NCBI GenBank assembly: GCA_015689745.1
Contig: WVSO01000004.1
Location: 1-64,000, forward strand
Length of the DNA stretch: 64,000 bases
Direction of reading: 5' to 3'
DNA from: Rhodobacterales bacterium HKCCSP123
GTDB lineage: Bacteria > Pseudomonadota > Alphaproteobacteria > Rhodobacterales > Rhodobacteraceae
Notes under the pieces: model-generated
Told to the model about the DNA's origin: nothing
Seen by the model: the letters and a program-made list of their open reading frames with translations, nothing else
The model's database searches: none
Program-made: the position numbers and the translations under genes
Shown: positions 1-64,000 of the stretch, one piece after another
How positions within the stretch are numbered: the stretch's first letter is position 1
Layout of the letters: each line of letters starts with the position of its first letter

Positions 1-2
1 GC

Positions 3-587
3 GATCCCGCCAGCGTTGCGCCGCCGCCCGCGACCCGCGCGATGGGGCGGCCCGGGTTCTGGCCCCTCGGGCTCGGCTTCGCGCTGACCGCGCTCGGGGC
101 TGCGATCCTGCTGACGAACCTCCTGCCGCTGATGGACGCGCTCGGCGTACCGGAAGGCCTCGCCATCCTGGCGGCCTCCACCATCGGACCCGCTCAGGTC
201 GCTGGCCGGATCATCCTGACGCTGGCGGGCGCGCGCGCCGCCGCGCGATCCGTGACGCTCGGCGCCTTCCTGTTCATCTCGGCGGGCGCGCTGGCCATGG
301 GCGCGGCCACCGCCCTGCCCGCCCTTACCCTCGTCTTCGCCGTCTCCCTCGGGATCGGCAACGGGGTCATCTCGATCTTGCGGCCCGTGGTCATCCGGGA
401 GGTCATGGGAGAGGCCGGCTTCGGTGAAAGCGCTGGCGCGGTCGCGCGGCTGTCGCTCTTCGCCTTCGCCATTGCGCCCGGTCTCGGCGCCGTGCTGGCC
501 GATCTTGCAGGGTACGGCGCGGTCATCGCCCTCTGCGTCGCCGCCCCGCTCGTCGGCGCCACACTCCTGCGTCGCCTGCCCGAATGA
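3..587 (+). CDS. MFS transporter, C-terminal part (cut by window edge)
   Basis: The reading frame is open from the first complete codon at base 3, so the gene begins outside the window; the first internal ATG is at 42. About 194 residues are visible and form hydrophobic stretches typical of the last six helices of a major facilitator transporter. The best family marker is the helix-rich run beginning VFAVSLGIGNGV with the charged RPVVIREV turn after it, which resembles MFS proteins of the YfmO/cyanate-permease-like groups. The substrate cannot be told. The gene ends just before a GC-rich hairpin and faces the heat-shock gene on the other strand. Confidence 0.75.
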   Translation, partial: DPASVAPPPATRAMGRPGFWPLGLGFALTALGAAILLTNLLPLMDALGVPEGLAILAASTIGPAQVAGRIILTLAGARAAARSVTLGAFLFISAGALAMGAATALPALTLVFAVSLGIGNGVISILRPVVIREVMGEAGFGESAGAVARLSLFAFAIAPGLGAVLADLAGYGAVIALCVAAPLVGATLLRRLPE

Positions 588-591
588 AGAA

Positions 592-613
592 GGGCGGCCC
601 CGAAGGACCGCCC
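592..613. terminator. Hairpin between convergent genes
   Basis: GGGCGG at 592-597 pairs with CCGCCC at 608-613 around a 10-base loop, starting 5 bases after the MFS stop and 26 bases before the heat-shock gene stop. It is positioned to end transcription from either side. No clear T-tract follows, so the strength is uncertain. Confidence 0.55.
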
Positions 614-638
614 CGATCGTCGTCTCATCGAAAGACGG

Positions 639-1094
639 TCAGGCGGTTTCCGCCTCGATCACCTTCGGCGCGGCGCGCGTGATCTCGATCTGCCGCGGCT
701 TCAGCGCCTCGGGCACCTCGCGCACGAGGTCGATGTGCAGCATGCCGTTCTCGTGCACGGCACCCGTCACGCGCACGTGGTCGGCCAGCTGGAACCGCTT
801 CTCGAAAGCGCGCGTGGCGATCCCTCGGTGCAGGTAGGTGCGCTGCGCCTCGTCCTTGGCCTTGCGGGCGGTGACGACAAGCTCGGTTTCGCGCTGCTCG
901 ACGCCCAGCTCGGACTCGGTGAAGCCGGCGACCGCGATCGAGATGCGATAGGCATCCTCGTCCGTCTTTTCGATATTGTAGGGCGGGTAGGTGGAACTCC
1001 CCACGTCCTGGGTCATCACGCGATCCAGAAGGTCGGCCATCCGGTCGAAGCCGACGGTGGCGCGATAGAGCGGGGAAAGGTCATAGCTACGCAT
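639..1094 (-). CDS. ibpA: Small heat-shock protein, Hsp20/IbpA family
   Basis: A 151-residue alpha-crystallin-domain holdase that binds unfolding proteins in the cytoplasm and hands them to DnaK/ClpB. The N-terminus (MRSYDLSPLYRATVGFDRM) is the classic IbpA/HspA opening of alphaproteobacteria, and the core contains the TYLHRGIATRAFEKRFQL segment and a following hydrophobic beta-strand region. The C-terminal anchoring motif is not a clear IXI. The start is supported by GGAGGAT 6-7 bases upstream. No ROSE-type thermometer could be recognised in the short leader. The gene symbol is by family; alphaproteobacteria often carry several paralogues. Confidence 0.9.
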   Translation of the reverse strand: MRSYDLSPLYRATVGFDRMADLLDRVMTQDVGSSTYPPYNIEKTDEDAYRISIAVAGFTESELGVEQRETELVVTARKAKDEAQRTYLHRGIATRAFEKRFQLADHVRVTGAVHENGMLHIDLVREVPEALKPRQIEITRAAPKVIEAETA

Positions 1095-1252
1095 GTGTCA
1101 TCCTCCATTGAGCGACAACTGAAGTTCAGGACCGCCCCGGCATGGGCACGGCCCCGGTGTCATGGGTCCGGACGGCCCACCATGGCGGCGCCGTCACGGG
1201 TTGGATGTGTGCAGACCATCGCCCGGTTTCAAGCCCCGCACGACCGGCGCGG

Positions 1253-2122
1253 TCAGGGGCGCAGGAAGCGCGCCCCAAGCGTATCGCGGCCGCTTTCCTC
1301 GCCACCCGGCCGTCGGACCACTGGCAAGCCCGCCGTCGTCGTCGCGGGAGCCGGGGCCGGCGCGGCACTGCGCGCGGCGGTCAACTCGGGCATCAGGGCT
1401 TCGACGGAGACCGCCACGGTCACGTCCTGTCCGGCAACCGCCGACCGCCCCGAGACCACCGCCACGATCTCGGGCCCCTCGGGGCCCATCTGGATGACCG
1501 GCGCACCGGAACTTCCTGCGACGACCGTGCAGGACAGGACCTGCACGGCGCCGATGTTCGACAGCACGCGGCACCCCTCCTCGATCGAAGGGAAGGCCGC
1601 GCGCTCGGCCCCGTAGGAGACGAGCGTCACGGCGCTGAGCAGACCGGCCTCGCCGGTCGCCGAGATCGGCTGAACCCGCAGGTCGGAGACCGGGCCGTCC
1701 AGTTCAAGCAAAGCCATGTCACGCGCGACGGCCTCGAAATCCACGTTGCCGACCGGACGCACGTAATCGGCGGGCACGTGGCTCTGGCGGATGCCGCGCA
1801 CCGCCTCGGCCCGGTCGAGCCGCAGGCTGGCGAGGAACCTGAGCTCCGCATCCGGGATGCGCGCGCCCTCGGGCGCGAAGAGGCAGTGGGCGGCCGTCAG
1901 CACGAGATCAGGCGCGATCAACGTGGCCGTACAAAAGGAAACGCGGGTGTCCAGCCGTCCGACGGCCTGCCAGTCACGGACAGCGTCCGCCGTGGTCAGG
2001 GCCCGCGGCGCGGCGGCACCCTCGACGCCGCGGTCCGTCCCGCCCCCGGCCTCGCCAAGTTCGGGATGCAAGGACAGCATCAACGTCGCGCAAAGCGCGC
2101 AGAAGGCGAGAAGGAAGCGCAT
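1253..2122 (-). CDS. Secreted trypsin-like serine protease
   Basis: A 289-residue protein starting with a signal peptide (MRFLLAFCALCATLMLSL). It carries the chymotrypsin-fold triad: H79 in TAAHC, D135 in RDMALLEL, and S205 in AGSSGAPVI, with Cys64/Cys80 placed like the conserved disulfide next to the histidine. The usual GDSGGP loop is GSSGAP here, so the Asp before the nucleophile is replaced, as in some bacterial glutamyl-endopeptidase-like S1 proteins. Expected to act in the periplasm or outside the cell. It is a single gene with no obvious partner; substrate unknown. The C-terminal 60 residues are Ala/Pro-rich and may be disordered. Confidence 0.85.
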   Translation of the reverse strand: MRFLLAFCALCATLMLSLHPELGEAGGGTDRGVEGAAAPRALTTADAVRDWQAVGRLDTRVSFCTATLIAPDLVLTAAHCLFAPEGARIPDAELRFLASLRLDRAEAVRGIRQSHVPADYVRPVGNVDFEAVARDMALLELDGPVSDLRVQPISATGEAGLLSAVTLVSYGAERAAFPSIEEGCRVLSNIGAVQVLSCTVVAGSSGAPVIQMGPEGPEIVAVVSGRSAVAGQDVTVAVSVEALMPELTAARSAAPAPAPATTTAGLPVVRRPGGEESGRDTLGARFLRP

Positions 2123-2211
2123 GGCGTGCCAGGGATCCGTCAGGTGTCCCGTGGACCCTGCCGCGTCAAGCGGGCGAAACTATGGCCCGGACGGCACGAA
2201 ATCCGTCGCCG

Positions 2212-3534
2212 CTAGCGCAGGATCGGCACCGGCACCTCCCGCTTGCCCGGCGCATCGAGCGCGGCTGGCCGAGGGCCTCCGGTCGCCCAGTCCAGCAACT
2301 CGACCGTGTGCACGATCGGCAGCTCGGTGCCCGAGCCGATCTGCATCATGCAGCCGATATTGCCCGCCGCGATGATGTCCGGTCTGGTCATCTCGAGCGT
2401 CTCGACCTTGCGCGCCTTCAGCTGCTTGGAGATCTCGGGCTGCATCAGGTTGTAGGTCCCCGCGGAGCCACAGCAGAGATGGCTGTCGGCAGGTTCCACC
2501 ACCTTGAAGCCGGCCCGCTTCAGAAGGTCCTTGGGATAGGTCTTGATCTGCTGCCCATGCTGCAGCGAACAGGCCGCGTGGTAGGCGACCTTGAGGCCCT
2601 TCGGCCGGCCCTCGGGAAGGTCCAGTTTCATCAGAACCTCGGAGACATCCATCGCGATCTCCGACACGGCCTTCGCCTCCGAAGCGAGCGCTTCGGTCCG
2701 GAACATGTGCCCGTAATCCTTCACCGTCGTTCCACAGCCCGACGTGTTGATGACGATGGCATCGAGCCCCTCGCCCGTCATCTCGCGGTGCCAGGCGCGG
2801 ATGTTCCTGGCCGCCGTCGCGTGGCTTTCCGAGGTCTTGCCCATGTGATGCGTCAGCGCCCCGCAGCACCCCTGCCCCTCGGCGATGACAACGTCGCAGC
2901 CGAGCCGCGTGAGAAGCCGGATCGTGGCGTCGTTGATGTCGGTGTTGAGCGCCCGCTGCGCGCAGCCCGTCATCAACGCGACGCGCATCCGGCGCGCGCC
3001 CTGTGCGGCGAAAACCTGCGGGTCGTCGTTTCGGCTGACCGGCGGAATTGTCTTCGGCGCCATCTCCAGCATCGCCTTGAGCCGGGCATCCGGCATCAGG
3101 AAGGCGAAGGGCCGACCGATCCTGGCGCCCAGAAGCGCCACGCGGAAGCGGGTCGGGTGGGGCAGGATCCGGGCCAGGGTCCAGCGCAGGACGCGCTCGA
3201 AGAACGGCCGCTTGTAGGTCTGTTCGATATACTCCCGCGCGTGATCGACCAGGTGCATGTAATGCACGCCCGACGGGCAGGTCGTCATGCAGGCGAGACA
3301 GCTCAGGCAGCGATCGATGTGCTTCACCGTCTTTTCATCGGCAGGCCGCCCCTTCTCGAGCATGTCCTTGATGAGATAGATCCGCCCCCTCGGGCTATCG
3401 AGTTCGTCGCCGAGCACCTGGTAGGTCGGGCAGGTCGCGGTGCAGAAACCGCAATGGACGCAGGTCCGCAGGACCTCGTTCGAGCGCTGGATCGCGGGGT
3501 CCTTCAACTGCTCGGGCGTGAATGTGGTTTGCAT
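2212..3534 (-). CDS. glcF: Glycolate oxidase iron-sulfur subunit GlcF
   Basis: A 440-residue subunit of the membrane-associated glycolate dehydrogenase complex (GlcDEF), which oxidises glycolate to glyoxylate and passes electrons to the respiratory chain. Two 4Fe-4S ferredoxin motifs are visible: Cys25-28-31-35 (CVHCGFCTATCP) and Cys76-79-82-86 (CLSCLACMTTCP). The C-terminal half carries the two cysteine-rich CCG domains (GCCGALTHH and HLCCGSAGTYN). Length matches the family. It is the last gene of the glc operon, 4 bases after the small membrane-protein gene. Confidence 0.95.
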   Translation of the reverse strand: MQTTFTPEQLKDPAIQRSNEVLRTCVHCGFCTATCPTYQVLGDELDSPRGRIYLIKDMLEKGRPADEKTVKHIDRCLSCLACMTTCPSGVHYMHLVDHAREYIEQTYKRPFFERVLRWTLARILPHPTRFRVALLGARIGRPFAFLMPDARLKAMLEMAPKTIPPVSRNDDPQVFAAQGARRMRVALMTGCAQRALNTDINDATIRLLTRLGCDVVIAEGQGCCGALTHHMGKTSESHATAARNIRAWHREMTGEGLDAIVINTSGCGTTVKDYGHMFRTEALASEAKAVSEIAMDVSEVLMKLDLPEGRPKGLKVAYHAACSLQHGQQIKTYPKDLLKRAGFKVVEPADSHLCCGSAGTYNLMQPEISKQLKARKVETLEMTRPDIIAAGNIGCMMQIGSGTELPIVHTVELLDWATGGPRPAALDAPGKREVPVPILR

Positions 3535-3538
3535 TGCG

Positions 3539-3901
3539 TTACCTTCCGATCAGCGACAGGAAGACGAGGCCGAAGAGCCCCGCCGTCACGAGATAGACGA
3601 GGGTGAAGACGAAGCGCGCGGCCCAGACCCGTTCGAACCGGCCGAGATAGAGGTGATAGAGCATCCCCGCCACCGCCGCCGCCATCAGGCCCGTGGCGAT
3701 GGCCGCCAGCCGCTCCGGGGGCAGCCCGGCCACCGGGCCGTCCAGGATGATCGCCACGAAGATCGCCGCCGCTGCGAGGACGAGTGCCGCCTGCGCCAGC
3801 ACCGCTCCCCTCTTGCGGTCCGACATCAGCGCGAGGCCGCAGAACAGCGCGGCCGAGGGAAGCGCCACGGGCACGGCGTCCAGAACCATGGCCCGCCTCA
3901 C
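3539..3901 (-). CDS. Small membrane protein inside the glc operon
   Basis: A 120-residue protein with about four hydrophobic segments (roughly 9-26, 32-53, 64-82, 93-117) and no recognised domain. The start is GTG at 3901, overlapping the glcE stop as GTGA, so translation is probably coupled; an internal ATG lies at 3889. It sits between glcE and glcF, 4 bases before glcF. The soluble GlcDEF subunits need a route to the quinone pool, so a membrane anchor role is a reasonable guess from position only. No residues that would bind heme or quinone can be assigned. Confidence 0.75.
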   Translation of the reverse strand: MRRAMVLDAVPVALPSAALFCGLALMSDRKRGAVLAQAALVLAAAAIFVAIILDGPVAGLPPERLAAIATGLMAAAVAGMLYHLYLGRFERVWAARFVFTLVYLVTAGLFGLVFLSLIGR

Positions 3902-5016
3902 GCGCCCATCAACCCGGGGTTCAGGATACCCCGCGGATCGAACTTCTGCCGAAGCCCGCCGGACAGCCTTGCAAGCGGCGCGGGCTCCGGCTGGAACGGC
4001 GCGATCCGCGTCCGTGTCTCTTCGGACGCGCGGATCAGCGTCGCATGGCCGGCAAAGGCGCCAAGCCGCGCGCGCAGGTCCGTACCCTCGGGCACCAGGA
4101 CCCAGATCAGCCCGCCGCCCCAGTCGTACATCACCTCTCCGCCCGTCCGTGCCGCGATCTCCGGCCCGTCCGACGGCGCGACCGAGATGCGCCAGACATC
4201 GCCGTCGCGGCCCGCGAAGGCGTTGACGTCGCGCACTGCGCGCCAGGCCTCGGAGACCCGCTTGCCATCCTCCTCGACCGAGACCGTTCCGAAGGAGCCC
4301 ATCAGCTCCGACAGGCGCCCGGCCCTGTAGGCCACGCTCGCCGCGAAGCCTTCGATCCGCAGCATCGTTCGCCCCTCGGCCGGCAGATGCGCCGCCCCCG
4401 TCACCTCGAAGGGCGAGCCGAGCGCGGTCGCCATCGCCTCGACCGCCTGCAGCGCGCTCAGGCCCTCGATGCTCAGCGCGGCCGCCGCCTCGGGCGCAGG
4501 CAGCACCTTGAAGGCCACCTCGCTCAGAACCCCCAGCGTTCCCCAGGACCCCGCCATCAGCTTCACGAGATCGTAGCCGGTGACATTCTTCATCACCCGC
4601 CCGCCGTTCTTCAGGATCGTCCCCGACCCATCGACGAAACGGACCCCGATCAGGCTGTCCCGCGCCGCGCCCGCCTGGATCCGCCGCGGCCCCGAGACAT
4701 TGGCCGCCACCACCCCGCCGATGGTCGGCTCCCCCTCGGTGCCCAGGAGCGCGCGATGATCCATCGGCTCGAAGGGCAGGCGCTGCCCCTCGGCGGCAAG
4801 CGCGGCCTCGACCTCGGCCAGCGGCGTGCCGGCCTTCGCCACGATGGTGAGCGCGCCGGGCTCGTAAAGCCCGATGCCCGAAAGGCTGGCCACCGACAGC
4901 ACCTCGCCCTCAACGGGCCGGCCGACGGGGCGCGTGCCGCCCCCCATGACGCGCAGCGGCGCCTTGGCACCGGCCACGATATCGCTCAGTTCCGCTTCGG
5001 TCGCAGGGCTCAGCAT
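3898..5016 (-). CDS. glcE: Glycolate oxidase FAD-binding subunit GlcE
   Basis: A 372-residue FAD_binding_4 (PCMH-type) protein, shorter than GlcD as is usual for GlcE. The N-terminal flavin-binding loop is visible (LRVMGGGTRPVGRP), followed by the second FAD segment (GEPTIGGVVAANVSGPRR) and RIQAGAARDSLIGVRFVDG. It forms the second flavin subunit of the glycolate dehydrogenase complex. GAAGGAGC upstream supports the ATG at 5016. The gene is separated from glcD by 76 bases containing a strong GC hairpin, which could lower expression of glcE and glcF relative to glcD. Confidence 0.95.
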   Translation of the reverse strand: MLSPATEAELSDIVAGAKAPLRVMGGGTRPVGRPVEGEVLSVASLSGIGLYEPGALTIVAKAGTPLAEVEAALAAEGQRLPFEPMDHRALLGTEGEPTIGGVVAANVSGPRRIQAGAARDSLIGVRFVDGSGTILKNGGRVMKNVTGYDLVKLMAGSWGTLGVLSEVAFKVLPAPEAAAALSIEGLSALQAVEAMATALGSPFEVTGAAHLPAEGRTMLRIEGFAASVAYRAGRLSELMGSFGTVSVEEDGKRVSEAWRAVRDVNAFAGRDGDVWRISVAPSDGPEIAARTGGEVMYDWGGGLIWVLVPEGTDLRARLGAFAGHATLIRASEETRTRIAPFQPEPAPLARLSGGLRQKFDPRGILNPGLMGA

Positions 5017-5040
5017 CCGGCCCGCTCCTTCTCTGTTTCA

Positions 5041-5078
5041 AAAATATCCCGGGGGGTCCGGGGGGCAGAGCCCCCCGG
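5041..5078 (-). repeat. GC-stem hairpin plus CCCGGGATATTTTTG motif
   Basis: CCGGGGGG (5058-5065) pairs with CCCCCCGG (5071-5078) around CAGAG. Read on the minus strand the stem is followed by a second C-run, CCCGGGATATTTTT and then GAAACAGAG. From general knowledge, this arrangement is common between genes in Rhodobacteraceae genomes. Position between glcD and glcE suggests an attenuator or a 3'-end-stabilising element; the T-run makes partial termination possible. Confidence 0.6.
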
Positions 5079-5092
5079 CCGGGTCGGCGCCG

Positions 5093-6538
5093 TCAGGCGG
5101 CGACCCCACTCTCCCGCCGCAAGCGCGACGCCTCCAGCGGAAAGACCTTGGCCGGGTTCAGAAGCCAGGCCGGATCGAAGACATCCTTGACCTTCATCTG
5201 CGCCTCGAGATCCTCCGGCGCGAATTGCGTCGTCATCAGGTCGCGCTTCTCGATCCCCACGCCATGCTCCCCCGTCAGGCATCCGCCCACCTCGACGCAG
5301 AGCTTCAGGATGTCGGCCCCGAAGGCCTCGCAGAGCTCCAGGTCACCCGGCTTGTTGGCGTCGAACAGGATCAGCGGGTGCATGTTGCCGTCGCCCGCGT
5401 GGAACACGTTGGCCACCCCCAGCCCGTAGTCCTTCGACATCTCGCCGATCCGCTTAAGCACATAGGGCAGTTCCGAGACAGGGATCGTTCCGTCAAGGCA
5501 CATGTAGTCGTTGATCTGGCCCATCGCACCGAAGGCCGATTTGCGGCCCAGCCAGATGCGCTTGGCCTCGTCCTCGGACTGCGCCTCGCGCAACTCCACC
5601 GGGTTGTGCTTCCGCGCGATCTGCATGATCAGGCCGAGCTGTTCGTCGATCTCCGCATCCGAGCCCTCGACCTCCACGATCAGCAGCGCCTCGCACATCG
5701 GGTAGCCCGCCTTGGCGAAGGCCTCGGTCGCCTCGATGCAGGGCCGGTCCATGAACTCGATGGCGACGGGCAGGACGCCCGCCTTGATGATGTCCGAGAC
5801 GACCTGGCCCGCGACCTCGTTGCTGTCGTACCCCATCAGGACAGGCCGCGCGCCCTCGGGCTTGCGCAGGATGCGCAGCGTCGCCTCGGTCACCACGCCC
5901 AACTGTCCCTCGGACCCGCAGATCACGCCCAGAAGGTCGTAGCCCGCGGCATCGAGATGCGCGCCGCCGATCTCCAGCACCTCGCCCTCCATCGTGACCA
6001 TGGTCACGCCCAGAAGGTTGTTCGTCGTCACACCGTATTTCAGGCAATGCGCCCCGCCCGAATTCATCGCGATATTGCCCGCGATCGCGCAGGCAAGCTG
6101 GCTGGACGGGTCCGGCGCGTAGAAGAAATCCTCCTGTTCCACGGCCCCCGTCACGCTCAGGTTCGTGCGCCCCGACTGCACGCGAATGAAGCGGTTGTCG
6201 TAATCCGTCTCCAGCACGCGGTTAAGGCGCGCAACGCCCAGGATCACGCTGTCGGCTGTCGGCAGCGCACCGCCCGCAAGCGAGGTGCCGGAGCCGCGCG
6301 GCACGACGGGCACGCCCTCGGCGTGGCAGATGCGCAAGGCGGTCGCCACCTCTTCGGTCGAGGCGGGAAGCACGACGGCAAGCGGCGGACACTTGTAGGC
6401 GGTCAGGGCATCACACTCGTAGGCCCGAACCTCCGCCTCGTCGTGAATCACCGCAGCCGAGGGCAGCTCGGCCGCGAGTCGGGCCACGATCCTGTCTTTA
6501 CGGGATAAAATCCCCGTGTCCGGTGCCGGCATCTCCAT
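5093..6538 (-). CDS. glcD: Glycolate oxidase subunit GlcD (FAD-linked)
   Basis: A 481-residue FAD-linked oxidase, the catalytic subunit of glycolate dehydrogenase. The flavin pyrophosphate loop is at residues 81-91 (RGSGTSLAGGA). C-terminal signatures of the D-lactate/glycolate group are present: FHAGDGNMHP and TGEHGVGIEK. The ATG at 6538 is chosen over upstream in-frame ATGs (up to 6679) because GAGGAGG lies about 8 bases before it and because family members begin MxMPxPD; the upstream extension also covers the promoter and operator. First gene of the glc operon. Confidence 0.95.
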   Translation of the reverse strand: MEMPAPDTGILSRKDRIVARLAAELPSAAVIHDEAEVRAYECDALTAYKCPPLAVVLPASTEEVATALRICHAEGVPVVPRGSGTSLAGGALPTADSVILGVARLNRVLETDYDNRFIRVQSGRTNLSVTGAVEQEDFFYAPDPSSQLACAIAGNIAMNSGGAHCLKYGVTTNNLLGVTMVTMEGEVLEIGGAHLDAAGYDLLGVICGSEGQLGVVTEATLRILRKPEGARPVLMGYDSNEVAGQVVSDIIKAGVLPVAIEFMDRPCIEATEAFAKAGYPMCEALLIVEVEGSDAEIDEQLGLIMQIARKHNPVELREAQSEDEAKRIWLGRKSAFGAMGQINDYMCLDGTIPVSELPYVLKRIGEMSKDYGLGVANVFHAGDGNMHPLILFDANKPGDLELCEAFGADILKLCVEVGGCLTGEHGVGIEKRDLMTTQFAPEDLEAQMKVKDVFDPAWLLNPAKVFPLEASRLRRESGVAA

Positions 6539-6563
6539 GGCGCGCCCTCCTCGTTCGCGATGA

Positions 6564-6586
6564 ATTGGTAAAGAAATATAACCAAT
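6564..6586. promoter_or_regulatory. Dyad operator candidate upstream of glcD
   Basis: ATTGGT (6564-6569) and ACCAAT (6581-6586) form a perfect 6-bp inverted repeat separated by 11 bases of AT-rich sequence. The T-N11-A layout is that of LysR-family boxes. The ATTGGT/ACCAAT half-sites also resemble those of GntR-family PdhR/GlcC-type regulators, although those usually have a 3-base spacer. It lies 26-48 bases upstream of the glcD start and 80 bases from the divergent gene. No regulator gene is adjacent. Confidence 0.45.
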
Positions 6587-6665
6587 ATCGCCTTCTGGCA
6601 ATGAAAATCGGCCTGAGACATCCGTGCCTGTTGCGCCAAGGGGGCAGGAGGGCGCATGTGGCGGC

Positions 6666-7076
6666 ATGGAATGGGTCAAGGTTCTTCACCTCCTCGCCGT
6701 GCTCGGCTGGATGACCGGCATCTTCGCGGTGCCCCGCGCGATCATCTTCTGGAAGCGCGAACATGCGCGCCTGGGCGAGTTCGGCCCGACAGGCGATCTG
6801 ACCATTCGCATCTACCGGTTTTCCCTCGGCCTCGGGGTCATCGCGATCCTGACGGGGCTCTGGCTCGGCTGGTTCTGGGGCTACCCGCTGTGGGTCTGGA
6901 CCAAGCTCGCGCTCGTCGCGGCGCTTGCCGCCCATTACGGCTGGACCGGGCGACTCGTTCTCCGGGCGCGCAAGGGCATCTTCACCGAGAGCGACTTCTT
7001 CCTGAGGGTCTTCAACGAGGTCAGCGTGCTCGGCGCCATCGGCGTGCTGATCGTTGTGGTGTTCAAGCCCTTCTGA
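6666..7076 (+). CDS. HemJ-like membrane protein (UPF0093/CopD-related)
   Basis: A 136-residue protein with four hydrophobic helices resembling HemJ, the oxygen-independent protoporphyrinogen IX oxidase of alphaproteobacteria. Shared features are the early LH (His8) in helix 1, the W..GL..G. turn, the WTKLALVAALAAHYGWTGRL helix with its conserved Lys, and the FFLRVFNEV segment before the last helix ending in KPF. The ATG at 6666 is preferred by family alignment; GGAGGG lies 13 bases upstream, longer than ideal, and an in-frame ATG at 6624 exists. Whether it is the main HemJ or a paralogue cannot be decided. Confidence 0.7.
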   Translation: MEWVKVLHLLAVLGWMTGIFAVPRAIIFWKREHARLGEFGPTGDLTIRIYRFSLGLGVIAILTGLWLGWFWGYPLWVWTKLALVAALAAHYGWTGRLVLRARKGIFTESDFFLRVFNEVSVLGAIGVLIVVVFKPF

Positions 7077-7117
7077 AGGCAGACTGTCGACATCGCCACT
7101 CATATGGGGAGGTTCCG

Positions 7118-7564
7118 ATGCCAAGACCGGTCTTATTCCTGCATGCGTTTCTCTTGCTCGCCGTACCGATGCCGGTCGCGGCAGACCCGCTCGAGGAGAT
7201 CCTCGCCGCTGCCGAGGCCGACTGCAGCAGTTTCGAGAACGGTGCCTTCGAGCCTGGCGATGCAGTGCTCGAGGTGGATCTCGACGGCCAGGACCCGATT
7301 GATCGAATCATCGACAGCTCGCGGTTCTCCTGCTCGACGGCCGCCAGCATGTATTGCGGCTCGGGCGGTTGCTCGCTGCACGCCGTCATCGGCGACCAAA
7401 GCTGGGATTTCCAGGCCGAGGGCTGGCGGATGATCGACTGGAACGGCCTGCCGATCCTTCTGGTCGCGCGGGACGGCGGCTGGTGCGGTGGCGCAGGTGC
7501 GCAGATCTGTTTCGAGGCGGTCAACTGGAGTGCCGGTCAGATGATGACCGTGATGCCCCGATAG
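7118..7564 (+). CDS. Small secreted protein, function unknown
   Basis: A 148-residue protein with a clear signal peptide (MPRPVLFLHAFLLLAVPMPVAAD, cleavage likely after VAA). The mature part is acidic and has six or more cysteines (for example CSTAASMYCGSGGCS and GGWCGGAGAQICFE), so disulfides in the periplasm are likely. I do not recognise the family. GGGGAGG 5 bases before the ATG at 7118 is a strong ribosome site. It follows the HemJ-like gene by 41 bases. Confidence 0.75.
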   Translation: MPRPVLFLHAFLLLAVPMPVAADPLEEILAAAEADCSSFENGAFEPGDAVLEVDLDGQDPIDRIIDSSRFSCSTAASMYCGSGGCSLHAVIGDQSWDFQAEGWRMIDWNGLPILLVARDGGWCGGAGAQICFEAVNWSAGQMMTVMPR

Positions 7565-7628
7565 TTCTGCCGACCGCCTCAAGCCGTTGTGAGCTGCACG
7601 GCGCATCCGCCGCTGATAGCCTGTGCCG

Positions 7629-8015
7629 ATGAGACCGTTCCGTTCCGCTCTGCCCGCTCCCCTCGCCCTCGTCGCCGCGATGACTGTCGCCGCACCCGGC
7701 CATGCCGACCCTGCCCTCGTGGCGGGGGCAGAGGCGACCCTGACCGGAGCCGGCTGGCGTTTCGACGTCACGATCTTGCACCCCGAGACCGGCTGGGACG
7801 ACTACGCCGACGGCTGGCGCGTCGAGACACCCGACGGGCGGGTGCTGGGCGAACGTCCACTGGCCCACCCTCATGTGAACGAGCAGCCCTTCACACGGTC
7901 GCTTTCGGGCGTCGCGATCCCCGAGGGCCTCGATCGCGTGGCGATCCGGGCCCGGACCAGCGTGGAGGGATGGGGGGACGAGACCTTGCTCCTGACCCTG
8001 CGCGCGCCCCCGTGA
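7629..8015 (+). CDS. Small secreted protein, function unknown
   Basis: A 128-residue protein with a signal peptide (MRPFRSALPAPLALVAAMTVAAPGHAD). The mature part, with several aromatic-rich turns (AGWRFDVTILHPETGWDDYADGW and HPHVNEQPFTRSLSGV), looks like a compact beta-sandwich periplasmic domain. No cysteines. I do not recognise the family by name. An in-frame GTG at 7623 is an alternative start. It is 64 bases after the preceding secreted-protein gene, so the two may be co-transcribed. Confidence 0.7.
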   Translation: MRPFRSALPAPLALVAAMTVAAPGHADPALVAGAEATLTGAGWRFDVTILHPETGWDDYADGWRVETPDGRVLGERPLAHPHVNEQPFTRSLSGVAIPEGLDRVAIRARTSVEGWGDETLLLTLRAPP

Positions 8016-8113
8016 CGGGACAGCATGTGCCGCCTCCGGGCCACGGGATCGACATGAAACTGCCGCCGTCCCCCGGCATGCTGCCCGGTCTCATCAGCCA
8101 CGGGAGTGGTTCA

Positions 8114-8347
8114 ATGTATGACCGCATGACGCTGCGCCGGTCGCGCAAATCGAAGACAAAACATGTTCCTCATAGGTGTCACCGCTGCAATGGAACCGGC
8201 ATCGCCCCCTGCCGCACCTGCGGCGGCACGGGCAAGCTGAAGCGCGGCGCCGACAGGAACGGTCATCCGGCCTTTGGCCCTTGCGAAGGTTGCTACGGTC
8301 GCAAGACCACGCGATGCCCGACCTGCAACGGCCAGGTCTTCGTCTGA
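8114..8347 (+). CDS. DnaJ-type zinc-finger miniprotein without J domain
   Basis: A 77-residue protein made almost entirely of four cysteine pairs: CHRCNGTG, CRTCGGTG, CEGCYGRK and CPTCNGQV. The first two keep the full CXXCXGXG repeat of the DnaJ zinc-binding domain, so two zinc ions are expected. There is no J domain and no C-terminal substrate-binding region, so it is not a full chaperone. The basic N-terminus (MTLRRSRKSKTKH) could bind nucleic acid. GGGAG seven bases upstream supports 8114; an in-frame ATG at 8054 would add 20 residues. It ends 8 bases from the convergent gene. Confidence 0.7.
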   Translation: MYDRMTLRRSRKSKTKHVPHRCHRCNGTGIAPCRTCGGTGKLKRGADRNGHPAFGPCEGCYGRKTTRCPTCNGQVFV

Positions 8348-8355
8348 CATGTCGT

Positions 8356-10422
8356 TCAGCGCCGCCCTTCGCGCAGCCAGCCCGCGACGGTCAGCGCGGC
8401 GGCCAGAAGCAGGAACAGCCAGGCCGAGATGAGCGGCGTCACCGTGACATCGGTCGTCAGGTAGGCGTTGCGTGCGGTCAGGCCGATCCAGCCGCGCCCG
8501 TTGGCCGTCCGCCCCTCGGCGACGCGGCGGATGTCCGGCATCCCGTCCTCGAGCCGAAGAACGGCACCCGACAGGGGATCGGCCAGGGGGTCGAGCCGCG
8601 CACCGCTGGCGATGGTCTCCTCGAATTCGCGTGGCGCGGCCGGGCCGAGCGCGATTACCGTTTCGCGCTCGCCTTCCCGCAGGCGGTAGAGGCCCTGCTC
8701 GGCCCCGTCGATCTCGGCGGTGAAGCGGCCCGGCGCGGTCTCCGTCAGCACCACCTGGGTCTCGCTGCCATCCGGCGCCGTCACGCTCAGCACACCGACC
8801 GCCCCGGCCAGGGTCCGGCGCGTCACGCGGATCGTCTGGCCATCGGTCTCGGCGACCAGCGCCTCTTCCTCGAGGTCGGGCTCGCCCATCATCCAGTGCG
8901 CCAGCCGGCGCAGCATCTCGAGCTGCGGCCCGCCCCCCTCGTAGCCGCGATCCCAGAGCCAGGCGTGATCCGACGCGAGCAGCGCGACGCGCCCCTCACC
9001 CACGCGGTCGAGCATCAGGAGCGGCACGCCGCCATTGCCGGTCATCACCGTCTGGCCCGCCTGTTCGGTCACCTCGATCTGCCGCATCCAGCGGCCCCAG
9101 GGCTGATCGCTGTCGGCGAGCGGCTCATGCGCCTCCGCCAGCCCGGCGGTGACCGGGTGGCGCTGCCCGAGGTCGGAGATCTCGGGCAGGAAGGGCGCCT
9201 CGATCACCCGCGCGGTGGGCCGCCCCGGCAGGATCTCCGATAGCGGCGTCCGGTAGAGCGAGGCCGCCGAGGCGTAATCGGGACCTGCGGCCAGCAGAAG
9301 CGCCCCGCCATCCTCGACGTAGCGGCGAATGTTGTCGATGTAGAGCATCGGAAGGATGCCCCGGCGCTGGTAGCGGTCGAAGATGATCAGGTCGAAATCG
9401 TCGACCGACTCCATGAACAACTCGCGCGTGGGGAAGGCGATGAGGCTGAGTTCCGTCACCGGCACGCCGTCCTGCCTGTCCGGCGGGCGCAGGATGGTGA
9501 AATGCACGAGATCGACCGAGGGGTCCGATTTCAGAAGGTTCCGCCAGGTCCGCTGCCCCGGATGCGGCTCGCCCGAGACGAGCAGCACCGACAGCCGGTC
9601 TCGGATGCCGTTGATCTGCACCACGGCGGCGTTGTTGCGGTCGGTCAGTTCGCCCGGCGCTTCGGGAATGATGAACTGCACGACGTTCTGGCCCGCGTGG
9701 TCCAGCGTCAGGGGAAGTTGCAGTGTCTCGTTCGTCGGCACCTGGAAGGTGCGCGAAGGCCCGCCGTCGATGGCAATGGCGATCTCGGCGCGACCCGACA
9801 GGCCGGCGGGCACCGCGCCCTGGTCCTCGATCCGCAGGGTCATCATCAGCTCTTCGCCGATGATCCCGAAGGCCGGGGCGGTCTCGATCACCAGCCGCCG
9901 GTCCCAGTCGGTCTCGCGCCCCGTGATCAGCGCGTGAAGCGGCGCGGGCAGGTCGGGCACCAGTTGCGCGTCATGCAGCTGTCCGTCGGTGACAAGGATC
10001 GCCCCCGCGATGCGCGCCCGCGGCTCCTCGGCCAGCATCCGGTTCAGTTCCGCCATCAGAAGCGTGCCGGCGTTCTCCGGCGCATCCGCAACGGTCGACA
10101 GGCGCATCTCCATCCCCAGGGCGGCGATCTCGGCCTCGAGCGCCTCGAGCGCGTCCACCGTCTGGTCGGGCCGGTCGGCGATGCGCTGGCTGGCGGACTG
10201 GTCGGCCACGACAAGGACGATATCCGGGAGCGGCTCACGCTCTTCCGATTGCAGCGAGGGGTTCAGAAGCGCGGCCAGCAGCGCTGCCCCCGCCAGAAGG
10301 CGGAAGGGCCAGCCGGACAGGCCGCGCCAGACGGCCAGCGCCACGATCAGCAGCGTCGCAGCCCCGAGGGCCCAGATCAGCGCCATCGGCAGAAGTGGAT
10401 CGAAGAGGATCGTCTGCGCCAT
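8356..10422 (-). CDS. Membrane protein with vWA-like and glutamine-amidotransferase-like domains
   Basis: A 688-residue protein, the last gene of the moxR operon. Two hydrophobic helices at the N-terminus (about 10-30 and 38-52) precede a vWA-like region with a MIDAS-type DQSAS and ILVTDGQLHD. A glutamine-amidotransferase-like region follows (about 290-500, containing VLLVSGEPHPGQRTW, DLIIFDRY and YVEDGGALLLAAG), and a single helix closes the protein (LISAWLFLLLAAALTVAGW). This layout is known from alphaproteobacterial proteins next to MoxR, DUF58 and DUF4159 genes. No catalytic triad is evident in the amidotransferase-like part. Role probably in envelope or metalloprotein maturation, by analogy only. 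Confidence 0.8.
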   Translation of the reverse strand: MAQTILFDPLLPMALIWALGAATLLIVALAVWRGLSGWPFRLLAGAALLAALLNPSLQSEEREPLPDIVLVVADQSASQRIADRPDQTVDALEALEAEIAALGMEMRLSTVADAPENAGTLLMAELNRMLAEEPRARIAGAILVTDGQLHDAQLVPDLPAPLHALITGRETDWDRRLVIETAPAFGIIGEELMMTLRIEDQGAVPAGLSGRAEIAIAIDGGPSRTFQVPTNETLQLPLTLDHAGQNVVQFIIPEAPGELTDRNNAAVVQINGIRDRLSVLLVSGEPHPGQRTWRNLLKSDPSVDLVHFTILRPPDRQDGVPVTELSLIAFPTRELFMESVDDFDLIIFDRYQRRGILPMLYIDNIRRYVEDGGALLLAAGPDYASAASLYRTPLSEILPGRPTARVIEAPFLPEISDLGQRHPVTAGLAEAHEPLADSDQPWGRWMRQIEVTEQAGQTVMTGNGGVPLLMLDRVGEGRVALLASDHAWLWDRGYEGGGPQLEMLRRLAHWMMGEPDLEEEALVAETDGQTIRVTRRTLAGAVGVLSVTAPDGSETQVVLTETAPGRFTAEIDGAEQGLYRLREGERETVIALGPAAPREFEETIASGARLDPLADPLSGAVLRLEDGMPDIRRVAEGRTANGRGWIGLTARNAYLTTDVTVTPLISAWLFLLLAAALTVAGWLREGRR

Positions 10423-10425
10423 GCC

Positions 10426-13194
10426 CTACTGCCCCAACCTGTCCAGCAGGGCCGGAACATGGACCTGGTCGGATTTGTAGTTCCCCGACAGCACGTGCAT
10501 CACGAGGTTCACGCCGAAGCGCAGCGCGATCTCGCGTTGGCGATCGCCGGCGGACCCGCGCCCCACGGGATAGAGCGCGCGGCCCGTCTCGTCCTGCGCC
10601 CAGGCCGCCGCCCAGTCGTTGCCGCCGATCAGGACGGGCGTCACCCCGTCGTTGAGGTTGCGGAAGGGCATCCCCTCGACCTGTTCGGCATCTGGGGGCG
10701 CCGCCTCGACCCAGACATCGCGGCTGAGGTGCCGCCCGGGGAAATCCTGCAGCAGGTAGAAGGTGCGCGTCAGCACGTGATCGGGCGGGATCGGTTCCAG
10801 CGGCGGAATGTCGAGGGGGGCTGCCAGCGCGCGCAGGCGCCGCCCCTCGGGCGTGCCCGAGCCGAAGCCGCCGATATGCGCGTCCCGCGTATCGAAGACG
10901 ATCATCCCGCCCGAGCGAAGGTAATCGTTGAGACGCCGGTAAGCCGCGGCGGATGGCAAGGGCTGGTCAGGTGTCACGGGCCAGTAGAGCATCGGGAAAA
11001 AGCTCAGCTCATCCCGTTCAAGATCGACACCGAGGGGCGGCGCGGGCTCGACCGAGGTGCGCTGCCAGAGCGTGTTCGACAAGCCCTGAAGGCCGGCGCG
11101 CGCCATCTCGTCGATCTCGGCATCGCCGGTCAGGACGTAAGCCAGCGTGACTTCGGAGGTGGCGAGCAGCGCCAACTGGTCCTCGGGGCTGAGGCCGCCC
11201 TCGGTCTGAGCCTGCCCGCCCTGCGGAAGGGCCAGCACGAGCGCCAGCACCGCGGTCCCGCGGGCAAGCCCCGACAGACGCCCGGCCAGCCAAAGCGACG
11301 CCAGCGCATCGATGAGCAGCAGGACAAGCGCGGCGGTCAGGAACGCGGCCATCAGGTCGGTCGGCGCGATCACCTCCATGCCCTCCACAGGGATCGAGGC
11401 GGGCCAGCTGGCCGGGGCCAGCACGGTATCGGCGGTGATCACGTTGCGCGCGATGCGCCGGTCGTCGGTGGCGTAGAGGCCGGGCAGCAGGGCGGCGGAG
11501 AGCGGCGCCTCGGCCAGCACCGCCCCCTCGACCCCGGGACGGGTGCCCGCGTCGCGGAGCGTGCCGAAGCCGTCCAGCACCTCCTCCGGGGTCCAGACCG
11601 TGCCTTCGAGGTCGGCCGCCTCGGGCGTGGCGGGGCGGGTCGAGATCGCCAGGCGCTCCAGCATCTGCACGAAGAGGCCCGAGAGCGGCAGCGTCGACCA
11701 TTCGGCATTCGCGGTGACATGGTAGAGCACGACCGAGCCCTGTCCGTGCCCCGCGCGGGTCACGAGCGGGGTGCCATCGGTCAGCGAGGCGATGGTGCGC
11801 ATGGCCAGCTCGGGGTCCGGCTGGGCCATGACCTGCGCGCTGACCTGCACGTCTTCCGGGATGGCAAGGCCGAAGAACGGAGAGGTGTCGGGAAAGGGGC
11901 GCAGGCTCTTGGGCTCACCCCAGCTCATCGCGCCGCCCACGCTGCGTCCGCCCTCGCGCAGGCGCACGGGCATCAGCGGGCCGGCGGTATCGCGGGCCAC
12001 GTCCGAGGCCGCGAGCCGCGGCCCGGCGAACCGCACGAGAAGGCCACCGTTCTCGACCCAGTCGGTCAGCGCCTCCTCCTCGTCCGGCGACAGCGTCGCG
12101 ATATCGGCGAGGATGATCACGTCGGGGCTGGCCAGGAGCATGTCGGTCAGCGCGCCCTCGATCAGGTCTGCGGTCGGCTCAAGCGCCTGTCGCAGGTAGT
12201 GAAGCGGCGACAAGAGCGCCTGCTGCTCATCATCCGCCCCGGCCGAGATCAGCGCGACCTGCCGACGCTGCAATGCGTCATCGGTCAGCGCCACGGTGCC
12301 CGCGCCGCGGATGCCCGCGACCTCGAACCGGGTGATGCGGTTGCGCAGCTCCGGGGGCAGGTCGAACTCGACCTCGGCGGCGGTGGCGCCCGCCTCGAAG
12401 GCTGCCGTCGCGCGGGCGAGATCGCGCGGGATGCCCGCCGGGTCGAGGCCGTGGGCGACCACCTCGACACTCAACGGTGCGCTCGCCCCGAGGCGGGTGA
12501 CCAAGCCCCGCACCGCGCCATCCTCGAAGCGCGGCGGCGCGAGGGCCAGCACGTCGCGCGTGCCCTGGAAGACCGAGATCGGCCCAAGCTCCGACAGCGC
12601 GGCGGTCAGGTCATCGCGTCCCGCGTGGTCGAGCCCGTCGGCGATCCAGTAGGTTTCGAGCGGCCCCTCCAGCCCGTCGGCCCAGTCGGCCGCGGCAACC
12701 AGGTCCGGCGCGTAGGGCGCGGGCATCAGCGAAGGCAGGCGCGCGGCCCATGCGTTCGCCGATTGCGACGGCAGATCGCCCGCGGGCAGGTCGGTCAGTT
12801 GCACCAATGCGACTGGACGGCCCGCGCGCTGCGCCTCGTCGAGCAGCAGGCCTGCCCGGTCCAGCCGGTCCGACCAGTCGCGCGCCGAGGCCCAGGAGCT
12901 GTCCATCAGGACGAGAAGTGGTCCCTCGCCCGTGCGTTCGGCCTGGGGGTTCAGGACCGGACCGGCGAAGCCGACGATCGCCGTTGCCAGGGCGGCCGTG
13001 CGCAGGAGCAGGAGCCACCAGGGCGTCTTGTCGGTCTGGCTGTCGTCGTCCTTCAGTCCCAGCAGCAACGCAACGCCGGGGAACCGCCGCCGGATCGGTG
13101 CGGGCGGGACCGCACGCAGGATCCACCACAGGACCGGCAGCGCGATGAGCGCTGTCAGCACGAGCGGCGTTCCGAAGGCGAGGCTGCCGATCAT
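10426..13194 (-). CDS. BatA-like/DUF4159 membrane protein
   Basis: A 922-residue protein. The N-terminus has the double-transmembrane module of aerotolerance BatA-type proteins (LVLTALIALPVLWWILRA, then a second helix near 60-80), followed by a vWA-like segment (LLVLMDSSWAS) and an amidotransferase-like region. Two further hydrophobic segments lie near 610-660. The last about 230 residues form DUF4159 (FFPMLYWPVTPDQPLPSAAA, YLRSGGMIVFDTRD, SGNYKSDQVHVPALL). It stops 3 bases before the next gene. In related operons these proteins surround a MoxR ATPase and are thought to assist assembly of other proteins; no specific client is visible here. Confidence 0.85.
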   Translation of the reverse strand: MIGSLAFGTPLVLTALIALPVLWWILRAVPPAPIRRRFPGVALLLGLKDDDSQTDKTPWWLLLLRTAALATAIVGFAGPVLNPQAERTGEGPLLVLMDSSWASARDWSDRLDRAGLLLDEAQRAGRPVALVQLTDLPAGDLPSQSANAWAARLPSLMPAPYAPDLVAAADWADGLEGPLETYWIADGLDHAGRDDLTAALSELGPISVFQGTRDVLALAPPRFEDGAVRGLVTRLGASAPLSVEVVAHGLDPAGIPRDLARATAAFEAGATAAEVEFDLPPELRNRITRFEVAGIRGAGTVALTDDALQRRQVALISAGADDEQQALLSPLHYLRQALEPTADLIEGALTDMLLASPDVIILADIATLSPDEEEALTDWVENGGLLVRFAGPRLAASDVARDTAGPLMPVRLREGGRSVGGAMSWGEPKSLRPFPDTSPFFGLAIPEDVQVSAQVMAQPDPELAMRTIASLTDGTPLVTRAGHGQGSVVLYHVTANAEWSTLPLSGLFVQMLERLAISTRPATPEAADLEGTVWTPEEVLDGFGTLRDAGTRPGVEGAVLAEAPLSAALLPGLYATDDRRIARNVITADTVLAPASWPASIPVEGMEVIAPTDLMAAFLTAALVLLLIDALASLWLAGRLSGLARGTAVLALVLALPQGGQAQTEGGLSPEDQLALLATSEVTLAYVLTGDAEIDEMARAGLQGLSNTLWQRTSVEPAPPLGVDLERDELSFFPMLYWPVTPDQPLPSAAAYRRLNDYLRSGGMIVFDTRDAHIGGFGSGTPEGRRLRALAAPLDIPPLEPIPPDHVLTRTFYLLQDFPGRHLSRDVWVEAAPPDAEQVEGMPFRNLNDGVTPVLIGGNDWAAAWAQDETGRALYPVGRGSAGDRQREIALRFGVNLVMHVLSGNYKSDQVHVPALLDRLGQ

Positions 13195-13221
13195 CGCGCG
13201 CCCCCGTCAGCGGCGGCCGAC

Positions 13222-13308
13222 GGGTTTTGCAAAACCCTTGGCACGCCCTTGCAAGGGCGTGGTCCAGAGCCTTGCAAGGCTCTGGCAAATCTCTTGCAAG
13301 AGATTTGC
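13222..13308. repeat. Array of four perfect palindromes centred on TTGCAA
   Basis: Four adjacent uninterrupted palindromes fill most of the 124-base gap between the DUF58 and DUF4159 genes. A: GGGTTTTGCAAAACCC (13222-13237). B: 13242-13261, arms CACGCCCTTG/CAAGGGCGTG. C: 13264-13285, arms CCAGAGCCTTG/CAAGGCTCTGG. D: 13285-13308, arms GCAAATCTCTTG/CAAGAGATTTGC. The arms differ but every centre is TTGCAA, and centres are 22, 23 and 22 bases apart (two helical turns). They could act as protein sites, as stacked RNA hairpins between operon genes, or both. Confidence 0.9.
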
Positions 13309-13318
13309 GCCGCCCCGC

Positions 13319-14212
13319 TCATGCGCGCACCTTTTCAAGGGCGCGGTAGAGCCACAAGAGCGTCGGCTCCGCCGCATCGCCCGTGTGGTGCAGGTGGTAG
13401 CGCCAGCCGGTGCGGCGGCACATCTCCTGCAACAGCGCCTTCCGCTCTGCCAGGCGGCCGAGATACTCCTCGCGCAGCGATCGTGCCTTCAGCGTCTCGA
13501 AGCGGATCGCACCGGTCATCGACTCGAAGACGGTACGCCCGTCATAGGGAAACGCCTCCTCGTCGGGGTCGAGAACCTGCACCAGGGCACCCTTGACCTC
13601 ACGGTCGGCGGCTCGGCCCAGAACCGCCTCGATCGCGGCCGGATCGCCCAGGAAATCCGAGAAGAACACGGCCCGGCTGCCCATCGGCATCATCTGCGGC
13701 CGGGGCGTGCCGTAATCGCCCGCCTCGTGCCCGTCCATCAGCGCCTGCGCCAGCCGCATGAGCTGAGCCGTGCCGCCGCGGGGCGGCTCGGACATGTGCG
13801 TCAGGCCCACGCGCTCGCCGCCGCGCACGGCGAGGATGGCGAGCGCCATCGCCAGCGTTTGCGCCCGGCGCAGCTTCGAGGGGCGCGACCTGTGCCCGGT
13901 GAAGGTCATCGAGGCGGCGTCGTCGACACCCAGCATCACCGACTGCGCGGCCTGCCACTCGGTCTGTCGGATGAAATGCCCGTCCGACCGCCCCGAGCGA
14001 CGCCAGTCGATCTGGCGATAGCCGTCGCCTGCCTGTGCCGGGCGGTATTGCCAGAACTCGCCGCCCGTGCCCGACCGCTTGCGGCCGTGGGTGCCCAGAA
14101 GCACGGTCGCGGCAAGGTGCTGCGCATCGGCCATGAGGGCGGGCAGCGTCCCCGCCACCGCCTCCGAGCGCGAGCGGAGCGTCTCGGGCGTATGAAGCGC
14201 CGTGTCGCTCAA
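13319..14212 (-). CDS. DUF58 domain protein
   Basis: A 297-residue protein of the DUF58 family that regularly accompanies MoxR ATPases. The core signature is visible (GEFWQYRPAQAGDGYRQIDW, then RRSGRSDGHFIRQTE), followed by the vWA-like part with VDDAASM and AVFFSDFLGD. No ATG fits the family N-terminus; a TTG at 14212 gives (M)SDTALHTPETLRSRSEA and overlaps the moxR stop as TTGA, so translation is probably coupled. A longer in-frame opening upstream lies inside moxR and is spurious. Confidence 0.85.
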   Translation of the reverse strand: MSDTALHTPETLRSRSEAVAGTLPALMADAQHLAATVLLGTHGRKRSGTGGEFWQYRPAQAGDGYRQIDWRRSGRSDGHFIRQTEWQAAQSVMLGVDDAASMTFTGHRSRPSKLRRAQTLAMALAILAVRGGERVGLTHMSEPPRGGTAQLMRLAQALMDGHEAGDYGTPRPQMMPMGSRAVFFSDFLGDPAAIEAVLGRAADREVKGALVQVLDPDEEAFPYDGRTVFESMTGAIRFETLKARSLREEYLGRLAERKALLQEMCRRTGWRYHLHHTGDAAEPTLLWLYRALEKVRA

Positions 14213-15228
14213 GCGGCCAGCCCGATCCGGGTGACGCGCGCGGTGACCTCGTCGATCACCTCTTCCAGCACCGCGCCCTCGGCACGGGCGCCGAAGCTCA
14301 GCGCCATGCGGTGACTGAGGACCGGACGCGCCAGGTGCGCCACATCCTCGGGGGAGGGCGCGAGGCGCCCGTCGAGCAGCGCGCGGGCACGTACCGTCAG
14401 CATCAGCGCCTGCGCCGCGCGCGGGCCTGGGCCCCAGGCGACCGTCTTCCTGACGATCTCGGGCGCCTCCTCTCCCTCGGGACGGCAGGCGCGCACAAGG
14501 TCGAGGATGAGCTCGACCACCGCCTCTCCCACCGGCATGCGGCGGACGATGCCCTGCGCGCGGATCAGCTCCTCGGGGGTGAAGACGCGCGTCGCACGGG
14601 CATCGGCGGTTCCCGTCGTGGCCAGCAGGATGCCCCGCTCGGTGTCGCGGTCGGGGTAATCGACGTCGATCTTCACCAGGAAACGGTCGAGCTGTGCCTC
14701 GGGCAGGGGGTAGGTCCCCTCCTGCTCGATCGGGTTCTGCGTCGCCAGAACGTGAAACGGCGCGGGCAGTGGCTTGTGCTCGCCCGCGACCGTCACCTCG
14801 CGCTCCTGCATCGCCTGGAGGAGCGCCGACTGCGTCCGCGGCGAGGCACGGTTGATCTCGTCGGCCATCAGCAGTTGGCAGAAGGCAGGCCCTTCGATGA
14901 AGCGAAAGGCGCGGCTGCCATCCTGCGCGGTTTCCAGCACCTCGGAGCCAAGGATATCCGCGGGCATCAGGTCGGGTGTGAACTGGATGCGGTTCGCAGA
15001 CAGGCCCATGACCGTCGAAAGCGTGTCCACAAGGAGCGTCTTTCCGAGGCCCGGCAGCCCCATGAGAAGCGCGTGCCCCCCCGACAGCATCGCCGAGAGG
15101 GCAAGGTCGACGACCTCCTGCTGACCGATGATCCTGGTGGCGATCGAAGCTTTCGCCTCCCCCAGCCTTGCGCCCAGCGCTTCGATCTCGGCGACCAGCT
15201 CGGCGGCGGGGGCGTCGGGGTTGGACAT
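14209..15228 (-). CDS. moxR: MoxR-family AAA+ ATPase
   Basis: A 339-residue AAA+ chaperone-like ATPase. Walker A is GLPGLGKT (57-64), Walker B LLMADEIN (119-126), sensor 1 ATQNPIEQEG and the arginine-finger region QLDRF. MoxR proteins remodel or insert cofactors into partner proteins, usually with neighbouring vWA-domain proteins, which fits the three genes downstream. The ATG at 15228 is chosen by family alignment (MSNPDAPAAELV) and a GGAG site; an in-frame ATG at 15339 would extend into the divergent promoter. Confidence 0.92.
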   Translation of the reverse strand: MSNPDAPAAELVAEIEALGARLGEAKASIATRIIGQQEVVDLALSAMLSGGHALLMGLPGLGKTLLVDTLSTVMGLSANRIQFTPDLMPADILGSEVLETAQDGSRAFRFIEGPAFCQLLMADEINRASPRTQSALLQAMQEREVTVAGEHKPLPAPFHVLATQNPIEQEGTYPLPEAQLDRFLVKIDVDYPDRDTERGILLATTGTADARATRVFTPEELIRAQGIVRRMPVGEAVVELILDLVRACRPEGEEAPEIVRKTVAWGPGPRAAQALMLTVRARALLDGRLAPSPEDVAHLARPVLSHRMALSFGARAEGAVLEEVIDEVTARVTRIGLAA

Positions 15229-15320
15229 GGCAAAGCTCCGAGGGATGATTATGTGATCCAGTGGTAGCAGACGTATTCCGCCGACCACAAATGGCAAAGC
15301 GTGCAGGGGGACAAAAGAAC

Positions 15321-15905
15321 GTGACAGATGCGGCGACACCGGGCACCGACGGGTTGATGAAGGCCGCGCAGGAGGCGGCGAAAGGCGGCAGGCTGCCGCC
15401 CGTTCACCTCTGGAACCCGCCGTTCTGCGGCGACCTCGACATGGAAATCCGGCGTGATGGAACGTGGTTCCACGAAGGCACGCCGATCGGGCGCGCGCCC
15501 CTGGTGCGGCTCTTCTCGACCATCCTGAAGAAGGAGGGGGAGAAGTTCTTCCTTGTCACGCCCGTCGAGAAGGTCGGTATCCGGGTCGAGGATGCCCCTT
15601 TCGTCGCGCAGGATTTCGAGGCCGAGGGCAAGGGCCCCGCCCAGATCGTCACCTTCACGACCAATGTCGGCGACAAGACCGTCGCCGGCCCCGAGAACCC
15701 GATCCGGGTCGAGCGCGACGAGACCGGAGAGCCGTCGCCCTATGTCCATGTCCGCGCCGGGCTCGAGGCGCTCATCGACCGGAAAAGCTTCTACCGGCTG
15801 GTCGACCTCGGCGAGGCGCACGAGGTAGCCGGAGTAGACTGGTTCGGCGTCTGGTCGGGCGGCGTCTTCTTCAAGATCATCCCGGTGCGGGAGCTTTCGC
15901 TCTAA
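15321..15905 (+). CDS. DUF1285 domain protein
   Basis: A 194-residue cytoplasmic protein of the DUF1285 family, conserved in alphaproteobacteria and often near moxR. Family features seen: PPVHLWNPPFCGDLDMEI, the G.W.HEG.PI motif, LVRLFSTILKKEGEKFFLVTPVEKVGI, and the end WFGVWSGGVFFKI. Function unknown; the fold is reported as two similar beta-rich halves. GTG at 15321 is chosen because AGGGGG lies 10 bases upstream; in-frame ATGs at 15261 and 15291 are alternatives. It is divergent from moxR, and its stop overlaps the stop of the GMC dehydrogenase gene on the other strand by a few bases. Confidence 0.8.
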   Translation: MTDAATPGTDGLMKAAQEAAKGGRLPPVHLWNPPFCGDLDMEIRRDGTWFHEGTPIGRAPLVRLFSTILKKEGEKFFLVTPVEKVGIRVEDAPFVAQDFEAEGKGPAQIVTFTTNVGDKTVAGPENPIRVERDETGEPSPYVHVRAGLEALIDRKSFYRLVDLGEAHEVAGVDWFGVWSGGVFFKIIPVRELSL

Positions 15906-17560
15906 CCGCCCGCGGCGATCCGTTCTCCGGCACGCAGCGCGAGGGCATGGATGGTCAGCGACGGCCCTTCGCCGCCACCCGATGACGGGAAAAGGCTCGC
16001 GTCCGCGATCCACAGGTTCCCGTGATCATGGCTGCGGCCATGGGCATCCGTGACCGAGGTGGCGCTGTCATCGCCCATCCGGGCCGTTCCGAAGACATGG
16101 GTCGCCGCGAAGCGGTCCCAGGATGACACCTGTTCCAGCAGCTCTCCGCCGCCGGCCTCCTGCAGAAGGGCGCGCCCCCGCGCCGCCATGTGGTGCAACA
16201 GGGTCAGGCTGTTCTCGGTCAGGACGGACGAGACCACGGGCAAGGGCACGCCGAAGGCATCCCGTCGCTCGGGGTGGAGCGTCACGCGGCTGCGGTCGTC
16301 GGGCAGAACGGCGGCAATGGCACCCACGGACAGGGCCGAGCCGAAGACCGTGCGCAGGCGCGCCTGGAACCCGGCCCCGTGACCGGGCACCAGCCGCGTC
16401 GCGTAGGAGGCGGGGCCGCTCAGCCCGCTTTCCAGCACGGCCGAGGTGTAGCGGCATCCACCGATGGCGCCCGGCACCCCGTCGGGCGCATTCTCGGCCC
16501 AGCTGACCGCGTCGGCGGGCAACCCCTTGTGACTGTCCGTCAGCCCCGGCACCAGCGCGGTGCCAAGCCAGCCAAGCGTCTCCATGAAGTTGCGCCCGAC
16601 CTGCCCCGAGCCGTTGGCCACGCCCTCTGGCAGCTCCGCCCCCGCGCTGGCCAGCAGAAGGCGCGGCGTCTGCACGGCACCGGCGGCCAGCACCAGGATG
16701 GGCGTTTCCTGCCGCGTGGCCACCCCGCCCCGCACGACATGCACAGCCGAGATACGCCCGCCCGGACCGGTCTCGATCCGCGTCACCTCGGCCCCGGTCA
16801 ACACCGTCAGCCGCCCCGTCACCTCGGCCAGCCTGAGGAAGGTGACATCGGCCGACCCCTTGTCGCCCAGCGGGCAGCCCCGGCTGCATTGGCCGCAATA
16901 ATTGCATGGCGGTCGGCCGTTCATCGGTTCGGACAACACGGCGCGGCTGTTCGCCTCGAAGGGCAGGCCAAGCCGCGCGCCCGCCTCCACCAGTCGCCGC
17001 GCGGCGGGGTTGAGCGGGTGGGCCGCCTGCGGGAAGGGCATGGTCCGGGGCCGACCGGTCTGGGTGTCGGGACCGGCCACGCCGATCAGCCGCTCGGCCC
17101 GCTCGTAGTAGGGCGCGAGGTCGTCATGGGTGAGCGGCCAGTCGGTGCCCGCGCCGTGGTCGCGCATCAGCCGGAAACTGCCCGGGTGCAGGCGATGCGC
17201 CTCGCCGACGTAATGAAGCGTGCTGCCGCCCACCCCGCGCACATGGGCATAGCCATGGGACGCCAGGCGCTCCGGACCGGGCGCCTGTCGGGGTGTCACG
17301 GCGTTGAAGCTCTGGAGGCCGGCGTCTACGGGGTCGAGGGCACCGAGATCGCCATAGAGGATCTCGGCCCGGCTGCCCGGAGGGGCGGGAAACAGGTGCC
17401 GCTCCCAATCGGGTTGCGTCATGGGATAATCACTGGCCGGATCGAAGCGCGGCCCGGCCTCGAGCAGCAGGACTCGCAGGCCCGCGCCGGTCAGGGCCCA
17501 GGCCGCCGCCGCGCCGCCCGCGCCGGAACCCACGATGACGACGTCTGGACGGTCCGTCAC
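15902..17560 (-). CDS. GMC-family FAD dehydrogenase
   Basis: A 552-residue glucose-methanol-choline oxidoreductase. The FAD-binding Rossmann motif is GSGAGGAAAAWALTGAG near the N-terminus, and GVGGSTLHYVGEAHRLHP marks the GMC signature. The cysteine-rich NYCGQCSRGCPLGDKGSA segment and the C-terminal HVFGTARMGDD (active His) and GNLWIADASLFPSSGG fit the gluconate/fructose-type membrane dehydrogenases. The GTG start at 17560 overlaps the upstream stop as GTGA, so it is coupled to its small subunit. No cytochrome c subunit follows, so the electron acceptor is unclear. Substrate is a sugar, sugar acid or alcohol, not resolvable here. Confidence 0.88.
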   Translation of the reverse strand: MTDRPDVVIVGSGAGGAAAAWALTGAGLRVLLLEAGPRFDPASDYPMTQPDWERHLFPAPPGSRAEILYGDLGALDPVDAGLQSFNAVTPRQAPGPERLASHGYAHVRGVGGSTLHYVGEAHRLHPGSFRLMRDHGAGTDWPLTHDDLAPYYERAERLIGVAGPDTQTGRPRTMPFPQAAHPLNPAARRLVEAGARLGLPFEANSRAVLSEPMNGRPPCNYCGQCSRGCPLGDKGSADVTFLRLAEVTGRLTVLTGAEVTRIETGPGGRISAVHVVRGGVATRQETPILVLAAGAVQTPRLLLASAGAELPEGVANGSGQVGRNFMETLGWLGTALVPGLTDSHKGLPADAVSWAENAPDGVPGAIGGCRYTSAVLESGLSGPASYATRLVPGHGAGFQARLRTVFGSALSVGAIAAVLPDDRSRVTLHPERRDAFGVPLPVVSSVLTENSLTLLHHMAARGRALLQEAGGGELLEQVSSWDRFAATHVFGTARMGDDSATSVTDAHGRSHDHGNLWIADASLFPSSGGGEGPSLTIHALALRAGERIAAGG

Positions 17561-18042
17561 GTCCCACCCCAGGGCGGCGGGTACCCGGCCGGCTGAGGCG
17601 CGAGTTCCAGCGGAAGGCCGACACGGGCTTCGGGCCGCGTGTAGTAGAGCTCGGCCGCGAAGAGCCGGACGACGTGGTAGAACCGGCCGGGGATCTCGTG
17701 ATACGGGGCCGCAGCCATCCACTCGACCACCTGCGCCTGCGCCGATGCGGGCAAGGCGGCAAACCCGCCGCCCTGCAGCCCGTCTAGCCAGTCGGTGCCG
17801 ACCGAGAGAAGCCGCCGGAAAACCGAGCCCGCGGGCGCAAGCGACTCGATCTCGGGTGCGATCCCGAGCCCGGAGGCGGGCGGAAGTCCGTCACCTCCGG
17901 GCAGAAGGATGTCGACATAGGCCTCGAGCGCACCGCGCGACACGGGTTGCGCCGACACGGCGGGTATCGAAAGGCCCGCCACGGCGACGGCGGCAAGCTG
18001 CGCGAGCGCCTGCCGCCGGGACCGATCACCCAAACCGTTCAC
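17557..18042 (-). CDS. Gluconate 2-dehydrogenase subunit 3-like protein
   Basis: A 161-residue protein of the gluconate 2-dehydrogenase subunit 3 family, the small Tat-exported partner of GMC dehydrogenases. The N-terminus has a twin-arginine-like sequence (RSRRQALAQLAAVAVAGLSIP). Family features include AYVDILLPGGDGLPPASG and the C-terminal FYHVVRLFAAELYYTRPEARVGLP. It would carry the folded complex to the periplasm. It is the first gene of the pair with the GMC subunit directly downstream. Confidence 0.85.
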   Translation of the reverse strand: MNGLGDRSRRQALAQLAAVAVAGLSIPAVSAQPVSRGALEAYVDILLPGGDGLPPASGLGIAPEIESLAPAGSVFRRLLSVGTDWLDGLQGGGFAALPASAQAQVVEWMAAAPYHEIPGRFYHVVRLFAAELYYTRPEARVGLPLELAPQPAGYPPPWGGT

Positions 18043-18084
18043 CAGTCCGCGACCATCGGAAAGCCGCGATACTGCAAAGGCTTG

Positions 18085-18615
18085 CTACGTTTCAGGGGTG
18101 GTAATGAATTCACCGCCCTCTCCGCCAAAGGGAAGATCGAGCTCCATCAGCGGCTCGACGAACTCGTATGTGTGGATGCCGAGGAAGCCGCCGATATCGC
18201 CGTCGAAGTCGAAGGTGAGACCGCCCTGGGCAAAGTTGCTCAGGAAACCGGCCAGGCCGAACAGGCCCGAACCGTCGAGGTTGAGGCCGAGGCCCAACTG
18301 GCCCGTGATGGTCTCGCTGCCTGTGAAGCCGGCGATCGTCATGGTCGCGGGGCCGCCGGTCTCGCTCAGGTTGACGTTCAGGGACAGGATGCCACCGGAG
18401 AGATCGCCGCCCGCATCCACCTCGGAGTAGATGATGCCCAGCACCGCTGTCGGACCTGCGCCGGCCGAACCGAAAGTCCAGTTCAGACCGGCGAACAGCG
18501 ACGTTTCATCGTTGCCCGTGGCCTCGATGTGGATCGTGTCTTGGATGGATTGTCCGGCATGTGCGGCAAGCGGCAGGACGGACAGAAGAACGGCAGTCAG
18601 AAATGGGAAGCGCAT
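18085..18615 (-). CDS. Secreted beta-rich protein, function unknown
   Basis: A 176-residue protein with a signal peptide (MRFPFLTAVLLSVLPLAAHAG). The mature part is acidic, Gly/Thr-rich and patterned as alternating strands (TFGSAGAGPTAVLGIIYSEV, GGILSLNVNLSETGGPATMTI), like a small outer-membrane or periplasmic beta-barrel/sandwich. I cannot name the family. GAGGT seven bases upstream supports the ATG at 18615. It is 42 bases upstream of the dehydrogenase small subunit on the same strand, so it could share its transcript. Confidence 0.65.
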   Translation of the reverse strand: MRFPFLTAVLLSVLPLAAHAGQSIQDTIHIEATGNDETSLFAGLNWTFGSAGAGPTAVLGIIYSEVDAGGDLSGGILSLNVNLSETGGPATMTIAGFTGSETITGQLGLGLNLDGSGLFGLAGFLSNFAQGGLTFDFDGDIGGFLGIHTYEFVEPLMELDLPFGGEGGEFITTPET

Positions 18616-18770
18616 GATCGTTACCTCACGACACAAATACTGTGCGCCATTCCTACGGCCCCGGCATGACGGATGCCAAGTCCCCCCGGTCGGATTCTTG
18701 ATGTCGATGCAGGAAAAGCACGCTCCGACGGTCGAAGATGTGCCCTGGGGTCGGACCCGGAACCCTGTCC

Positions 18771-19619
18771 TCAGGCGACGAAAGACGTCCTTGCCGAATG
18801 CCCCCGGGAGACAGGCGGCCTCTTGCGGGAGAGAACGGCCTCGATCCTGGCCATCTCGGCCTCGGCTCCGGCCATGTCCGTGACCGGAACGACTCGCGCG
18901 GGCAGATCGGCGATGCGATCCGGGGCCTGCGCGATCTGGCCCGACAGCAGGATCTCGGCCTCGGGCCGCGCCTTGGCAATCGCGGCCAGAAGCCGCCGCA
19001 GTGCCGGGTAGGAGTGATCGCCCGAACAGCTCAACCCGATCACGGGACGATCGTCGCGCAGCATGCGCTGGAGCATCTCGTCATGGCCCAGCCCGACCAG
19101 CAGGCTGACATCCCATCCGCCACGGCGGAACAGGTCAGCGGCCATCATCACACCCAGCGTGTGCTGTTCACCCGGCACCGCGCCGAAGATGGCGCCCCGG
19201 GCATGCTGCGGGCGCGAGGGAGTCCGATCCGCCGGCAGCCGGCGCAGGATCGCCTGGATCCGGGCGCTGGCCAGTGCGACCTCGGTGAAGGGAAGGCGGT
19301 CGCGGTCCCACAGGTCCCCGAGGCGGCGCGCAGCGGGCGCAAGATGATCGAGGCAGAGGTCGGTGACGGGCACTCCGGCCTCCAGAAGGTCATCGACCAG
19401 CAGCGAGGCGGCGGCGTCATCCTCGTCGCATAGCGCGTAGGCCATCGCCGCGGCGCAGGGATCACCGAGGATCGAGAGCGCGTCGCCGGTGCTGGCGCCG
19501 GGGCGGGTTTCGGCGCAAAGCCGGGCCAGGGCGCGCTCCGCGAAGCCGGACAGCAGGGGATGCATCTCGGCGCATCCATGCGCGGCCGCAGATGGTCGAT
19601 CGGTCAGGGTCTTTTTCAC
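18771..19619 (-). CDS. Cobalamin-binding regulator, AerR/PpaA-like
   Basis: A 282-residue protein with a B12-binding cap helix bundle (about 60-125; LGDLWDRDRLPFTEVALASAR with W104 and E113) followed by a B12-binding Rossmann domain (about 140-250). The cofactor motif reads EQHTLG with His153 as probable axial ligand. There is no HTH domain, so it matches the AerR/PpaA antirepressors, which bind PpsR/CrtJ and respond to B12 and light, rather than LitR/CarH. GTG at 19619 is chosen because GGAAGAA precedes it. No photosynthesis genes are in the window. The promoter carries PpsR-type boxes. Confidence 0.8.
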   Translation of the reverse strand: MKKTLTDRPSAAAHGCAEMHPLLSGFAERALARLCAETRPGASTGDALSILGDPCAAAMAYALCDEDDAAASLLVDDLLEAGVPVTDLCLDHLAPAARRLGDLWDRDRLPFTEVALASARIQAILRRLPADRTPSRPQHARGAIFGAVPGEQHTLGVMMAADLFRRGGWDVSLLVGLGHDEMLQRMLRDDRPVIGLSCSGDHSYPALRRLLAAIAKARPEAEILLSGQIAQAPDRIADLPARVVPVTDMAGAEAEMARIEAVLSRKRPPVSRGHSARTSFVA

Positions 19620-19964
19620 GGTCGTTCTTCCATCGTGTGCGGACCGGTATCGGGCTGAGCCGTCCAGACCTGCGCGGTGTTGGGTCTGTGCTCGACTGTA
19701 TACCGGCCGAGGTGTCAATCAAGATTGACATTTCACTTTTCTCGATGCGACTCGCCTGCGCCCTTTAAAATCAGGCGTTTTGGTCTTGAAATTTTCTTTC
19801 GCAAACAGCTCGAAATGGGGTTCTTTCGGTCTTTTCAGGGGCCCTTTACGTGGCGCGGGCGATTCCCTCGATATGTCTAGGTGGGTTGACACCCCGCCGG
19901 TGCCGCGCGCGGCGGCCTGCCCGATCCGCCGACCGCGACCGAGACGCCGGGACCCCAGCCCCCC
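19620..19964. other. 345-base intergenic region upstream of the AerR-like gene
   Basis: The part next to the AerR-like gene (19620-19730) holds its leader and two tandem TGT-N12-ACA-type boxes. The stretch 19731-19870 is noticeably AT-rich for this genome, with runs such as CCCTTTAAAATC and TTGAAATTTTCTTTCG. The last about 95 bases before the LysR stop are again GC-rich and contain no recognised gene or terminator. No small protein with a convincing ribosome site was found; a small RNA in the AT-rich part is possible but unsupported. Confidence 0.5.
19687..19730 (-). promoter_or_regulatory. Tandem PpsR/CrtJ-type operator boxes
   Basis: Box 2 at 19713-19730 is TGTCAATCAAGATTGACA, a perfect dyad with 8-bp arms and the TGT-N12-ACA spacing of PpsR/CrtJ. 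Box 1 at 19687-19704 is TGTGCTCGACTGTATACC, which fits TGT-N12-ACx with one outer mismatch. The boxes are separated by exactly 8 bases, the spacing described for cooperative CrtJ binding at bch promoters. A TATACA hexamer on the minus strand (19697-19702), a possible -10, lies within box 1. Confidence 0.6.
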
Positions 19965-20888
19965 CTATTGTGCCGCCCATGTCTCGGGTGACGCCCATGT
20001 TTCGGACCTCACGGCAAGCTGCACGTGCCGCATGAAAGCGCGGGCCGGTTTGGACATGGGGCGCACCGTCGAAACCGCGAAGGATGCACGATAGACGAAC
20101 TCGGGCGAAAAGGGGCGGATCGCAAGGTCCTCGTCATGCTGGCGCAAAAGGGGGAAAGGGCAGATCACCGCTACCCCGACGCCGTGCCGGGCCAGCGTGA
20201 TGGCGCTGACACCCGTCGCGACCTCCGCCACGGTCTGCGGCCGCACGCCCGCCTGGGCAAAGACCTGGTCGAGGCGCGTCCGCACCATGTGTCGCCGCAT
20301 CAGCGCGATGTGGGGCTGACCATGCAGGATCTCGGGGGTGATCACGTCATGGCGGGCAAGAGGATGGCTCCGGGCCATCACCGCAACCGCGCAGGTCCTG
20401 TGGAACGGGATAAGCTCCATCGCCGAATGGGTCAGTTCGGCCAAGGTGAAGCCCAGGTCGATCGTGTCGTCCACCAACCGGCTGACGAGGCCGTTCGAGG
20501 TGCAGGTCTCGAGCGAGATCATCTGCCCCGGGTTCTGCTTCATGAACCCCGCCATCGCGCTGGCGAGGAAGCGGTGGCCCAGTGTCGGCGGTGCGGCAAG
20601 TCTGAGTGGCTGGCTGGCCGGGTCGGACGGGTCGGTCCCGTCGAGATAGGACAGCGCGTCGAACAGCCGGTCAAGACGGTCGTTCAGGCGCACCGCCTCG
20701 GCCGTGGGACGCAACCGGCCGCCGCGCCGCTCGAACAGGGTGACGCCGACGTTGCTTTCAAGCTGCGCGAGCAGTCGGCTGACGGCAGGTTGCGAAATGC
20801 CGAGCCGGTGCGCAGCCGCCGTGACGGTGCCCGAGGTGATGACGGCGCGCAGCACCTCGTATTCGCGGATCGATGCGCGTGGACGCAT
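19965..20888 (-). CDS. LysR-family transcriptional regulator
   Basis: A 307-residue LysR-type regulator. The N-terminal winged HTH is clear (YEVLRAVITSGTVTAAAHRLGISQPAVSRLL), followed by the substrate-binding domain with the usual LRLAAPPTLGHRFL strand. It is divergent from the peptide-type ABC importer and amidohydrolase operon, and so most likely controls it in response to an imported compound or its breakdown product. The HTH and binding domain resemble regulators of amino-acid or opine transporters, but the ligand cannot be inferred. Confidence 0.9.
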   Translation of the reverse strand: MRPRASIREYEVLRAVITSGTVTAAAHRLGISQPAVSRLLAQLESNVGVTLFERRGGRLRPTAEAVRLNDRLDRLFDALSYLDGTDPSDPASQPLRLAAPPTLGHRFLASAMAGFMKQNPGQMISLETCTSNGLVSRLVDDTIDLGFTLAELTHSAMELIPFHRTCAVAVMARSHPLARHDVITPEILHGQPHIALMRRHMVRTRLDQVFAQAGVRPQTVAEVATGVSAITLARHGVGVAVICPFPLLRQHDEDLAIRPFSPEFVYRASFAVSTVRPMSKPARAFMRHVQLAVRSETWASPETWAAQ

Positions 20889-20916
20889 GGCACTTTCCCT
20901 CCCCCTGCCGCAGGAT

Positions 20917-20962
20917 CATGCAGATTCCTTATGGGTGCATAACACCGACGCATGCAGTTTCC
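20917..20962. promoter_or_regulatory. Repeats in the LysR/ABC divergent promoter region
   Basis: CATGCAGATTCC (20917-20928) is repeated as CATGCAGTTTCC (20951-20962), a direct repeat with a 34-base period (about three helical turns). Between them TTATGGGTGCATAA (20929-20942) has 5-bp inverted arms, and ATGCA/TGCAT (20918-20922, 20936-20940) form a dyad with a 13-base spacer. The location between divergent regulator and target genes suits LysR binding. Confidence 0.45.
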
Positions 20963-21062
20963 AATTCCACGGGCGGTGGCCTCGGATAGCTTGCCCCCGT
21001 CAACAAACGGACAGGACGCCGGGCGCCAGACCCGGGCCCGCCAACAGAGGAGACCACCCCAC

Positions 21063-22688
21063 ATGTCCAGCCCCGTCATTCGCGGCCTGGCCGTCGCGGC
21101 GCTTGCGGCGGCCATCCCGGCCCTGCCCCTTGCGGCACAGGAATTGCGCATCGGCCTTGCGTCCGAACCATCGTCCGCCGATCCGCATTTCCACAACCTC
21201 GGCCCCAACAACCAGCTGCGCCGCAACATCTTCGAGTCGCTCGTGGGCACCGACGAGGCGCAGCAGCTGACGCCGCTTCTGGCGGAGAGCTGGGAACCGG
21301 CCAGCGACACCAGCTGGCAATTCAACCTGCGCACGGATGTCACCTTCTCGGACGGCTCGCCCTTCGATGCCTATGACGTGATCTACACCGTCTGCCGCAT
21401 TCCCGGCGTGCCGGATTCGCCTTCGCTCTTCACCACCTACACCGGTGGCATCACCGGGATGGAAGCGCCCGATCCGCATACCCTGATCGTCCACAGCGCC
21501 GAGCCCTATCCCCTCATGCCGACCGAGTTCTCGACCTTCGGGATCATCTCGGCGCGGGCCAATGGCGTCGATGTCTCGACGCTGGAATTCAGCGCCGAGG
21601 GCTGTGGAGAGGACCTGCCGGTGCCCGCCACCCAGGCCTTCAACGATGGCAGCGCCGCCATCGGCACGGGACCGTTCCTGCTGGAAAGCTTCCGCCGGGG
21701 CGAGGGAATCGAACTGGTGCGCAACCCCGATTACTGGGGCGAAGCCGCGCCCTGGGAGCGGGTGACCATGCTGCCGCTCACGTCCGAGGGGCCGCGGGTG
21801 GCCGCGCTGATCGCGGGCGACGTGGATTTCATCGAGAACCCGCCGCTGCAGGACCTCGAACGCCTGCGCGCCGACGATGACCTGCGCGTCGTGCAGGGCA
21901 TCTCGAACCGCGTGATCTACATCCACCTCGACCACGCGCAGGTCCCCTCGCCGATGATCACCGGCACCGACGGCGCCAACCCGCTGCAGGACATCCGCGT
22001 CCGCGAGGCGCTGACGATCGCCATCAACCGCGATGCGATCGTCGAGCGCATCATGGGCGGCGTCGCCGTCGCGGCTGGCGAGCTTCTGCCGCCCGGCATG
22101 TTCGGCGCACATGAAGATGGCGACCTGCCGCCGCGCGGCTTCGACGCCGAGCGCGCGCAGGCGCTGCTGGCCGAGGCGGGCTACCCGGACGGGTTCGGCA
22201 TCACCATCGGCACGCCGAACGACCGCTACATCAACGACGCGCAGGTGGCGCAGGCCGTCGCGCAGATGTGGTCGCGGATCGGCGTGGCGACCGAGATCGA
22301 CGCCTCGACCGCCTCGACCTTCTTCTCGCGGCGCAACGCCTTCGAATTCTCGGCCTACCTCGCGGGCTGGGGTGCTGGCACGGGCGAGATGTCCTCGCCG
22401 CTGCGTGCGCTTCTGGCGACGCGCAACAGCGACCTGGGCCTGGGCGGCACCAACCGCGGCCAGTATTCCAACCCCGAGATGGACGCCGTCCTGCTCGAGG
22501 CGCTGCGCACGGTCGATGACGACGCGCGCGAGGCCCTCCTGCGGCAGGCGTCGCGGATGGCGATGGATGATTACGCGATCATCCCGCTGCACTACGAGGT
22601 GACGCCCTGGGCGATGCGGGCGGCGGTCGATTACACGCCGCGCGCGGACCAGTACACGCTGCCCTACCTCATCAGCTCGGGCGAGTAA
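21063..22688 (+). CDS. Peptide-type ABC transporter substrate-binding protein
   Basis: A 541-residue periplasmic SBP_bac_5 family protein (DppA/OppA class). Signal peptide: MSSPVIRGLAVAALAAAIPALPLAAQ. The mature start LRIGLASEPSSADPHFHNL and the internal ESWEPASDTSWQFNLR and GTGPFLLESFRRGEGIELVRNPDYWG segments are family signatures. AGGAG eight bases before the ATG at 21063 fixes the start. It defines the ligand of the importer encoded downstream; given the three amidohydrolases in the operon, an N-acyl amino acid or small peptide is likely. Confidence 0.93.
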   Translation: MSSPVIRGLAVAALAAAIPALPLAAQELRIGLASEPSSADPHFHNLGPNNQLRRNIFESLVGTDEAQQLTPLLAESWEPASDTSWQFNLRTDVTFSDGSPFDAYDVIYTVCRIPGVPDSPSLFTTYTGGITGMEAPDPHTLIVHSAEPYPLMPTEFSTFGIISARANGVDVSTLEFSAEGCGEDLPVPATQAFNDGSAAIGTGPFLLESFRRGEGIELVRNPDYWGEAAPWERVTMLPLTSEGPRVAALIAGDVDFIENPPLQDLERLRADDDLRVVQGISNRVIYIHLDHAQVPSPMITGTDGANPLQDIRVREALTIAINRDAIVERIMGGVAVAAGELLPPGMFGAHEDGDLPPRGFDAERAQALLAEAGYPDGFGITIGTPNDRYINDAQVAQAVAQMWSRIGVATEIDASTASTFFSRRNAFEFSAYLAGWGAGTGEMSSPLRALLATRNSDLGLGGTNRGQYSNPEMDAVLLEALRTVDDDAREALLRQASRMAMDDYAIIPLHYEVTPWAMRAAVDYTPRADQYTLPYLISSGE

Positions 22689-22772
22689 CGCCTCACCGGA
22701 GCGTGCCGCGCGGGGGCGATCCCGCGCGGCAAACCCAAAGCCTCGACCCACCAGATCCGGGACGCATCCGCG

Positions 22773-23750
22773 ATGCTCGTCTTCCTGCTCAGACGCCTTG
22801 CCCAGTCGGTCTTCGTGATGATCGCGATGATGATCGTGGTGTTTTTCGGCGTCTACATGATCGGCAACCCCGTCGACATCCTGATCTCGCCCGACGCAAC
22901 ACCCGCCGAGATCGACGAGACGATGGCGCGCTTCGGCTTCGATCAGCCCGTCTACGTCCAGTTCTTCCGTTTCATCGGCAACGCGCTGCAGGGCGATCTT
23001 GGCCGCAGCTTCGTTCATGGCGAACCGGCCGTTCAGCTGATCCTGTCCTACATGCCGGCGACGCTGGAGCTGGCGCTTCTGGGTCTCATCTTCTCGGTCC
23101 TGATCGGCGTGCCGCTCGGCGTCTATGCCGGCTACAAGGCCGACCGCTGGCAGGGCCGCGCGATCATGACCGGCTCGATCTTCGGCTTCTCGCTGCCGAA
23201 TTTCTGGGTCGGGATGCTGCTGATCCTGATCTTCGCGGTGGAGCTGCAATGGCTGCCCTCTACCGGGCGGGGTGAGACGGTCGAGGTGCTGGGCCTGCGC
23301 CTGTCGATCTTCACCGCCGATGGCCTGCAGCACATGCTTCTGCCTGCGCTGACCCTCGCGCTCTACAAGGCCTCGCTCGTCACGCGGCTGGCCCGTGCGG
23401 GCACGCAAGAGGCGCTGGTGCAGGATTACGTCAAGTTCGCCCGCGCCAAGGGCCTGTCGGAGACGCGCATCCTTGTCGTGCATGTGCTCAAGAACATCAT
23501 GATCCCGATCATCACGGTTCTGGGCCTCGAGCTTGGCTCGATGATCGCCTTCGCCGTGGTGACCGAAACCGTCTTCGCCTGGCCCGGCATGGGCAAGCTG
23601 CTGATCGACAGCATCCTGACGCTCGACCGCCCGGTGATCGTCTCCTACCTGATGCTGACCGTCATCATCTTCATCATCATCAACTTCACCGTCGACGTGA
23701 TCTATACCTTGCTCGATCCACGGGTCCGGGTGAAGGGAAGCGCGGCATGA
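22773..23750 (+). CDS. Peptide-type ABC transporter permease (DppB class)
   Basis: A 325-residue inner-membrane permease with the N-terminal MLVFLLRRLAQSVFVMIAMM helix, about six membrane segments and the cytoplasmic EAA loop (RAGTQEALVQDYVKFARAKGLSE) that contacts the ATPases. It is the first of the two permeases and overlaps the second by 4 bases (ATGA). It begins 84 bases after the binding-protein gene. Confidence 0.93.
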   Translation: MLVFLLRRLAQSVFVMIAMMIVVFFGVYMIGNPVDILISPDATPAEIDETMARFGFDQPVYVQFFRFIGNALQGDLGRSFVHGEPAVQLILSYMPATLELALLGLIFSVLIGVPLGVYAGYKADRWQGRAIMTGSIFGFSLPNFWVGMLLILIFAVELQWLPSTGRGETVEVLGLRLSIFTADGLQHMLLPALTLALYKASLVTRLARAGTQEALVQDYVKFARAKGLSETRILVVHVLKNIMIPIITVLGLELGSMIAFAVVTETVFAWPGMGKLLIDSILTLDRPVIVSYLMLTVIIFIIINFTVDVIYTLLDPRVRVKGSAA

Positions 23751-24802
23751 GCACGCCCGAAACCACCCTCGCCAGCCCGCCCGCCGTTCCGGGCGGCGAC
23801 ACGTGGCGCCGGATCAACATGGCCGCGGGCCTTGCCGTCGCCGCCTCGCTCGCCATCCTGTTGACGCTCGAAGGCGCGGTCCTGCTTCCCGCGCGAGTCG
23901 TGCTTCTTGTGGGGCTTGTCGCGCTGGCCGCGGGCCTCTTGCGCGGGCGCGCACGGAAGTTCTTCTCGGGCCCTTCGGCCTATGTCGCCACGGCGAGCCT
24001 GCTCCTTCTGGCGTTCCTCGCCATCTTCGCGACCGAGATCTCGCCGCAGAACCCCTATGACCTGCGCCAGCTCGACATCATGGACGGCCGCCAGCCGCCC
24101 GGCTCGACCAATTTCGACGGCTCGATGACCTATCACCTCGGCACCGACGAGCAGGGGCGCGATATCCTGTCCGGCATCCTCTACGGGCTGCGCGTGTCGC
24201 TGTCGGTGTCGATCTTCGCCACGCTCGCGGCCATGGCCATCGGCGTCGTCGTCGGCATCTACGCGGCATGGGCCGGCGGCAGGACCGACGCGATCCTGAT
24301 GCGGATCGTGGATTTCCAGCTCTCCTTCCCGTCCATCCTTGTCGCGCTGATGCTGATGGCGGCCTTCGGGCGCGGCCTCGACAAGATCGTGATCGCGCTG
24401 ATCATCGTGCAATGGGCCTACTACGCCCGCACCGTGCGCGGCACCGCGCTGTCGGAGACCGCCAAGGAATACATCGACGCCGCCCGCGGCCTCGGCCTTC
24501 CGGCGCGGCGGATCGTCTTCGGGCATCTCTTGCCCAACTGCATCCCGCCGCTGATCGTGATCTCGACCGTGCAGGTCGCCAACACCATCGTGCTGGAAAG
24601 CTCGCTGTCCTTCCTCGGCGTGGGCGTGCCGATCACCCAGCCCTCGCTCGGGCTGCTGATCGCCAATGGCTACGGCTACATGCTGTCGGGCCAATACTGG
24701 ATGAGCATGTATCCCGGCGTGGCGCTGCTGGCGATCGTCGCCTCGATCAACATGGTCGGCGACCGGCTGCGCGACACCCTGAACCCGAGGCTCACCCGAT
24801 GA
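23747..24802 (+). CDS. Peptide-type ABC transporter permease (DppC class)
   Basis: A 351-residue permease, longer than the typical 290-300 residues of DppC because the N-terminus carries an extra pair of hydrophobic segments (about 25-65). The conserved HLGTDEQGRDILSGILYGLRVSL and the EAA loop (SETAKEYIDAARGLGLPARRI) are present. It overlaps the genes on both sides by 4 bases, so expression is tightly coupled. Confidence 0.92.
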   Translation: MSTPETTLASPPAVPGGDTWRRINMAAGLAVAASLAILLTLEGAVLLPARVVLLVGLVALAAGLLRGRARKFFSGPSAYVATASLLLLAFLAIFATEISPQNPYDLRQLDIMDGRQPPGSTNFDGSMTYHLGTDEQGRDILSGILYGLRVSLSVSIFATLAAMAIGVVVGIYAAWAGGRTDAILMRIVDFQLSFPSILVALMLMAAFGRGLDKIVIALIIVQWAYYARTVRGTALSETAKEYIDAARGLGLPARRIVFGHLLPNCIPPLIVISTVQVANTIVLESSLSFLGVGVPITQPSLGLLIANGYGYMLSGQYWMSMYPGVALLAIVASINMVGDRLRDTLNPRLTR

Positions 24803-25775
24803 CCGTTCTCGACGTGCAGGGCCTGCAGACCCATTTCTTCACCGACGCGGGCGTGGTGAAGGCCGTCGATGGCGTCAGCTTCTCGCTGGGCGAGGGCGAG
24901 GTGCTGGGCCTTGTCGGCGAAAGCGGCTCGGGCAAGTCGGTGACGGGCTTTTCCATCCTGCGGCTCGTCGATCCGCCGGGGCGCGTCGTGGGCGGGCAGA
25001 TCCTGTTCCGGGGCCAGGACCTTGCGCACCTCGGCGAGCGCGAGATGCGGGGGCTTCGCGGCAACCGGATCGCGATGATCTTCCAGGACCCGATGATGAC
25101 GCTGAACCCGGTTCTCAGGATCGAGACCCAGATGGTCGAGGCCGTGCGCGCCCATGAGCGCGTCAGCCCCGCCGCCGCCCGCGACCGCGCCATCAAGGCG
25201 CTGGCGCGCGTCGGCATCCCCTCGCCCGCCGAGCGGCTCGAGGCCTATCCCCATCAGTTTTCCGGCGGCATGCGCCAGCGCGTCGCCATCGCCATCGCGC
25301 TTCTGAACGGCCCCGACCTGATCGTCGCGGACGAACCCACCACCGCGCTCGACGTGACCATTCAAAGCCAGATCCTCGCCGAGGTGCAGGAGCTGGCGCG
25401 CGAGACAGGCACGGCGCTCATCTGGATCACCCATGACCTCGCCGTTGTGGCGGGCCTGGCCGACAAGATTTCCGTCATGTACGCGGGCCGGATCGTGGAA
25501 AGCGGCCCGACCGATGCCGTGCTGACCGCGCCGGGCCACCCCTATACCGAGGGGCTTCTGGGCTCGATCCCCGGCCATGGCCGCCGCGGCGAGCGGCTGA
25601 CGCAGATCCCCGGCATGGCTCCGAACATGGCCCGTCTGCCCGAGGGCTGCGCCTTCGCCCCGCGTTGTCCGCGCGCATCCGGCACCTGTCGCGCCGATGC
25701 GCCAGGGATCTCCGATGCCGGGCCGGGGCGAAGCCTGCGCTGCCATCACCCGACCCTTTCGGCGGAGGGCACGGC

Positions 25776-25779
<4 letters not shown>
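24799..25779 (+). CDS. Peptide-type ABC transporter ATPase (DppD class)
   Basis: A 326-residue ATPase with Walker [10 protein letters not shown]-loop [12 protein letters not shown], signature [12 protein letters not shown] and Walker [13 protein letters not shown]. The C-terminal oligopeptide-transporter extension with its cysteine cluster ([16 protein letters not shown]) fits the OppD/DppD class, in which these cysteines can hold an iron-sulfur cluster. It starts at ATGA over the permease stop and overlaps the next ATPase likewise. Confidence 0.93.
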
Positions 25780-26770
<991 letters not shown>

Positions 26771-26771
<1 letters not shown>

Positions 26772-27649
26772 TGACCGAGACCGTTCCGGGAGTCCTCACC
26801 GTGCGGGGGGCCGACACGCAGGCCCTTCCGCTCGTCTTCGACAGCCCCCATTCCGGCACCGACTACCCGGCGGATTTCGACCATGCCGCCGATCCCCTGA
26901 CGCTGCGCCATGCCGAGGACACCCATGTCGCCGACCTGTGGGAAGGCGCGCTCGACGCGGGCGCGATCCTGCTCGAGGCGCATTTTCCCCGCTCCTATGT
27001 CGATGCCAACCGCGCCCCCGACGACATGGACCCCGACCAGATCGACGGGACCTATCCCGCGCCCCTGAACCCCACCGTGAAAAGCCAGCTCGGCATCGGT
27101 CTGTGCTGGACTCGCGTGCCGCCCGCCGGTGGCCCGCTCTACACCCGCCGCCTGTCCGCCGAGGAGGTCGCGGCCCGTGTCGACCGTTACCACCACCCCT
27201 ACCAGTCGCGGCTGCGCGCCTTGCTCGACGACAGCCATGCACGTTGGGGCGCGGTCTGGCACGTCAACTGCCATTCCATGCAAGAGGTCGCCTCGGCCAT
27301 GTCCACGCAGACCCGCGGCACGCCCCGGCCCGATTTCGTGCTGGGCGACCGCGACGGCACCGCCTGCGAGGCCGGTTTCACCGAAACCGTGCGCGCCTTT
27401 CTCGAGGCCCGCGGCTACTCGGTCGCGGTCAATGACCCCTACAAGGGGATGGAGCTGATCCGCGCCAATGGCGACCCGGCGCAAGGCCGCCACTCGATGC
27501 AGATCGAGGTCAACCGCAAGCTCTACATGGACGAGGCGACGCGCGCGCCCAACGCGGGCTATGACGCGCTCAAGGCCTGTTTCGGCGCGCTGGCGCTGCA
27601 CCTCTCGGATTATGTCGCCGCCCGCCTCGAAAGGACGCCCGCAGAATGA
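26771..27649 (+). CDS. N-formylglutamate amidohydrolase family protein (HutG-like)
   Basis: A 292-residue member of the N-formylglutamate amidohydrolase family, zinc enzymes that cleave an acyl group from an amino acid. Motifs: FDSPHSGTDYP near residue 18, HAEDTHVADLWEG, PRSYVDANR, and HVNCHSM as metal-binding region. No other histidine-utilisation genes are nearby, so this is unlikely to be the hut pathway enzyme; it more likely acts on the imported compound. It overlaps the following gene by 4 bases. Confidence 0.85.
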
Positions 27650-28638
27650 CCGCACCGAAGAAGGGATCGGCCACCGGCCTGCCCAACCCCTTTCCCGTGG
27701 AACTGACCCCGCCCGACATCACGCCCTATGCCAAGGGGACCCACGGCATCTCCTATGTCTGGACCTTCGACAGCGGCACGCCCGGCCCCCATGTCGCCGT
27801 CACCGCCATCGTCCACGGCAACGAGCCCTGCGGCGCGCTGACCCTCGACTGGCTGATGCGGCACGAGACGCGGCCCACGCAGGGCAAGCTGTCGCTCGCC
27901 TTCATGAACGTCGCGGCGCACGAGGCCTTCGACCCGGAGGTTCCCGACGCCTCGCGCTGGATCGACGAGGATTTCAACCGCCTCTGGTCACCTGCCGTAC
28001 TGGATGACCCCGACCGCCCCCAGACCGAGGAGTTGCGCCGCGCGCGCGAGGTGCGGCCCTGGCTCGACACGGTCGACCTGCTGCTCGACATCCATTCGAT
28101 GCAGAACCGCAACGCGCCGCTCACCATCGCGGGGCTCAGGCCCAAGGGGCGGGAGTTAGCTCGCAGCGTGGGTTACCCCGACCTCGTCATCAACGACCAC
28201 GGCCATGCCGAGGGGATGCGGATGCGCGACTACGGCGGGTTCTCCGATCCGGCCTCGGGCAGGAACGCCATGCTGGTGGAATGCGGCCAGCACTGGGAGG
28301 CCGCCGCCGAAGGCGCAGCGATGGAGACCGCGATCCGCTTCCTGCGCGCGACCGGCGCGACGGCCGCGGATTTCGGCGCCGACTGGCTGGCCAGCCGCCC
28401 TGCGCCCGCGCCCATGCAGTTCTTCCAGGTCTCGCGCGCGGTGACGATCGAAACGGACGAGTTCCGCTTCGCACAGGACTGGACGGGCCTCGAGGCTCTC
28501 CCCGAGGGCACATTGATCGGCTATGACGGGCCCACCGAGATCCGCGCACCGCATCCCGTGACCGTCCTGATCATGCCGTCCCGAAGGCTCTGGCGCGGCA
28601 AGACCGCGGTGCGGCTGGCGGAACCGGTCGCAGGCTGA
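27646..28638 (+). CDS. Succinylglutamate desuccinylase/aspartoacylase family protein
   Basis: A 330-residue zinc amidohydrolase of the AstE/AspA group. The zinc site is visible as HGNE (IVHGNEPCG) with the later DIHSM histidine, and the catalytic glutamate is in MLVECGQHWE. This group removes acyl groups from N-acyl amino acids (for example N-acetylaspartate, N-succinylglutamate, or the ectoine intermediate handled by DoeB). No other genes of arginine succinyltransferase or ectoine pathways are present, so the substrate is open. It is coupled to the HutG-like gene by a 4-base overlap. Confidence 0.85.
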   Translation: MTAPKKGSATGLPNPFPVELTPPDITPYAKGTHGISYVWTFDSGTPGPHVAVTAIVHGNEPCGALTLDWLMRHETRPTQGKLSLAFMNVAAHEAFDPEVPDASRWIDEDFNRLWSPAVLDDPDRPQTEELRRAREVRPWLDTVDLLLDIHSMQNRNAPLTIAGLRPKGRELARSVGYPDLVINDHGHAEGMRMRDYGGFSDPASGRNAMLVECGQHWEAAAEGAAMETAIRFLRATGATAADFGADWLASRPAPAPMQFFQVSRAVTIETDEFRFAQDWTGLEALPEGTLIGYDGPTEIRAPHPVTVLIMPSRRLWRGKTAVRLAEPVAG

Positions 28639-28657
28639 CGCACGAGGCACCGAAGAC

Positions 28658-30082
28658 ATGCAGAACACATCCGAGATCCCCGGCCTGGTGGAACGCCACG
28701 AGGACGACCTGATCGGTCTGGCCGATCGTGTCTGGGGCATGCCCGAAACGCTTTACGGCGAATTCCGCTCCTGCGCGGAACACACCGCCATGCTGCGCAC
28801 CAAGGGCTTCCGCGTGACCGAAGCCGTCGCAGACATCCCAACCGCCGTGATGGGCGAGGCGGGACGCGGCGGGCCGGTCATCGCGATCCTCGGCGAATAC
28901 GACGCTCTGCCGGGCCTGAGCCAGGTCGCGGGCCTCGACCACCCGCAGGAGCTTGAGGAGGGCGGTCCCGGCCACGGCTGCGGCCACAACCTGCTCGGCT
29001 CCGCGGCGATGCTGGCGGCCTGCGCCGTCAAGGACTGGCTCGAGGCGACCGGCACGCCGGGGCGCGTGCGCTACTACGGCTGCCCGGCAGAGGAAGGCGG
29101 GGCCGCCAAGGCCTTCATGGTGCGCGACGGCGCCTTCGACGACGTGGACGCCGCGATCACCTGGCACCCCGGCGGGATGACACGTGTCGATGACCCGCTG
29201 TCGCTTGCCAACACCCGGATGGATTTCCACTTCACCGGCCGCTCCGCCCATGCCGCGGCCCAGCCGCATCTCGGCCGCTCGGCGCTGGATGCCGTGGAAC
29301 TCATGTCGGTCGGCGTGAACTACCTGCGCGAGCACATGCCGCAGGATGCCCGCATCCACTACGCCTATCTCGACGCGGGCGGCAAGGCGCCCAACGTGGT
29401 GCAGTCGCGCGCCTCGGTCCGCTACTCGATTCGGGCGCTGAAGCTGCACGAGATGCTGGCGCTGGTAGACCGGGTGAAGAAGGTGGCCGAGGGGGCTGCC
29501 CTGATGACGGAGACCACCGTCGAGGCGAAGATGTTCGCCGCCGTCTCGAACCATTTCGAGAACCTGACGATGGACCGCATCATGCAGGAGGCGCTGGACG
29601 AGCTGGGCGGCGTGCCCTTCGACGACGAGGATCGCGCCTATGCGGAACGGATCCGGGCGACCCTTTCGCCCTCCGACATCGCGGCGGAATGGTCGGTCGT
29701 GAACCAGCCGCCCTCGGACGCGGTGCTGTGCGACTGGGTGGTGCCGATGCGGCCCGGCGGCGAGGTGCTGATTGGCTCGACCGATGTGGGCGACGTGACG
29801 TGGAAGGTTCCGACGACCGAGGTTCTGGTCGCCACCGCGGCCATCGGCACGCCGCTTCACAGCTGGCAGATGACGGCGCAGGGCCTGTCGGGCGCGGCGC
29901 ACAAGGGCATGGTCCATGCCGCCAAGGCGATGGGACGGGTGGCGCAGATCCTCTACAGCGATCCCGCCCGGCTGGCCGAGGCGCAGGCCGAGCACGCCGC
30001 GCGCCTTGCCGTGACGCCCTACACCTGCCCGATGCCCGCCGATCACCCCCCACCGCTGGTCGCGCGCCCGCAGGCCGGCTGA
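28658..30082 (+). CDS. M20-family amidohydrolase (AbgB-like)
   Basis: A 474-residue metallopeptidase of the M20 family, closest in style to p-aminobenzoyl-glutamate hydrolase subunit B (AbgB) and aminoacylases. Metal ligands: GPGHGCGHN (Cys, His), CPAEEGG (Glu pair) and TWHPGG (His); the dimerisation domain includes FTGRSAHAAAQPHLGRSALDAVELM. No AbgA partner is encoded. It is the last gene of the operon and ends 8 bases from the convergent MFS gene. The most likely role is final hydrolysis of an amide bond in the imported compound. Confidence 0.9.
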   Translation: MQNTSEIPGLVERHEDDLIGLADRVWGMPETLYGEFRSCAEHTAMLRTKGFRVTEAVADIPTAVMGEAGRGGPVIAILGEYDALPGLSQVAGLDHPQELEEGGPGHGCGHNLLGSAAMLAACAVKDWLEATGTPGRVRYYGCPAEEGGAAKAFMVRDGAFDDVDAAITWHPGGMTRVDDPLSLANTRMDFHFTGRSAHAAAQPHLGRSALDAVELMSVGVNYLREHMPQDARIHYAYLDAGGKAPNVVQSRASVRYSIRALKLHEMLALVDRVKKVAEGAALMTETTVEAKMFAAVSNHFENLTMDRIMQEALDELGGVPFDDEDRAYAERIRATLSPSDIAAEWSVVNQPPSDAVLCDWVVPMRPGGEVLIGSTDVGDVTWKVPTTEVLVATAAIGTPLHSWQMTAQGLSGAAHKGMVHAAKAMGRVAQILYSDPARLAEAQAEHAARLAVTPYTCPMPADHPPPLVARPQAG

Positions 30083-30090
30083 GCACCGGC

Positions 30091-31458
30091 CTAGCGGTCG
30101 TCGGACACCGGCGGTTCGGGGCGATCCCAGGGCTCGCCATGACCGCCCGTGCTCTCCGGCGCATCCTGGCGCGGCGCGGGACTGTCCGCCTGCGGCGCTT
30201 GCGTCGGCATTTCCAGCGGCTCGGCCTCTGTCTGTCCACCGGACAAGGCCGCGGTCTCGGGCGTTGCGGCGCGCGCGGGCACGCTGATCTGGAACGGGGA
30301 CTTCCGGTCTTCCGGCACGGCCGACTTCACGCTGATCCGCCAGACGGTGAAGGCGATCATCAGGACATGCGCCGCAATCGTCGTCAGGAACAGGCCACGG
30401 GGTCCTAGCTCGGTCATCGCGATCCCGGCCACGAGGGGGCCGATGATCGAGCCCAGCCCGAAGACCATCAGAAGCCCGCCCGACACCTGGATCGACGTTC
30501 CCGGCGGCGCGTGGTCGTTGGCATGGGCCACGATGATCGGATACATCGCGAAGATCGCGGCTCCGAAGGCGCCGACAAGGACGAGGTTCACGATCCGGCC
30601 TTCCGGCACCAGAAGGACGAAGGCCACGTCCGCGGCCAGGGCCACGACCGCCGTTGCGACCAGAACCTTGCGCCGATCCATGCGATCGCTGGCCATGCCG
30701 ATCGGGATCTGCGCCATCGCCCCTGCCAGAACGGGAATGCTCGCGAACAGCGCGATGGCCGTCAGCGCCAGGCCGACGGCATCCGCGTAGACGGCCGCCA
30801 GGGTGCCGAAGGACGCATTCGAGATGCCCACAAGGAAGACAGCCATCACGGCAACAGGCGAGTTGCGCCACAGCGCCCGCAGGTCCAGCCTGACCGACGT
30901 CAGGGGCGCGGGAGAGGCGGAGGTCGACAGGGCCGTCGGCACGAGCGCGAGGCAGTAGACGATCGCCGCGATCGCAAAGAACAGGAACCCGGATGCATCG
31001 CCGAGCGAAATCGCCATCTGCCCCGCTGTGACGGACACGAGGTTGACCATCGTGTAGATGCCGAAGATTGCCCCCCGAGTCCTTGGCTGCGCCCGATCAT
31101 TGAGCCAGGACTCCACGATCATCGCCGCCCCGGCGAAACAGAACCCGGAAACGGCGCGCACCGGGATCCAGGCCCATGCCTCGACGATCAGTGCCTGAAG
31201 GAGGACCGCCGCGGCGGCCATGGCGCACATGACGCCGAAGGTACGGATATGGCCGACCATTCCGACAAGTCTCGGTGCGATCAGGCAGCCCGCGACATAT
31301 CCGATCGCCCATCCCGTCCCCAGAAGCCCCAGCGCGCTGGCCGAAAACCCCTCGATGGAGCCGCGCACCGGCAGGATCAGGCCATGCATGCCTCCTGCAA
31401 ACAGCAGGAGCCCGGAACCGAAGAGAAGCGCGAAGACCGGAAGAAGCTGACGAAGCAT
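30091..31458 (-). CDS. MFS transporter with proline-rich C-terminal tail
   Basis: A 455-residue transporter with twelve predicted helices, of the YcaD-like group (FRxxARGAIFGIYTMVNL-type loop: here RTRGAIFGIYTMVNLVSVTAGQ). After the last helix (near 390) comes a soluble tail of about 60 residues rich in Pro, Glu and Gln (for example SGGQTEAEPLEMPTQAPQAD), which is not part of the transport fold. Substrate unknown. It is convergent with the amidohydrolase operon with only 8 bases between stops. Confidence 0.85.
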   Translation of the reverse strand: MLRQLLPVFALLFGSGLLLFAGGMHGLILPVRGSIEGFSASALGLLGTGWAIGYVAGCLIAPRLVGMVGHIRTFGVMCAMAAAAVLLQALIVEAWAWIPVRAVSGFCFAGAAMIVESWLNDRAQPRTRGAIFGIYTMVNLVSVTAGQMAISLGDASGFLFFAIAAIVYCLALVPTALSTSASPAPLTSVRLDLRALWRNSPVAVMAVFLVGISNASFGTLAAVYADAVGLALTAIALFASIPVLAGAMAQIPIGMASDRMDRRKVLVATAVVALAADVAFVLLVPEGRIVNLVLVGAFGAAIFAMYPIIVAHANDHAPPGTSIQVSGGLLMVFGLGSIIGPLVAGIAMTELGPRGLFLTTIAAHVLMIAFTVWRISVKSAVPEDRKSPFQISVPARAATPETAALSGGQTEAEPLEMPTQAPQADSPAPRQDAPESTGGHGEPWDRPEPPVSDDR

Positions 31459-31550
31459 GGTGGCAGATTAGACAGGAACCGCACGGCTTGGCCACCCATG
31501 CGGCTCGGGGGCGGGAAGCGAGAGAGGGCTGGAACGGGCGCAGCCTGCGG

Positions 31551-32351
31551 TCAGGACGGGTCGCCCCCTCCGGCCTCGCCGAGCATCTGCCTGAGCCTCC
31601 GGACCTGCGCCGCATTGTCGGTGGCGAGGGTTCCGTCCGGTCCGTGGATGTTGTTCTCGAACCCGATCCTGAGTTTTCCGCCCCGCGCGCTTGCCCGCTT
31701 GAGGCACTGCGCCTCGTTCCGCCCGAAGGCGCAGACCGCCCAGTCGATCGAGGGGCCCAGCGGCGCAAGCGCGGCAAGGAAGGGATCAAGGTCACCCGGT
31801 TCCGCGGCACGGGGCGGTGTGTAGGACCCGAGCACGAAGATGCAGTGCAGGGGACCCGGAATGTCGCCCACCGCAACGAGGTCGACAAATCGGGCGGCGT
31901 CACGGGTATCAAAGAGAATGTGCTGCAGCGGAATGCCCGCCTCGGCCGCCCAATGGTAGAAGCGCCGCGCCTCGGCGTCGGGTCCGTCGCCCGGCCAGAT
32001 CTCGCGCAGCGCGACCGAGGCGCCTTCGGGATGCACGTCCCGCACGACCTGCCGCTGGACATCGGGGGCGAAGATCCCGGCGGCCTCGGTCGTGATCTGG
32101 ACGGGCATGTCGGGGACCGCGCAGCGCATCTCGGCGATCAGTTCGCGGTAGAGCCCGGCGTCGAGGCTGTGCCGCCCCTCGGCGTCGCGCACATGGGCGT
32201 GCAGCGCCTCCGCCCCTTCCTCATGGGCCATATGCGCCGCCTCGACCGTCTCGGCGATCGTCAGCGGCAGCGCCGGATGGTCCTGCCTGCCGCGCCGGGC
32301 GCCGTTGGGCGCCAGCATGATCCGCGGCAATCGGGCAAGGCGTGAGGTCAT
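31551..32351 (-). CDS. BKACE-family beta-keto acid cleavage enzyme
   Basis: A 266-residue TIM-barrel zinc enzyme of the BKACE (formerly DUF849) family, founded by 3-keto-5-aminohexanoate cleavage enzyme. It condenses a beta-keto acid with acetyl-CoA to give acetoacetate plus a new CoA ester. The zinc HxH is in ALHAHVRD, and RIGFENN near the C-terminus holds the conserved Glu. The family has many substrate types, so the beta-keto acid cannot be named. It overlaps the aminotransferase gene by 4 bases; an aminotransferase could create the keto acid used here. Confidence 0.85.
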   Translation of the reverse strand: MTSRLARLPRIMLAPNGARRGRQDHPALPLTIAETVEAAHMAHEEGAEALHAHVRDAEGRHSLDAGLYRELIAEMRCAVPDMPVQITTEAAGIFAPDVQRQVVRDVHPEGASVALREIWPGDGPDAEARRFYHWAAEAGIPLQHILFDTRDAARFVDLVAVGDIPGPLHCIFVLGSYTPPRAAEPGDLDPFLAALAPLGPSIDWAVCAFGRNEAQCLKRASARGGKLRIGFENNIHGPDGTLATDNAAQVRRLRQMLGEAGGGDPS

Positions 32352-33667
32352 GACAGGGCCCTTTCCACGGCGCGGCCAAGCTTGGTTACCAGTTCGTCGA
32401 TCTGTGCGTCGTCGATGATGAAGGGTGGCGCGATCAGGACATGGTCGCCCTCCCGCCCGTTCACCGTGCCGCCGGAGGGATAGACGATCAACCCCTCCTC
32501 CATCGCGGCGGACTTCACGCGGGCGTGCAGCCTGCGGTCCGGGTCGAAGGGGCGTTTCGAGGCGCGATCCCCGACCAGTTCGATCGCGCGGAAAAGGCCC
32601 CTGCCGCGGATGTCGCCGACATGGGCGTGCTGCCCGAACCGGTCCCTGAGCGCCGCATCGAGCGTCTCGCCCTGCCGCTGCACCCTTGCGATGAGGTTGC
32701 GGTCTATGAGCGCGCGCAGGACGGCATGGCCGGCTGCCGCCGAGAGGGGATGGGCGTGATAGGTATGCCCGTGCTGGAAGCTGCCGGACCCGGCCGCGAT
32801 CGCATCATGGATCCCGGCGGAGCACAGCATCGCCCCGATCGGCATGTATCCCGCGCCGAGACCCTTGGCGATGGTGACGATGTCGGGCGCAATCCCGTCC
32901 TGCTCACAGGCGAACAGGCTGCCGGTGCGGCCCATGCCACACATCACCTCGTCAAGGATCAGCAGCACGCCATAGCGGTCGCAGATCTCGCGGATGCGCT
33001 TGAAATAACCCGGCACCGGGGGCACGGCGCCGGCTGTTGCGCCGACCACGGGTTCGGCGATGAAGGCCATCACGGTCTCGGGGCCGAGGCGCTGGATCTC
33101 GGCCTCGAGTTCGTCCGCGGCGCGCTGGCCATAGGCCTCGGGCGTCTCGCCCTCGCGCCGCTCGCGGTATTCGAAACAGGGCGCGACGTGATGGGTTTCC
33201 ACGAGCAGCGGCGCGTAGTTCTCGCGCCGCCACGCATTGCCTCCGGCCGCAAGCGCGCCGAGCGTGTTTCCGTGATAGCTTTGCCGCCGTGCGATCAGGC
33301 GGTGGCGCCCGGGCTGCCCGATCTCGAGGACATACTGCCGCGCGAGCTTGATCGCGGCCTCGACCGCCTCGGAGCCACCCGACAGCAGGTAGACCCTGTC
33401 TATCCCCCCGGGCGCATGTGCGACGAGGAGGTCGGCAAGCCGCTCGGCTGGCTCGGATGTGAAGAACCCGGTATGCGCGAAGGCCAGGCGGTCGAGCTGG
33501 TCGTGGATGGCCGCGCGGACGTCGGCGTCGGAATGCCCGAGGCACGACACCGCGGCGCCGCCCGACCCGTCGAGATAGGCGCGCCCCTCGGCATCAAAGA
33601 GGTAACAGCCCTCGCCCCGCACCGCCCACGGCAGGGCCCCTGTCCCGCGTCCGAACACATGACCCAT
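32348..33667 (-). CDS. Class III aminotransferase (omega-amino acid type)
   Basis: A 439-residue PLP enzyme. The PLP lysine is in IVTIAKGLGAGYMPIGAML and the aspartate in LLILDEVMCGMGRTG; GGSEAVEAAIKLARQY is the phosphate-binding helix. Length and motifs fit omega-aminotransferases acting on beta-alanine, GABA, taurine-like or diamine substrates. Two ATGs compete: 33667 (SD AAGGGG 10 bases away, MGHVFGRGTG) and 33676 (too close to the SD); the first is preferred. Pairing with BKACE suggests amine-to-keto-acid-to-CoA degradation. Confidence 0.88.
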   Translation of the reverse strand: MGHVFGRGTGALPWAVRGEGCYLFDAEGRAYLDGSGGAAVSCLGHSDADVRAAIHDQLDRLAFAHTGFFTSEPAERLADLLVAHAPGGIDRVYLLSGGSEAVEAAIKLARQYVLEIGQPGRHRLIARRQSYHGNTLGALAAGGNAWRRENYAPLLVETHHVAPCFEYRERREGETPEAYGQRAADELEAEIQRLGPETVMAFIAEPVVGATAGAVPPVPGYFKRIREICDRYGVLLILDEVMCGMGRTGSLFACEQDGIAPDIVTIAKGLGAGYMPIGAMLCSAGIHDAIAAGSGSFQHGHTYHAHPLSAAAGHAVLRALIDRNLIARVQRQGETLDAALRDRFGQHAHVGDIRGRGLFRAIELVGDRASKRPFDPDRRLHARVKSAAMEEGLIVYPSGGTVNGREGDHVLIAPPFIIDDAQIDELVTKLGRAVERALS

Positions 33668-33832
33668 GGTCGTCATTCCCCTTGCGCCGCGAAACGGGTT
33701 GCCGTGCGCCGCGCAAGATCCGCACGACACGCACTGCGAAGAGATAACCAGAAAGCTCCGCCCGGTGCGAGGTCATCCGCATGGTCTTGGCATCCCGAAA
33801 ACAGACACCGACACGGGCAGCGAGGGGGGGCG

Positions 33833-35095
33833 TCAGCCGGGAGCGGCCATGACGCCGTCCTGCAGGACGAGGGGCAGATCGATGGATGGGTCGGCCAGAC
33901 GCTCCGGGCAGGGGGCCGCGCCCGTCTCGAGCCAGCGCTTCCCGGTCATGTAGGCGCGCGGGTCCGAGAGCGCATCGACGGCGACGAAGCTGCGCCCGCG
34001 GAAATACCAGACCGAGCCGGTGCCGGGCTGGCGGCCGGGGCGGAAGAAGGTCCGGTCCGCGCCGGTGTTCACGCCGGCGATCTGCAGCTTGCGGTCATAC
34101 TGGTCCGACCAGAACCAGGGAACGGGCGCATAGGGCTCGGGCCTGCCCATCAGGGTCGCCGCCGCGGCGCGGGCCTGGTCGCAGGCGTTCTGGACACTCT
34201 CGAGCCGCATCGGCCCATGCCCGAGATCGAACAGCGCGACATCGCCGATGGCGAGGATGCGCGGGTCCGACGTGCGGCAGGTGGCATCGACATGGATGCC
34301 GCCCGCACCCGCGCCACAGACGAGCCCTGCCTTGCGCGCCAGGGCGTCATTGGCGATGCCGCCAATGCCGACGATCACGAGGTCGGTGGCGATCCCTGTC
34401 CCGTCGGCGCGCAATGCCCCGGCGACCCTGCCGTCGGGGCCTTCGGTCAATCGCTCGACGCCCACCCCCTCGCGCAGGTCCACGCCATGCCCCTCGTGCA
34501 GCGCCCGGACCATCCCGGCAGTGCGGTCGCAGGCGACGCGGGCGAGGATGCGCGAACCGGCCTCGATGAGGGTGACGTCCTTGCCGAGACCGCGGGCAAC
34601 GGCCGCGGCCTCGAGCCCGATGTATCCGCCGCCGATCACCAGAATGCGGCGCGCGGCGGCCAATCCTGCTTGCAGCCGGTCGATGTCGTCGATGCCGCGG
34701 ATCAGGTGGACGCCGGGCAGCGCCCCTCCAGCCGTTTCGGGTAAGGGCCGCGGGCGGCTGCCCGTGGCGAGCACCAGATGCCCGTAGGCCCTGACACCCC
34801 CGTCCGAGAGCGAGACCTGGGACCGCTCGCGGTCGATCGCCGCAACCTCGACCCCGGTCACAAGCTCGATGCCCTGCGCCGCGTACCAGTCGGGCGGCTT
34901 CAGCCAGAGCCGTTCGCGCGGCATGTCCCCGGAGAGATAGGCCTTGGACAGGGGTGGCCGCTGGTAGGGCGGATGCGCCTCCTCCCCGATCAGGGTGATG
35001 GCCCGCGTCTCGCCTCCTCGCCTCAGGGTCTCGGCCAGCGTCAGGGCGGCCTGCCCTGCGCCCACCACCACGATGCCGCCGTCTCGATCAGCCAT
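33833..35095 (-). CDS. Ferredoxin/rubredoxin reductase-type flavoprotein
   Basis: A 420-residue FAD/NAD(P)H oxidoreductase of the BphA4/ThcD/rubredoxin reductase type. FAD motif VVVGAGQAALTLAETLRRGG at the N-terminus, NAD motif ILVIGGGYIGLEAAAVARGLG near 150, and the ILAIGDVALFDLG FAD-binding strand are present; the C-terminal domain (PVPWFWSDQYDRKLQIAG) is typical. Such proteins pass electrons from NADH to a small ferredoxin for an oxygenase or P450, but neither is encoded nearby. It starts 77 bases after the cynS stop with a GC hairpin between, so it may be a separate transcript. Confidence 0.88.
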   Translation of the reverse strand: MADRDGGIVVVGAGQAALTLAETLRRGGETRAITLIGEEAHPPYQRPPLSKAYLSGDMPRERLWLKPPDWYAAQGIELVTGVEVAAIDRERSQVSLSDGGVRAYGHLVLATGSRPRPLPETAGGALPGVHLIRGIDDIDRLQAGLAAARRILVIGGGYIGLEAAAVARGLGKDVTLIEAGSRILARVACDRTAGMVRALHEGHGVDLREGVGVERLTEGPDGRVAGALRADGTGIATDLVIVGIGGIANDALARKAGLVCGAGAGGIHVDATCRTSDPRILAIGDVALFDLGHGPMRLESVQNACDQARAAAATLMGRPEPYAPVPWFWSDQYDRKLQIAGVNTGADRTFFRPGRQPGTGSVWYFRGRSFVAVDALSDPRAYMTGKRWLETGAAPCPERLADPSIDLPLVLQDGVMAAPG

Positions 35096-35123
35096 GCGCG
35101 TTTTCCGTTCCGGGCGACACGGT

Positions 35124-35159
35124 CCCGGGGCGCGGCCGCGCGCGGCGGCCGGCCCCGGG
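35124..35159 (-). terminator. GC-rich hairpin downstream of cynS
   Basis: CCCGGGGC (35124-35131) pairs with GCCCCGGG (35152-35159); the loop is itself GC-rich and can fold. It lies 14 bases after the cynS stop on the minus strand, so it could end the cyanate operon transcript before the flavoprotein gene. There is no T-tract. Confidence 0.4.
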
Positions 35160-35172
35160 GCCGGTCAGGGTC

Positions 35173-35643
35173 TCACCACGTGTTGTACTTCAGGAACTTG
35201 CCTGACATCTCGACCTTCACGCGGTCGCCCTTCGGATTCTCGACGCGGGAAATGTTCATGTCGAAGTCGATCGCCGACATGATGCCGTCGCCGAATTCCT
35301 CCTGGATCAGCGCCTTCATCGTGGGCCCGTAGACAGCCACGATCTCGTAGAGCCGGTATATGCAGGGGTCGGTCGGGACGGTCTGCTCCCAGACCTTCGT
35401 GGGATAGTCCATCAGGACCGACACGGCCTCGTCCGGCAGCTCCAGCGCGGCCACCAGGTTCTTCGCCGCTTGCTCGGGCATGGAGTTCATGCCCATCGCG
35501 GCGGAATGCGTGAAGACGGGCGAAAGGCCGGTCTTCACGGCGATCTCGGCCCAGCTGAGGCCAAGCCGCTTCTTCGCGGCAAGTACCATGGCCGCGACAT
35601 CGTCCTTGTCCATCATCGGATCTGCGAAAACGGAGTCTTTCAT
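35173..35643 (-). CDS. cynS: Cyanase (cyanate hydratase)
   Basis: A 156-residue enzyme converting cyanate and bicarbonate to ammonia and two CO2, working as a homodecamer in the cytoplasm. The three catalytic residues align with the E. coli enzyme: Arg97 and Glu100 (YRLYE) and Ser123 (IMSAIDF). The N-terminal HTH-like fold is present. ATG at 35643 is preceded by AAAGGA and a run of eight C, placing the SD at normal distance; an in-frame ATG at 35694 is less likely. Being the last gene of the ABC transporter operon, it suggests that the imported or produced compound is cyanate. Confidence 0.95.
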   Translation of the reverse strand: MKDSVFADPMMDKDDVAAMVLAAKKRLGLSWAEIAVKTGLSPVFTHSAAMGMNSMPEQAAKNLVAALELPDEAVSVLMDYPTKVWEQTVPTDPCIYRLYEIVAVYGPTMKALIQEEFGDGIMSAIDFDMNISRVENPKGDRVKVEMSGKFLKYNTW

Positions 35644-35683
35644 GGGGGGGGTCCTTTCGAATGCATGCGGGGGAGGAAACGGG

Positions 35684-35779
35684 TCATCCGGCAACGAAGC
35701 GGTTTCCGCTGCCGAACGGCAGGGCAGTGCCGCGCGACCGCTCGTTCCAGCCGCCGAAGGGGATGCGCATGTCTTTCAC
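35684..35779 (-). CDS. 31-residue coupled small ORF
   Basis: A tiny reading frame beginning GTG at 35779, overlapping the stop of the 76-residue ORF as GTGA, and ending 40 bases before cynS. The peptide starts VKDMRIPFGGWNERSRG. That opening resembles the tail of aldehyde dehydrogenases (V.DLR.PFGG.K.SG.GREGG), so it may be a remnant of such a gene, but the rest does not match. It could also be just chance coding. No ribosome site beyond the coupling is seen. Confidence 0.3.
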   Translation of the reverse strand: MKDMRIPFGGWNERSRGTALPFGSGNRFVAG

Positions 35780-36006
35780 GCGGCGCGGTTCAGGCCGATC
35801 CCCCGGGCGTCGTGGGGCGGCGGAGAGGTGAAGATCTCGTGCAGGTTCACCGCGCCGGAGAGGTCGCCTCCGGCAAGGGCTTCGGGGGCGCGGATGCCGA
35901 TGTTCTCTGTTACGTGCATGGCGTCCAGGTCTCGCGAGGACTTCGTCTCGACCATGGCAGCTGTCCATTCGGGCAGGAGGAAGGAAGCCGTACGCTTGGG
36001 GGCCAT
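35776..36006 (-). CDS. 76-residue small protein in the cyanate operon
   Basis: A 76-residue protein starting MAPKRTASFLLPEWTAAMVE and ending HDARGIGLNRAA, with no membrane segment, no cysteine and a Pro-rich stretch (FTSPPPH). The ATG at 36006 shares a base with the stop of the upstream flavoenzyme gene (TGATG), and a GGGGG run lies before it, so coupled translation is plausible. I recognise no family. Possible roles range from a partner subunit to a substrate of modification; it may also be spurious. Confidence 0.45.
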   Translation of the reverse strand: MAPKRTASFLLPEWTAAMVETKSSRDLDAMHVTENIGIRAPEALAGGDLSGAVNLHEIFTSPPPHDARGIGLNRAA

Positions 36007-37151
36007 CAGGCTTCGGCCCCCATGTCGGCAAGCATCTTGCGCAGCTGCTTGGTGGCGGGCGTCACGATGGCGACGAAGTAGCTTTCACGCAGCTTTCGCT
36101 GTGCCGCGCCGTGCGTGACGTAACCGCGCGCACCCTGGTGCAGCATCGCGTTATGGGCGGCCGAAACCGACAGGTCACCGGCGGCCAGACGCGCCCGCAC
36201 GACGCGGATGAAATACTCCTGCGAGGTGTCGTAGGGCGTCTTGGTCAACTCGGCGACCTCGGCCTTCATCGCCTCCAGCTTCTCGCGGAAATGCTCGGGC
36301 TGGTCGGGCAGGTGCCTGTTCACATGGCCAAGCTGGCCCTTCACCTGCTCCATGAGCGCGATGCACCCGTCGATCATTCCGAAGGCCATACCGGCCTGCA
36401 GCAGGATGAAACCCGCGCGGATTTTCGGGATATAGGCGTTGATCGGGTCGGCCAGCACATGCGCGTCGGGCACGAAGGCGTCGCGGCATTGCACGCCATA
36501 GGTGCGCGTGCCCTCGAGCGCCACGAAATGATCGTTCGACACGAGCTTCACGCCCTCGCCCGAACCATGGATCACCATCATCACACGCTCACCCGCGCGC
36601 GGGCCTTCGGGGATTTCGCTGACCACGGCGAACCAGGCGTCGGGGCCGATGTTGCTGACCCAGGGCAGCGTGCCGCGCAGCGTGTAGCCGCCCTCGACCC
36701 GCGTCGCCTTGAGCCTCATCGTCTCGATCCCGAAAAGCGTCTTCATCGGGTTCGAGAGGCCCGTACCCCCGAGGATCTCGCCGGTGGCCACTTTCGCGCC
36801 AAGCTCGGCCTGGAGCGCGGTGTTGTCGGAGTTGTAGATGTACCAGCCCAGCGCCGACTGGCACCACATGCAGAAGGCGGTCGACAGGCACTCCTGCCCC
36901 GCGCGCGCCATCGCTGCGATGGTGGTGTCGAGGTCGAGCGCACCGCCCGGCGCGGGCAGATGGCGGCGGAAGGCGCCCGCGGCGCCGAAGCTGCGCATCA
37001 CCTCCTCGGGGTAGAGTCCGTCCGTGTCGATCGCGCGGACCAGCGGCACGAGGTCGGACGCGGCGATCCTGTCGGCCGTGTCGAGGACGGCGGCTGGCTC
37101 CGGCAGGTCGCGGGCCGGGGCGGTAGCTTCGAGGGCGAGGTCGAGGGACAT
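36006..37151 (-). CDS. Flavoenzyme of the acyl-CoA dehydrogenase fold
   Basis: A 381-residue protein with the three-part acyl-CoA dehydrogenase architecture: N-terminal helical domain, middle beta domain (TLPWVSNIGPDAWFAVVSEI) and C-terminal four-helix bundle (AHNAMLHQGARGYVTHGAAQRK). The catalytic Glu position of true acyl-CoA dehydrogenases could not be confirmed. Flavin monooxygenases such as DszC, SfnB and nitroalkane oxidases share this fold. No thioesterase or CoA ligase is nearby, and the setting with an ABC transporter and cyanase argues for an oxidative role on a small nitrogen compound, which is inference. Confidence 0.75.
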   Translation of the reverse strand: MSLDLALEATAPARDLPEPAAVLDTADRIAASDLVPLVRAIDTDGLYPEEVMRSFGAAGAFRRHLPAPGGALDLDTTIAAMARAGQECLSTAFCMWCQSALGWYIYNSDNTALQAELGAKVATGEILGGTGLSNPMKTLFGIETMRLKATRVEGGYTLRGTLPWVSNIGPDAWFAVVSEIPEGPRAGERVMMVIHGSGEGVKLVSNDHFVALEGTRTYGVQCRDAFVPDAHVLADPINAYIPKIRAGFILLQAGMAFGMIDGCIALMEQVKGQLGHVNRHLPDQPEHFREKLEAMKAEVAELTKTPYDTSQEYFIRVVRARLAAGDLSVSAAHNAMLHQGARGYVTHGAAQRKLRESYFVAIVTPATKQLRKMLADMGAEA

Positions 37152-37266
37152 GGGCTGCTCCTGTCTTGGGCGATCCGGGGCGCGCGGGAACCGGGCACGG
37201 ACGGGAAGGAATTCGGCGGGAAACGGCCGCAGCCCGACAGCCGGGCCGCGACCGGATCGGTTTGCG

Positions 37267-37803
37267 TCAGGCGGCGCTGATCTCCATGTTCACGGGGCGC
37301 GCGAAGGTGTTGAACACCGGCGACCACTTGGCGACATGCTGGATCAGCTCGTCGATCACCTCCTGGGGCGCGTTGGCCTCCATGATCACCTTCATGCGGA
37401 CATCGGTGAAACCGACCGGCTTTTCCGACTGGTCGCCCGTGCCCCAGACGGCGGTGATGTTCAGGTCCGCCTCCATCTCGATCTCGAGCTTCTGGACGGT
37501 GATCCCGCGATGGACGGCATTGGCGTGCAGCCCCACGCAGACGCAGGAGCCGAGGGCGGCCAGCGACGCCTCGGACGGGTTCGGCGCGGTGTCGTCGCCC
37601 AAGAGCCCCGGCGGCTCGTCCACGATGTAGGGCGGCAGGTCGCGGATGTAGTTGGCATGGCGGAAGCGGCCCTCGGCGACGGTCTTGCACGACAGCGTCT
37701 TGATCGCCTTGGGGTCGGCCTTGCCCTTTTCGATCAGGCCTTCCAGGCCGGTCTTGTCGATCGGGGCCAGGCAGCCTGTCAGGACGGTTGCGGGTTCACC
37801 CAT
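37267..37803 (-). CDS. OsmC-family protein
   Basis: A 178-residue OsmC/Ohr-fold protein. Features: APNPSEASLAALGSCVCVGLHANAVHRGI with the active-site cysteine in the central helix, and an N-terminal lysine-rich segment before it. The second peroxidatic cysteine of Ohr is not evident (the other Cys, SCVCV, is adjacent), so it may be a variant without peroxidase activity. AGGAGG with optimal spacing supports the ATG at 37803. It sits between the permease and the flavoenzyme genes of the cyanate operon. Confidence 0.8.
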   Translation of the reverse strand: MGEPATVLTGCLAPIDKTGLEGLIEKGKADPKAIKTLSCKTVAEGRFRHANYIRDLPPYIVDEPPGLLGDDTAPNPSEASLAALGSCVCVGLHANAVHRGITVQKLEIEMEADLNITAVWGTGDQSEKPVGFTDVRMKVIMEANAPQEVIDELIQHVAKWSPVFNTFARPVNMEISAA

Positions 37804-37832
37804 GGTTGGTTCCTCCTTCTGGGATGTGGTTG

Positions 37833-38675
37833 TCAGGTGTCGCTGCGCAGCCAGCTGAAACGCTTGATCGCCAGCATGCAGAGCGTGTCGAGGGCGTAGC
37901 CGATGACGCCGATGACCAGCACGGTCGCGCCAAGGCGTGAGTAGTCGAGGCTGTCGCGCGCATCGTTGATCGCGTAGCCGAGGCCCGATGAGACGCCGAG
38001 GTACTCGGCGGGCACCAGCACGACCCAGGCGATGCCGAGCGCAAGCCGGATGCCGGTCAGGATGTCCTGGGCGATGGCGGGCAGGATCACGTAGACCAAG
38101 AGGTGAACCGGCTTGGCCCCGAGGTTGCGGGAGACCTTGAGCCACGCCGGGTCGATCCGGCGCACGCCCGCGGCGGTGGCGAACAGGATCGGCCAGACCG
38201 CCGCCACCGCGATCAGGAAGATGATCGCGCCGTCCCAGGTGGCGAAGGCCATGACGGCGATCGGCATCCACGAGAGTGGCGAAATCATCCTGAGCAACTG
38301 GAAGGGCGCATTGCAGAGGTCGCGCAGCCAGCCGATCCGCCCGATCAGGATGCCCATGGGCACCCCCACCGCGATGGCGATGGCAAGGCCCCAGCCGACA
38401 CGGGCGAGACTGGGCGCCGACATCGGCCAGATCTCGCCGCGCTGGATCATGTCCCACAGCCGCTCAAGCGTCGGGCCGGGGGCCAGCTGTCCAAACGCCC
38501 GCATCCCGTCACTTTGCGTGATCAGCCAGCCGCCGAAGGCCCAGAGCGCACCGAGAATGCCGAGGCCCAGCATCGAGATGCCGAGGTTCCGCGCCATCGC
38601 CTTAAGAGCGGCGGCGCGGGCCTTGTCGGCCTCGGTCAGGACGGCGTCGTCAGGGGTGTAGGCGGCATCGGTCAC
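37833..38675 (-). CDS. ABC transporter permease (nitrate/taurine/cyanate type)
   Basis: A 280-residue inner-membrane permease of the CynB/TauC/SsuC class. Hydrophobic segments and the EAA-type loop (RRIDPAWLKVSRNLGAKPVHLL) are visible, along with the conserved SPLSWMPIAVMAFATWDG. It overlaps the binding-protein gene by 4 bases (ATGA). Confidence 0.9.
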   Translation of the reverse strand: MTDAAYTPDDAVLTEADKARAAALKAMARNLGISMLGLGILGALWAFGGWLITQSDGMRAFGQLAPGPTLERLWDMIQRGEIWPMSAPSLARVGWGLAIAIAVGVPMGILIGRIGWLRDLCNAPFQLLRMISPLSWMPIAVMAFATWDGAIIFLIAVAAVWPILFATAAGVRRIDPAWLKVSRNLGAKPVHLLVYVILPAIAQDILTGIRLALGIAWVVLVPAEYLGVSSGLGYAINDARDSLDYSRLGATVLVIGVIGYALDTLCMLAIKRFSWLRSDT

Positions 38676-39922
38676 AGCGCCAGCACCTCCTCGCGCTCGA
38701 ACGGGTTGCCGGGGTTGACCGACGGGTCATCGAGCCATTCGGGGAAGCTTTCGACCGCGTTCCGCACGAAGCTGCGGTCGACCAGGTCCTCCGACACGAA
38801 AGCCGGATCGAGATCGGCAAGGAAGGCCGCGTCGCCCGAGACCACCGTCTCGCGCAGGTAGGTCACGGTCAGCGCATCTGCGCTGGGATAGGGCCAGGGC
38901 TGGAAATCGATCCGCCCGTTGCCCCAGTCGCCGTGGGTCAGCGCGCCGGTCTCGCCGTATTCGACGCCGTCGTAATGCGTCATCGCGCGTTCCACGACCT
39001 CGGCGGGCGCAGGCAGGTAGCCGCGACCGTCGCGGCTGATCATGCGCGCGACCTCGGTCTTGTTCTGCGAGGCATAGATCGCGCCGCGCACGACCGCGTT
39101 GGTCACCGCCTGCACCCATTCGGGCCGCGCGGTGATCGCCTCTTCATGGGTCGCGACCACGCAGCAGGGGTGGTTCTTCCAGATGTCGCCGGTAAAGCGC
39201 AGCATCCGCGCGCCGGCCATCACCTCGCCCAGCGCGTTGAAGGGCTCGGCCACGATATAGGCGTCGATCGAGCGCGCCGCGAGTGCCGGCGGCATCTCGG
39301 GCGGGGGCATGACCATCAGGTTGCACTCGTTCGGCGCCAGCGGCGCGGACTGGTCCCGGATCACCGGCGTGATGCCCGACTGGCGCAGCGCGTATTGCAG
39401 CACGATGTTGTGCATCGAGTACCAGAAGGGCACCGCGACCTGCTTGCCGCCCAGCCCCGCGAAATCGGTGAAGTCGGTGTGTTCGCCGACAACAACGCCC
39501 GACCCGTTGGTGTGCGCCCAGGCCAGCACCTTCACGGGGAAGTTGTTGTTGTAGCGCATCCAGATCGGGATCGGGTTCAGGAAGTGGACGAGGTTGAAGC
39601 GGTTCGCCACGAAGCTTTCGATCAGCGGCGCCCAGCCGCGGATCAGCGTGGGGTCCTCGGCCTCGAGCCCCTCGTCGGCGAAATACCCGTTGGCATGGGC
39701 CACGAGCAGGGCCGTCGCGTCCGTGATCGGCAGGTAGCCGATGCGCACCACCTCGTCCTCCTGCGCGTAAGACATCTGAGGAAGAGAGGACAGGAGACCG
39801 GACAGGCCCGCGAACAGCCCTCCCTTGCCCAGAAGGCCAAGGGCGCCCCTGCGGGAATAGTCGCCGGCATAGGCGGCACGGGCCCATTCCAGTTCGGCGC
39901 GGCGCAGATCATCATCGGTCAT
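38672..39922 (-). CDS. ABC transporter substrate-binding protein (NrtA/CynA type)
   Basis: A 416-residue binding protein of the nitrate/cyanate/taurine group. Its N-terminus carries a twin-arginine-like segment (DYSRRGALGLLGKGGLF), so it may be exported folded by Tat, followed by VVRIGYLPITDATALLVAHANGYF, the family's mature start. The ATG at 39922 is chosen from AGGAG nine bases upstream; in-frame ATGs upstream give no better N-terminus. The downstream cyanase suggests cyanate as ligand, but the group also binds bicarbonate, nitrate and sulfonates. Confidence 0.9.
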   Translation of the reverse strand: MTDDDLRRAELEWARAAYAGDYSRRGALGLLGKGGLFAGLSGLLSSLPQMSYAQEDEVVRIGYLPITDATALLVAHANGYFADEGLEAEDPTLIRGWAPLIESFVANRFNLVHFLNPIPIWMRYNNNFPVKVLAWAHTNGSGVVVGEHTDFTDFAGLGGKQVAVPFWYSMHNIVLQYALRQSGITPVIRDQSAPLAPNECNLMVMPPPEMPPALAARSIDAYIVAEPFNALGEVMAGARMLRFTGDIWKNHPCCVVATHEEAITARPEWVQAVTNAVVRGAIYASQNKTEVARMISRDGRGYLPAPAEVVERAMTHYDGVEYGETGALTHGDWGNGRIDFQPWPYPSADALTVTYLRETVVSGDAAFLADLDPAFVSEDLVDRSFVRNAVESFPEWLDDPSVNPGNPFEREEVLAL

Positions 39923-39953
39923 GGTGGCAACTCCTATGCAGGGGGAGGAAGGG

Positions 39954-40817
39954 TCAGGCGGTTGTCTCGAAGAGATGGGCAAGCCGCGCGCGCTCGGCCT
40001 CGAAGGCGGGGCTGTCGCGGTGGCGCTCGGGACCGGGGTCGAGCATCGTGTCGGTGACGATCCGGCCCGGGTCCGGTGCCATGATCAACGCGCGGTCGGC
40101 CATGATCGCCGCCTCGGTGATGTCATGGGTGACAAGGACGACCGTCAGGCCAAGCTCCTTGGCAATGCGGCGCACATCCTGTTGAAGGGCGCGTCGGGTG
40201 AAGGCGTCGAGCGCCGAGAACGGCTCGTCGAGCAGGAGAAGCTCGGGCTGCGTCGCGAGGGAACGGGCCAGCGCGACGCGCTGTTGCTGACCGCCCGACA
40301 GGTCCTGCACGTTGCGGTCGGCATAGGCGCTGAGGCCCACCATCTCCAGCAAGGCGGGCACGCGCTCGGGGATCTCCGAGACCCGGCGGGCGAAGCGCAG
40401 ACCAAGCGCGGCGTTCTGCGCCACGCTCATCCACGGGAAGAGCGAGGGCGCCTGGAACATCACGACCCAGCGCGGCGAAGCGGCGTTCACCCGGTTTCCG
40501 TCTATGTAGACACCGCCCTGCGCGGGCTGCATCAGGCCCGAGATCAGGTGAAGAAGCGTGGACTTTCCACAGCCCGAACGGCCGACCAGCGCCATGACCT
40601 GTCCCGAGGGTACGGTCACGTTGATGTCGTCGAGGCAGTTCCCCGACATGCCCCGGTAACGATGCGACAGGGCCTCGATCTGAACATGGGCCCCGGCCTT
40701 CGGGGAATGCGGGGCCCGATCGCCGCTCTCGACCTCCATCGGCCGCGCCACCGGCAAGGCAGCCCCACGGGGCGCTTGCCCCTGGGCGTTTGTCGTGAAG
40801 GCTGCGTGACGGGTCAT
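39954..40817 (-). CDS. ABC transporter ATPase (nitrate/taurine/cyanate type)
   Basis: A 287-residue ATPase with Walker A GRSGCGKS, signature LSGGQQQRVALA, Walker B LLLLDEPFSALD and the H-loop VLVTHDITEA. An unusual N-terminal extension of about 45 residues, unlike most members, precedes the ATPase core. It is the first gene of the operon, about 30 bases before the binding-protein gene, and divergent from the TetR regulator gene. Confidence 0.92.
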   Translation of the reverse strand: MTRHAAFTTNAQGQAPRGAALPVARPMEVESGDRAPHSPKAGAHVQIEALSHRYRGMSGNCLDDINVTVPSGQVMALVGRSGCGKSTLLHLISGLMQPAQGGVYIDGNRVNAASPRWVVMFQAPSLFPWMSVAQNAALGLRFARRVSEIPERVPALLEMVGLSAYADRNVQDLSGGQQQRVALARSLATQPELLLLDEPFSALDAFTRRALQQDVRRIAKELGLTVVLVTHDITEAAIMADRALIMAPDPGRIVTDTMLDPGPERHRDSPAFEAERARLAHLFETTA

Positions 40818-41156
40818 GGATCATCTCCGCTTCGGACAAGAACCGTTCTGTAGGCAGACTCAGGAAACCGATCGGTTTTGTCTAATCCTCTCTGCACCGC
40901 AGCAATGACGATCCCGAAATTCGACCGAACCGGCGTGAAATCAGGCTATCTTGCGGCGTATGTGCCGCTTTTCTGGGCGAAACTCGGGCGCCTCGACCCG
41001 AATCTCCCTCAAGGCCGGGCGAGAAACTTGATACCGATCTGTTTTCTTTTTGATCATCCGGAGCACCGGTTTTGTCTGGCGCAAGGACCCGATACTTGAG
41101 ATAAGGAAACAGGGCGGTATCGTTTCGCCCTTGATCAATGCGGGCGAACGCGTGCC
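40818..41156. promoter_or_regulatory. Divergent promoter region with three TetR-type operator candidates
   Basis: This 339-base gap holds three related 17-base sites: GAAACCGATCGGTTTTG at 40864-40880 (containing the perfect palindrome AAACCGATCGGTTT), GATACCGATCTGTTTTC at 41030-41046, and an inverted copy GGAAACAGGGCGGTATC at 41105-41121 (reverse: GATACCGCCCTGTTTCC). A partial copy, CCGGTTTTGTCT, lies at 41066-41077. The first site is next to the ABC gene start, the third near the TetR start. No small gene was found in the gap. Confidence 0.55.
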
Positions 41157-41843
41157 ATGAACATCCGGCCAGAACCGACTCACGACGCCACGCCGGCGGG
41201 CGAATCCCACCCCGCTGGGCCAGGCGATCTCTGCCTTGGGGCCGGAACGGTCTGCTCGGCGAGATACCAGGCCACCACGCCGGACCGCGTGCTGGCGGCC
41301 GCCTCATGGCTCTTTTGTCACCACGGGTTCCAGGCCACGGGCGTCGATGCCATCGCGCGCCGCGCGGGGACCGCCAAGACCTCGCTCTACAAGCACTTCG
41401 GCAACAAGGACCAGCTGATCGAAGCGGTGCTCGAACGCGAAGGCGCGGCATGGCGAAGCTGGTTCTTCTCCGAGATGGCGAAGGTCGAGGGCACGGCGGA
41501 GGACCGGCTCCTTGCGGTCTTCGACATCCTCGAGACATGGTTTGCCGATCCGCATTTCTTCGGCTGCCCCTTCATCAACGCCCTGGGCGAGTTCGACGTG
41601 AACAATGCCCGGCTGCGCAAGATCCTCGCCGCCCACAAGTCCCACCTGAACGGCTGGATCGCCGCGCAGGCCGAGATGGTCGGCGTCGCCGATCCGAACG
41701 ACACGGTCGCGCAGTTCACGATCCTGATCGATGGCGCCATCGTGGCTGCACAGGCCAGCGGCAAACCTGGCTACGCCCGCCAGGCGAAGCGGCTCGCCGG
41801 GCTGCTCCTCGGGGGGCGGCGGGCCATATCCGGGCGCGGATAA
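41157..41843 (+). CDS. TetR-family regulator
   Basis: A 228-residue regulator. The TetR HTH is clear: GVDAIARRAGTAKTSLYKHFGNKDQLIEAV, preceded by ATTPDRVLAAASWLFCHHGF. The ligand-binding half (FDILETWFADPHFFGCPFINAL) resembles the AcrR/YbiH-type C-terminal domain. The ATG at 41157 gives about 35 extra residues before the HTH with no strong ribosome site; a later start is possible. It most likely represses the divergent transporter/cyanase operon, and perhaps itself, through the sites between the genes. Confidence 0.85.
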   Translation: MNIRPEPTHDATPAGESHPAGPGDLCLGAGTVCSARYQATTPDRVLAAASWLFCHHGFQATGVDAIARRAGTAKTSLYKHFGNKDQLIEAVLEREGAAWRSWFFSEMAKVEGTAEDRLLAVFDILETWFADPHFFGCPFINALGEFDVNNARLRKILAAHKSHLNGWIAAQAEMVGVADPNDTVAQFTILIDGAIVAAQASGKPGYARQAKRLAGLLLGGRRAISGRG

Positions 41844-41992
41844 GGGCGCCGGTTTTCCCCAAACCTCTCGCCCCGGGCCATTCGGACCGGCAGGTGCCTG
41901 CCCCGGCGATCGGGCCAGGCGCAAGGATCGGGCCGAAGGGCGACCCTTGACTATTGGGCCGCGCTTCGCTCCGATGACGGGGTAACCAGTGT

Positions 41993-44900
41993 GTGCGTGA
42001 CATGTCGATGACCATCCCGGAGATCGTCGAAAGCGTGGTTCTCGCCAATGGCGAGTTGCTTGTTCACGCGACGCCCGATGCCTTGACGGCAGGGCTGCGC
42101 GTCCGCTGCGGGGATGGGTTCGCGGCCATCGTGGCGATCGAGGACCCTGACTTCTCTCCGCCTCACGTCCCTCTGCGCAAGCCCTTCTCCTTCCTGCCGG
42201 GCAGCGTGCCGCTGGCCGAACGCCTCGCCGACGGGCGCGAGGCCACCTTCGGCAGCGAGGCCCATGTCAACGGCCTCGAGGACTGGGCCATCGAAGACGG
42301 CCGGACGGTCCAGATCCGCGTCGACGGGTTCGACCGGCCGCATGTCATAGAGATCGCGCAGACCCTCACCGTCCAGGCTGCCGAGGCGGCGCTCGTCTTC
42401 GAAGCCTGGGTCGCATCGCACAGGTGCAGGGCCGAGCTTCTCGTCACCTTCGATCATGCCGACGGACGGCACCCGACGACGGTCACCCTGCCGATGGACC
42501 CCCGCTTCCGCGGCGGTCGGTCGATCGACGGGTATCAGCATGTCCTCGTGCCGTTGCCCTTCCGGCGCACGGGATGCAGCGTGAAGGTGCAGATCAACTA
42601 CCTCCGGTACCGGCCGGACGAGGAAGAGAACTATCCCTACGTCTTCATCGCCGATGCGCAGGTGCGCGAACACGCGAAGCGCGTTCAGAGGGTCCAGCCG
42701 CGCGAGCGCCTGATCGGCCCCGCCTCCGGCGGCGCATGGTACACGGCACGGGTTCCAGCGTTCCGCTCTGCCGGCGACGAACCGGTCGCGCTGCACCTCG
42801 GCGACGAGGTGCTGGAGGTCTTCGCGCCGGAGCGGAACCGCGTCACGCTCTGCGATGATTACGGACACTCGCTTGTCCTGCGGGCCGACCAGGCGCAATC
42901 CATGTCGCTTTTTGTCGACGGTGTGGCCAGGGATACGGTGCATGTCGGAACCGAAGCGACACCCGTCCGCCTTCCCGACATCTGCCTGAGGGGCGAGATC
43001 GTCGAGGTTTCCATTCGTGACCTTTCGGGAAGCCAGGTGTTCCTGTGCCTTCCCGTTCTCGCACCGCGCATCCTGACACCGCAGGACATCATCGCACGCG
43101 AGTCTCGCCCCCCCCTTCCGACCGACCTGACGGTTCGGTCCAACCATCGCTATAGGGCAAGCCGCGCCCATCTCGCGCATCCGATCGCGGGGCTCGATCC
43201 CGCGTCGCTCGTGACGGCGCTCGACACGCTCGACCAAACCCACGAGACGCTGACCCTCAGGCCGATCGCCTTTCCCGAGATCGACGACCCCGTCGTCTCG
43301 GTGATCATCCCCGCCCATAACCAGGTGAAGGTCACCTATTACACGCTCTGCGCGCTCCTCGTGGCGCACAACAGGACGAGATTCGAGGTCATCCTGGTCG
43401 ATGACGCCTCGAGCGACGAGACCTCCGAACTCGAGACCATCGTCTCTGGGATCACGGTGATCCGCAATCAGGAGCCACAAAGGTTCATACGTGCCTGCAA
43501 CGCCGGGGTCGCCGCCGCCCGGGGCCCCTACGTCGTCCTGCTCAACAACGACACGGAACCGACGCTCGGCTGGCTCGACAGTCTCGTCGATGCCTTCGAA
43601 CGCTTCGACGGCATCGGCCTCGCCGGGTCGAAGCTCATCTACCCGGACGGCAGGCTTCAGGATGCGGGTGGAATTGTCTGGAACTCGGGGAACCCGTGGA
43701 ACTACGGCAACGGCGGCAACCCCTGGGATCCGAAGGTCTGCTACGCGCGGCAAGCCGATTACCTGTCGGGTGCCGCTCTCATGACGACCCGGGCCGTCTG
43801 GGACCGTGTCGGTGGCCTGTCGGACTATCTCGAGCCGATGTATTTCGAGGATACGGACCTCGCCTTCAAGGTGCGGGAGGCCGGGTTCAAGACCTGGTTC
43901 GTGCCCTCCTCGGTGGTCTATCACTTCGAAGGCATGACGAGCGGCACCGACACCTCCACGGGCTTCAAGCGATTCCAGGAGATCAACCGCCCCAGGTTCA
44001 AGCGACGCTGGACCAATGCCTTCGCAACCTTCGGCAGGGAGGGCCATCAGCCCGATCTCGAGAAGGATCGCGGCATCGTCGGTCGTGTCCTCTTCATCGA
44101 CTACACCACCCCGCGCGAGGATCGCGATGCCGGATCCTACGCGGCCCGGCGCGAGATCGAGCTGGTCCAGTCGCTCGGCTACAAGGTGACCTTCCTGCCG
44201 CAGAACCTGGCGCACCTGGGCAGCTACACGGACTCGATGGAGCGGAGCGGCGTCGAGATGGTTTATGCCCCCTTTCATCTCTCCGTGCAGGAGTTCCTTG
44301 AAAAGCGTGCCGCCGAGTTCGACGCGGTCTACATCACCCGATACTACGTGGCCCAGGAAACGATCCACCGCATCCGCCAGTTGAACCCGCGGGCCCGGAT
44401 CATCCTCAACAACGCCGACCTGCATTTCCTGCGTGAACTCCGCGCGGCTCTCAGCACCGGCGACCGCGACCGCCTGGCAGCCGTCCGGTCCGTCCGCGAG
44501 CAGGAACTCGACATGATGACACAAGCCGACCTCGTGCTCAGCTACAACGAGGTCGAGCATTCGGTGATCACTTCTCACACAGAGGGACAGGCCCGGGTCA
44601 TGACCTGCCCCTGGGTCGTCGCCATTCCCGAACGTGTCCCGCCGCTGAAAGGCCGCCGTGGTCTTTCGTTTCTCGGCAGCTTCAACCATCACCCGAACGC
44701 AGAGGGCGTGAAATGGTTCTGCTCCGAGGTGATGCCGCGTCTCGACGGACCCCGGACGAAGCTCACGATCTACGGTTCCGGCATGGGTCCGGACATCGAG
44801 GCCCTCGCCTCGGACCGGATCGACCCCGCGGGCTACGTCCACGATCTCTCGGACGCCTACGGCAGGCATCGGATCTTCGTAGCGCCGCTGCTGTCGGGGG

Positions 44901-45187
44901 CCGGGATAAAGGGCAAGGTCCTGAGCGCGATCGCGCACGGCATCCCGACGGTGCTCACGCCCATTGCGGCCGAGGGCATCGGGTTGCGGTCCGGGCACGA
45001 TTGCCTGATCGCCGAAACGCCGAGGGCCTGGGCGGATGCCATCCTTGCCCTGTCCGAGGATGACGCGATGTGGACGGCCATGTCGAAGGCGGGCCGGGAC
45101 TACGCCGCATCCCGCTTCTCGTTCGAGGCGGGGCGCCAGAAGATGAAGGCCGCCTTCGAGGCGATCGACCTGTTCGGGGCGGTCTGA
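41993..45187 (+). CDS. Giant bifunctional glycosyltransferase (GT2 plus GT4-like)
   Basis: A 1064-residue cytoplasmic protein in three parts. Residues 1-400 form a beta-rich region of unknown family. From about 430 a GT2 domain follows (VVSVIIPAHNQVKVTYYTL, VILVDDASSD, LLNNDTEPTLGWLDSL with its DxD-type NDTE, and YFEDTDLAFKVREAGF). The last 350 residues form a GT-B domain (RVLFIDYTTPREDRDAGS, FLGSFNHHPNAEGVKWF, LLSGAGIKGKVLSAIAHGIP). GTG at 41993 has GGGG 10 bases upstream; ATGs at 42002 and 42008 are alternatives. It begins the polysaccharide island and is followed by the sulfotransferase gene 3 bases later. Confidence 0.88.
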   Translation: MRDMSMTIPEIVESVVLANGELLVHATPDALTAGLRVRCGDGFAAIVAIEDPDFSPPHVPLRKPFSFLPGSVPLAERLADGREATFGSEAHVNGLEDWAIEDGRTVQIRVDGFDRPHVIEIAQTLTVQAAEAALVFEAWVASHRCRAELLVTFDHADGRHPTTVTLPMDPRFRGGRSIDGYQHVLVPLPFRRTGCSVKVQINYLRYRPDEEENYPYVFIADAQVREHAKRVQRVQPRERLIGPASGGAWYTARVPAFRSAGDEPVALHLGDEVLEVFAPERNRVTLCDDYGHSLVLRADQAQSMSLFVDGVARDTVHVGTEATPVRLPDICLRGEIVEVSIRDLSGSQVFLCLPVLAPRILTPQDIIARESRPPLPTDLTVRSNHRYRASRAHLAHPIAGLDPASLVTALDTLDQTHETLTLRPIAFPEIDDPVVSVIIPAHNQVKVTYYTLCALLVAHNRTRFEVILVDDASSDETSELETIVSGITVIRNQEPQRFIRACNAGVAAARGPYVVLLNNDTEPTLGWLDSLVDAFERFDGIGLAGSKLIYPDGRLQDAGGIVWNSGNPWNYGNGGNPWDPKVCYARQADYLSGAALMTTRAVWDRVGGLSDYLEPMYFEDTDLAFKVREAGFKTWFVPSSVVYHFEGMTSGTDTSTGFKRFQEINRPRFKRRWTNAFATFGREGHQPDLEKDRGIVGRVLFIDYTTPREDRDAGSYAARREIELVQSLGYKVTFLPQNLAHLGSYTDSMERSGVEMVYAPFHLSVQEFLEKRAAEFDAVYITRYYVAQETIHRIRQLNPRARIILNNADLHFLRELRAALSTGDRDRLAAVRSVREQELDMMTQADLVLSYNEVEHSVITSHTEGQARVMTCPWVVAIPERVPPLKGRRGLSFLGSFNHHPNAEGVKWFCSEVMPRLDGPRTKLTIYGSGMGPDIEALASDRIDPAGYVHDLSDAYGRHRIFVAPLLSGAGIKGKVLSAIAHGIPTVLTPIAAEGIGLRSGHDCLIAETPRAWADAILALSEDDAMWTAMSKAGRDYAASRFSFEAGRQKMKAAFEAIDLFGAV

Positions 45188-45190
45188 GGC

Positions 45191-45886
45191 ATGATCATCA
45201 ACCAGTCCGTCGGCTTCACCTTCATTCACATTCCGAAATCCGCCGGAACGAGCGTGACGCGCTTTCTGGCCCCCCTGAACGGCCCCCTCGATCTCGAGAT
45301 CGGCGGGACTGTCTTCGGCGAGGAGGTCCAGCGCGCCTACGCAACGCGCCACAATCTGCGGAAGCATTCCACGCTTGCAGAGATGCGGGGCGCACTGGGG
45401 ATGGCCCGCCCGCCGGGCGACATGTTCCTTTCCACCTTCGTAAGGAACCCCTACGCGCGCCTGTCCTCGATCTTCTCGTTTCTGCGGACGTGGGAGGGGT
45501 ATAACCCCGATCTCCTTCGCCTGATGAAATCCTTTACCGATTTCCGGGAATTCGTGGCATCCGGCCTGTTCATGCGCCTGCCGGGACCCGATGGCATGTT
45601 CCGCCCGCAATGCGACTGGCTGACCCTCGACGGCGCGGTGGCCGACACCGTGCGCTGGTTCCGGATCGAAGAGCTCACCTCCGCCATCGAGACCATCCGG
45701 TCTGAGCTGGCCCGGCGCGGGGCCGACGCGAGCCGTCTTTCCGACAGCTTCCCGCATGCCAACAGATCGGGAAGCCATGATCCACGGGGGTTGGGGCTGT
45801 CCGCCGACCTGATGGAAAGGATCGACGCCTTCTATGCCGACGACTTCCGCACCTTCGGCTACGCGCACCAGGGTCCAGGGTCATGA
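45191..45886 (+). CDS. Sulfotransferase family protein
   Basis: A 231-residue carbohydrate sulfotransferase-like protein. The 5'-PSB loop for PAPS reads FIHIPKSAGTSVTRFL, and the 3'-phosphate motif reads TFVRNPYARLSSIFS. The length fits sulfotransferase family 2. It begins 3 bases after the giant glycosyltransferase gene, so it probably sulfates the polymer made by that enzyme. It ends 82 bases from a convergent gene; no clear terminator was seen in between. Confidence 0.88.
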   Translation: MIINQSVGFTFIHIPKSAGTSVTRFLAPLNGPLDLEIGGTVFGEEVQRAYATRHNLRKHSTLAEMRGALGMARPPGDMFLSTFVRNPYARLSSIFSFLRTWEGYNPDLLRLMKSFTDFREFVASGLFMRLPGPDGMFRPQCDWLTLDGAVADTVRWFRIEELTSAIETIRSELARRGADASRLSDSFPHANRSGSHDPRGLGLSADLMERIDAFYADDFRTFGYAHQGPGS

Positions 45887-45968
45887 CGCCCGCCACGCCG
45901 AACCCCGTCGTGCGGCGAAGGCCGGCGAGCCACGCGCGGCCCGGCCATGATGATCGGGGGCGGCTGTC

Positions 45969-47159
45969 CTAATCCACATGCAGCCGTGCGCTGTCGATCA
46001 AGCCGCCCCTCGGGCGGATTGAAAACTCGAGCAGGGACCGCCTCAGCTTGCCGACCATGGCCCCTTTGCCCGAGACCATCCCGATGTCCCCGCCGTCGAC
46101 GGTCTCGCGGAAGTGGCCGTAATCCATGTGCAGCCGCATCGAGCGGAGGCACCCGTCCGACGCATCGAGGCGAAACCGCGGACCCATCGTCTTCACCTCT
46201 TCGGTGACATCGAGGAAGCAGGGCCGGCCGGAAAACAGCCTGAGGTCACGACCCAGATGCGCCCGTGCCTTTTCCGTCTGACTGCGCAGCATGTCCCGAT
46301 GGATCGCGCTCATCTCTTCGAGGATCGCCCGGCTGGAAACCTCGAAGGGCCGAAGGGTCTGCCTGGGCCCCACCTCGGGAAAGGACGCGGCGATCCGGTG
46401 CAGGCGGAAGGCAAGGTCGACGGCCTCCTGGTCGAGGCCCGAAACGATACCGAGCAACTCTCGGTCGTCCTTGAAGGCGCGATTGATCCCCAGGCCGACC
46501 CTGCCGGTCATTCGCATCGACACCAGGCAATAGAACCGGGCCCTCCGGTAGGACGTCGCGGCCGGACGAAAGGCCGTCAGGTGGAAGAACGTCCCGAGCG
46601 GCTGCGCGTGGGTCTTGACGGGCCTCCGTCGACCGGGCGCCTCGTTCCCGGGGCGCACCAGCCAGAGCCCGGACAGGATGTCCTCGATGCCGGCATGGCC
46701 AAGGTTGAAGAAGACGGGCGCCCTCGGTGCGAGGGCCGAGCCGACCCCCGCGAGGATCGTGTCGGGATGCAGGAAAAGGGGGGCGTAGAGCGAACCCAGC
46801 GCATCTGACGACCGCCAGAAGGCGTCCAGGCTTGCCCCGTCGATCTGGTAGATCTCGTCGGCATCGATGCGCATGACGCGGTCGGTGTCGCTGGCCTCGA
46901 GCGACACGGTGCGTTTGTGGGTCTCGTTGCGCCAGGTGCCGGTTATGTACCTGTAGGGCAGGCCAGACCCCTCGAGCACGTCGATGAGTCCGTCCGTCGA
47001 GCGTTCGGGATCTTCACCGTTCAACCTGCAGAACGGGGCGACCCACTCGTAGGCGCCATCCACGACGACGAGCTGGTCGACGTGATCCCTTGCCGAATCC
47101 AGTGCATGCCGGAGAAGCGCACTGTCGTTGTGGATGATGACGACACCCGTCACACGCAT
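45969..47159 (-). CDS. GT2-type glycosyltransferase family protein
   Basis: A 396-residue protein beginning MRVTGVVIIHNDSALLRHALDSARDHVDQLVVVDGAYEW, which matches the GT2 nucleotide-binding strand, with the DxD-like MRIDADEIYQ. The C-terminal half lacks recognised features. ATG at 47159 has GGAGAACC nearby; an in-frame ATG at 47186 is an alternative. It is on the strand opposite the giant transferase and upstream of nothing coupled. Confidence 0.75.
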   Translation of the reverse strand: MRVTGVVIIHNDSALLRHALDSARDHVDQLVVVDGAYEWVAPFCRLNGEDPERSTDGLIDVLEGSGLPYRYITGTWRNETHKRTVSLEASDTDRVMRIDADEIYQIDGASLDAFWRSSDALGSLYAPLFLHPDTILAGVGSALAPRAPVFFNLGHAGIEDILSGLWLVRPGNEAPGRRRPVKTHAQPLGTFFHLTAFRPAATSYRRARFYCLVSMRMTGRVGLGINRAFKDDRELLGIVSGLDQEAVDLAFRLHRIAASFPEVGPRQTLRPFEVSSRAILEEMSAIHRDMLRSQTEKARAHLGRDLRLFSGRPCFLDVTEEVKTMGPRFRLDASDGCLRSMRLHMDYGHFRETVDGGDIGMVSGKGAMVGKLRRSLLEFSIRPRGGLIDSARLHVD

Positions 47160-47240
47160 CTTGGTTCTCCGTGGCACAGGGGCCAAAGGCCGCTCACCCG
47201 TTCCGCACCGGTCTTCGGCACCCCATCCGGGTCCGGCCCC

Positions 47241-47858
47241 TCAATTCGGATCGAGAGTCGCCTCGACGACGCGCAGCATGAGACGCCTGTCGACCATATC
47301 GGGCCCGAGGTGAAACCGCGCCATGCGCCCCACGGTGTCCACCGGTTTGGCGACCCGTTCGATCCAGTGATACCGCGGCCGGTCAACGTAGTCGTCCCAC
47401 AGGACCGTTGCAGGCCGGACAAGCATGAGGGCGGTTGCAAGGAAACAGGCGACACGGAACCTGCCATCGATGAGGACCGTGTCGGGCTCGTCCCTGTCCG
47501 TCCTGCACCAGAAGCCGAAGGCATAGGATGGGAACTTCCTGAACTCGCGCGACTCGAGCGGTCTTCCCCACGCGCCTGTCGGTCCGACATCGACATGAAG
47601 TATCTCGGGCCGCGAAGAGGTGTGCGGCGACATGTCGAGGAACCGTTCGAGCCTCCGGGCCCAGTCCCGGTCGCTCTCGACGGAATAGACCGTCTTGCCC
47701 GGCATCTCGGACGCCAGGACCGTGGAGCCACCGCTTCCGTATTCCAGGATGCAGGTTGCCTTGCCGTAAGCCTCGGACACGACCGCCGCGACCTCGGGCG
47801 GAAAGGTCAGCTTCGGTCGCTCCGGCCCAGATGCCGGAAAGTCCTCATCCTCGGCCAT
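47241..47858 (-). CDS. SAM-methyltransferase-like protein
   Basis: A 205-residue protein with a Rossmann-type motif (CILEYGSGGSTVLASEM) and an acidic strand end (VYSVESDRDWARRL) typical of class I methyltransferases acting on small molecules or sugars; a later DTVLIDGRFRVACFLATALML strand supports the fold. The catalytic substrate cannot be told. ATG at 47858, 14 bases inside the end of manC, is preferred because of GAGGACGG upstream. It likely follows manC in one transcript. Confidence 0.75.
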   Translation of the reverse strand: MAEDEDFPASGPERPKLTFPPEVAAVVSEAYGKATCILEYGSGGSTVLASEMPGKTVYSVESDRDWARRLERFLDMSPHTSSRPEILHVDVGPTGAWGRPLESREFRKFPSYAFGFWCRTDRDEPDTVLIDGRFRVACFLATALMLVRPATVLWDDYVDRPRYHWIERVAKPVDTVGRMARFHLGPDMVDRRLMLRVVEATLDPN

Positions 47859-49269
47859 ATCCGTCCTCGTACCTGATGATGTCGTCCTCGCCGAGATACG
47901 CACCCGTCTGCACCTCGATCAGGACCATGGGCACCTTGCCCGGGTTCTCAAGCCGGTGGACCGTGCCGAGCGGGATGTAGACGGACTGGTTCTCGGCCAC
48001 CAATGTCACGTCATCCCCCAATGTCACCTTCGCCGTGCCCTGAACCACGATCCAGTGCTCCGCCCGGTGATGGTGGCTCTGAAGGCTCATGGCCGCACCC
48101 GGGTTCACCTGGATGCGCTTCACCTGGAACCGGTCACCCAAGACCAGGCTCTCGAACCAGCCCCAGGGCCTGTGATCCTTGGGGAACTCGGTCGCCTGCC
48201 GCGCGCCTTCCTCCTTCAGCGACGCAACCGCCCGCCGCAACTCCTGCGCGCGGTCGAGCGGAGCCACGAGAACCGCGTCGGGCATGGCCACGGCGATCAT
48301 GTTCTCGAGGCCCAGGCCCACCAGGACCTGCCCTTCCGCCTCGGCCCTGAGAAGCGTGTTGCGGCAATCGAGGGCCCGGACCGGCCCGCGCGTGGCCACC
48401 CCATCCCCGTCGCGCGGCATCTCGCGCCAGACGCCCTCCCAGCCACCGAGATCGGACCAGCCCCCGTCGAAGGGCACCACGCTCAGCCCCTCGGCCCGTT
48501 CCATCACGGCATAGTCGATGGAGATGTCCTCTGCCTCGGACCATGCGACCGGGTCGAGCCGCCGGAAACCGAGATCGGCCCTTGCCTCGGCCACCGACCG
48601 CCGCACGGCGTCGAAAACGGCGGGCGCATGGGTCTGGAAGGCCTCGATCAGAGTGTCTGCCCGCGCCAGGAACAGCCCGGCATTCCAGAGGTATCGGCCA
48701 TCCGCACGCATCGCTTCCGCCCTGGTGCGGTCGGGTTTCTCGACGAACCGGCTGAGCGGAAGCGGTCCGCCGCCACCGTGCTCGATCTCAAGGTAGCCGT
48801 AGCCGGTCTCTGGCCTGTCGGGCCGGATGCCGAATGTCACGATCTGTCCCTCGCGCGCCGCACCGGTTCCGGCCATGACGGCGGCGTCGAAGGCATCGCC
48901 ATCGCCGACGACGTGATCGGAAGGCGTGACGAGCACCAGCGCCCCGGGGTCGGTTTCGACGATGTGCAGAACCGCGGCGAGGATCGCGGGCGCCGTGTTC
49001 CTCGGTTCGGGTTCGAGCAGAACCGCGGCGGGATCCACGCCGGCCTCGGCCATCTGCTGCGTGACGATGAAACGGAAGTCCGACGCCGTCACGACCACCG
49101 GCTTCCTGTATCCCCTTCGCGCGACCCGCCGGACCGAGGCCTGGAAAAGCGTGCCCTCGCCCACCAGCGCGGAGAATTGCTTGGGATAGCTCCGTCGTGA
49201 CAGCGGCCAGAGCCGCGTGCCCGACCCGCCGCAGAGGATGATCGGCGTGATGGAAACGGTGTCTGTCAT
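47845..49269 (-). CDS. manC: Mannose-1-phosphate guanylyltransferase/mannose-6-phosphate isomerase
   Basis: A 474-residue bifunctional enzyme making GDP-mannose from mannose-6-phosphate. N-terminal pyrophosphorylase motif GGSGTRLWPLSRRSYPKQ (14-31), the FVEKPD sugar-binding motif, and DYAVMERAEGLSVV are present; the C-terminal cupin isomerase has LQSHHHRAEHWIVVQGTAKV as metal site. GDP-mannose feeds the polysaccharide made by the surrounding glycosyltransferases. AGGGGG about 10 bases before the ATG at 49269 supports this start. Confidence 0.94.
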   Translation of the reverse strand: MTDTVSITPIILCGGSGTRLWPLSRRSYPKQFSALVGEGTLFQASVRRVARRGYRKPVVVTASDFRFIVTQQMAEAGVDPAAVLLEPEPRNTAPAILAAVLHIVETDPGALVLVTPSDHVVGDGDAFDAAVMAGTGAAREGQIVTFGIRPDRPETGYGYLEIEHGGGGPLPLSRFVEKPDRTRAEAMRADGRYLWNAGLFLARADTLIEAFQTHAPAVFDAVRRSVAEARADLGFRRLDPVAWSEAEDISIDYAVMERAEGLSVVPFDGGWSDLGGWEGVWREMPRDGDGVATRGPVRALDCRNTLLRAEAEGQVLVGLGLENMIAVAMPDAVLVAPLDRAQELRRAVASLKEEGARQATEFPKDHRPWGWFESLVLGDRFQVKRIQVNPGAAMSLQSHHHRAEHWIVVQGTAKVTLGDDVTLVAENQSVYIPLGTVHRLENPGKVPMVLIEVQTGAYLGEDDIIRYEDGYGRG

Positions 49270-49413
49270 GAAGGTTGTGCCCCCTTGCACGAACAACGGA
49301 CGAGATATCCCGGCAGAAAAGTCCACGCCGCGCACCGGGCGGGCGGCACGCGGCTCACCCTGGTCGCGCCGGGAGGGGGCGGGTCCACGACTCCCGGCTC
49401 TCTTGTGCGGGCC

Positions 49414-51756
49414 TCACCGGACATGGCGACCTGCGGAACCGGTGCCGTCGATCTCCCGCGCCAGCGCGAGCGCCAGGCCGGTGTCGGCAGCATCGCGCGT
49501 CTCGCGCGCGGGGGGCGGAACGACGGTCGAATGACGGTGCATGTGGCGACGCAGGTCAGCGATGGGCCGGAGGCAGACCGGGGCATCGTCGGGGTCCGTC
49601 CGCAAGAGATGTCGCGCCACGGCCCGTGTCATGAGACCGGGCCCGGTCTTGAACCATCGGTGGTCGTTGTCCCGCGCAAGGCAGGATGCGACGACCTGAT
49701 CCAGCGCGGCACGGGTCAGGGGATGCCCGGCCGGAGCCAGGAGCGCGTCGAGGCTCAGGGACCCGTCCCCGTCGCGGAACAGGAGCGCGCCATGGTCGGC
49801 ATCGAACAGCGCATCGACGGACGGCGAGGGCCATTGATCCGCCGCGACGATCGCCCCGCCGTGGATCACCGCAAGCGCGAGAAAAACGAGGTCCGCCTTT
49901 TGCGCATCGTCCTGCGTCACCCTGAAGGCCCTGACGGCAGCATCGCCACCGGCCTCGTCCATCGACGCGGCGCCATCGGAGACGAGATGGACCGAGACCT
50001 CGCGCCGCGTCGCCGTGCGCCACGCCTCGAAAAGGCGCCCGGCCTCTTCCGATGGCGGCGCGGAGGACGGCCAGACGAGATGAACGGTCTCGGGCAGGGG
50101 CGTGCCGGCCTTCCCGTCGCATGGCATCGAGGCAAGACCGGCGACGATCCCGCGGGCCGGAAGGAAGAAACCCTCGGCCAGCGGCGCGAGCATATCGGCA
50201 TCGCCGCCAGTCCAGTCGATGCCCGCCGCGGCGAGGATCCGAGCCTCGTTCAGAAGGCTGCCGATCCGGGTCGCGCGCGGGCGACGGATGAGTGCCGCCT
50301 CGAGAGGACCGTCCTCGATCCTCAGCCGGCCCAGCTCCGCTTCGGCCCGCGTGAGGTCACCGGCCAGCAGGCAGGTCTCGATCCGCCGCACCCGCGGCGA
50401 GGTTGCGCCGTCCCGCGCAAGCGACTGGATCGACGGCTCGCGTCCGGGTCCGGGTCCGCTCAGGCCGCAGGCCTCGCAGGCGATGGCGGCAAGCCCGGCG
50501 AGGGCGCGATCCTCGGGCCACCGCCTGCAGCAGGCGCGAAGGTATCTCGCCGCAAGCGGACCGCTGCCCCCGCCGAGAAGGACACGACCGACGCGCTCGG
50601 CCGCCTCGCGGCCCCGGCTGGCGACCGGGTTTGCCCGGATCCAGTCAAGCGCGAACCTCGGCCCGAGCCGCAAGAGCCGCTGCTCGATCTCGAAGGCCTG
50701 CCGGTCCTCGGCGGGCCAGTCCGCACCGGCGAAAGCGGCAAGGACCGCGCGGGCCGCCTCGTCCGAACGACAGCGCCGGGCGCGCTCGACAATCCGCAGC
50801 GCGACGTACCAGGGGAGATCGCGCGCCGACAGCAGCCGATCGAGGATCAAGGCACTCGCCTCGGTGTCACCGGCTGCCAGGGCCGCGTCGAGATCGGCGG
50901 GATCGGGCCGGGACGGCGCAGGCGGCGCCGGGTCCGGTCGCCCTCCGCCGATGGTGGGGCGGGCTCGGGTCGAAGGCTCCTGCACATTGCCGGCATCGCC
51001 GAGGCACGCTTCACATCGTCTGCGCAGGGTCCCGGCCTCGACGTCGAAGGCAGCGCCCGGTGGCAAGGCATCGAGCGCGCCAATCGCCGCGGCGGCGTCA
51101 CCCGCCGCGAAAAGGCCCTGCGCGATGCGCAGGCGCAGTTCCGGATGCGCGGGGGATCGGGCCAGGGCCGCGCGCGATGCGTCCCGAGCCGTTTCTGCAT
51201 CTCGCGACGCCAAGGCCCCCTCGATCAGGGCCATGTGCGCGACGGGCGCACCGGGGTCCTGCCGGAGAAGCCGGTGGCACAGCTCCGCCGCTTGTCCGGC
51301 CTCCCCGGCCTCGCGGTAAAGCGAGATGGCGAAATCGAGGTCGCGCTGCGATGGATCGGTGCCCAATGCGGCGGAGAAGAACCCGGCAGCTGCGCCAGGT
51401 CCGGCGTGTTCCCTGAGAGCACGGGCCGTCCTTTTCCACAGCAGCATGTTCCCGGGAAGATGATGCAAGGCCTCGCGCCCTGCCTCGACCGCATCCCCGG
51501 TCGCACCGAGGGCACAGAGCGCGTCGACAAGTCCGATCCAAGCCCAGGCATGCAGCGGGGTCTGCGCCACGAGGCCGCGATACAGCGGTGCCGCGCCGTG
51601 GAAATCACCAAACTCGGCAAGGGCGCCTGCCGCGCCGAACCGCAGCGATGCGATCCAGCCTTGTTGTCCCCCCACTCCGTCAAGCAGCGCGGCGAGGTCG
51701 CGCAGGAGCGGCACCAACCTGTCCTTGTCCAACTCCACCAGCGTCCTGCCCGCCAT
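49414..51756 (-). CDS. TPR protein with a C-terminal GT32-like domain
   Basis: A 780-residue protein. The first about 230 residues contain TPR-like helical repeats (for example GRTLVELDKDRLVPLLRDLA, AISLYREAGEAGQAAELCHR). A Pro/Asp-rich linker near 270-290 is followed by more helical repeats. The last about 200 residues resemble Gly_transf_sug (GT32/DXD) enzymes: TVHLVWPSSAPPSEEA, FLALAVIHGGAIVAADQWP. The usual DXD is degenerate (AADQ), so activity is doubtful. ATG at 51756 and GTG at 51762 are both possible starts. It is upstream of manC on the same strand. Confidence 0.7.
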   Translation of the reverse strand: MAGRTLVELDKDRLVPLLRDLAALLDGVGGQQGWIASLRFGAAGALAEFGDFHGAAPLYRGLVAQTPLHAWAWIGLVDALCALGATGDAVEAGREALHHLPGNMLLWKRTARALREHAGPGAAAGFFSAALGTDPSQRDLDFAISLYREAGEAGQAAELCHRLLRQDPGAPVAHMALIEGALASRDAETARDASRAALARSPAHPELRLRIAQGLFAAGDAAAAIGALDALPPGAAFDVEAGTLRRRCEACLGDAGNVQEPSTRARPTIGGGRPDPAPPAPSRPDPADLDAALAAGDTEASALILDRLLSARDLPWYVALRIVERARRCRSDEAARAVLAAFAGADWPAEDRQAFEIEQRLLRLGPRFALDWIRANPVASRGREAAERVGRVLLGGGSGPLAARYLRACCRRWPEDRALAGLAAIACEACGLSGPGPGREPSIQSLARDGATSPRVRRIETCLLAGDLTRAEAELGRLRIEDGPLEAALIRRPRATRIGSLLNEARILAAAGIDWTGGDADMLAPLAEGFFLPARGIVAGLASMPCDGKAGTPLPETVHLVWPSSAPPSEEAGRLFEAWRTATRREVSVHLVSDGAASMDEAGGDAAVRAFRVTQDDAQKADLVFLALAVIHGGAIVAADQWPSPSVDALFDADHGALLFRDGDGSLSLDALLAPAGHPLTRAALDQVVASCLARDNDHRWFKTGPGLMTRAVARHLLRTDPDDAPVCLRPIADLRRHMHRHSTVVPPPARETRDAADTGLALALAREIDGTGSAGRHVR

Positions 51757-51833
51757 ACACACTCACATCACTGGCCATGAGGATAGGGCGGCTGCCGGTG
51801 CGTTTGCAATCGTGCCGCGTGCGAAACGGGCGT

Positions 51834-52682
51834 TCAGGACGGATGCGGCATCACCTCGAGAAGAGGGTCGAGCGTCATGCCCCAGGCCGGGACCTGCGCG
51901 CGGGCGCCTGCGACGGCCGCCAGGTCGAGGTCCAGGACCCTGATCGTCGGTGCCGTTCCGCCAAGGTCGGCGAGAACCTCTCCCCAGGGCCCCACCGCAA
52001 GCGCGTGGCCATAGGTAACGCGCCCGTCGGCATGCTCACCCGCCTGCGCCGCGGCCAGGACGAAAGCGCCCGTCTCGATCGCACGGGCGCGCAGAAGCAC
52101 CTCCCAATGGGCGCGGCCGGTGGGCACGGTGAAGGCCGAGGGGATGAACATCAGGACGGCCCCGGCCTGCGCGTAAGCGCGGTAGAGATAGGGGAACCGC
52201 AGATCGTAGCAGATCGACAGGCCGAACGGCCCCCAGGGCGTCTGCGCCAGCACGGCACGCGCGCCGGGGGCGAAGCGCTTGGACTCGCCGATGGGGGCCT
52301 GCCCCTCGAGCGCCACGTCGAAGAGGTGGATCTTGTCATACTCCGCCACGATCCCGCCCGCGGCGTCGATCAGGGTGGAGTGGTTCAGGTACCGCCCATC
52401 GGGCCCGAGCACGGGGGTCGATCCGGTGTGGATCCAGAGCCCATGCTGCGCGGCCAAGGCGCGGCAGGTGGCGATGAAAGGGTCATCCCCGGCCAGGACG
52501 ACCTGCCGGCGCGAGGTCTCGGGGTCGCGGTTCATCAGCCCCGCGACTTCTGGCAGGGCCAGGAGTTCGGCCCCCTCCCCGGCCGCCTGCCGGGCGAGGT
52601 CGGTGACCGTCTCGATATTGGCCTCGTGCGTGTCGGCCGAACACAACTGGGCCAACGCGACCCGGAGGGTAGCGGCGCTCAT
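51834..52682 (-). CDS. Carbon-nitrogen hydrolase (Nit2-like amidase)
   Basis: A 282-residue nitrilase-superfamily enzyme with the catalytic triad Glu45 (LALPEVAGL), Lys117 (EYDKIHLFD) and Cys158 (SICYDLRFP). It is most like the Nit1/Nit2 branch, which includes omega-amidase and deaminated-glutathione amidase; those act on small amides in repair metabolism. Its start overlaps the glpK stop by 4 bases (ATGA), so it is translated with the glycerol genes, although no functional link is known. Confidence 0.88.
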
Positions 52683-54166
52683 GGCCGGCTCAGGGTGCGG
52701 GCGACGGCATCTTGCCAGCCCGCGTAGCGCGCTTCGCGCGACGCCTCGTCCATTTGCGGCTCGAAGGTCCGGTCCAGCGCCCAGGTCCGGGCGAAGCCCT
52801 CGGCATCCGGGCAGACCCCCGCGCGCATCCCCGCGACCCAGGCCGCGCCAAGCGCCGTCGTCTCCAGCACCTCGGGCCGGTCGACGGGCGCGCCGAGGAT
52901 GTCGGCCAGGAACTGCATCGTCCAGTCCGAGGCACTCATCCCGCCGTCCACGCGGACGTTGCCGCCGCCCGCGCCCTGCCAGTCCGCTGTCATCGCCTCG
53001 ACAAGGTCACGGGTCTGGTAGCCGACGCTTTCCAGCGCCGCGCGGGCGAATTCCGCGGGGCCGGAGTTGCGCACAAGCCCGTGGATCGCACCGCGGCAAT
53101 CCGGGTCCCAGTAGGGCGCGCCCAGCCCGGTGAAGGCGGGCACGAGGTAAAGCTGCTGCGAGGGGTCCGCGGCCTCGGCCAGCGGGCCGCTTTCGGCGGC
53201 GTCCCTGATGATCTTCAGCCCGTCGCGCAACCACTGCACCACCGCGCCCGCGATGAAGATGGAGCCTTCCAGCGCATAGGTCGGCTTGCCGTCGAACTGG
53301 TAGGCGATGGTGCCCAGCATCCGGTTCTGCGAACGCACCAGCGTCTCGCCGGTGTTGAGAAGCGCGAAGCACCCCGTCCCATAGGTCGATTTCAGCATCC
53401 CCGGCGCGAAACAGGCCTGCCCCAGCGTCGCCGCCTGCTGGTCGCCCGCAACCCCGAGGATCGGAATGGCCGCCCCGAAAAGCGCGGGATCGGTCGTGCC
53501 GAAATCGGCCGCGCAATCCCTGACCTCGGGCAACATGCCCATGGGGATGTTCAGAAGATCGCAGATCCCGGCATCCCAGTGCCCCTCGCGGATGTTGTAG
53601 AGAAGCGTCCGCGCCGCGTTGGTGGCGTCGGTCACGTGGGCGGCACCACCGGTCATCTTCCAGATGAGCCAGCTGTCCACCGTGCCGAAGGCGATCTCGC
53701 CCGCCTCGGCACGCGCGCGCAGCCCGTCGACATTGTCCAGAAGCCACGCGAGCTTCGAGCCCGAGAAATACGGGTCGAGCAGGAGGCCCGTCTTCTCCTG
53801 CACCATCGGCTCGTGCCCTTCGGCCTTGAGCCCCGCGCAGAAGGCCGCGGTGCGGCGGTCCTGCCAGACGATCGCGTTATGCACGGGCCTGCCGGTCGCC
53901 CGGTCCCAGACAACGACCGTCTCGCGCTGGTTGGTGATCCCGATGGCCGCGATGTCCGAGGCGATGACGCCCCCCTTCTCCAGCGCGCCACGGCAGGTGG
54001 CGACGACGCTTTGCCAGATCTCCTCGGCGTCATGCTCCACCCAGCCCGAGGCCGGGTAGTGCTGGGTGAACTCCTGTTGCGCACTTGCCCCCGGCGACAG
54101 GTCCGCGCCGAACAGGATCGCGCGGGTCGACGTGGTGCCCTGATCTATGGCCAGAACATGCGTCAT
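52679..54166 (-). CDS. glpK: Glycerol kinase
   Basis: A 495-residue FGGY kinase that phosphorylates glycerol to glycerol-3-phosphate in the cytoplasm. The ATP-binding motif appears as [12 protein letters not shown], and [25 protein letters not shown] and the C-terminal [22 protein letters not shown] are family signatures. It lies 57 bases after glpD on the same strand; the glycerol operon reads glpD-glpK-nitrilase. Confidence 0.96.
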
Positions 54167-54223
54167 CGGCCCCTCCCCTTCTCTTGTGTTGTCGAGCCTA
54201 TCCCAAGGCAGCGCGCCTGCAAG

Positions 54224-55792
54224 TCACTCGGCGGCCCGGGCCGGGGCTTCGGCCTCCATGAAAGCGTCGATCTCGGCGATCTGCCCGGGCGTCAGGCGCA
54301 GTCCAAGCTTGGAGCGACGCCAGACCACATCCTCGGCCCGCCGGGCGTATTCACGCGTCATCAACCAGCGGAGTTCCGCCTCGGTCAGCGTGGCGCCGAA
54401 GTCGCGGCCAAGATCCTCGGGTGCCGTCGCGCCCTCGAGGATCAGTGCAGCCTCGGTCCCGTAGGCGCGAACCAGCCGCTTGGCCCAGCGATCCGACAGG
54501 AAGGTGTAGCGACTGCGCAGCCCATCGATGAGCGCCTGCACGCCGCCCACCGGGAAATCCCCGCCGGGGAGCGGCACACCGGCGGTCCAGTGGCCGCAGG
54601 TCCCGGGAAAATGCGGGGAAAGCTTGTCCCACGCATCCTCGGCCAGCTTGCGATAGGTGGTGATCTTGCCGCCGAAGACGTTGAGCAGAACCGGGCCGCC
54701 GTCATCGACCGAAAGGACATAGTCGCGCGTCGCCGCCGTCGCCGACTTGGCCCCGTCATCGTAGAGCGGCCGGACGCCCGAGTAGGTCCAGACCACATCC
54801 TCGGCGCTCAGCGCCTTGCGGAAATACTGGTTGGCGAAACCGATCAGGTAGTCACGCTCGGTCTCGGTGCAGGTGGCCGTGCGCGGGTCGCCGTGGTGTT
54901 CCTGGTCGGTGGTGCCGATCAGGGTGAAATCGGTCTCGTAGGGGATGGCGAAGATGATGCGCCCGTCGGACCCTTGAAAGAAGTAGCACTTGTCATGCCC
55001 GGCCACGCGCGGAACCACGATATGCGAGCCGCGCACGAGGCGCACCTTCTCGCGGCTGTTCTGCCGGATGACGCCCTGCACGATATCCGCCACCCAAGGC
55101 CCGCCCGCGTTGACCAGCGCACGGGCCTCGACCACCTCCTCCGCCCCGTCGCGGTCGAGCGTGATGCGCCAGTGATCGCCCGCGCGCTCGGCGGCGACGA
55201 CCCTTGTCCGCGTCAGGATGCGCGCGCCGCGCTCCTCGGCGTCGCGGGCGTTCAGCACGACAAGGCGGGCATCCTCGACCCAGCAGTCGGAATACTCGTA
55301 GGCCTTGGTGAAGCGATCCTGAAGCGCCGCGCCCTCGGGCGTGCCCCGCAGGTCGAGCGCCTTGGTGCCCGGCAGGATCTTCCGCCCGCCGAGGTGGTCA
55401 TAAAGAAACAGCCCCAGCCGGATCAGCCAATCGGGCCTGCGCCCCTTCATCCAGGGCATGAACGTCGTCAGCAGACGTGAGGTCGGGGTGGAGCTGTCGA
55501 ACCGCATGTCGCGCGACAGCGGCAGCACGAAGCGCATGGGCCAGCTGATGTGGGGCATCGCGCGCAGAAGCGTCTCGCGTTCCTCGAGCGCGTGGCGGAC
55601 CAGCTTGAACTCGAAGAACTCGAGATAGCGCAGCCCGCCGTGGAACAGCTTGGTCGAGGCCGAGGAGGTCGCGCCGGCCAGGTCGCCCATCTCGGCCAAG
55701 CAAACGGACAGGCCCCGCCCCGCCGCGTCGCGGGCGATGCCGCAGCCGTTGATGCCGCCGCCGATCACGAAAAGGTCGTAACGCGCACCCAT
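54224..55792 (-). CDS. glpD: Glycerol-3-phosphate dehydrogenase (FAD, aerobic)
   Basis: A 522-residue membrane-associated flavoenzyme oxidising glycerol-3-phosphate to DHAP with electrons to quinone. The FAD motif is FVIGGGINGCGIARDAAGRG and the sn-glycerol-3-phosphate signatures SSASTKLFHGGLRYLE and the GATT-type contact are visible. The ATG at 55792 has AAGGAG eight bases upstream; an in-frame ATG at 55840 lies within the operator region. First gene of the minus-strand glycerol operon. Confidence 0.96.
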   Translation of the reverse strand: MGARYDLFVIGGGINGCGIARDAAGRGLSVCLAEMGDLAGATSSASTKLFHGGLRYLEFFEFKLVRHALEERETLLRAMPHISWPMRFVLPLSRDMRFDSSTPTSRLLTTFMPWMKGRRPDWLIRLGLFLYDHLGGRKILPGTKALDLRGTPEGAALQDRFTKAYEYSDCWVEDARLVVLNARDAEERGARILTRTRVVAAERAGDHWRITLDRDGAEEVVEARALVNAGGPWVADIVQGVIRQNSREKVRLVRGSHIVVPRVAGHDKCYFFQGSDGRIIFAIPYETDFTLIGTTDQEHHGDPRTATCTETERDYLIGFANQYFRKALSAEDVVWTYSGVRPLYDDGAKSATAATRDYVLSVDDGGPVLLNVFGGKITTYRKLAEDAWDKLSPHFPGTCGHWTAGVPLPGGDFPVGGVQALIDGLRSRYTFLSDRWAKRLVRAYGTEAALILEGATAPEDLGRDFGATLTEAELRWLMTREYARRAEDVVWRRSKLGLRLTPGQIAEIDAFMEAEAPARAAE

Positions 55793-55843
55793 GGCGACTC
55801 CTTCCCCTCGCGGGGTCTGAAAGACGCCCCTGCCTCTCACCTC

Positions 55844-55871
55844 ATGTTCGTTTTGTCAATTTTCATGTTCG
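55844..55871. promoter_or_regulatory. GlpR-type half-sites in the glpD/glpR divergent region
   Basis: ATGTTCG occurs at 55844-55850 and again at 55865-55871, 21 bases apart (two turns). This is the half-site of the E. coli GlpR operator (ATGTTCG...CGAACAT), here as direct repeats, not as a full palindrome. A minus-strand TTGACA (55859-55854), a possible -35 for glpD, lies between them, so repressor binding would block glpD transcription. Confidence 0.55.
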
Positions 55872-55895
55872 GTTTTTTTCGTTATAGACGATCAC

Positions 55896-56666
55896 ATGAT
55901 CATGACCCCGCGCCAATCCGACATCCTCGACCGTGCCCGCCAGATGGGGCGCGTTGCGGTGGAAGAGCTGGCCGAGACCTTCGGTGTCACCGTCCAGACG
56001 ATCCGCCGCGACCTGACCGAGCTGTGCGACGCGGGGCTGCTCGCCCGCACCCATGGCGGCGCGATGCTGCCCTCGGGTGTCACCAACATCGCCTACGAGG
56101 AACGCCGCCGCCTGTCGGCGGAAGCGAAAGAGGCGATCGGGCGCGCGGCCGCCGCGCTGATCCCGGCGGGGGCGTCGCTGTTCCTGAACATCGGGACGAC
56201 GACCGAGGCCGTGGCCCGCGCGCTGGTTGACACGCCGAACCTGATGGTGGTCACCAACAACCTGAACGTCGCGCAGATCATGGGCACCCATCCGACCGCC
56301 GAGGTGATCCTGACCGGCGGGCGGCTGCGCCGCGCCGATGGCGGGCTGACCGGCGACATGGCGGTCGAGACGATCCGGCAATTCAAGGTCGATATCGCCG
56401 TCATCGGCGCCTCGGCGCTGGACGGCGAGGGCGACCTGCTCGACTTCGACCCCGACGAGGTACGCGTGAGCCGCGCGATTCTGTCTCAGGCGCGCACGGC
56501 GATGCTGGTGGCCGATCAGGGCAAGCTTTCGCGCGCGGCCCCGGTGCGGATCGGCTCGCTCCGCGATCTCGACCGCTGGGTGACCGATGCCGCCCCGCCG
56601 CCCGCCCTGCGCCAGCTTTGCGCCGAGGCGGGCACGCGGGTCACGATTGCGGAACCCGCGCGATAA
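55896..56666 (+). CDS. glpR: DeoR-family repressor GlpR
   Basis: A 256-residue DeoR-family regulator with the HTH RQSDILDRARQMGRVAVEELAETFGVTVQTIRRDL and the C-terminal sugar-phosphate-sensing domain (FLNIGTTTEAVARAL, VIGASALDGEGDLLDFD). Divergence from glpD-glpK and GlpR-type half-sites between them support the assignment; the inducer would be glycerol-3-phosphate. ATG at 55896 has a weak ribosome site; ATG at 55902 is an alternative. It ends 26 bases inside the convergent esterase gene. Confidence 0.9.
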   Translation: MIMTPRQSDILDRARQMGRVAVEELAETFGVTVQTIRRDLTELCDAGLLARTHGGAMLPSGVTNIAYEERRRLSAEAKEAIGRAAAALIPAGASLFLNIGTTTEAVARALVDTPNLMVVTNNLNVAQIMGTHPTAEVILTGGRLRRADGGLTGDMAVETIRQFKVDIAVIGASALDGEGDLLDFDPDEVRVSRAILSQARTAMLVADQGKLSRAAPVRIGSLRDLDRWVTDAAPPPALRQLCAEAGTRVTIAEPAR

Positions 56667-57306
56667 GGCGCTCGACCTCGGGGCCAAGCGCCTCGACGAT
56701 CAGGGCGACGCCCACGGCGTTGGGGTGGATGCCGTCGGGCTGCATGTAGGCGGCAAGGGCTGTGGCCGGGTCGGCCTCGGCCGCGTCGGTCAGCGCACCG
56801 AGGAAGCTGTCGACATGGAGAACGCCGTATTCCGCGGCCAGTTCGGGATACATCGCGTCGAAGGCGGCCTTGAACTCCGGCCCGTAGTTGCCCGGCGCGG
56901 ACAGGCCCACCAGCAACACCTGCACCCCGGCCTCGGCTGCCGCCGACAGGATGCCGTCGAGGTTCGCCCGGCTCGCCTCGGGCGGGATGCCGCGCAGCAG
57001 GTCGTTGCCGCCAAGCGCCACGATCATCGCGTCCACCTCGGGCGTCAGCGTCCAGCCGACGCGCGCCAGCCCGCCGGCGGTGGTGTCGCCCGAGACGCCC
57101 GCGTTGATCACGCTCACCTCGTGGCCGCGGTCGCGCAGCCACGCCTGAAGCTGCGGCACGAAACCCTCGTCCTGCACAAGCCCGTAGCCTTGCGTCAGGC
57201 TGTCGCCCAGTGCGGCGATCGTCACCTCTTCCGCCGCGGCGGGCGACGCGACCATCAGCGCCAGCGCCACCGCCTTGCCCGTGCGGGCCAAGGCCCCATA
57301 TGCCAA
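56641..57306 (-). CDS. tesA: TesA-like periplasmic GDSL esterase/lysophospholipase
   Basis: About 221 residues: signal peptide (ALARTGKAVALALMVASPAAAEE) and GDSL block IAALGDSLTQGYGLV, block III ALGGNDLLRG and the C-terminal DGIHPNAVGVAL with Asp and His. TesA hydrolyses thioesters, esters and lysophospholipids in the periplasm. No ATG suits; TTG at 57306 is provisional and the true start is uncertain. Its 3' end overlaps the 3' end of glpR, and it is divergent from the lolD-like gene, an arrangement seen in other proteobacteria. Confidence 0.85.
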   Translation of the reverse strand: MAYGALARTGKAVALALMVASPAAAEEVTIAALGDSLTQGYGLVQDEGFVPQLQAWLRDRGHEVSVINAGVSGDTTAGGLARVGWTLTPEVDAMIVALGGNDLLRGIPPEASRANLDGILSAAAEAGVQVLLVGLSAPGNYGPEFKAAFDAMYPELAAEYGVLHVDSFLGALTDAAEADPATALAAYMQPDGIHPNAVGVALIVEALGPEVERLIARVPQS

Positions 57307-57334
57307 GGACCGAAGTGAACCGAGGCGTTTAGTG

Positions 57335-58030
57335 ATGACCGATCCCGTCCTGTCCCTGACCGATACGCGCCTGTCGCTCGACGGCAACGCGGGCCGCGTC
57401 GACATCCTGCACGGCATCACGCTGCAGGTGGGCAAGGGGGAAACCGTGGGGCTCACGGGGCCGTCGGGGTCTGGCAAGTCGTCACTCCTCATGCTCATGG
57501 GCGGGCTCGAGCGCGCCACCGGGGGCGAGGTCCGGGCGCTGGGGCAGGACCTCACCGCGATGAACGAGGATCAGCTCGCCCGCTTTCGCAGGGAGAATAT
57601 GGGGGTGGTGTTCCAATCCTTCCACCTGATCCCGACGATGACCGCGCTGGAAAACGTGGCGACCCCGCTGGAACTGGCAGGCCACACCGATGCCTTCGAG
57701 CGGGCCGAGGCGGAACTGGCCGCCGTGGGGCTGGCCAGCCGCGCACATCACTACCCCAGCCAGATGTCGGGCGGCGAGCAGCAGCGCGTCGCGCTGGCCC
57801 GTGCCGCGGCACCCCGGCCCGCGATCCTTCTGGCCGATGAGCCGACCGGCAACCTGGACGGCACCAACGGGCAGGCGATCATGGACATGCTCTTCGGGTT
57901 GCGCGACCGGCATGGCGCGACGCTGGTTCTGGTGACCCACGCCCCCGAACTGGCCGCGCGCTGCGACCGCGAGGTGCGCCTGCGCGACGGGCGGCTGGAG
58001 GCCGACGCGCTGCGGGACGCCGCGGAATGA
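57335..58030 (+). CDS. ABC transporter ATPase (YbbA/LolD type)
   Basis: A 231-residue ATPase. Walker A GPSGSGKS, Q-loop VVFQSFHLIPTMTA, signature MSGGEQQRVALA and Walker B ILLADEPTGNLD are present. The LolD/YbbA/MacB class works with FtsX-like permeases on lipoproteins or other envelope substrates. The start at ATG 57335 follows a GTG at 57332. It overlaps the permease gene by 4 bases and is divergent from tesA, as ybbA is from tesA in E. coli. Confidence 0.9.
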   Translation: MTDPVLSLTDTRLSLDGNAGRVDILHGITLQVGKGETVGLTGPSGSGKSSLLMLMGGLERATGGEVRALGQDLTAMNEDQLARFRRENMGVVFQSFHLIPTMTALENVATPLELAGHTDAFERAEAELAAVGLASRAHHYPSQMSGGEQQRVALARAAAPRPAILLADEPTGNLDGTNGQAIMDMLFGLRDRHGATLVLVTHAPELAARCDREVRLRDGRLEADALRDAAE

Positions 58031-60552
58031 GCGTCGCGCTTCGCATCGCGCGGCGGGAATTGCGCGGGGGGTTGAAGGGGTTTCGCATCTTCCTTGCCTG
58101 CCTTGCGCTTGGCGTGGCCGCCATCGCCGCCGTGGGCTCGGTGCGCGAGGCGATCCAGTCGGGGCTGACGCGCGAGGGCGCGGTGATCCTCGGCGGGGAT
58201 GCCGAGATGTCCTTCACCTACCGCTTCGCCTCAGATGCCGAGCGCGTCTACATGGACGAGATTGCGCTTCGCGTCTCGGAAACCGTCGATTTCCGCTCGA
58301 TGGTCGTCGTCGACCGCGGCGAGACGCCCGAGCGCGGGCTGACGCAGGTGCGCGGCGTCGACGGGGCCTATCCGCTTTATGGCACGGTCGCGCTGGACCC
58401 CGCCATTCCGCTGGAGCAGGCGCTGGCCACCACCGACCGCCCCGGCGCGGTCATGGACCGGCTGCTGATCGACCGGCTGGCGCTTGCGGTGGGTGACGTC
58501 TTCCGCCTCGGCACGCAGGAGTTCGAGCTGCGCGCAGCACTTGTCACCGAACCCGACGGGGCGTCGGGCGGCTTCGGGCTTGGCCCGCGAACCATCGTGA
58601 CGCTGGAGGGGCTGGAGGGCTCGGGCCTGCTTGCGCCCGGCACGCTCTACGACAGCCAGTATCGCCTCGCCCTGCCCGAGGGGGCAGAGCTTGCAACGCT
58701 GGCCGAGGATGCGCGCGCCCGCTTCGAGGACACCGGCATGCGCTGGCGCGACAGCCGCAACGGCGCGCCGGGCGTGCAGGAATTCGTCGACCGGATCGGG
58801 GCCTTCCTCGTGCTGGTCGGGCTGGCGGGGCTGGCCGTGGGCGGCGTCGGCGTCTCGGCCGCCGTGCGCGCCTACCTCGACGGCAAGGTCGAGACCATCG
58901 CCACGCTCAAGACGCTGGGGGCCGAGGGGCGGACGATCTTCGCCGCCTATTTCGCACAGGTGGGGCTGTTGACGCTCGTGGGCCTTGTCCTCGGCCTTGC
59001 GCTCGGCGCCGCCCTGCCCTTCGTTTTCGCGCCGCTGATCGCCGCGCAATTGCCCCTGCCCATCGCCTTCGCCGTCTACCCCGGCCCCTTGGCCGAGGCC
59101 GCGCTTTACGGCGCGCTGACGGCGCTCATCTTCACACTCTGGCCACTGGCCCGCACCGAACAGGTGCGCGCCGCGGCGCTCTTCCGCGACGCGTCGGGCC
59201 CGGTGCGGGCATGGCCGCGGCCGGTCTGGATGATGCTGGTCGTCCTGTTGGCCACGACCCTTGTCGGTCTTGCGACATGGCTTTCCGGGATCGAACGTCT
59301 GGCGCTGGGGACCGCGGGCGGCATCCTTGGCGCGCTCCTTCTGCTCGCGCTTGCGGCGCGCGGCATCCGGGCTGTTGCACGGCGCCTCGCGAGGTCGAGG
59401 GCAGTCCGAGGGCGAACCGCCTTGCGAACGGCGTTGGGCGCGGTGGGCGGCCCCGGCTCCGAGGCGACAAGCGTGGTGCTCTCCCTCGGCTTGGGCCTCG
59501 CCGTACTGGCCTCGGTCGGGCAGATCGACAGCAACCTGCGGGCCGCGATCCAGCGTGACCTGCCCGAGGTCGCGCCGTCGTATTTCTTCGTCGATATCCA
59601 GCCCGACCAGCTTCAGCCCTTCCTGGACCGTGTCACGACGGACCCGGCGGTCAGCCGGGTGGACACCGCGCCGATGCTGCGCGGCATCATCACCCGCATC
59701 AACGGCCAGCGCGCGCAGGACGTGGCAGGCGATCATTGGGTGATCGAGGGCGACCGGGGCGTCACCTACACGACCGAAGCGCCGCCGGACGAGGAAATCG
59801 TCGCCGGCCGCTGGTGGCCCGACGACTACGCCGGCCCGCCGCTTGTGGCCTTCGCCGCCGAGGAGGCGATGGAGATCGGGATCGGCGTCGGCGACAGGAT
59901 CACCGTGAACATCCTCGGACGGGACATCGAGGCAGAGATCGCGGCGCTCCGCGAGGTGAGTTTCGAGAACGCCGGTATCGGCTTTGTCGTCACGATGTCG
60001 CGGAACGCGCTGGCGGGCGCGCCGCACACCCATATCGCCACCGTCTACGCCGAGGAGGCGGCCGAGGCCGCCATCCTGCGCGACGTGGCCGGCGCCGCGC
60101 CCAACATCACCGCGATCCGCGTGCGCGACGCGCTCGACCGCGTGGCCGAGGCGTTGCGCAGCCTTGCCGCGGCCACCTCCTACGGGGCGGGGGCGACGCT
60201 GGTCACGGGCTTCATCGTCCTGATCGGCGCAGCGGCGGCGGGCGAGCGGGGGCGTGTTTTCGAGGCGGCGGTTATGAAGACGCTGGGGGCCGCGCGGGGC
60301 GGCATCCTCGTGAGTTTCGCCTTGCGCTCGGCCATTCTCGGTGCCGCTGCGGGGGTTGTGGCGATCCTGGCCGGTGCGCTCGGCGGATGGGCCGTGATGA
60401 CCTTCGTGATGGACAGCTCTTACAGGTTCGAACCGGTCTCGGCCGTGGCGATCGTGGTTGGCGGCGCATTGGCCACGCTTCTGGCAGGGCTCGCATTCGC
60501 GTGGCGGCCGCTGGCCACGCGCCCGGCCCGCGTGTTGCGCGCGCGCGACTGA
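58027..60552 (+). CDS. ABC transporter permease (YbbP/FtsX-like)
   Basis: An 841-residue permease with two FtsX domains. An N-terminal helix (FRIFLACLALGVAAIAAVGSV) and a large periplasmic MacB-like region are followed by a helix bundle (near 250-420), a second soluble region, and a final bundle (FVLIGAAAAGERGRVFE...ALGGWAVMTFVM). The architecture equals E. coli YbbP, whose substrate is not well established. It is paired with the ATPase upstream (ATGA overlap). Confidence 0.9.
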   Translation: MSVALRIARRELRGGLKGFRIFLACLALGVAAIAAVGSVREAIQSGLTREGAVILGGDAEMSFTYRFASDAERVYMDEIALRVSETVDFRSMVVVDRGETPERGLTQVRGVDGAYPLYGTVALDPAIPLEQALATTDRPGAVMDRLLIDRLALAVGDVFRLGTQEFELRAALVTEPDGASGGFGLGPRTIVTLEGLEGSGLLAPGTLYDSQYRLALPEGAELATLAEDARARFEDTGMRWRDSRNGAPGVQEFVDRIGAFLVLVGLAGLAVGGVGVSAAVRAYLDGKVETIATLKTLGAEGRTIFAAYFAQVGLLTLVGLVLGLALGAALPFVFAPLIAAQLPLPIAFAVYPGPLAEAALYGALTALIFTLWPLARTEQVRAAALFRDASGPVRAWPRPVWMMLVVLLATTLVGLATWLSGIERLALGTAGGILGALLLLALAARGIRAVARRLARSRAVRGRTALRTALGAVGGPGSEATSVVLSLGLGLAVLASVGQIDSNLRAAIQRDLPEVAPSYFFVDIQPDQLQPFLDRVTTDPAVSRVDTAPMLRGIITRINGQRAQDVAGDHWVIEGDRGVTYTTEAPPDEEIVAGRWWPDDYAGPPLVAFAAEEAMEIGIGVGDRITVNILGRDIEAEIAALREVSFENAGIGFVVTMSRNALAGAPHTHIATVYAEEAAEAAILRDVAGAAPNITAIRVRDALDRVAEALRSLAAATSYGAGATLVTGFIVLIGAAAAGERGRVFEAAVMKTLGAARGGILVSFALRSAILGAAAGVVAILAGALGGWAVMTFVMDSSYRFEPVSAVAIVVGGALATLLAGLAFAWRPLATRPARVLRARD

Positions 60553-60613
60553 CCGCGACCGATCCGCGTCGGGCACTCTTGCCAATCGGCGGGGGAAGGC
60601 GCACCTGCATGCC

Positions 60614-61417
60614 ATGTTGCGTCCGTTTCGTTCTCTCCTTGGCCGTCGTGCCGCTGACCGGTCCCAGGTCGAGCCACATGGCACCGACGACCTGCCGCGT
60701 CCGAAAAGCACGAGCTACATCGTGGGCGACATCCACGGGCGGGCGGACCTGCTCGAGCTGATGCTCGAACTGATCGACGCCCATATCGGCGGCACCGGCA
60801 GCACCGATCCAAAGCTGGTCTTCGTCGGCGACTACGTCGACCATGGCCCGGACAGCGCGGGGGTGCTGGCGCGGATGCGGGAACTGACGGCCGATTTCCC
60901 CGAGAACGTCGCCTGCCTGATGGGCAACCACGAGCGGATGATGCTCGACTTCCTGTCCGATCCGGCCCTTCGCGGCCCGCGGTGGCTGCGGGAGGGGGGC
61001 GCGGCGACGCTGGAAAGCTTCCGCATCCGCACCGATGATCTGACCCCCATGGCCGAGGCCGAGGACTGGAAGGCCGCCGCAACCCGACTCGCCCAGGCCC
61101 TCGGCGAGGACGCGCGCGACTGGCTGATCTCGCGGCCCCTCAGCTGGCATTCGGGCAATCTCTGGGCGGTGCATGCGGGGGCAGACCCGGCGCGCGGGAT
61201 GGAAGACCAGACGCCGCGCGTGCTGCTTTGGGGGCATCCTGAATTCGAAAGCGCGATGCGCGGCGATGATGCCTGGGTCGCGCATGGCCATGTCGAGCTT
61301 GATACGCCGGTCTTCGCCGATGGCCGCATCTCTCTCGACACGGCGGCCTGGTCCACCGGCAAGCTGACCGCGATCGCCATCAGGCCCGACGGCAGCCACG
61401 CCTTCCTTCAGACCTGA
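60614..61417 (+). CDS. Calcineurin-like metallophosphoesterase
   Basis: A 267-residue phosphoesterase of the serine/threonine protein phosphatase-like group. Metal motifs in order: GDIHG, FVGDYVDHGPDS, MGNHERMML, and WGHPEF and HGHVE histidines further on. It may dephosphorylate proteins or diadenosine polyphosphates. The ATG at 60614 is about 15 bases from a GGGGAAGG site. It lies 62 bases after the permease gene and stops near the convergent antiporter operon. Confidence 0.85.
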   Translation: MLRPFRSLLGRRAADRSQVEPHGTDDLPRPKSTSYIVGDIHGRADLLELMLELIDAHIGGTGSTDPKLVFVGDYVDHGPDSAGVLARMRELTADFPENVACLMGNHERMMLDFLSDPALRGPRWLREGGAATLESFRIRTDDLTPMAEAEDWKAAATRLAQALGEDARDWLISRPLSWHSGNLWAVHAGADPARGMEDQTPRVLLWGHPEFESAMRGDDAWVAHGHVELDTPVFADGRISLDTAAWSTGKLTAIAIRPDGSHAFLQT

Positions 61418-61431
61418 GCCGGGCAGCCGCC

Positions 61432-61761
61432 TCAGCGGTTGAGCTTTTCCTCGGCGCCGTCCTCGATCCGGGTATTCCAGAGCGGCACACCGTTCTTGAA
61501 CGCCGCGCGCCCGATCATGTGCGCGGCCACCGGCGCCGTCACCAGCAGGAACAGGATCGCCGCCAATGCGCGGGTGATCGTCGCGGCGTCGGCGAAATAG
61601 ATCGCCCCGGCGCCCAGGATCAGGCCCGAGCCGAGCGTTCCCGCCTTGGTCGAAGCATGCATGCGGATCAGCACGTCCGGCAGGCGCAAGATGCCCAGAC
61701 CCGCCACGAAACAGAAGAACCCGCCAAGCAGCACCATGACCGCCATGATCCATTCAGCCAT
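61432..61761 (-). CDS. mrpG: Mrp/Pha antiporter subunit G
   Basis: A 109-residue subunit of the multi-subunit Na+(K+)/H+ antiporter. Three hydrophobic helices are visible, including VLLGGFFCFVAGLGILRLPD; the RLPDVLIRMHASTKAGTLG motif is the G-subunit signature. It overlaps mrpF by 8 bases and is the last gene of this minus-strand operon. Confidence 0.92.
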   Translation of the reverse strand: MAEWIMAVMVLLGGFFCFVAGLGILRLPDVLIRMHASTKAGTLGSGLILGAGAIYFADAATITRALAAILFLLVTAPVAAHMIGRAAFKNGVPLWNTRIEDGAEEKLNR

Positions 61762-62080
61762 TGCTTTCGCCCTCCGCAGCCGGGGTTTCCTTCTTGGTTT
61801 CGCGCGAGATCCGCGTGCTCCGCCGTTCCACGAAGCGCGCCAGCGCGACGGTGGCCAGGAAGCCCACCAGCGCCAGCACGATCGCCACGTCGATGAAGGC
61901 CGTATCCTCGGACAGGATCGCGTAGAGGCCGCAGAAGCTGACGATCAGCACCGTCATCATGTCGAGCGCCACCACCCGGTCCGGCAGGCTGGGCCCGAGG
62001 ATCAGCCGGATGAAGGCAAAGGCCACACCCAGCATGACAAGGACGAAGGAGATGTCGATCGCGATTGCCAGAATATCCAT
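61754..62080 (-). CDS. mrpF: Mrp/Pha antiporter subunit F
   Basis: A 108-residue membrane subunit with three hydrophobic helices; PSLPDRVVALDMMTVLIVSFC is the family signature. It is followed by mrpG and preceded by mrpE 4 bases upstream. The C-terminal tail is charged (RRSTRISRETKKETPAAEG). Confidence 0.92.
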   Translation of the reverse strand: MDILAIAIDISFVLVMLGVAFAFIRLILGPSLPDRVVALDMMTVLIVSFCGLYAILSEDTAFIDVAIVLALVGFLATVALARFVERRSTRISRETKKETPAAEGESNG

Positions 62081-62084
62081 GTCC

Positions 62085-62560
62085 CTACTCCGTCGCCTCG
62101 ATCACCCAGCGCTCCATCCCGTCCTTGATCTGCCGCCGGATCTCGTCGGGATCATCGGCGAACATGGCGTGGATGTAGAGCGTCTTGCCGTCGTCCGTCA
62201 CATCAAGGCTCAGCGTGCCCGGCGTCAGCGTGATCAGGTTGGTCACCAGAAGGATGTCCATTTCGCTCTTGACCGTCAGCGGCACCGAGATGATGCCGGG
62301 CCGCGATTTCTGCGCTGGCGTGAGCACGTCCCAGACCACCTGCAGCGACGAGACGATCAGCTCGTAGAGGAACAGCACGATCAGCTTGGCCCATTTGCCC
62401 GAGCGGCGGAAATAGCTTTCCGACCCCGGGAAGAGCGACCGGGTGAGCCACAGGCAGCCCGAGCCGAGCGCGAAGCCGACAGCGATACCGCCCAGCGTGA
62501 TGTTCCCGGTCAGCGCGGCCCAGGCGATGGCCAGCAGGATGTTGAGCGCGAAGACATTGA

Positions 62561-62564
<4 letters not shown>
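62085..62564 (-). CDS. mrpE: Mrp/Pha antiporter subunit E
   Basis: A 159-residue membrane subunit. N-terminal helices (LLAIAWAALTGNITLGGIAVGFALG), the conserved FLYELIVSSLQVVWDVL and the soluble C-terminal part with ITLTPGTLSLDVTDDGKTLYIHA match the family. It overlaps mrpD by 4 bases. Confidence 0.93.

Positions 62565-64000
<1,436 letters not shown>

What the first reader, a model, noticed from the sequence alone, without database searches (positions are those of the whole stretch)
13222..13308. Four tandem palindromes, each centred on TTGCAA, spaced 22-23 bp inside the moxR/DUF58/DUF4159 operon
Palindromes of 16, 20, 22 and 24 bp lie next to each other. Their arms are unrelated, but each is a perfect inverted repeat around TTGCAA, and the centres are 22, 23 and 22 bp apart, that is, two helical turns. 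Sequence identity is restricted to the core, so this is not simple duplication of one repeat; selection for dyad symmetry and spacing, or a repeat-generating process that copies an arm, is implied. The array sits between two genes of one operon, so transcripts would carry four stacked hairpins. It could be a cooperative protein-binding site, an RNA processing site, or a mobile palindromic unit of this lineage.
Basis: seen in the sequence. Interest (0 to 1): 0.75.

Follow-up and report, generated by a model that had tools for sequence, protein, structure and literature searches.

The report
Quadruple palindrome arrays behind stop codons
A few related marine bacteria carry dozens of short DNA blocks, each a row of about four perfect palindromes with a constant centre and changing arms, squeezed in right behind the stop codons of genes, where they most likely fold into hairpins that mark the ends of messenger RNAs arriving from either side.

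Summary
In detail: four perfect palindromes (16, 20, 22, 24 bp) centred on TTGCAA fill 13222-13308 between the DUF58 stop and the BatA/DUF4159 start. They are one copy of a dispersed family. This genome (Roseicyclus group) has 21 arrays of 3-4 units; arrays abound in 4 of 13 genus genomes; 7 of 393 other family genomes have one isolated match each. In 59 arrays of three species, arm positions 1-6 are complementary in 219-222 of 222 units although positions 3-4 vary widely; orthologues show 40 mirrored double changes against 9 single ones. The core is kept in 64 of 67 middle units not selected for it. Arrays lie a median 6 bp from a stop reading towards them and favour convergent genes: 36 of 58, against 5 of 124 other gaps. 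Several array-free relatives have the two stops overlapping or 6-12 bp apart there. Other genera have TTCGAA-centred pairs. No Y1 transposase, Rfam match or T-run was found. Best reading: a two-way 3'-end hairpin element (about 50%). Scarce G-U pairs leave room for DNA-level constraint or copy-correction.

The parts
13222..13237 (.). palindrome A, 16 bp, core 13227-13232; one arm mismatch beyond it, where orthologue L036 has a 20-bp palindrome
13242..13261 (.). palindrome B, 20 bp, core 13249-13254
13264..13285 (.). palindrome C, 22 bp, core 13272-13277
13285..13308 (.). palindrome D, 24 bp, core 13294-13299, nearest to the DUF58 stop (10 bp away)
13319..14212 (-). DUF58 gene upstream of the array; its stop codon is 13319-13321 (start uncertain, 14212 or 14254)
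10426..13194 (-). BatA N-terminal/DUF4159 gene downstream of the array

Best explanation
The array is one copy of a dispersed, clade-specific intergenic element of 3-4 directly adjacent, nearly perfect palindromes (consensus CAGNNYYTTGCAARRNNCTG) that sits directly behind stop codons, mostly between convergent genes. Proposed mechanism: a transcript entering from either side folds, behind the last ribosome, into a row of 8-10 bp stem-loops that stop the polymerase or leave a stable 3' end after Rho termination and trimming. Because the DNA is palindromic it works in both directions, and a loop that has to be recognised in both transcripts must be its own reverse complement. The unit next to the stop codon would be covered by the terminating ribosome, which may be why several units are needed. 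In the window it would act as a partial terminator or segment-specific stabiliser between DUF58 and BatA/DUF4159. Shown: anatomy, dispersal, mirrored arm changes, placement, gain between genes. Inferred: RNA as the acting molecule, and termination or 3'-end protection as the effect.
For: Stops reading towards the array lie a median 6 bp away; 29 of 59 arrays have such a stop within 30 bp on both sides, 27 on one side. 36 of 58 arrays lie between convergent genes against 5 of 124 other gaps of 60-400 bp, 1 of 58 between divergent genes against 48 of 124 (Fisher tests). Mirrored arms: positions 1-6 complementary in 219-222 of 222 units; 40 double paired against 9 single changes in 546 positions. 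At locus L029 the array takes the place of variants of another hairpin element found in 7 array-free genus genomes. At the window's own intergenic site, two Nioella loci have TTCG-centred pairs and a third has three hairpins with other loops. RNA folding z -5.45 and -4.60 on the two strands. Hairpin clusters near stops without poly-U have been proposed as terminators (PMC8355165). A terminator 5-6 bp from a stop is repressed by ribosomes in E. coli, with full effect beyond 27 nt (PMC4824070).
Against: No expression data. No T-run: 1 of 94 directions. G-U pairs are not favoured: of 27 non-Watson-Crick pairs in 1498, 6 are G-U, 4 A-C, 17 other, and in co-directional arrays 1 of 11 is G-U; a stem selected in one RNA strand should tolerate G-U. 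The core is kept far more strictly than a mere loop needs. The minimum-energy fold of the window array mixes unit hairpins with pairing between units. In the window, full termination would silence DUF4159 and the gene after it. Three of 59 arrays have no such stop within 30 bp. In nine other genus genomes most orthologous gene ends studied do without an array.
Confidence: 0.5

Rival explanations
1. Selfish or formerly mobile miniature palindromic element: copies were spread by an unknown enzyme, survive where they break no gene, and stay palindromic because replication template-switching copies one arm onto the other (quasi-palindrome correction), with no role in expression.
For: Dispersed copies, gained in one clade at gene ends that are empty in relatives. 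Neighbouring unit pairs recur among different arrays more than by shuffling in G011 (11 against a mean of 5.4; 6 of 2000 shuffles reach it), though not clearly in G000 (6 against 3.8; 317 of 2000). Near absence of G-U pairs is what arm-copying predicts.
Against: No Y1/RAYT transposase in 13 genus genomes. Placement within a few bp of stops, and between stops that overlap or nearly abut in relatives, is far narrower than intergenic DNA at large. Arm-copying does not explain the conserved core or the arm consensus.
Confidence: 0.24
2. DNA-level element: the palindromes are read as DNA, by cruciform extrusion or by a protein that binds the TTGCAA dyad in a row, forming a road-block or supercoil insulator between genes.
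For: Core kept in 64 of 67 middle units; weak arm consensus with conserved positions 1-2 and 5-7; exact symmetry on both strands without G-U tolerance; close 22-23 bp packing.
Against: A protein reading two half-sites would not need positions 3-4 to mirror each other, yet they do in 222 and 220 of 222 units. A few middle units without the core are still hairpins. No candidate protein identified.
Confidence: 0.16
3. Translation-level element: a hairpin a few bp behind the stop codon slows termination and lowers the yield of the upstream protein, as proposed for REP elements close to stop codons in E. coli (recalled, not read here).
For: Median distance of 6 bp.
Against: Does not explain three further units or the symmetry towards both genes.
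Confidence: 0.05

Closest known systems
Clusters of hairpins as intrinsic terminators (Gupta and Pal 2021, PMC8355165; abstract, sections 9 and 13, first part of 15 read)
   Same: Several neighbouring hairpins within 80 bases behind the stop codon, without poly-U.
   Different: Those are heterogeneous hairpins, mostly two per cluster; here a dispersed repeat of 3-4 near-perfect palindromes with one constant core, mirrored arms and clade-limited spread.
REP/BIME elements with RAYT (Y1) transposases (recalled)
   Same: Dispersed intergenic palindromes, often behind genes.
   Different: REP arms are conserved in sequence; here only the core is. No Y1 transposase in the genus.
Inverted repeats and two-way intrinsic terminators behind stop codons in E. 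coli (PMC6060812, abstract read)
   Same: Inverted repeats enriched directly behind stop codons.
   Different: Single stems that are mostly part of intrinsic terminators; here 3-4 units and T-runs in 1 of 94 directions.
TTCGAA-centred palindrome pairs of other Rhodobacteraceae (found here)
   Same: Adjacent palindromes about 22 bp apart with constant TTNNAA core, many behind stop codons.
   Different: Core TTCGAA, mostly two units; in G104 nearly identical copies.

Membership tests
Clustered-hairpin terminator (PMC8355165) | Two or more hairpins less than 15 bases apart, within 80 bases behind a stop codon | tested here: met
   3-4 abutting palindromes; 56 of 59 arrays have a facing stop within 30 bp
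Clustered-hairpin terminator (PMC8355165) | RNA-seq coverage drops at the cluster | not testable with these tools
   no expression data held
Canonical Rho-independent terminator | Stem-loop followed by a T-run | tested here: not met
   TTTT within 12 nt beyond the array in 1 of 94 directions; no terminator-like site called at the array
REP/BIME with RAYT | Arms conserved in sequence between copies | tested here: not met
   62 different six-base arms in 222 units
REP/BIME with RAYT | Y1 (RAYT-type) transposase in the genome | tested here: not met
   PF01797: 0 of 13 genus genomes; found in 5 of 14 control genomes
Operator array of a dimeric DNA-binding protein | Half-site letters conserved; no need for variable positions to mirror | tested here: not met
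   positions 3-4 have entropy 1.60 and 1.89 bits but mirror in 222 and 220 of 222 units
Operator array of a dimeric DNA-binding protein | A protein binds it | not testable with these tools
   needs a binding assay
Any Rfam 15 RNA family | Match at the gathering score | tested here: not met
   window 12800-13700: five weak matches, all far below gathering; five loci of one convergent site: none

The most novel reading that the evidence does not exclude
A lineage-switchable class of two-way 3'-end elements in Rhodobacteraceae: rows of palindromes with a constant, self-complementary TTNNAA core (TTGCAA in one Roseicyclus clade, TTCGAA in other genera) that are installed exactly at gene ends, even between stop codons that overlap in relatives, and are kept palindromic by mirrored change of both arms, with a dedicated factor reading the core.
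Probability: 0.3. Interest if true: 0.8.

Novelty: new variant of a known kind. Interest (0 to 1): 0.62.

Why it matters
If the arrays define 3' ends, they are a terminator class without a T-run that serves two genes at once, with a constant core that points to an unknown reader. The mirrored arm changes are a natural experiment on whether palindromes are kept by selection or by template-switch correction. Their gain between almost abutting stop codons makes it testable, in closely related species, how gene ends acquire such elements.

Tried and rejected
Coding explanation: at the window locus the array lies between the called genes and 22-bp spacing is not a multiple of three. Helical phasing as separate evidence: rejected, the palindromes abut. 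Plasmids: 141 bp around the array matched none of 72,556 records. RAYT: absent. My first gene caller was misled by antisense frames and was dropped; counts use the second, my own Markov model, not annotation. A promoter/terminator scan of 8000-16000 found nothing at the array. Literature: ten searches listed no paper whose title or abstract start describes these arrays; subscription papers and preprints are largely not held, and the listed papers were not all read.

Limits of the counts. G010 and G011 arrays were fetched from a cut list (18 and 20 arrays; more exist); G003 arrays were not fetched except at two orthologous sites. Left out before the 546-position count: comparisons with L037, and sets with unequal or unclear unit correspondence (L158, L019/L160, L025/L145/L168); the 24 comparisons used share arrays and are not independent. 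The orientation baseline comes from the same stretches, with arrays excluded. Two arrays without a convergent or co-directional call were left out.

Full report
Observation. No other run of neighbouring palindromes of at least 16 bp occurs in the 64 kb, and 50 dinucleotide shuffles gave one run of two in all. The host belongs to the Roseicyclus/Roseibacterium group of Rhodobacteraceae: the nearest orthologues of the DUF4159 protein are in Roseicyclus sp. McBI.24 (93% identity), Roseibacterium persicicum (89%), an uncultured Roseicyclus (88%) and Roseicyclus marinus (87%).

A dispersed family. Three TTGCAA at 20-26 bp spacing occur 37 times per strand in this genome, 0 times for the reversed pattern. 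This resolves to 21 arrays, 17 with four cores and 4 with three. In the 13 genus genomes the counts are 37 (own), 38 (G003), 37 (G010), 52 (G011), 2 (G001) and 0 in eight. Of 393 other family genomes sampled, 7 have one match each, and the matched stretches listed lack palindromic arms by eye. The TTGCAA form is thus practically limited to one part of one genus.

Unit anatomy. 21 arrays of G000, 18 of G010 and 20 of G011 were fetched. In their 222 units, arm positions 1 to 6 counted outward from the core are complementary in 222, 221, 222, 220, 220 and 219 cases, position 7 in 202, position 8 in 147; the entropies of positions 1 to 6 are 0.69, 1.25, 1.60, 1.89, 1.09 and 0.71 bits. If the arms varied independently, position 4 would match in about 29% of units (my arithmetic). 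There are 62 different six-base arms. Consensus: CAGNNYYTTGCAARRNNCTG. To see whether the core is kept when not asked for, I searched two cores with a free middle: in the full lists of G010 (25) and G011 (42), read by eye, 64 of 67 middle units carry TTGCAA; one has ATGCAA with intact arms, two are G+C-rich hairpins (the G000 list was cut and the G003 and G001 places were not shown, so they are not counted). A fourth unit of L023 has TTTCAA as its centre.

Evolution. Orthologous arrays were paired by flanking sequence and compared. Of 546 positions in 24 comparisons, 497 are unchanged, 40 changed on both sides with pairing kept, 9 on one side. With 8% of sites changed, independent change would give about 4 double changes (my arithmetic). 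At the window locus, R. persicicum (L038, L155) has different outer units, mirrored on both arms, and nearly the same inner units. Non-Watson-Crick pairs at positions 1-7 are rare and show no clear G-U bias: 27 in 1498, of which 6 G-U, 4 A-C, 17 other; in co-directional arrays 1 of 11 is G-U. This speaks against selection on one RNA strand alone and leaves room for constraint on both strands, a DNA-level role, or template-switch correction. Neighbouring unit pairs recur between arrays more than in shuffles in G011 (6 of 2000 shuffles reach the value) but not clearly in G000 (317 of 2000), so a common ancestral array is only suggested.

Placement. With my own gene calls, the nearest stop codon of a gene reading towards the array is a median 6 bp away; 29 of 59 arrays have such a stop within 30 bp on both sides, 27 on one side, 3 on neither. 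In two orthologous arrays (L020, L143) the left reading frame runs about 70 bp into the array. Of 58 arrays with both neighbours called, 36 lie between convergent, 21 between co-directional and 1 between divergent genes; other gaps of 60-400 bp in the same stretches are 5, 71 and 48 of 124 (Fisher p 1e-17 and 7e-9). T-runs follow in 1 of 94 directions.

How arrays arrived. Locus 1 (L029): of 11 genus genomes with the gene, arrays are in G000, G003, G010 and G011; the other seven carry variants of another element, a G/C-rich hairpin followed by an ATATTT- or GTATTT-containing tail. Locus 2 (L024), 13 genomes: arrays in G000, G010, G011 and, cut by a contig end, G003; in G004, G012, G006, G009 and G007 the convergent stops are 6-12 bp apart, in G001 24 bp, and G005, G002 and G008 have longer unrelated gaps. 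Locus 3 (L161), 6 genomes with the gene: array in G011; in G004 and G012 the two stops overlap in a CTAG (read from the sequence); G000, G003 and G010 have another neighbour gene and no array, so they do not bear on the question. Window locus: 56 of the 79 loci that could be measured have a DUF58-DUF4159 gap of -4 to 17 bp; L037 and L038 have TTGCAA arrays, L050 and L058 (Nioella) two pairs of TTCG-centred palindromes, L057 three hairpins with other loops, L045 one perfect palindrome, a few others weaker stems (six gaps are overstated because the match begins inside the protein).

A wider theme. CTTCGAAG pairs at about 22 bp occur in 15 of 149 family genomes (reversed pattern: 3 of 149), up to 12 per genome. 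At least two of the 15 (G071, G106) are single matches without palindromic arms. Several of those viewed lie directly behind stops, others do not by my gene calls, which were trained on Roseicyclus.

Folding and databases. The window array folds 5.45 and 4.60 standard deviations better than shuffles on the two strands, but the best fold mixes unit hairpins with pairing between units; L029 folds into four hairpins closed by an outer stem, and L157 into a long nested stem. The three-hairpin Nioella site L057 is not better than shuffles (z -1.13). No Rfam family fits. No Y1 transposase in the genus. No palindromic array in the 80 viral loci seen and no plasmid match.

Mechanism. Placement behind stops, preference for convergent genes, symmetry in both directions and the replacement of another hairpin element at one gene end point to 3'-end formation. 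In E. coli a terminator 5-6 bp behind a stop codon is repressed by the ribosome and reaches full function beyond 27 nt (PMC4824070; abstract and passages). With the first unit at 6 bp, the second begins near 28 bp: a row of units is what such a position would need. This is inference. Hairpin clusters near stops without poly-U were proposed as a common terminator form (PMC8355165), so the mechanism would be ordinary in kind; the constant core, the exact symmetry, the 3-4 unit design and the clade-limited spread are what is unusual.

Verdict. The acting molecule and the way it spread are open.

Noticed in passing
window 5036-5075; also behind the stop codon in L176-L182: A second dispersed intergenic element: GGGGGC...GCCCCC hairpin next to GGATATTT...GAAA. 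Its stringent hairpin form occurs 1-6 times in 11 of 13 genus genomes and it occupies the gene end that carries an array in the array clade.
   Followed up: partly
L050, L058, L084, L104, L118-L131, L148-L151, L171: TTCGAA-centred palindrome pairs about 22 bp apart in other Rhodobacteraceae, in G104 twelve nearly identical copies.
   Followed up: partly
L057 about 3870-3945: Nioella relative with three adjacent hairpins with different loops at the same DUF58-DUF4159 site.
   Followed up: partly
L017 2931-3009: Array with two overlapping TTGCAA cores 11 bp apart, followed by two regular units.
   Followed up: no
L020 2941-3028 and L143 2502-2586: By my gene calls the left gene's frame runs about 70 bp into the array in both species, so the palindromes may encode a protein tail.
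   Followed up: no
window 587-639: Convergent gap of 51 bp with a single G+C-rich hairpin and no TTGCAA.
   Followed up: no
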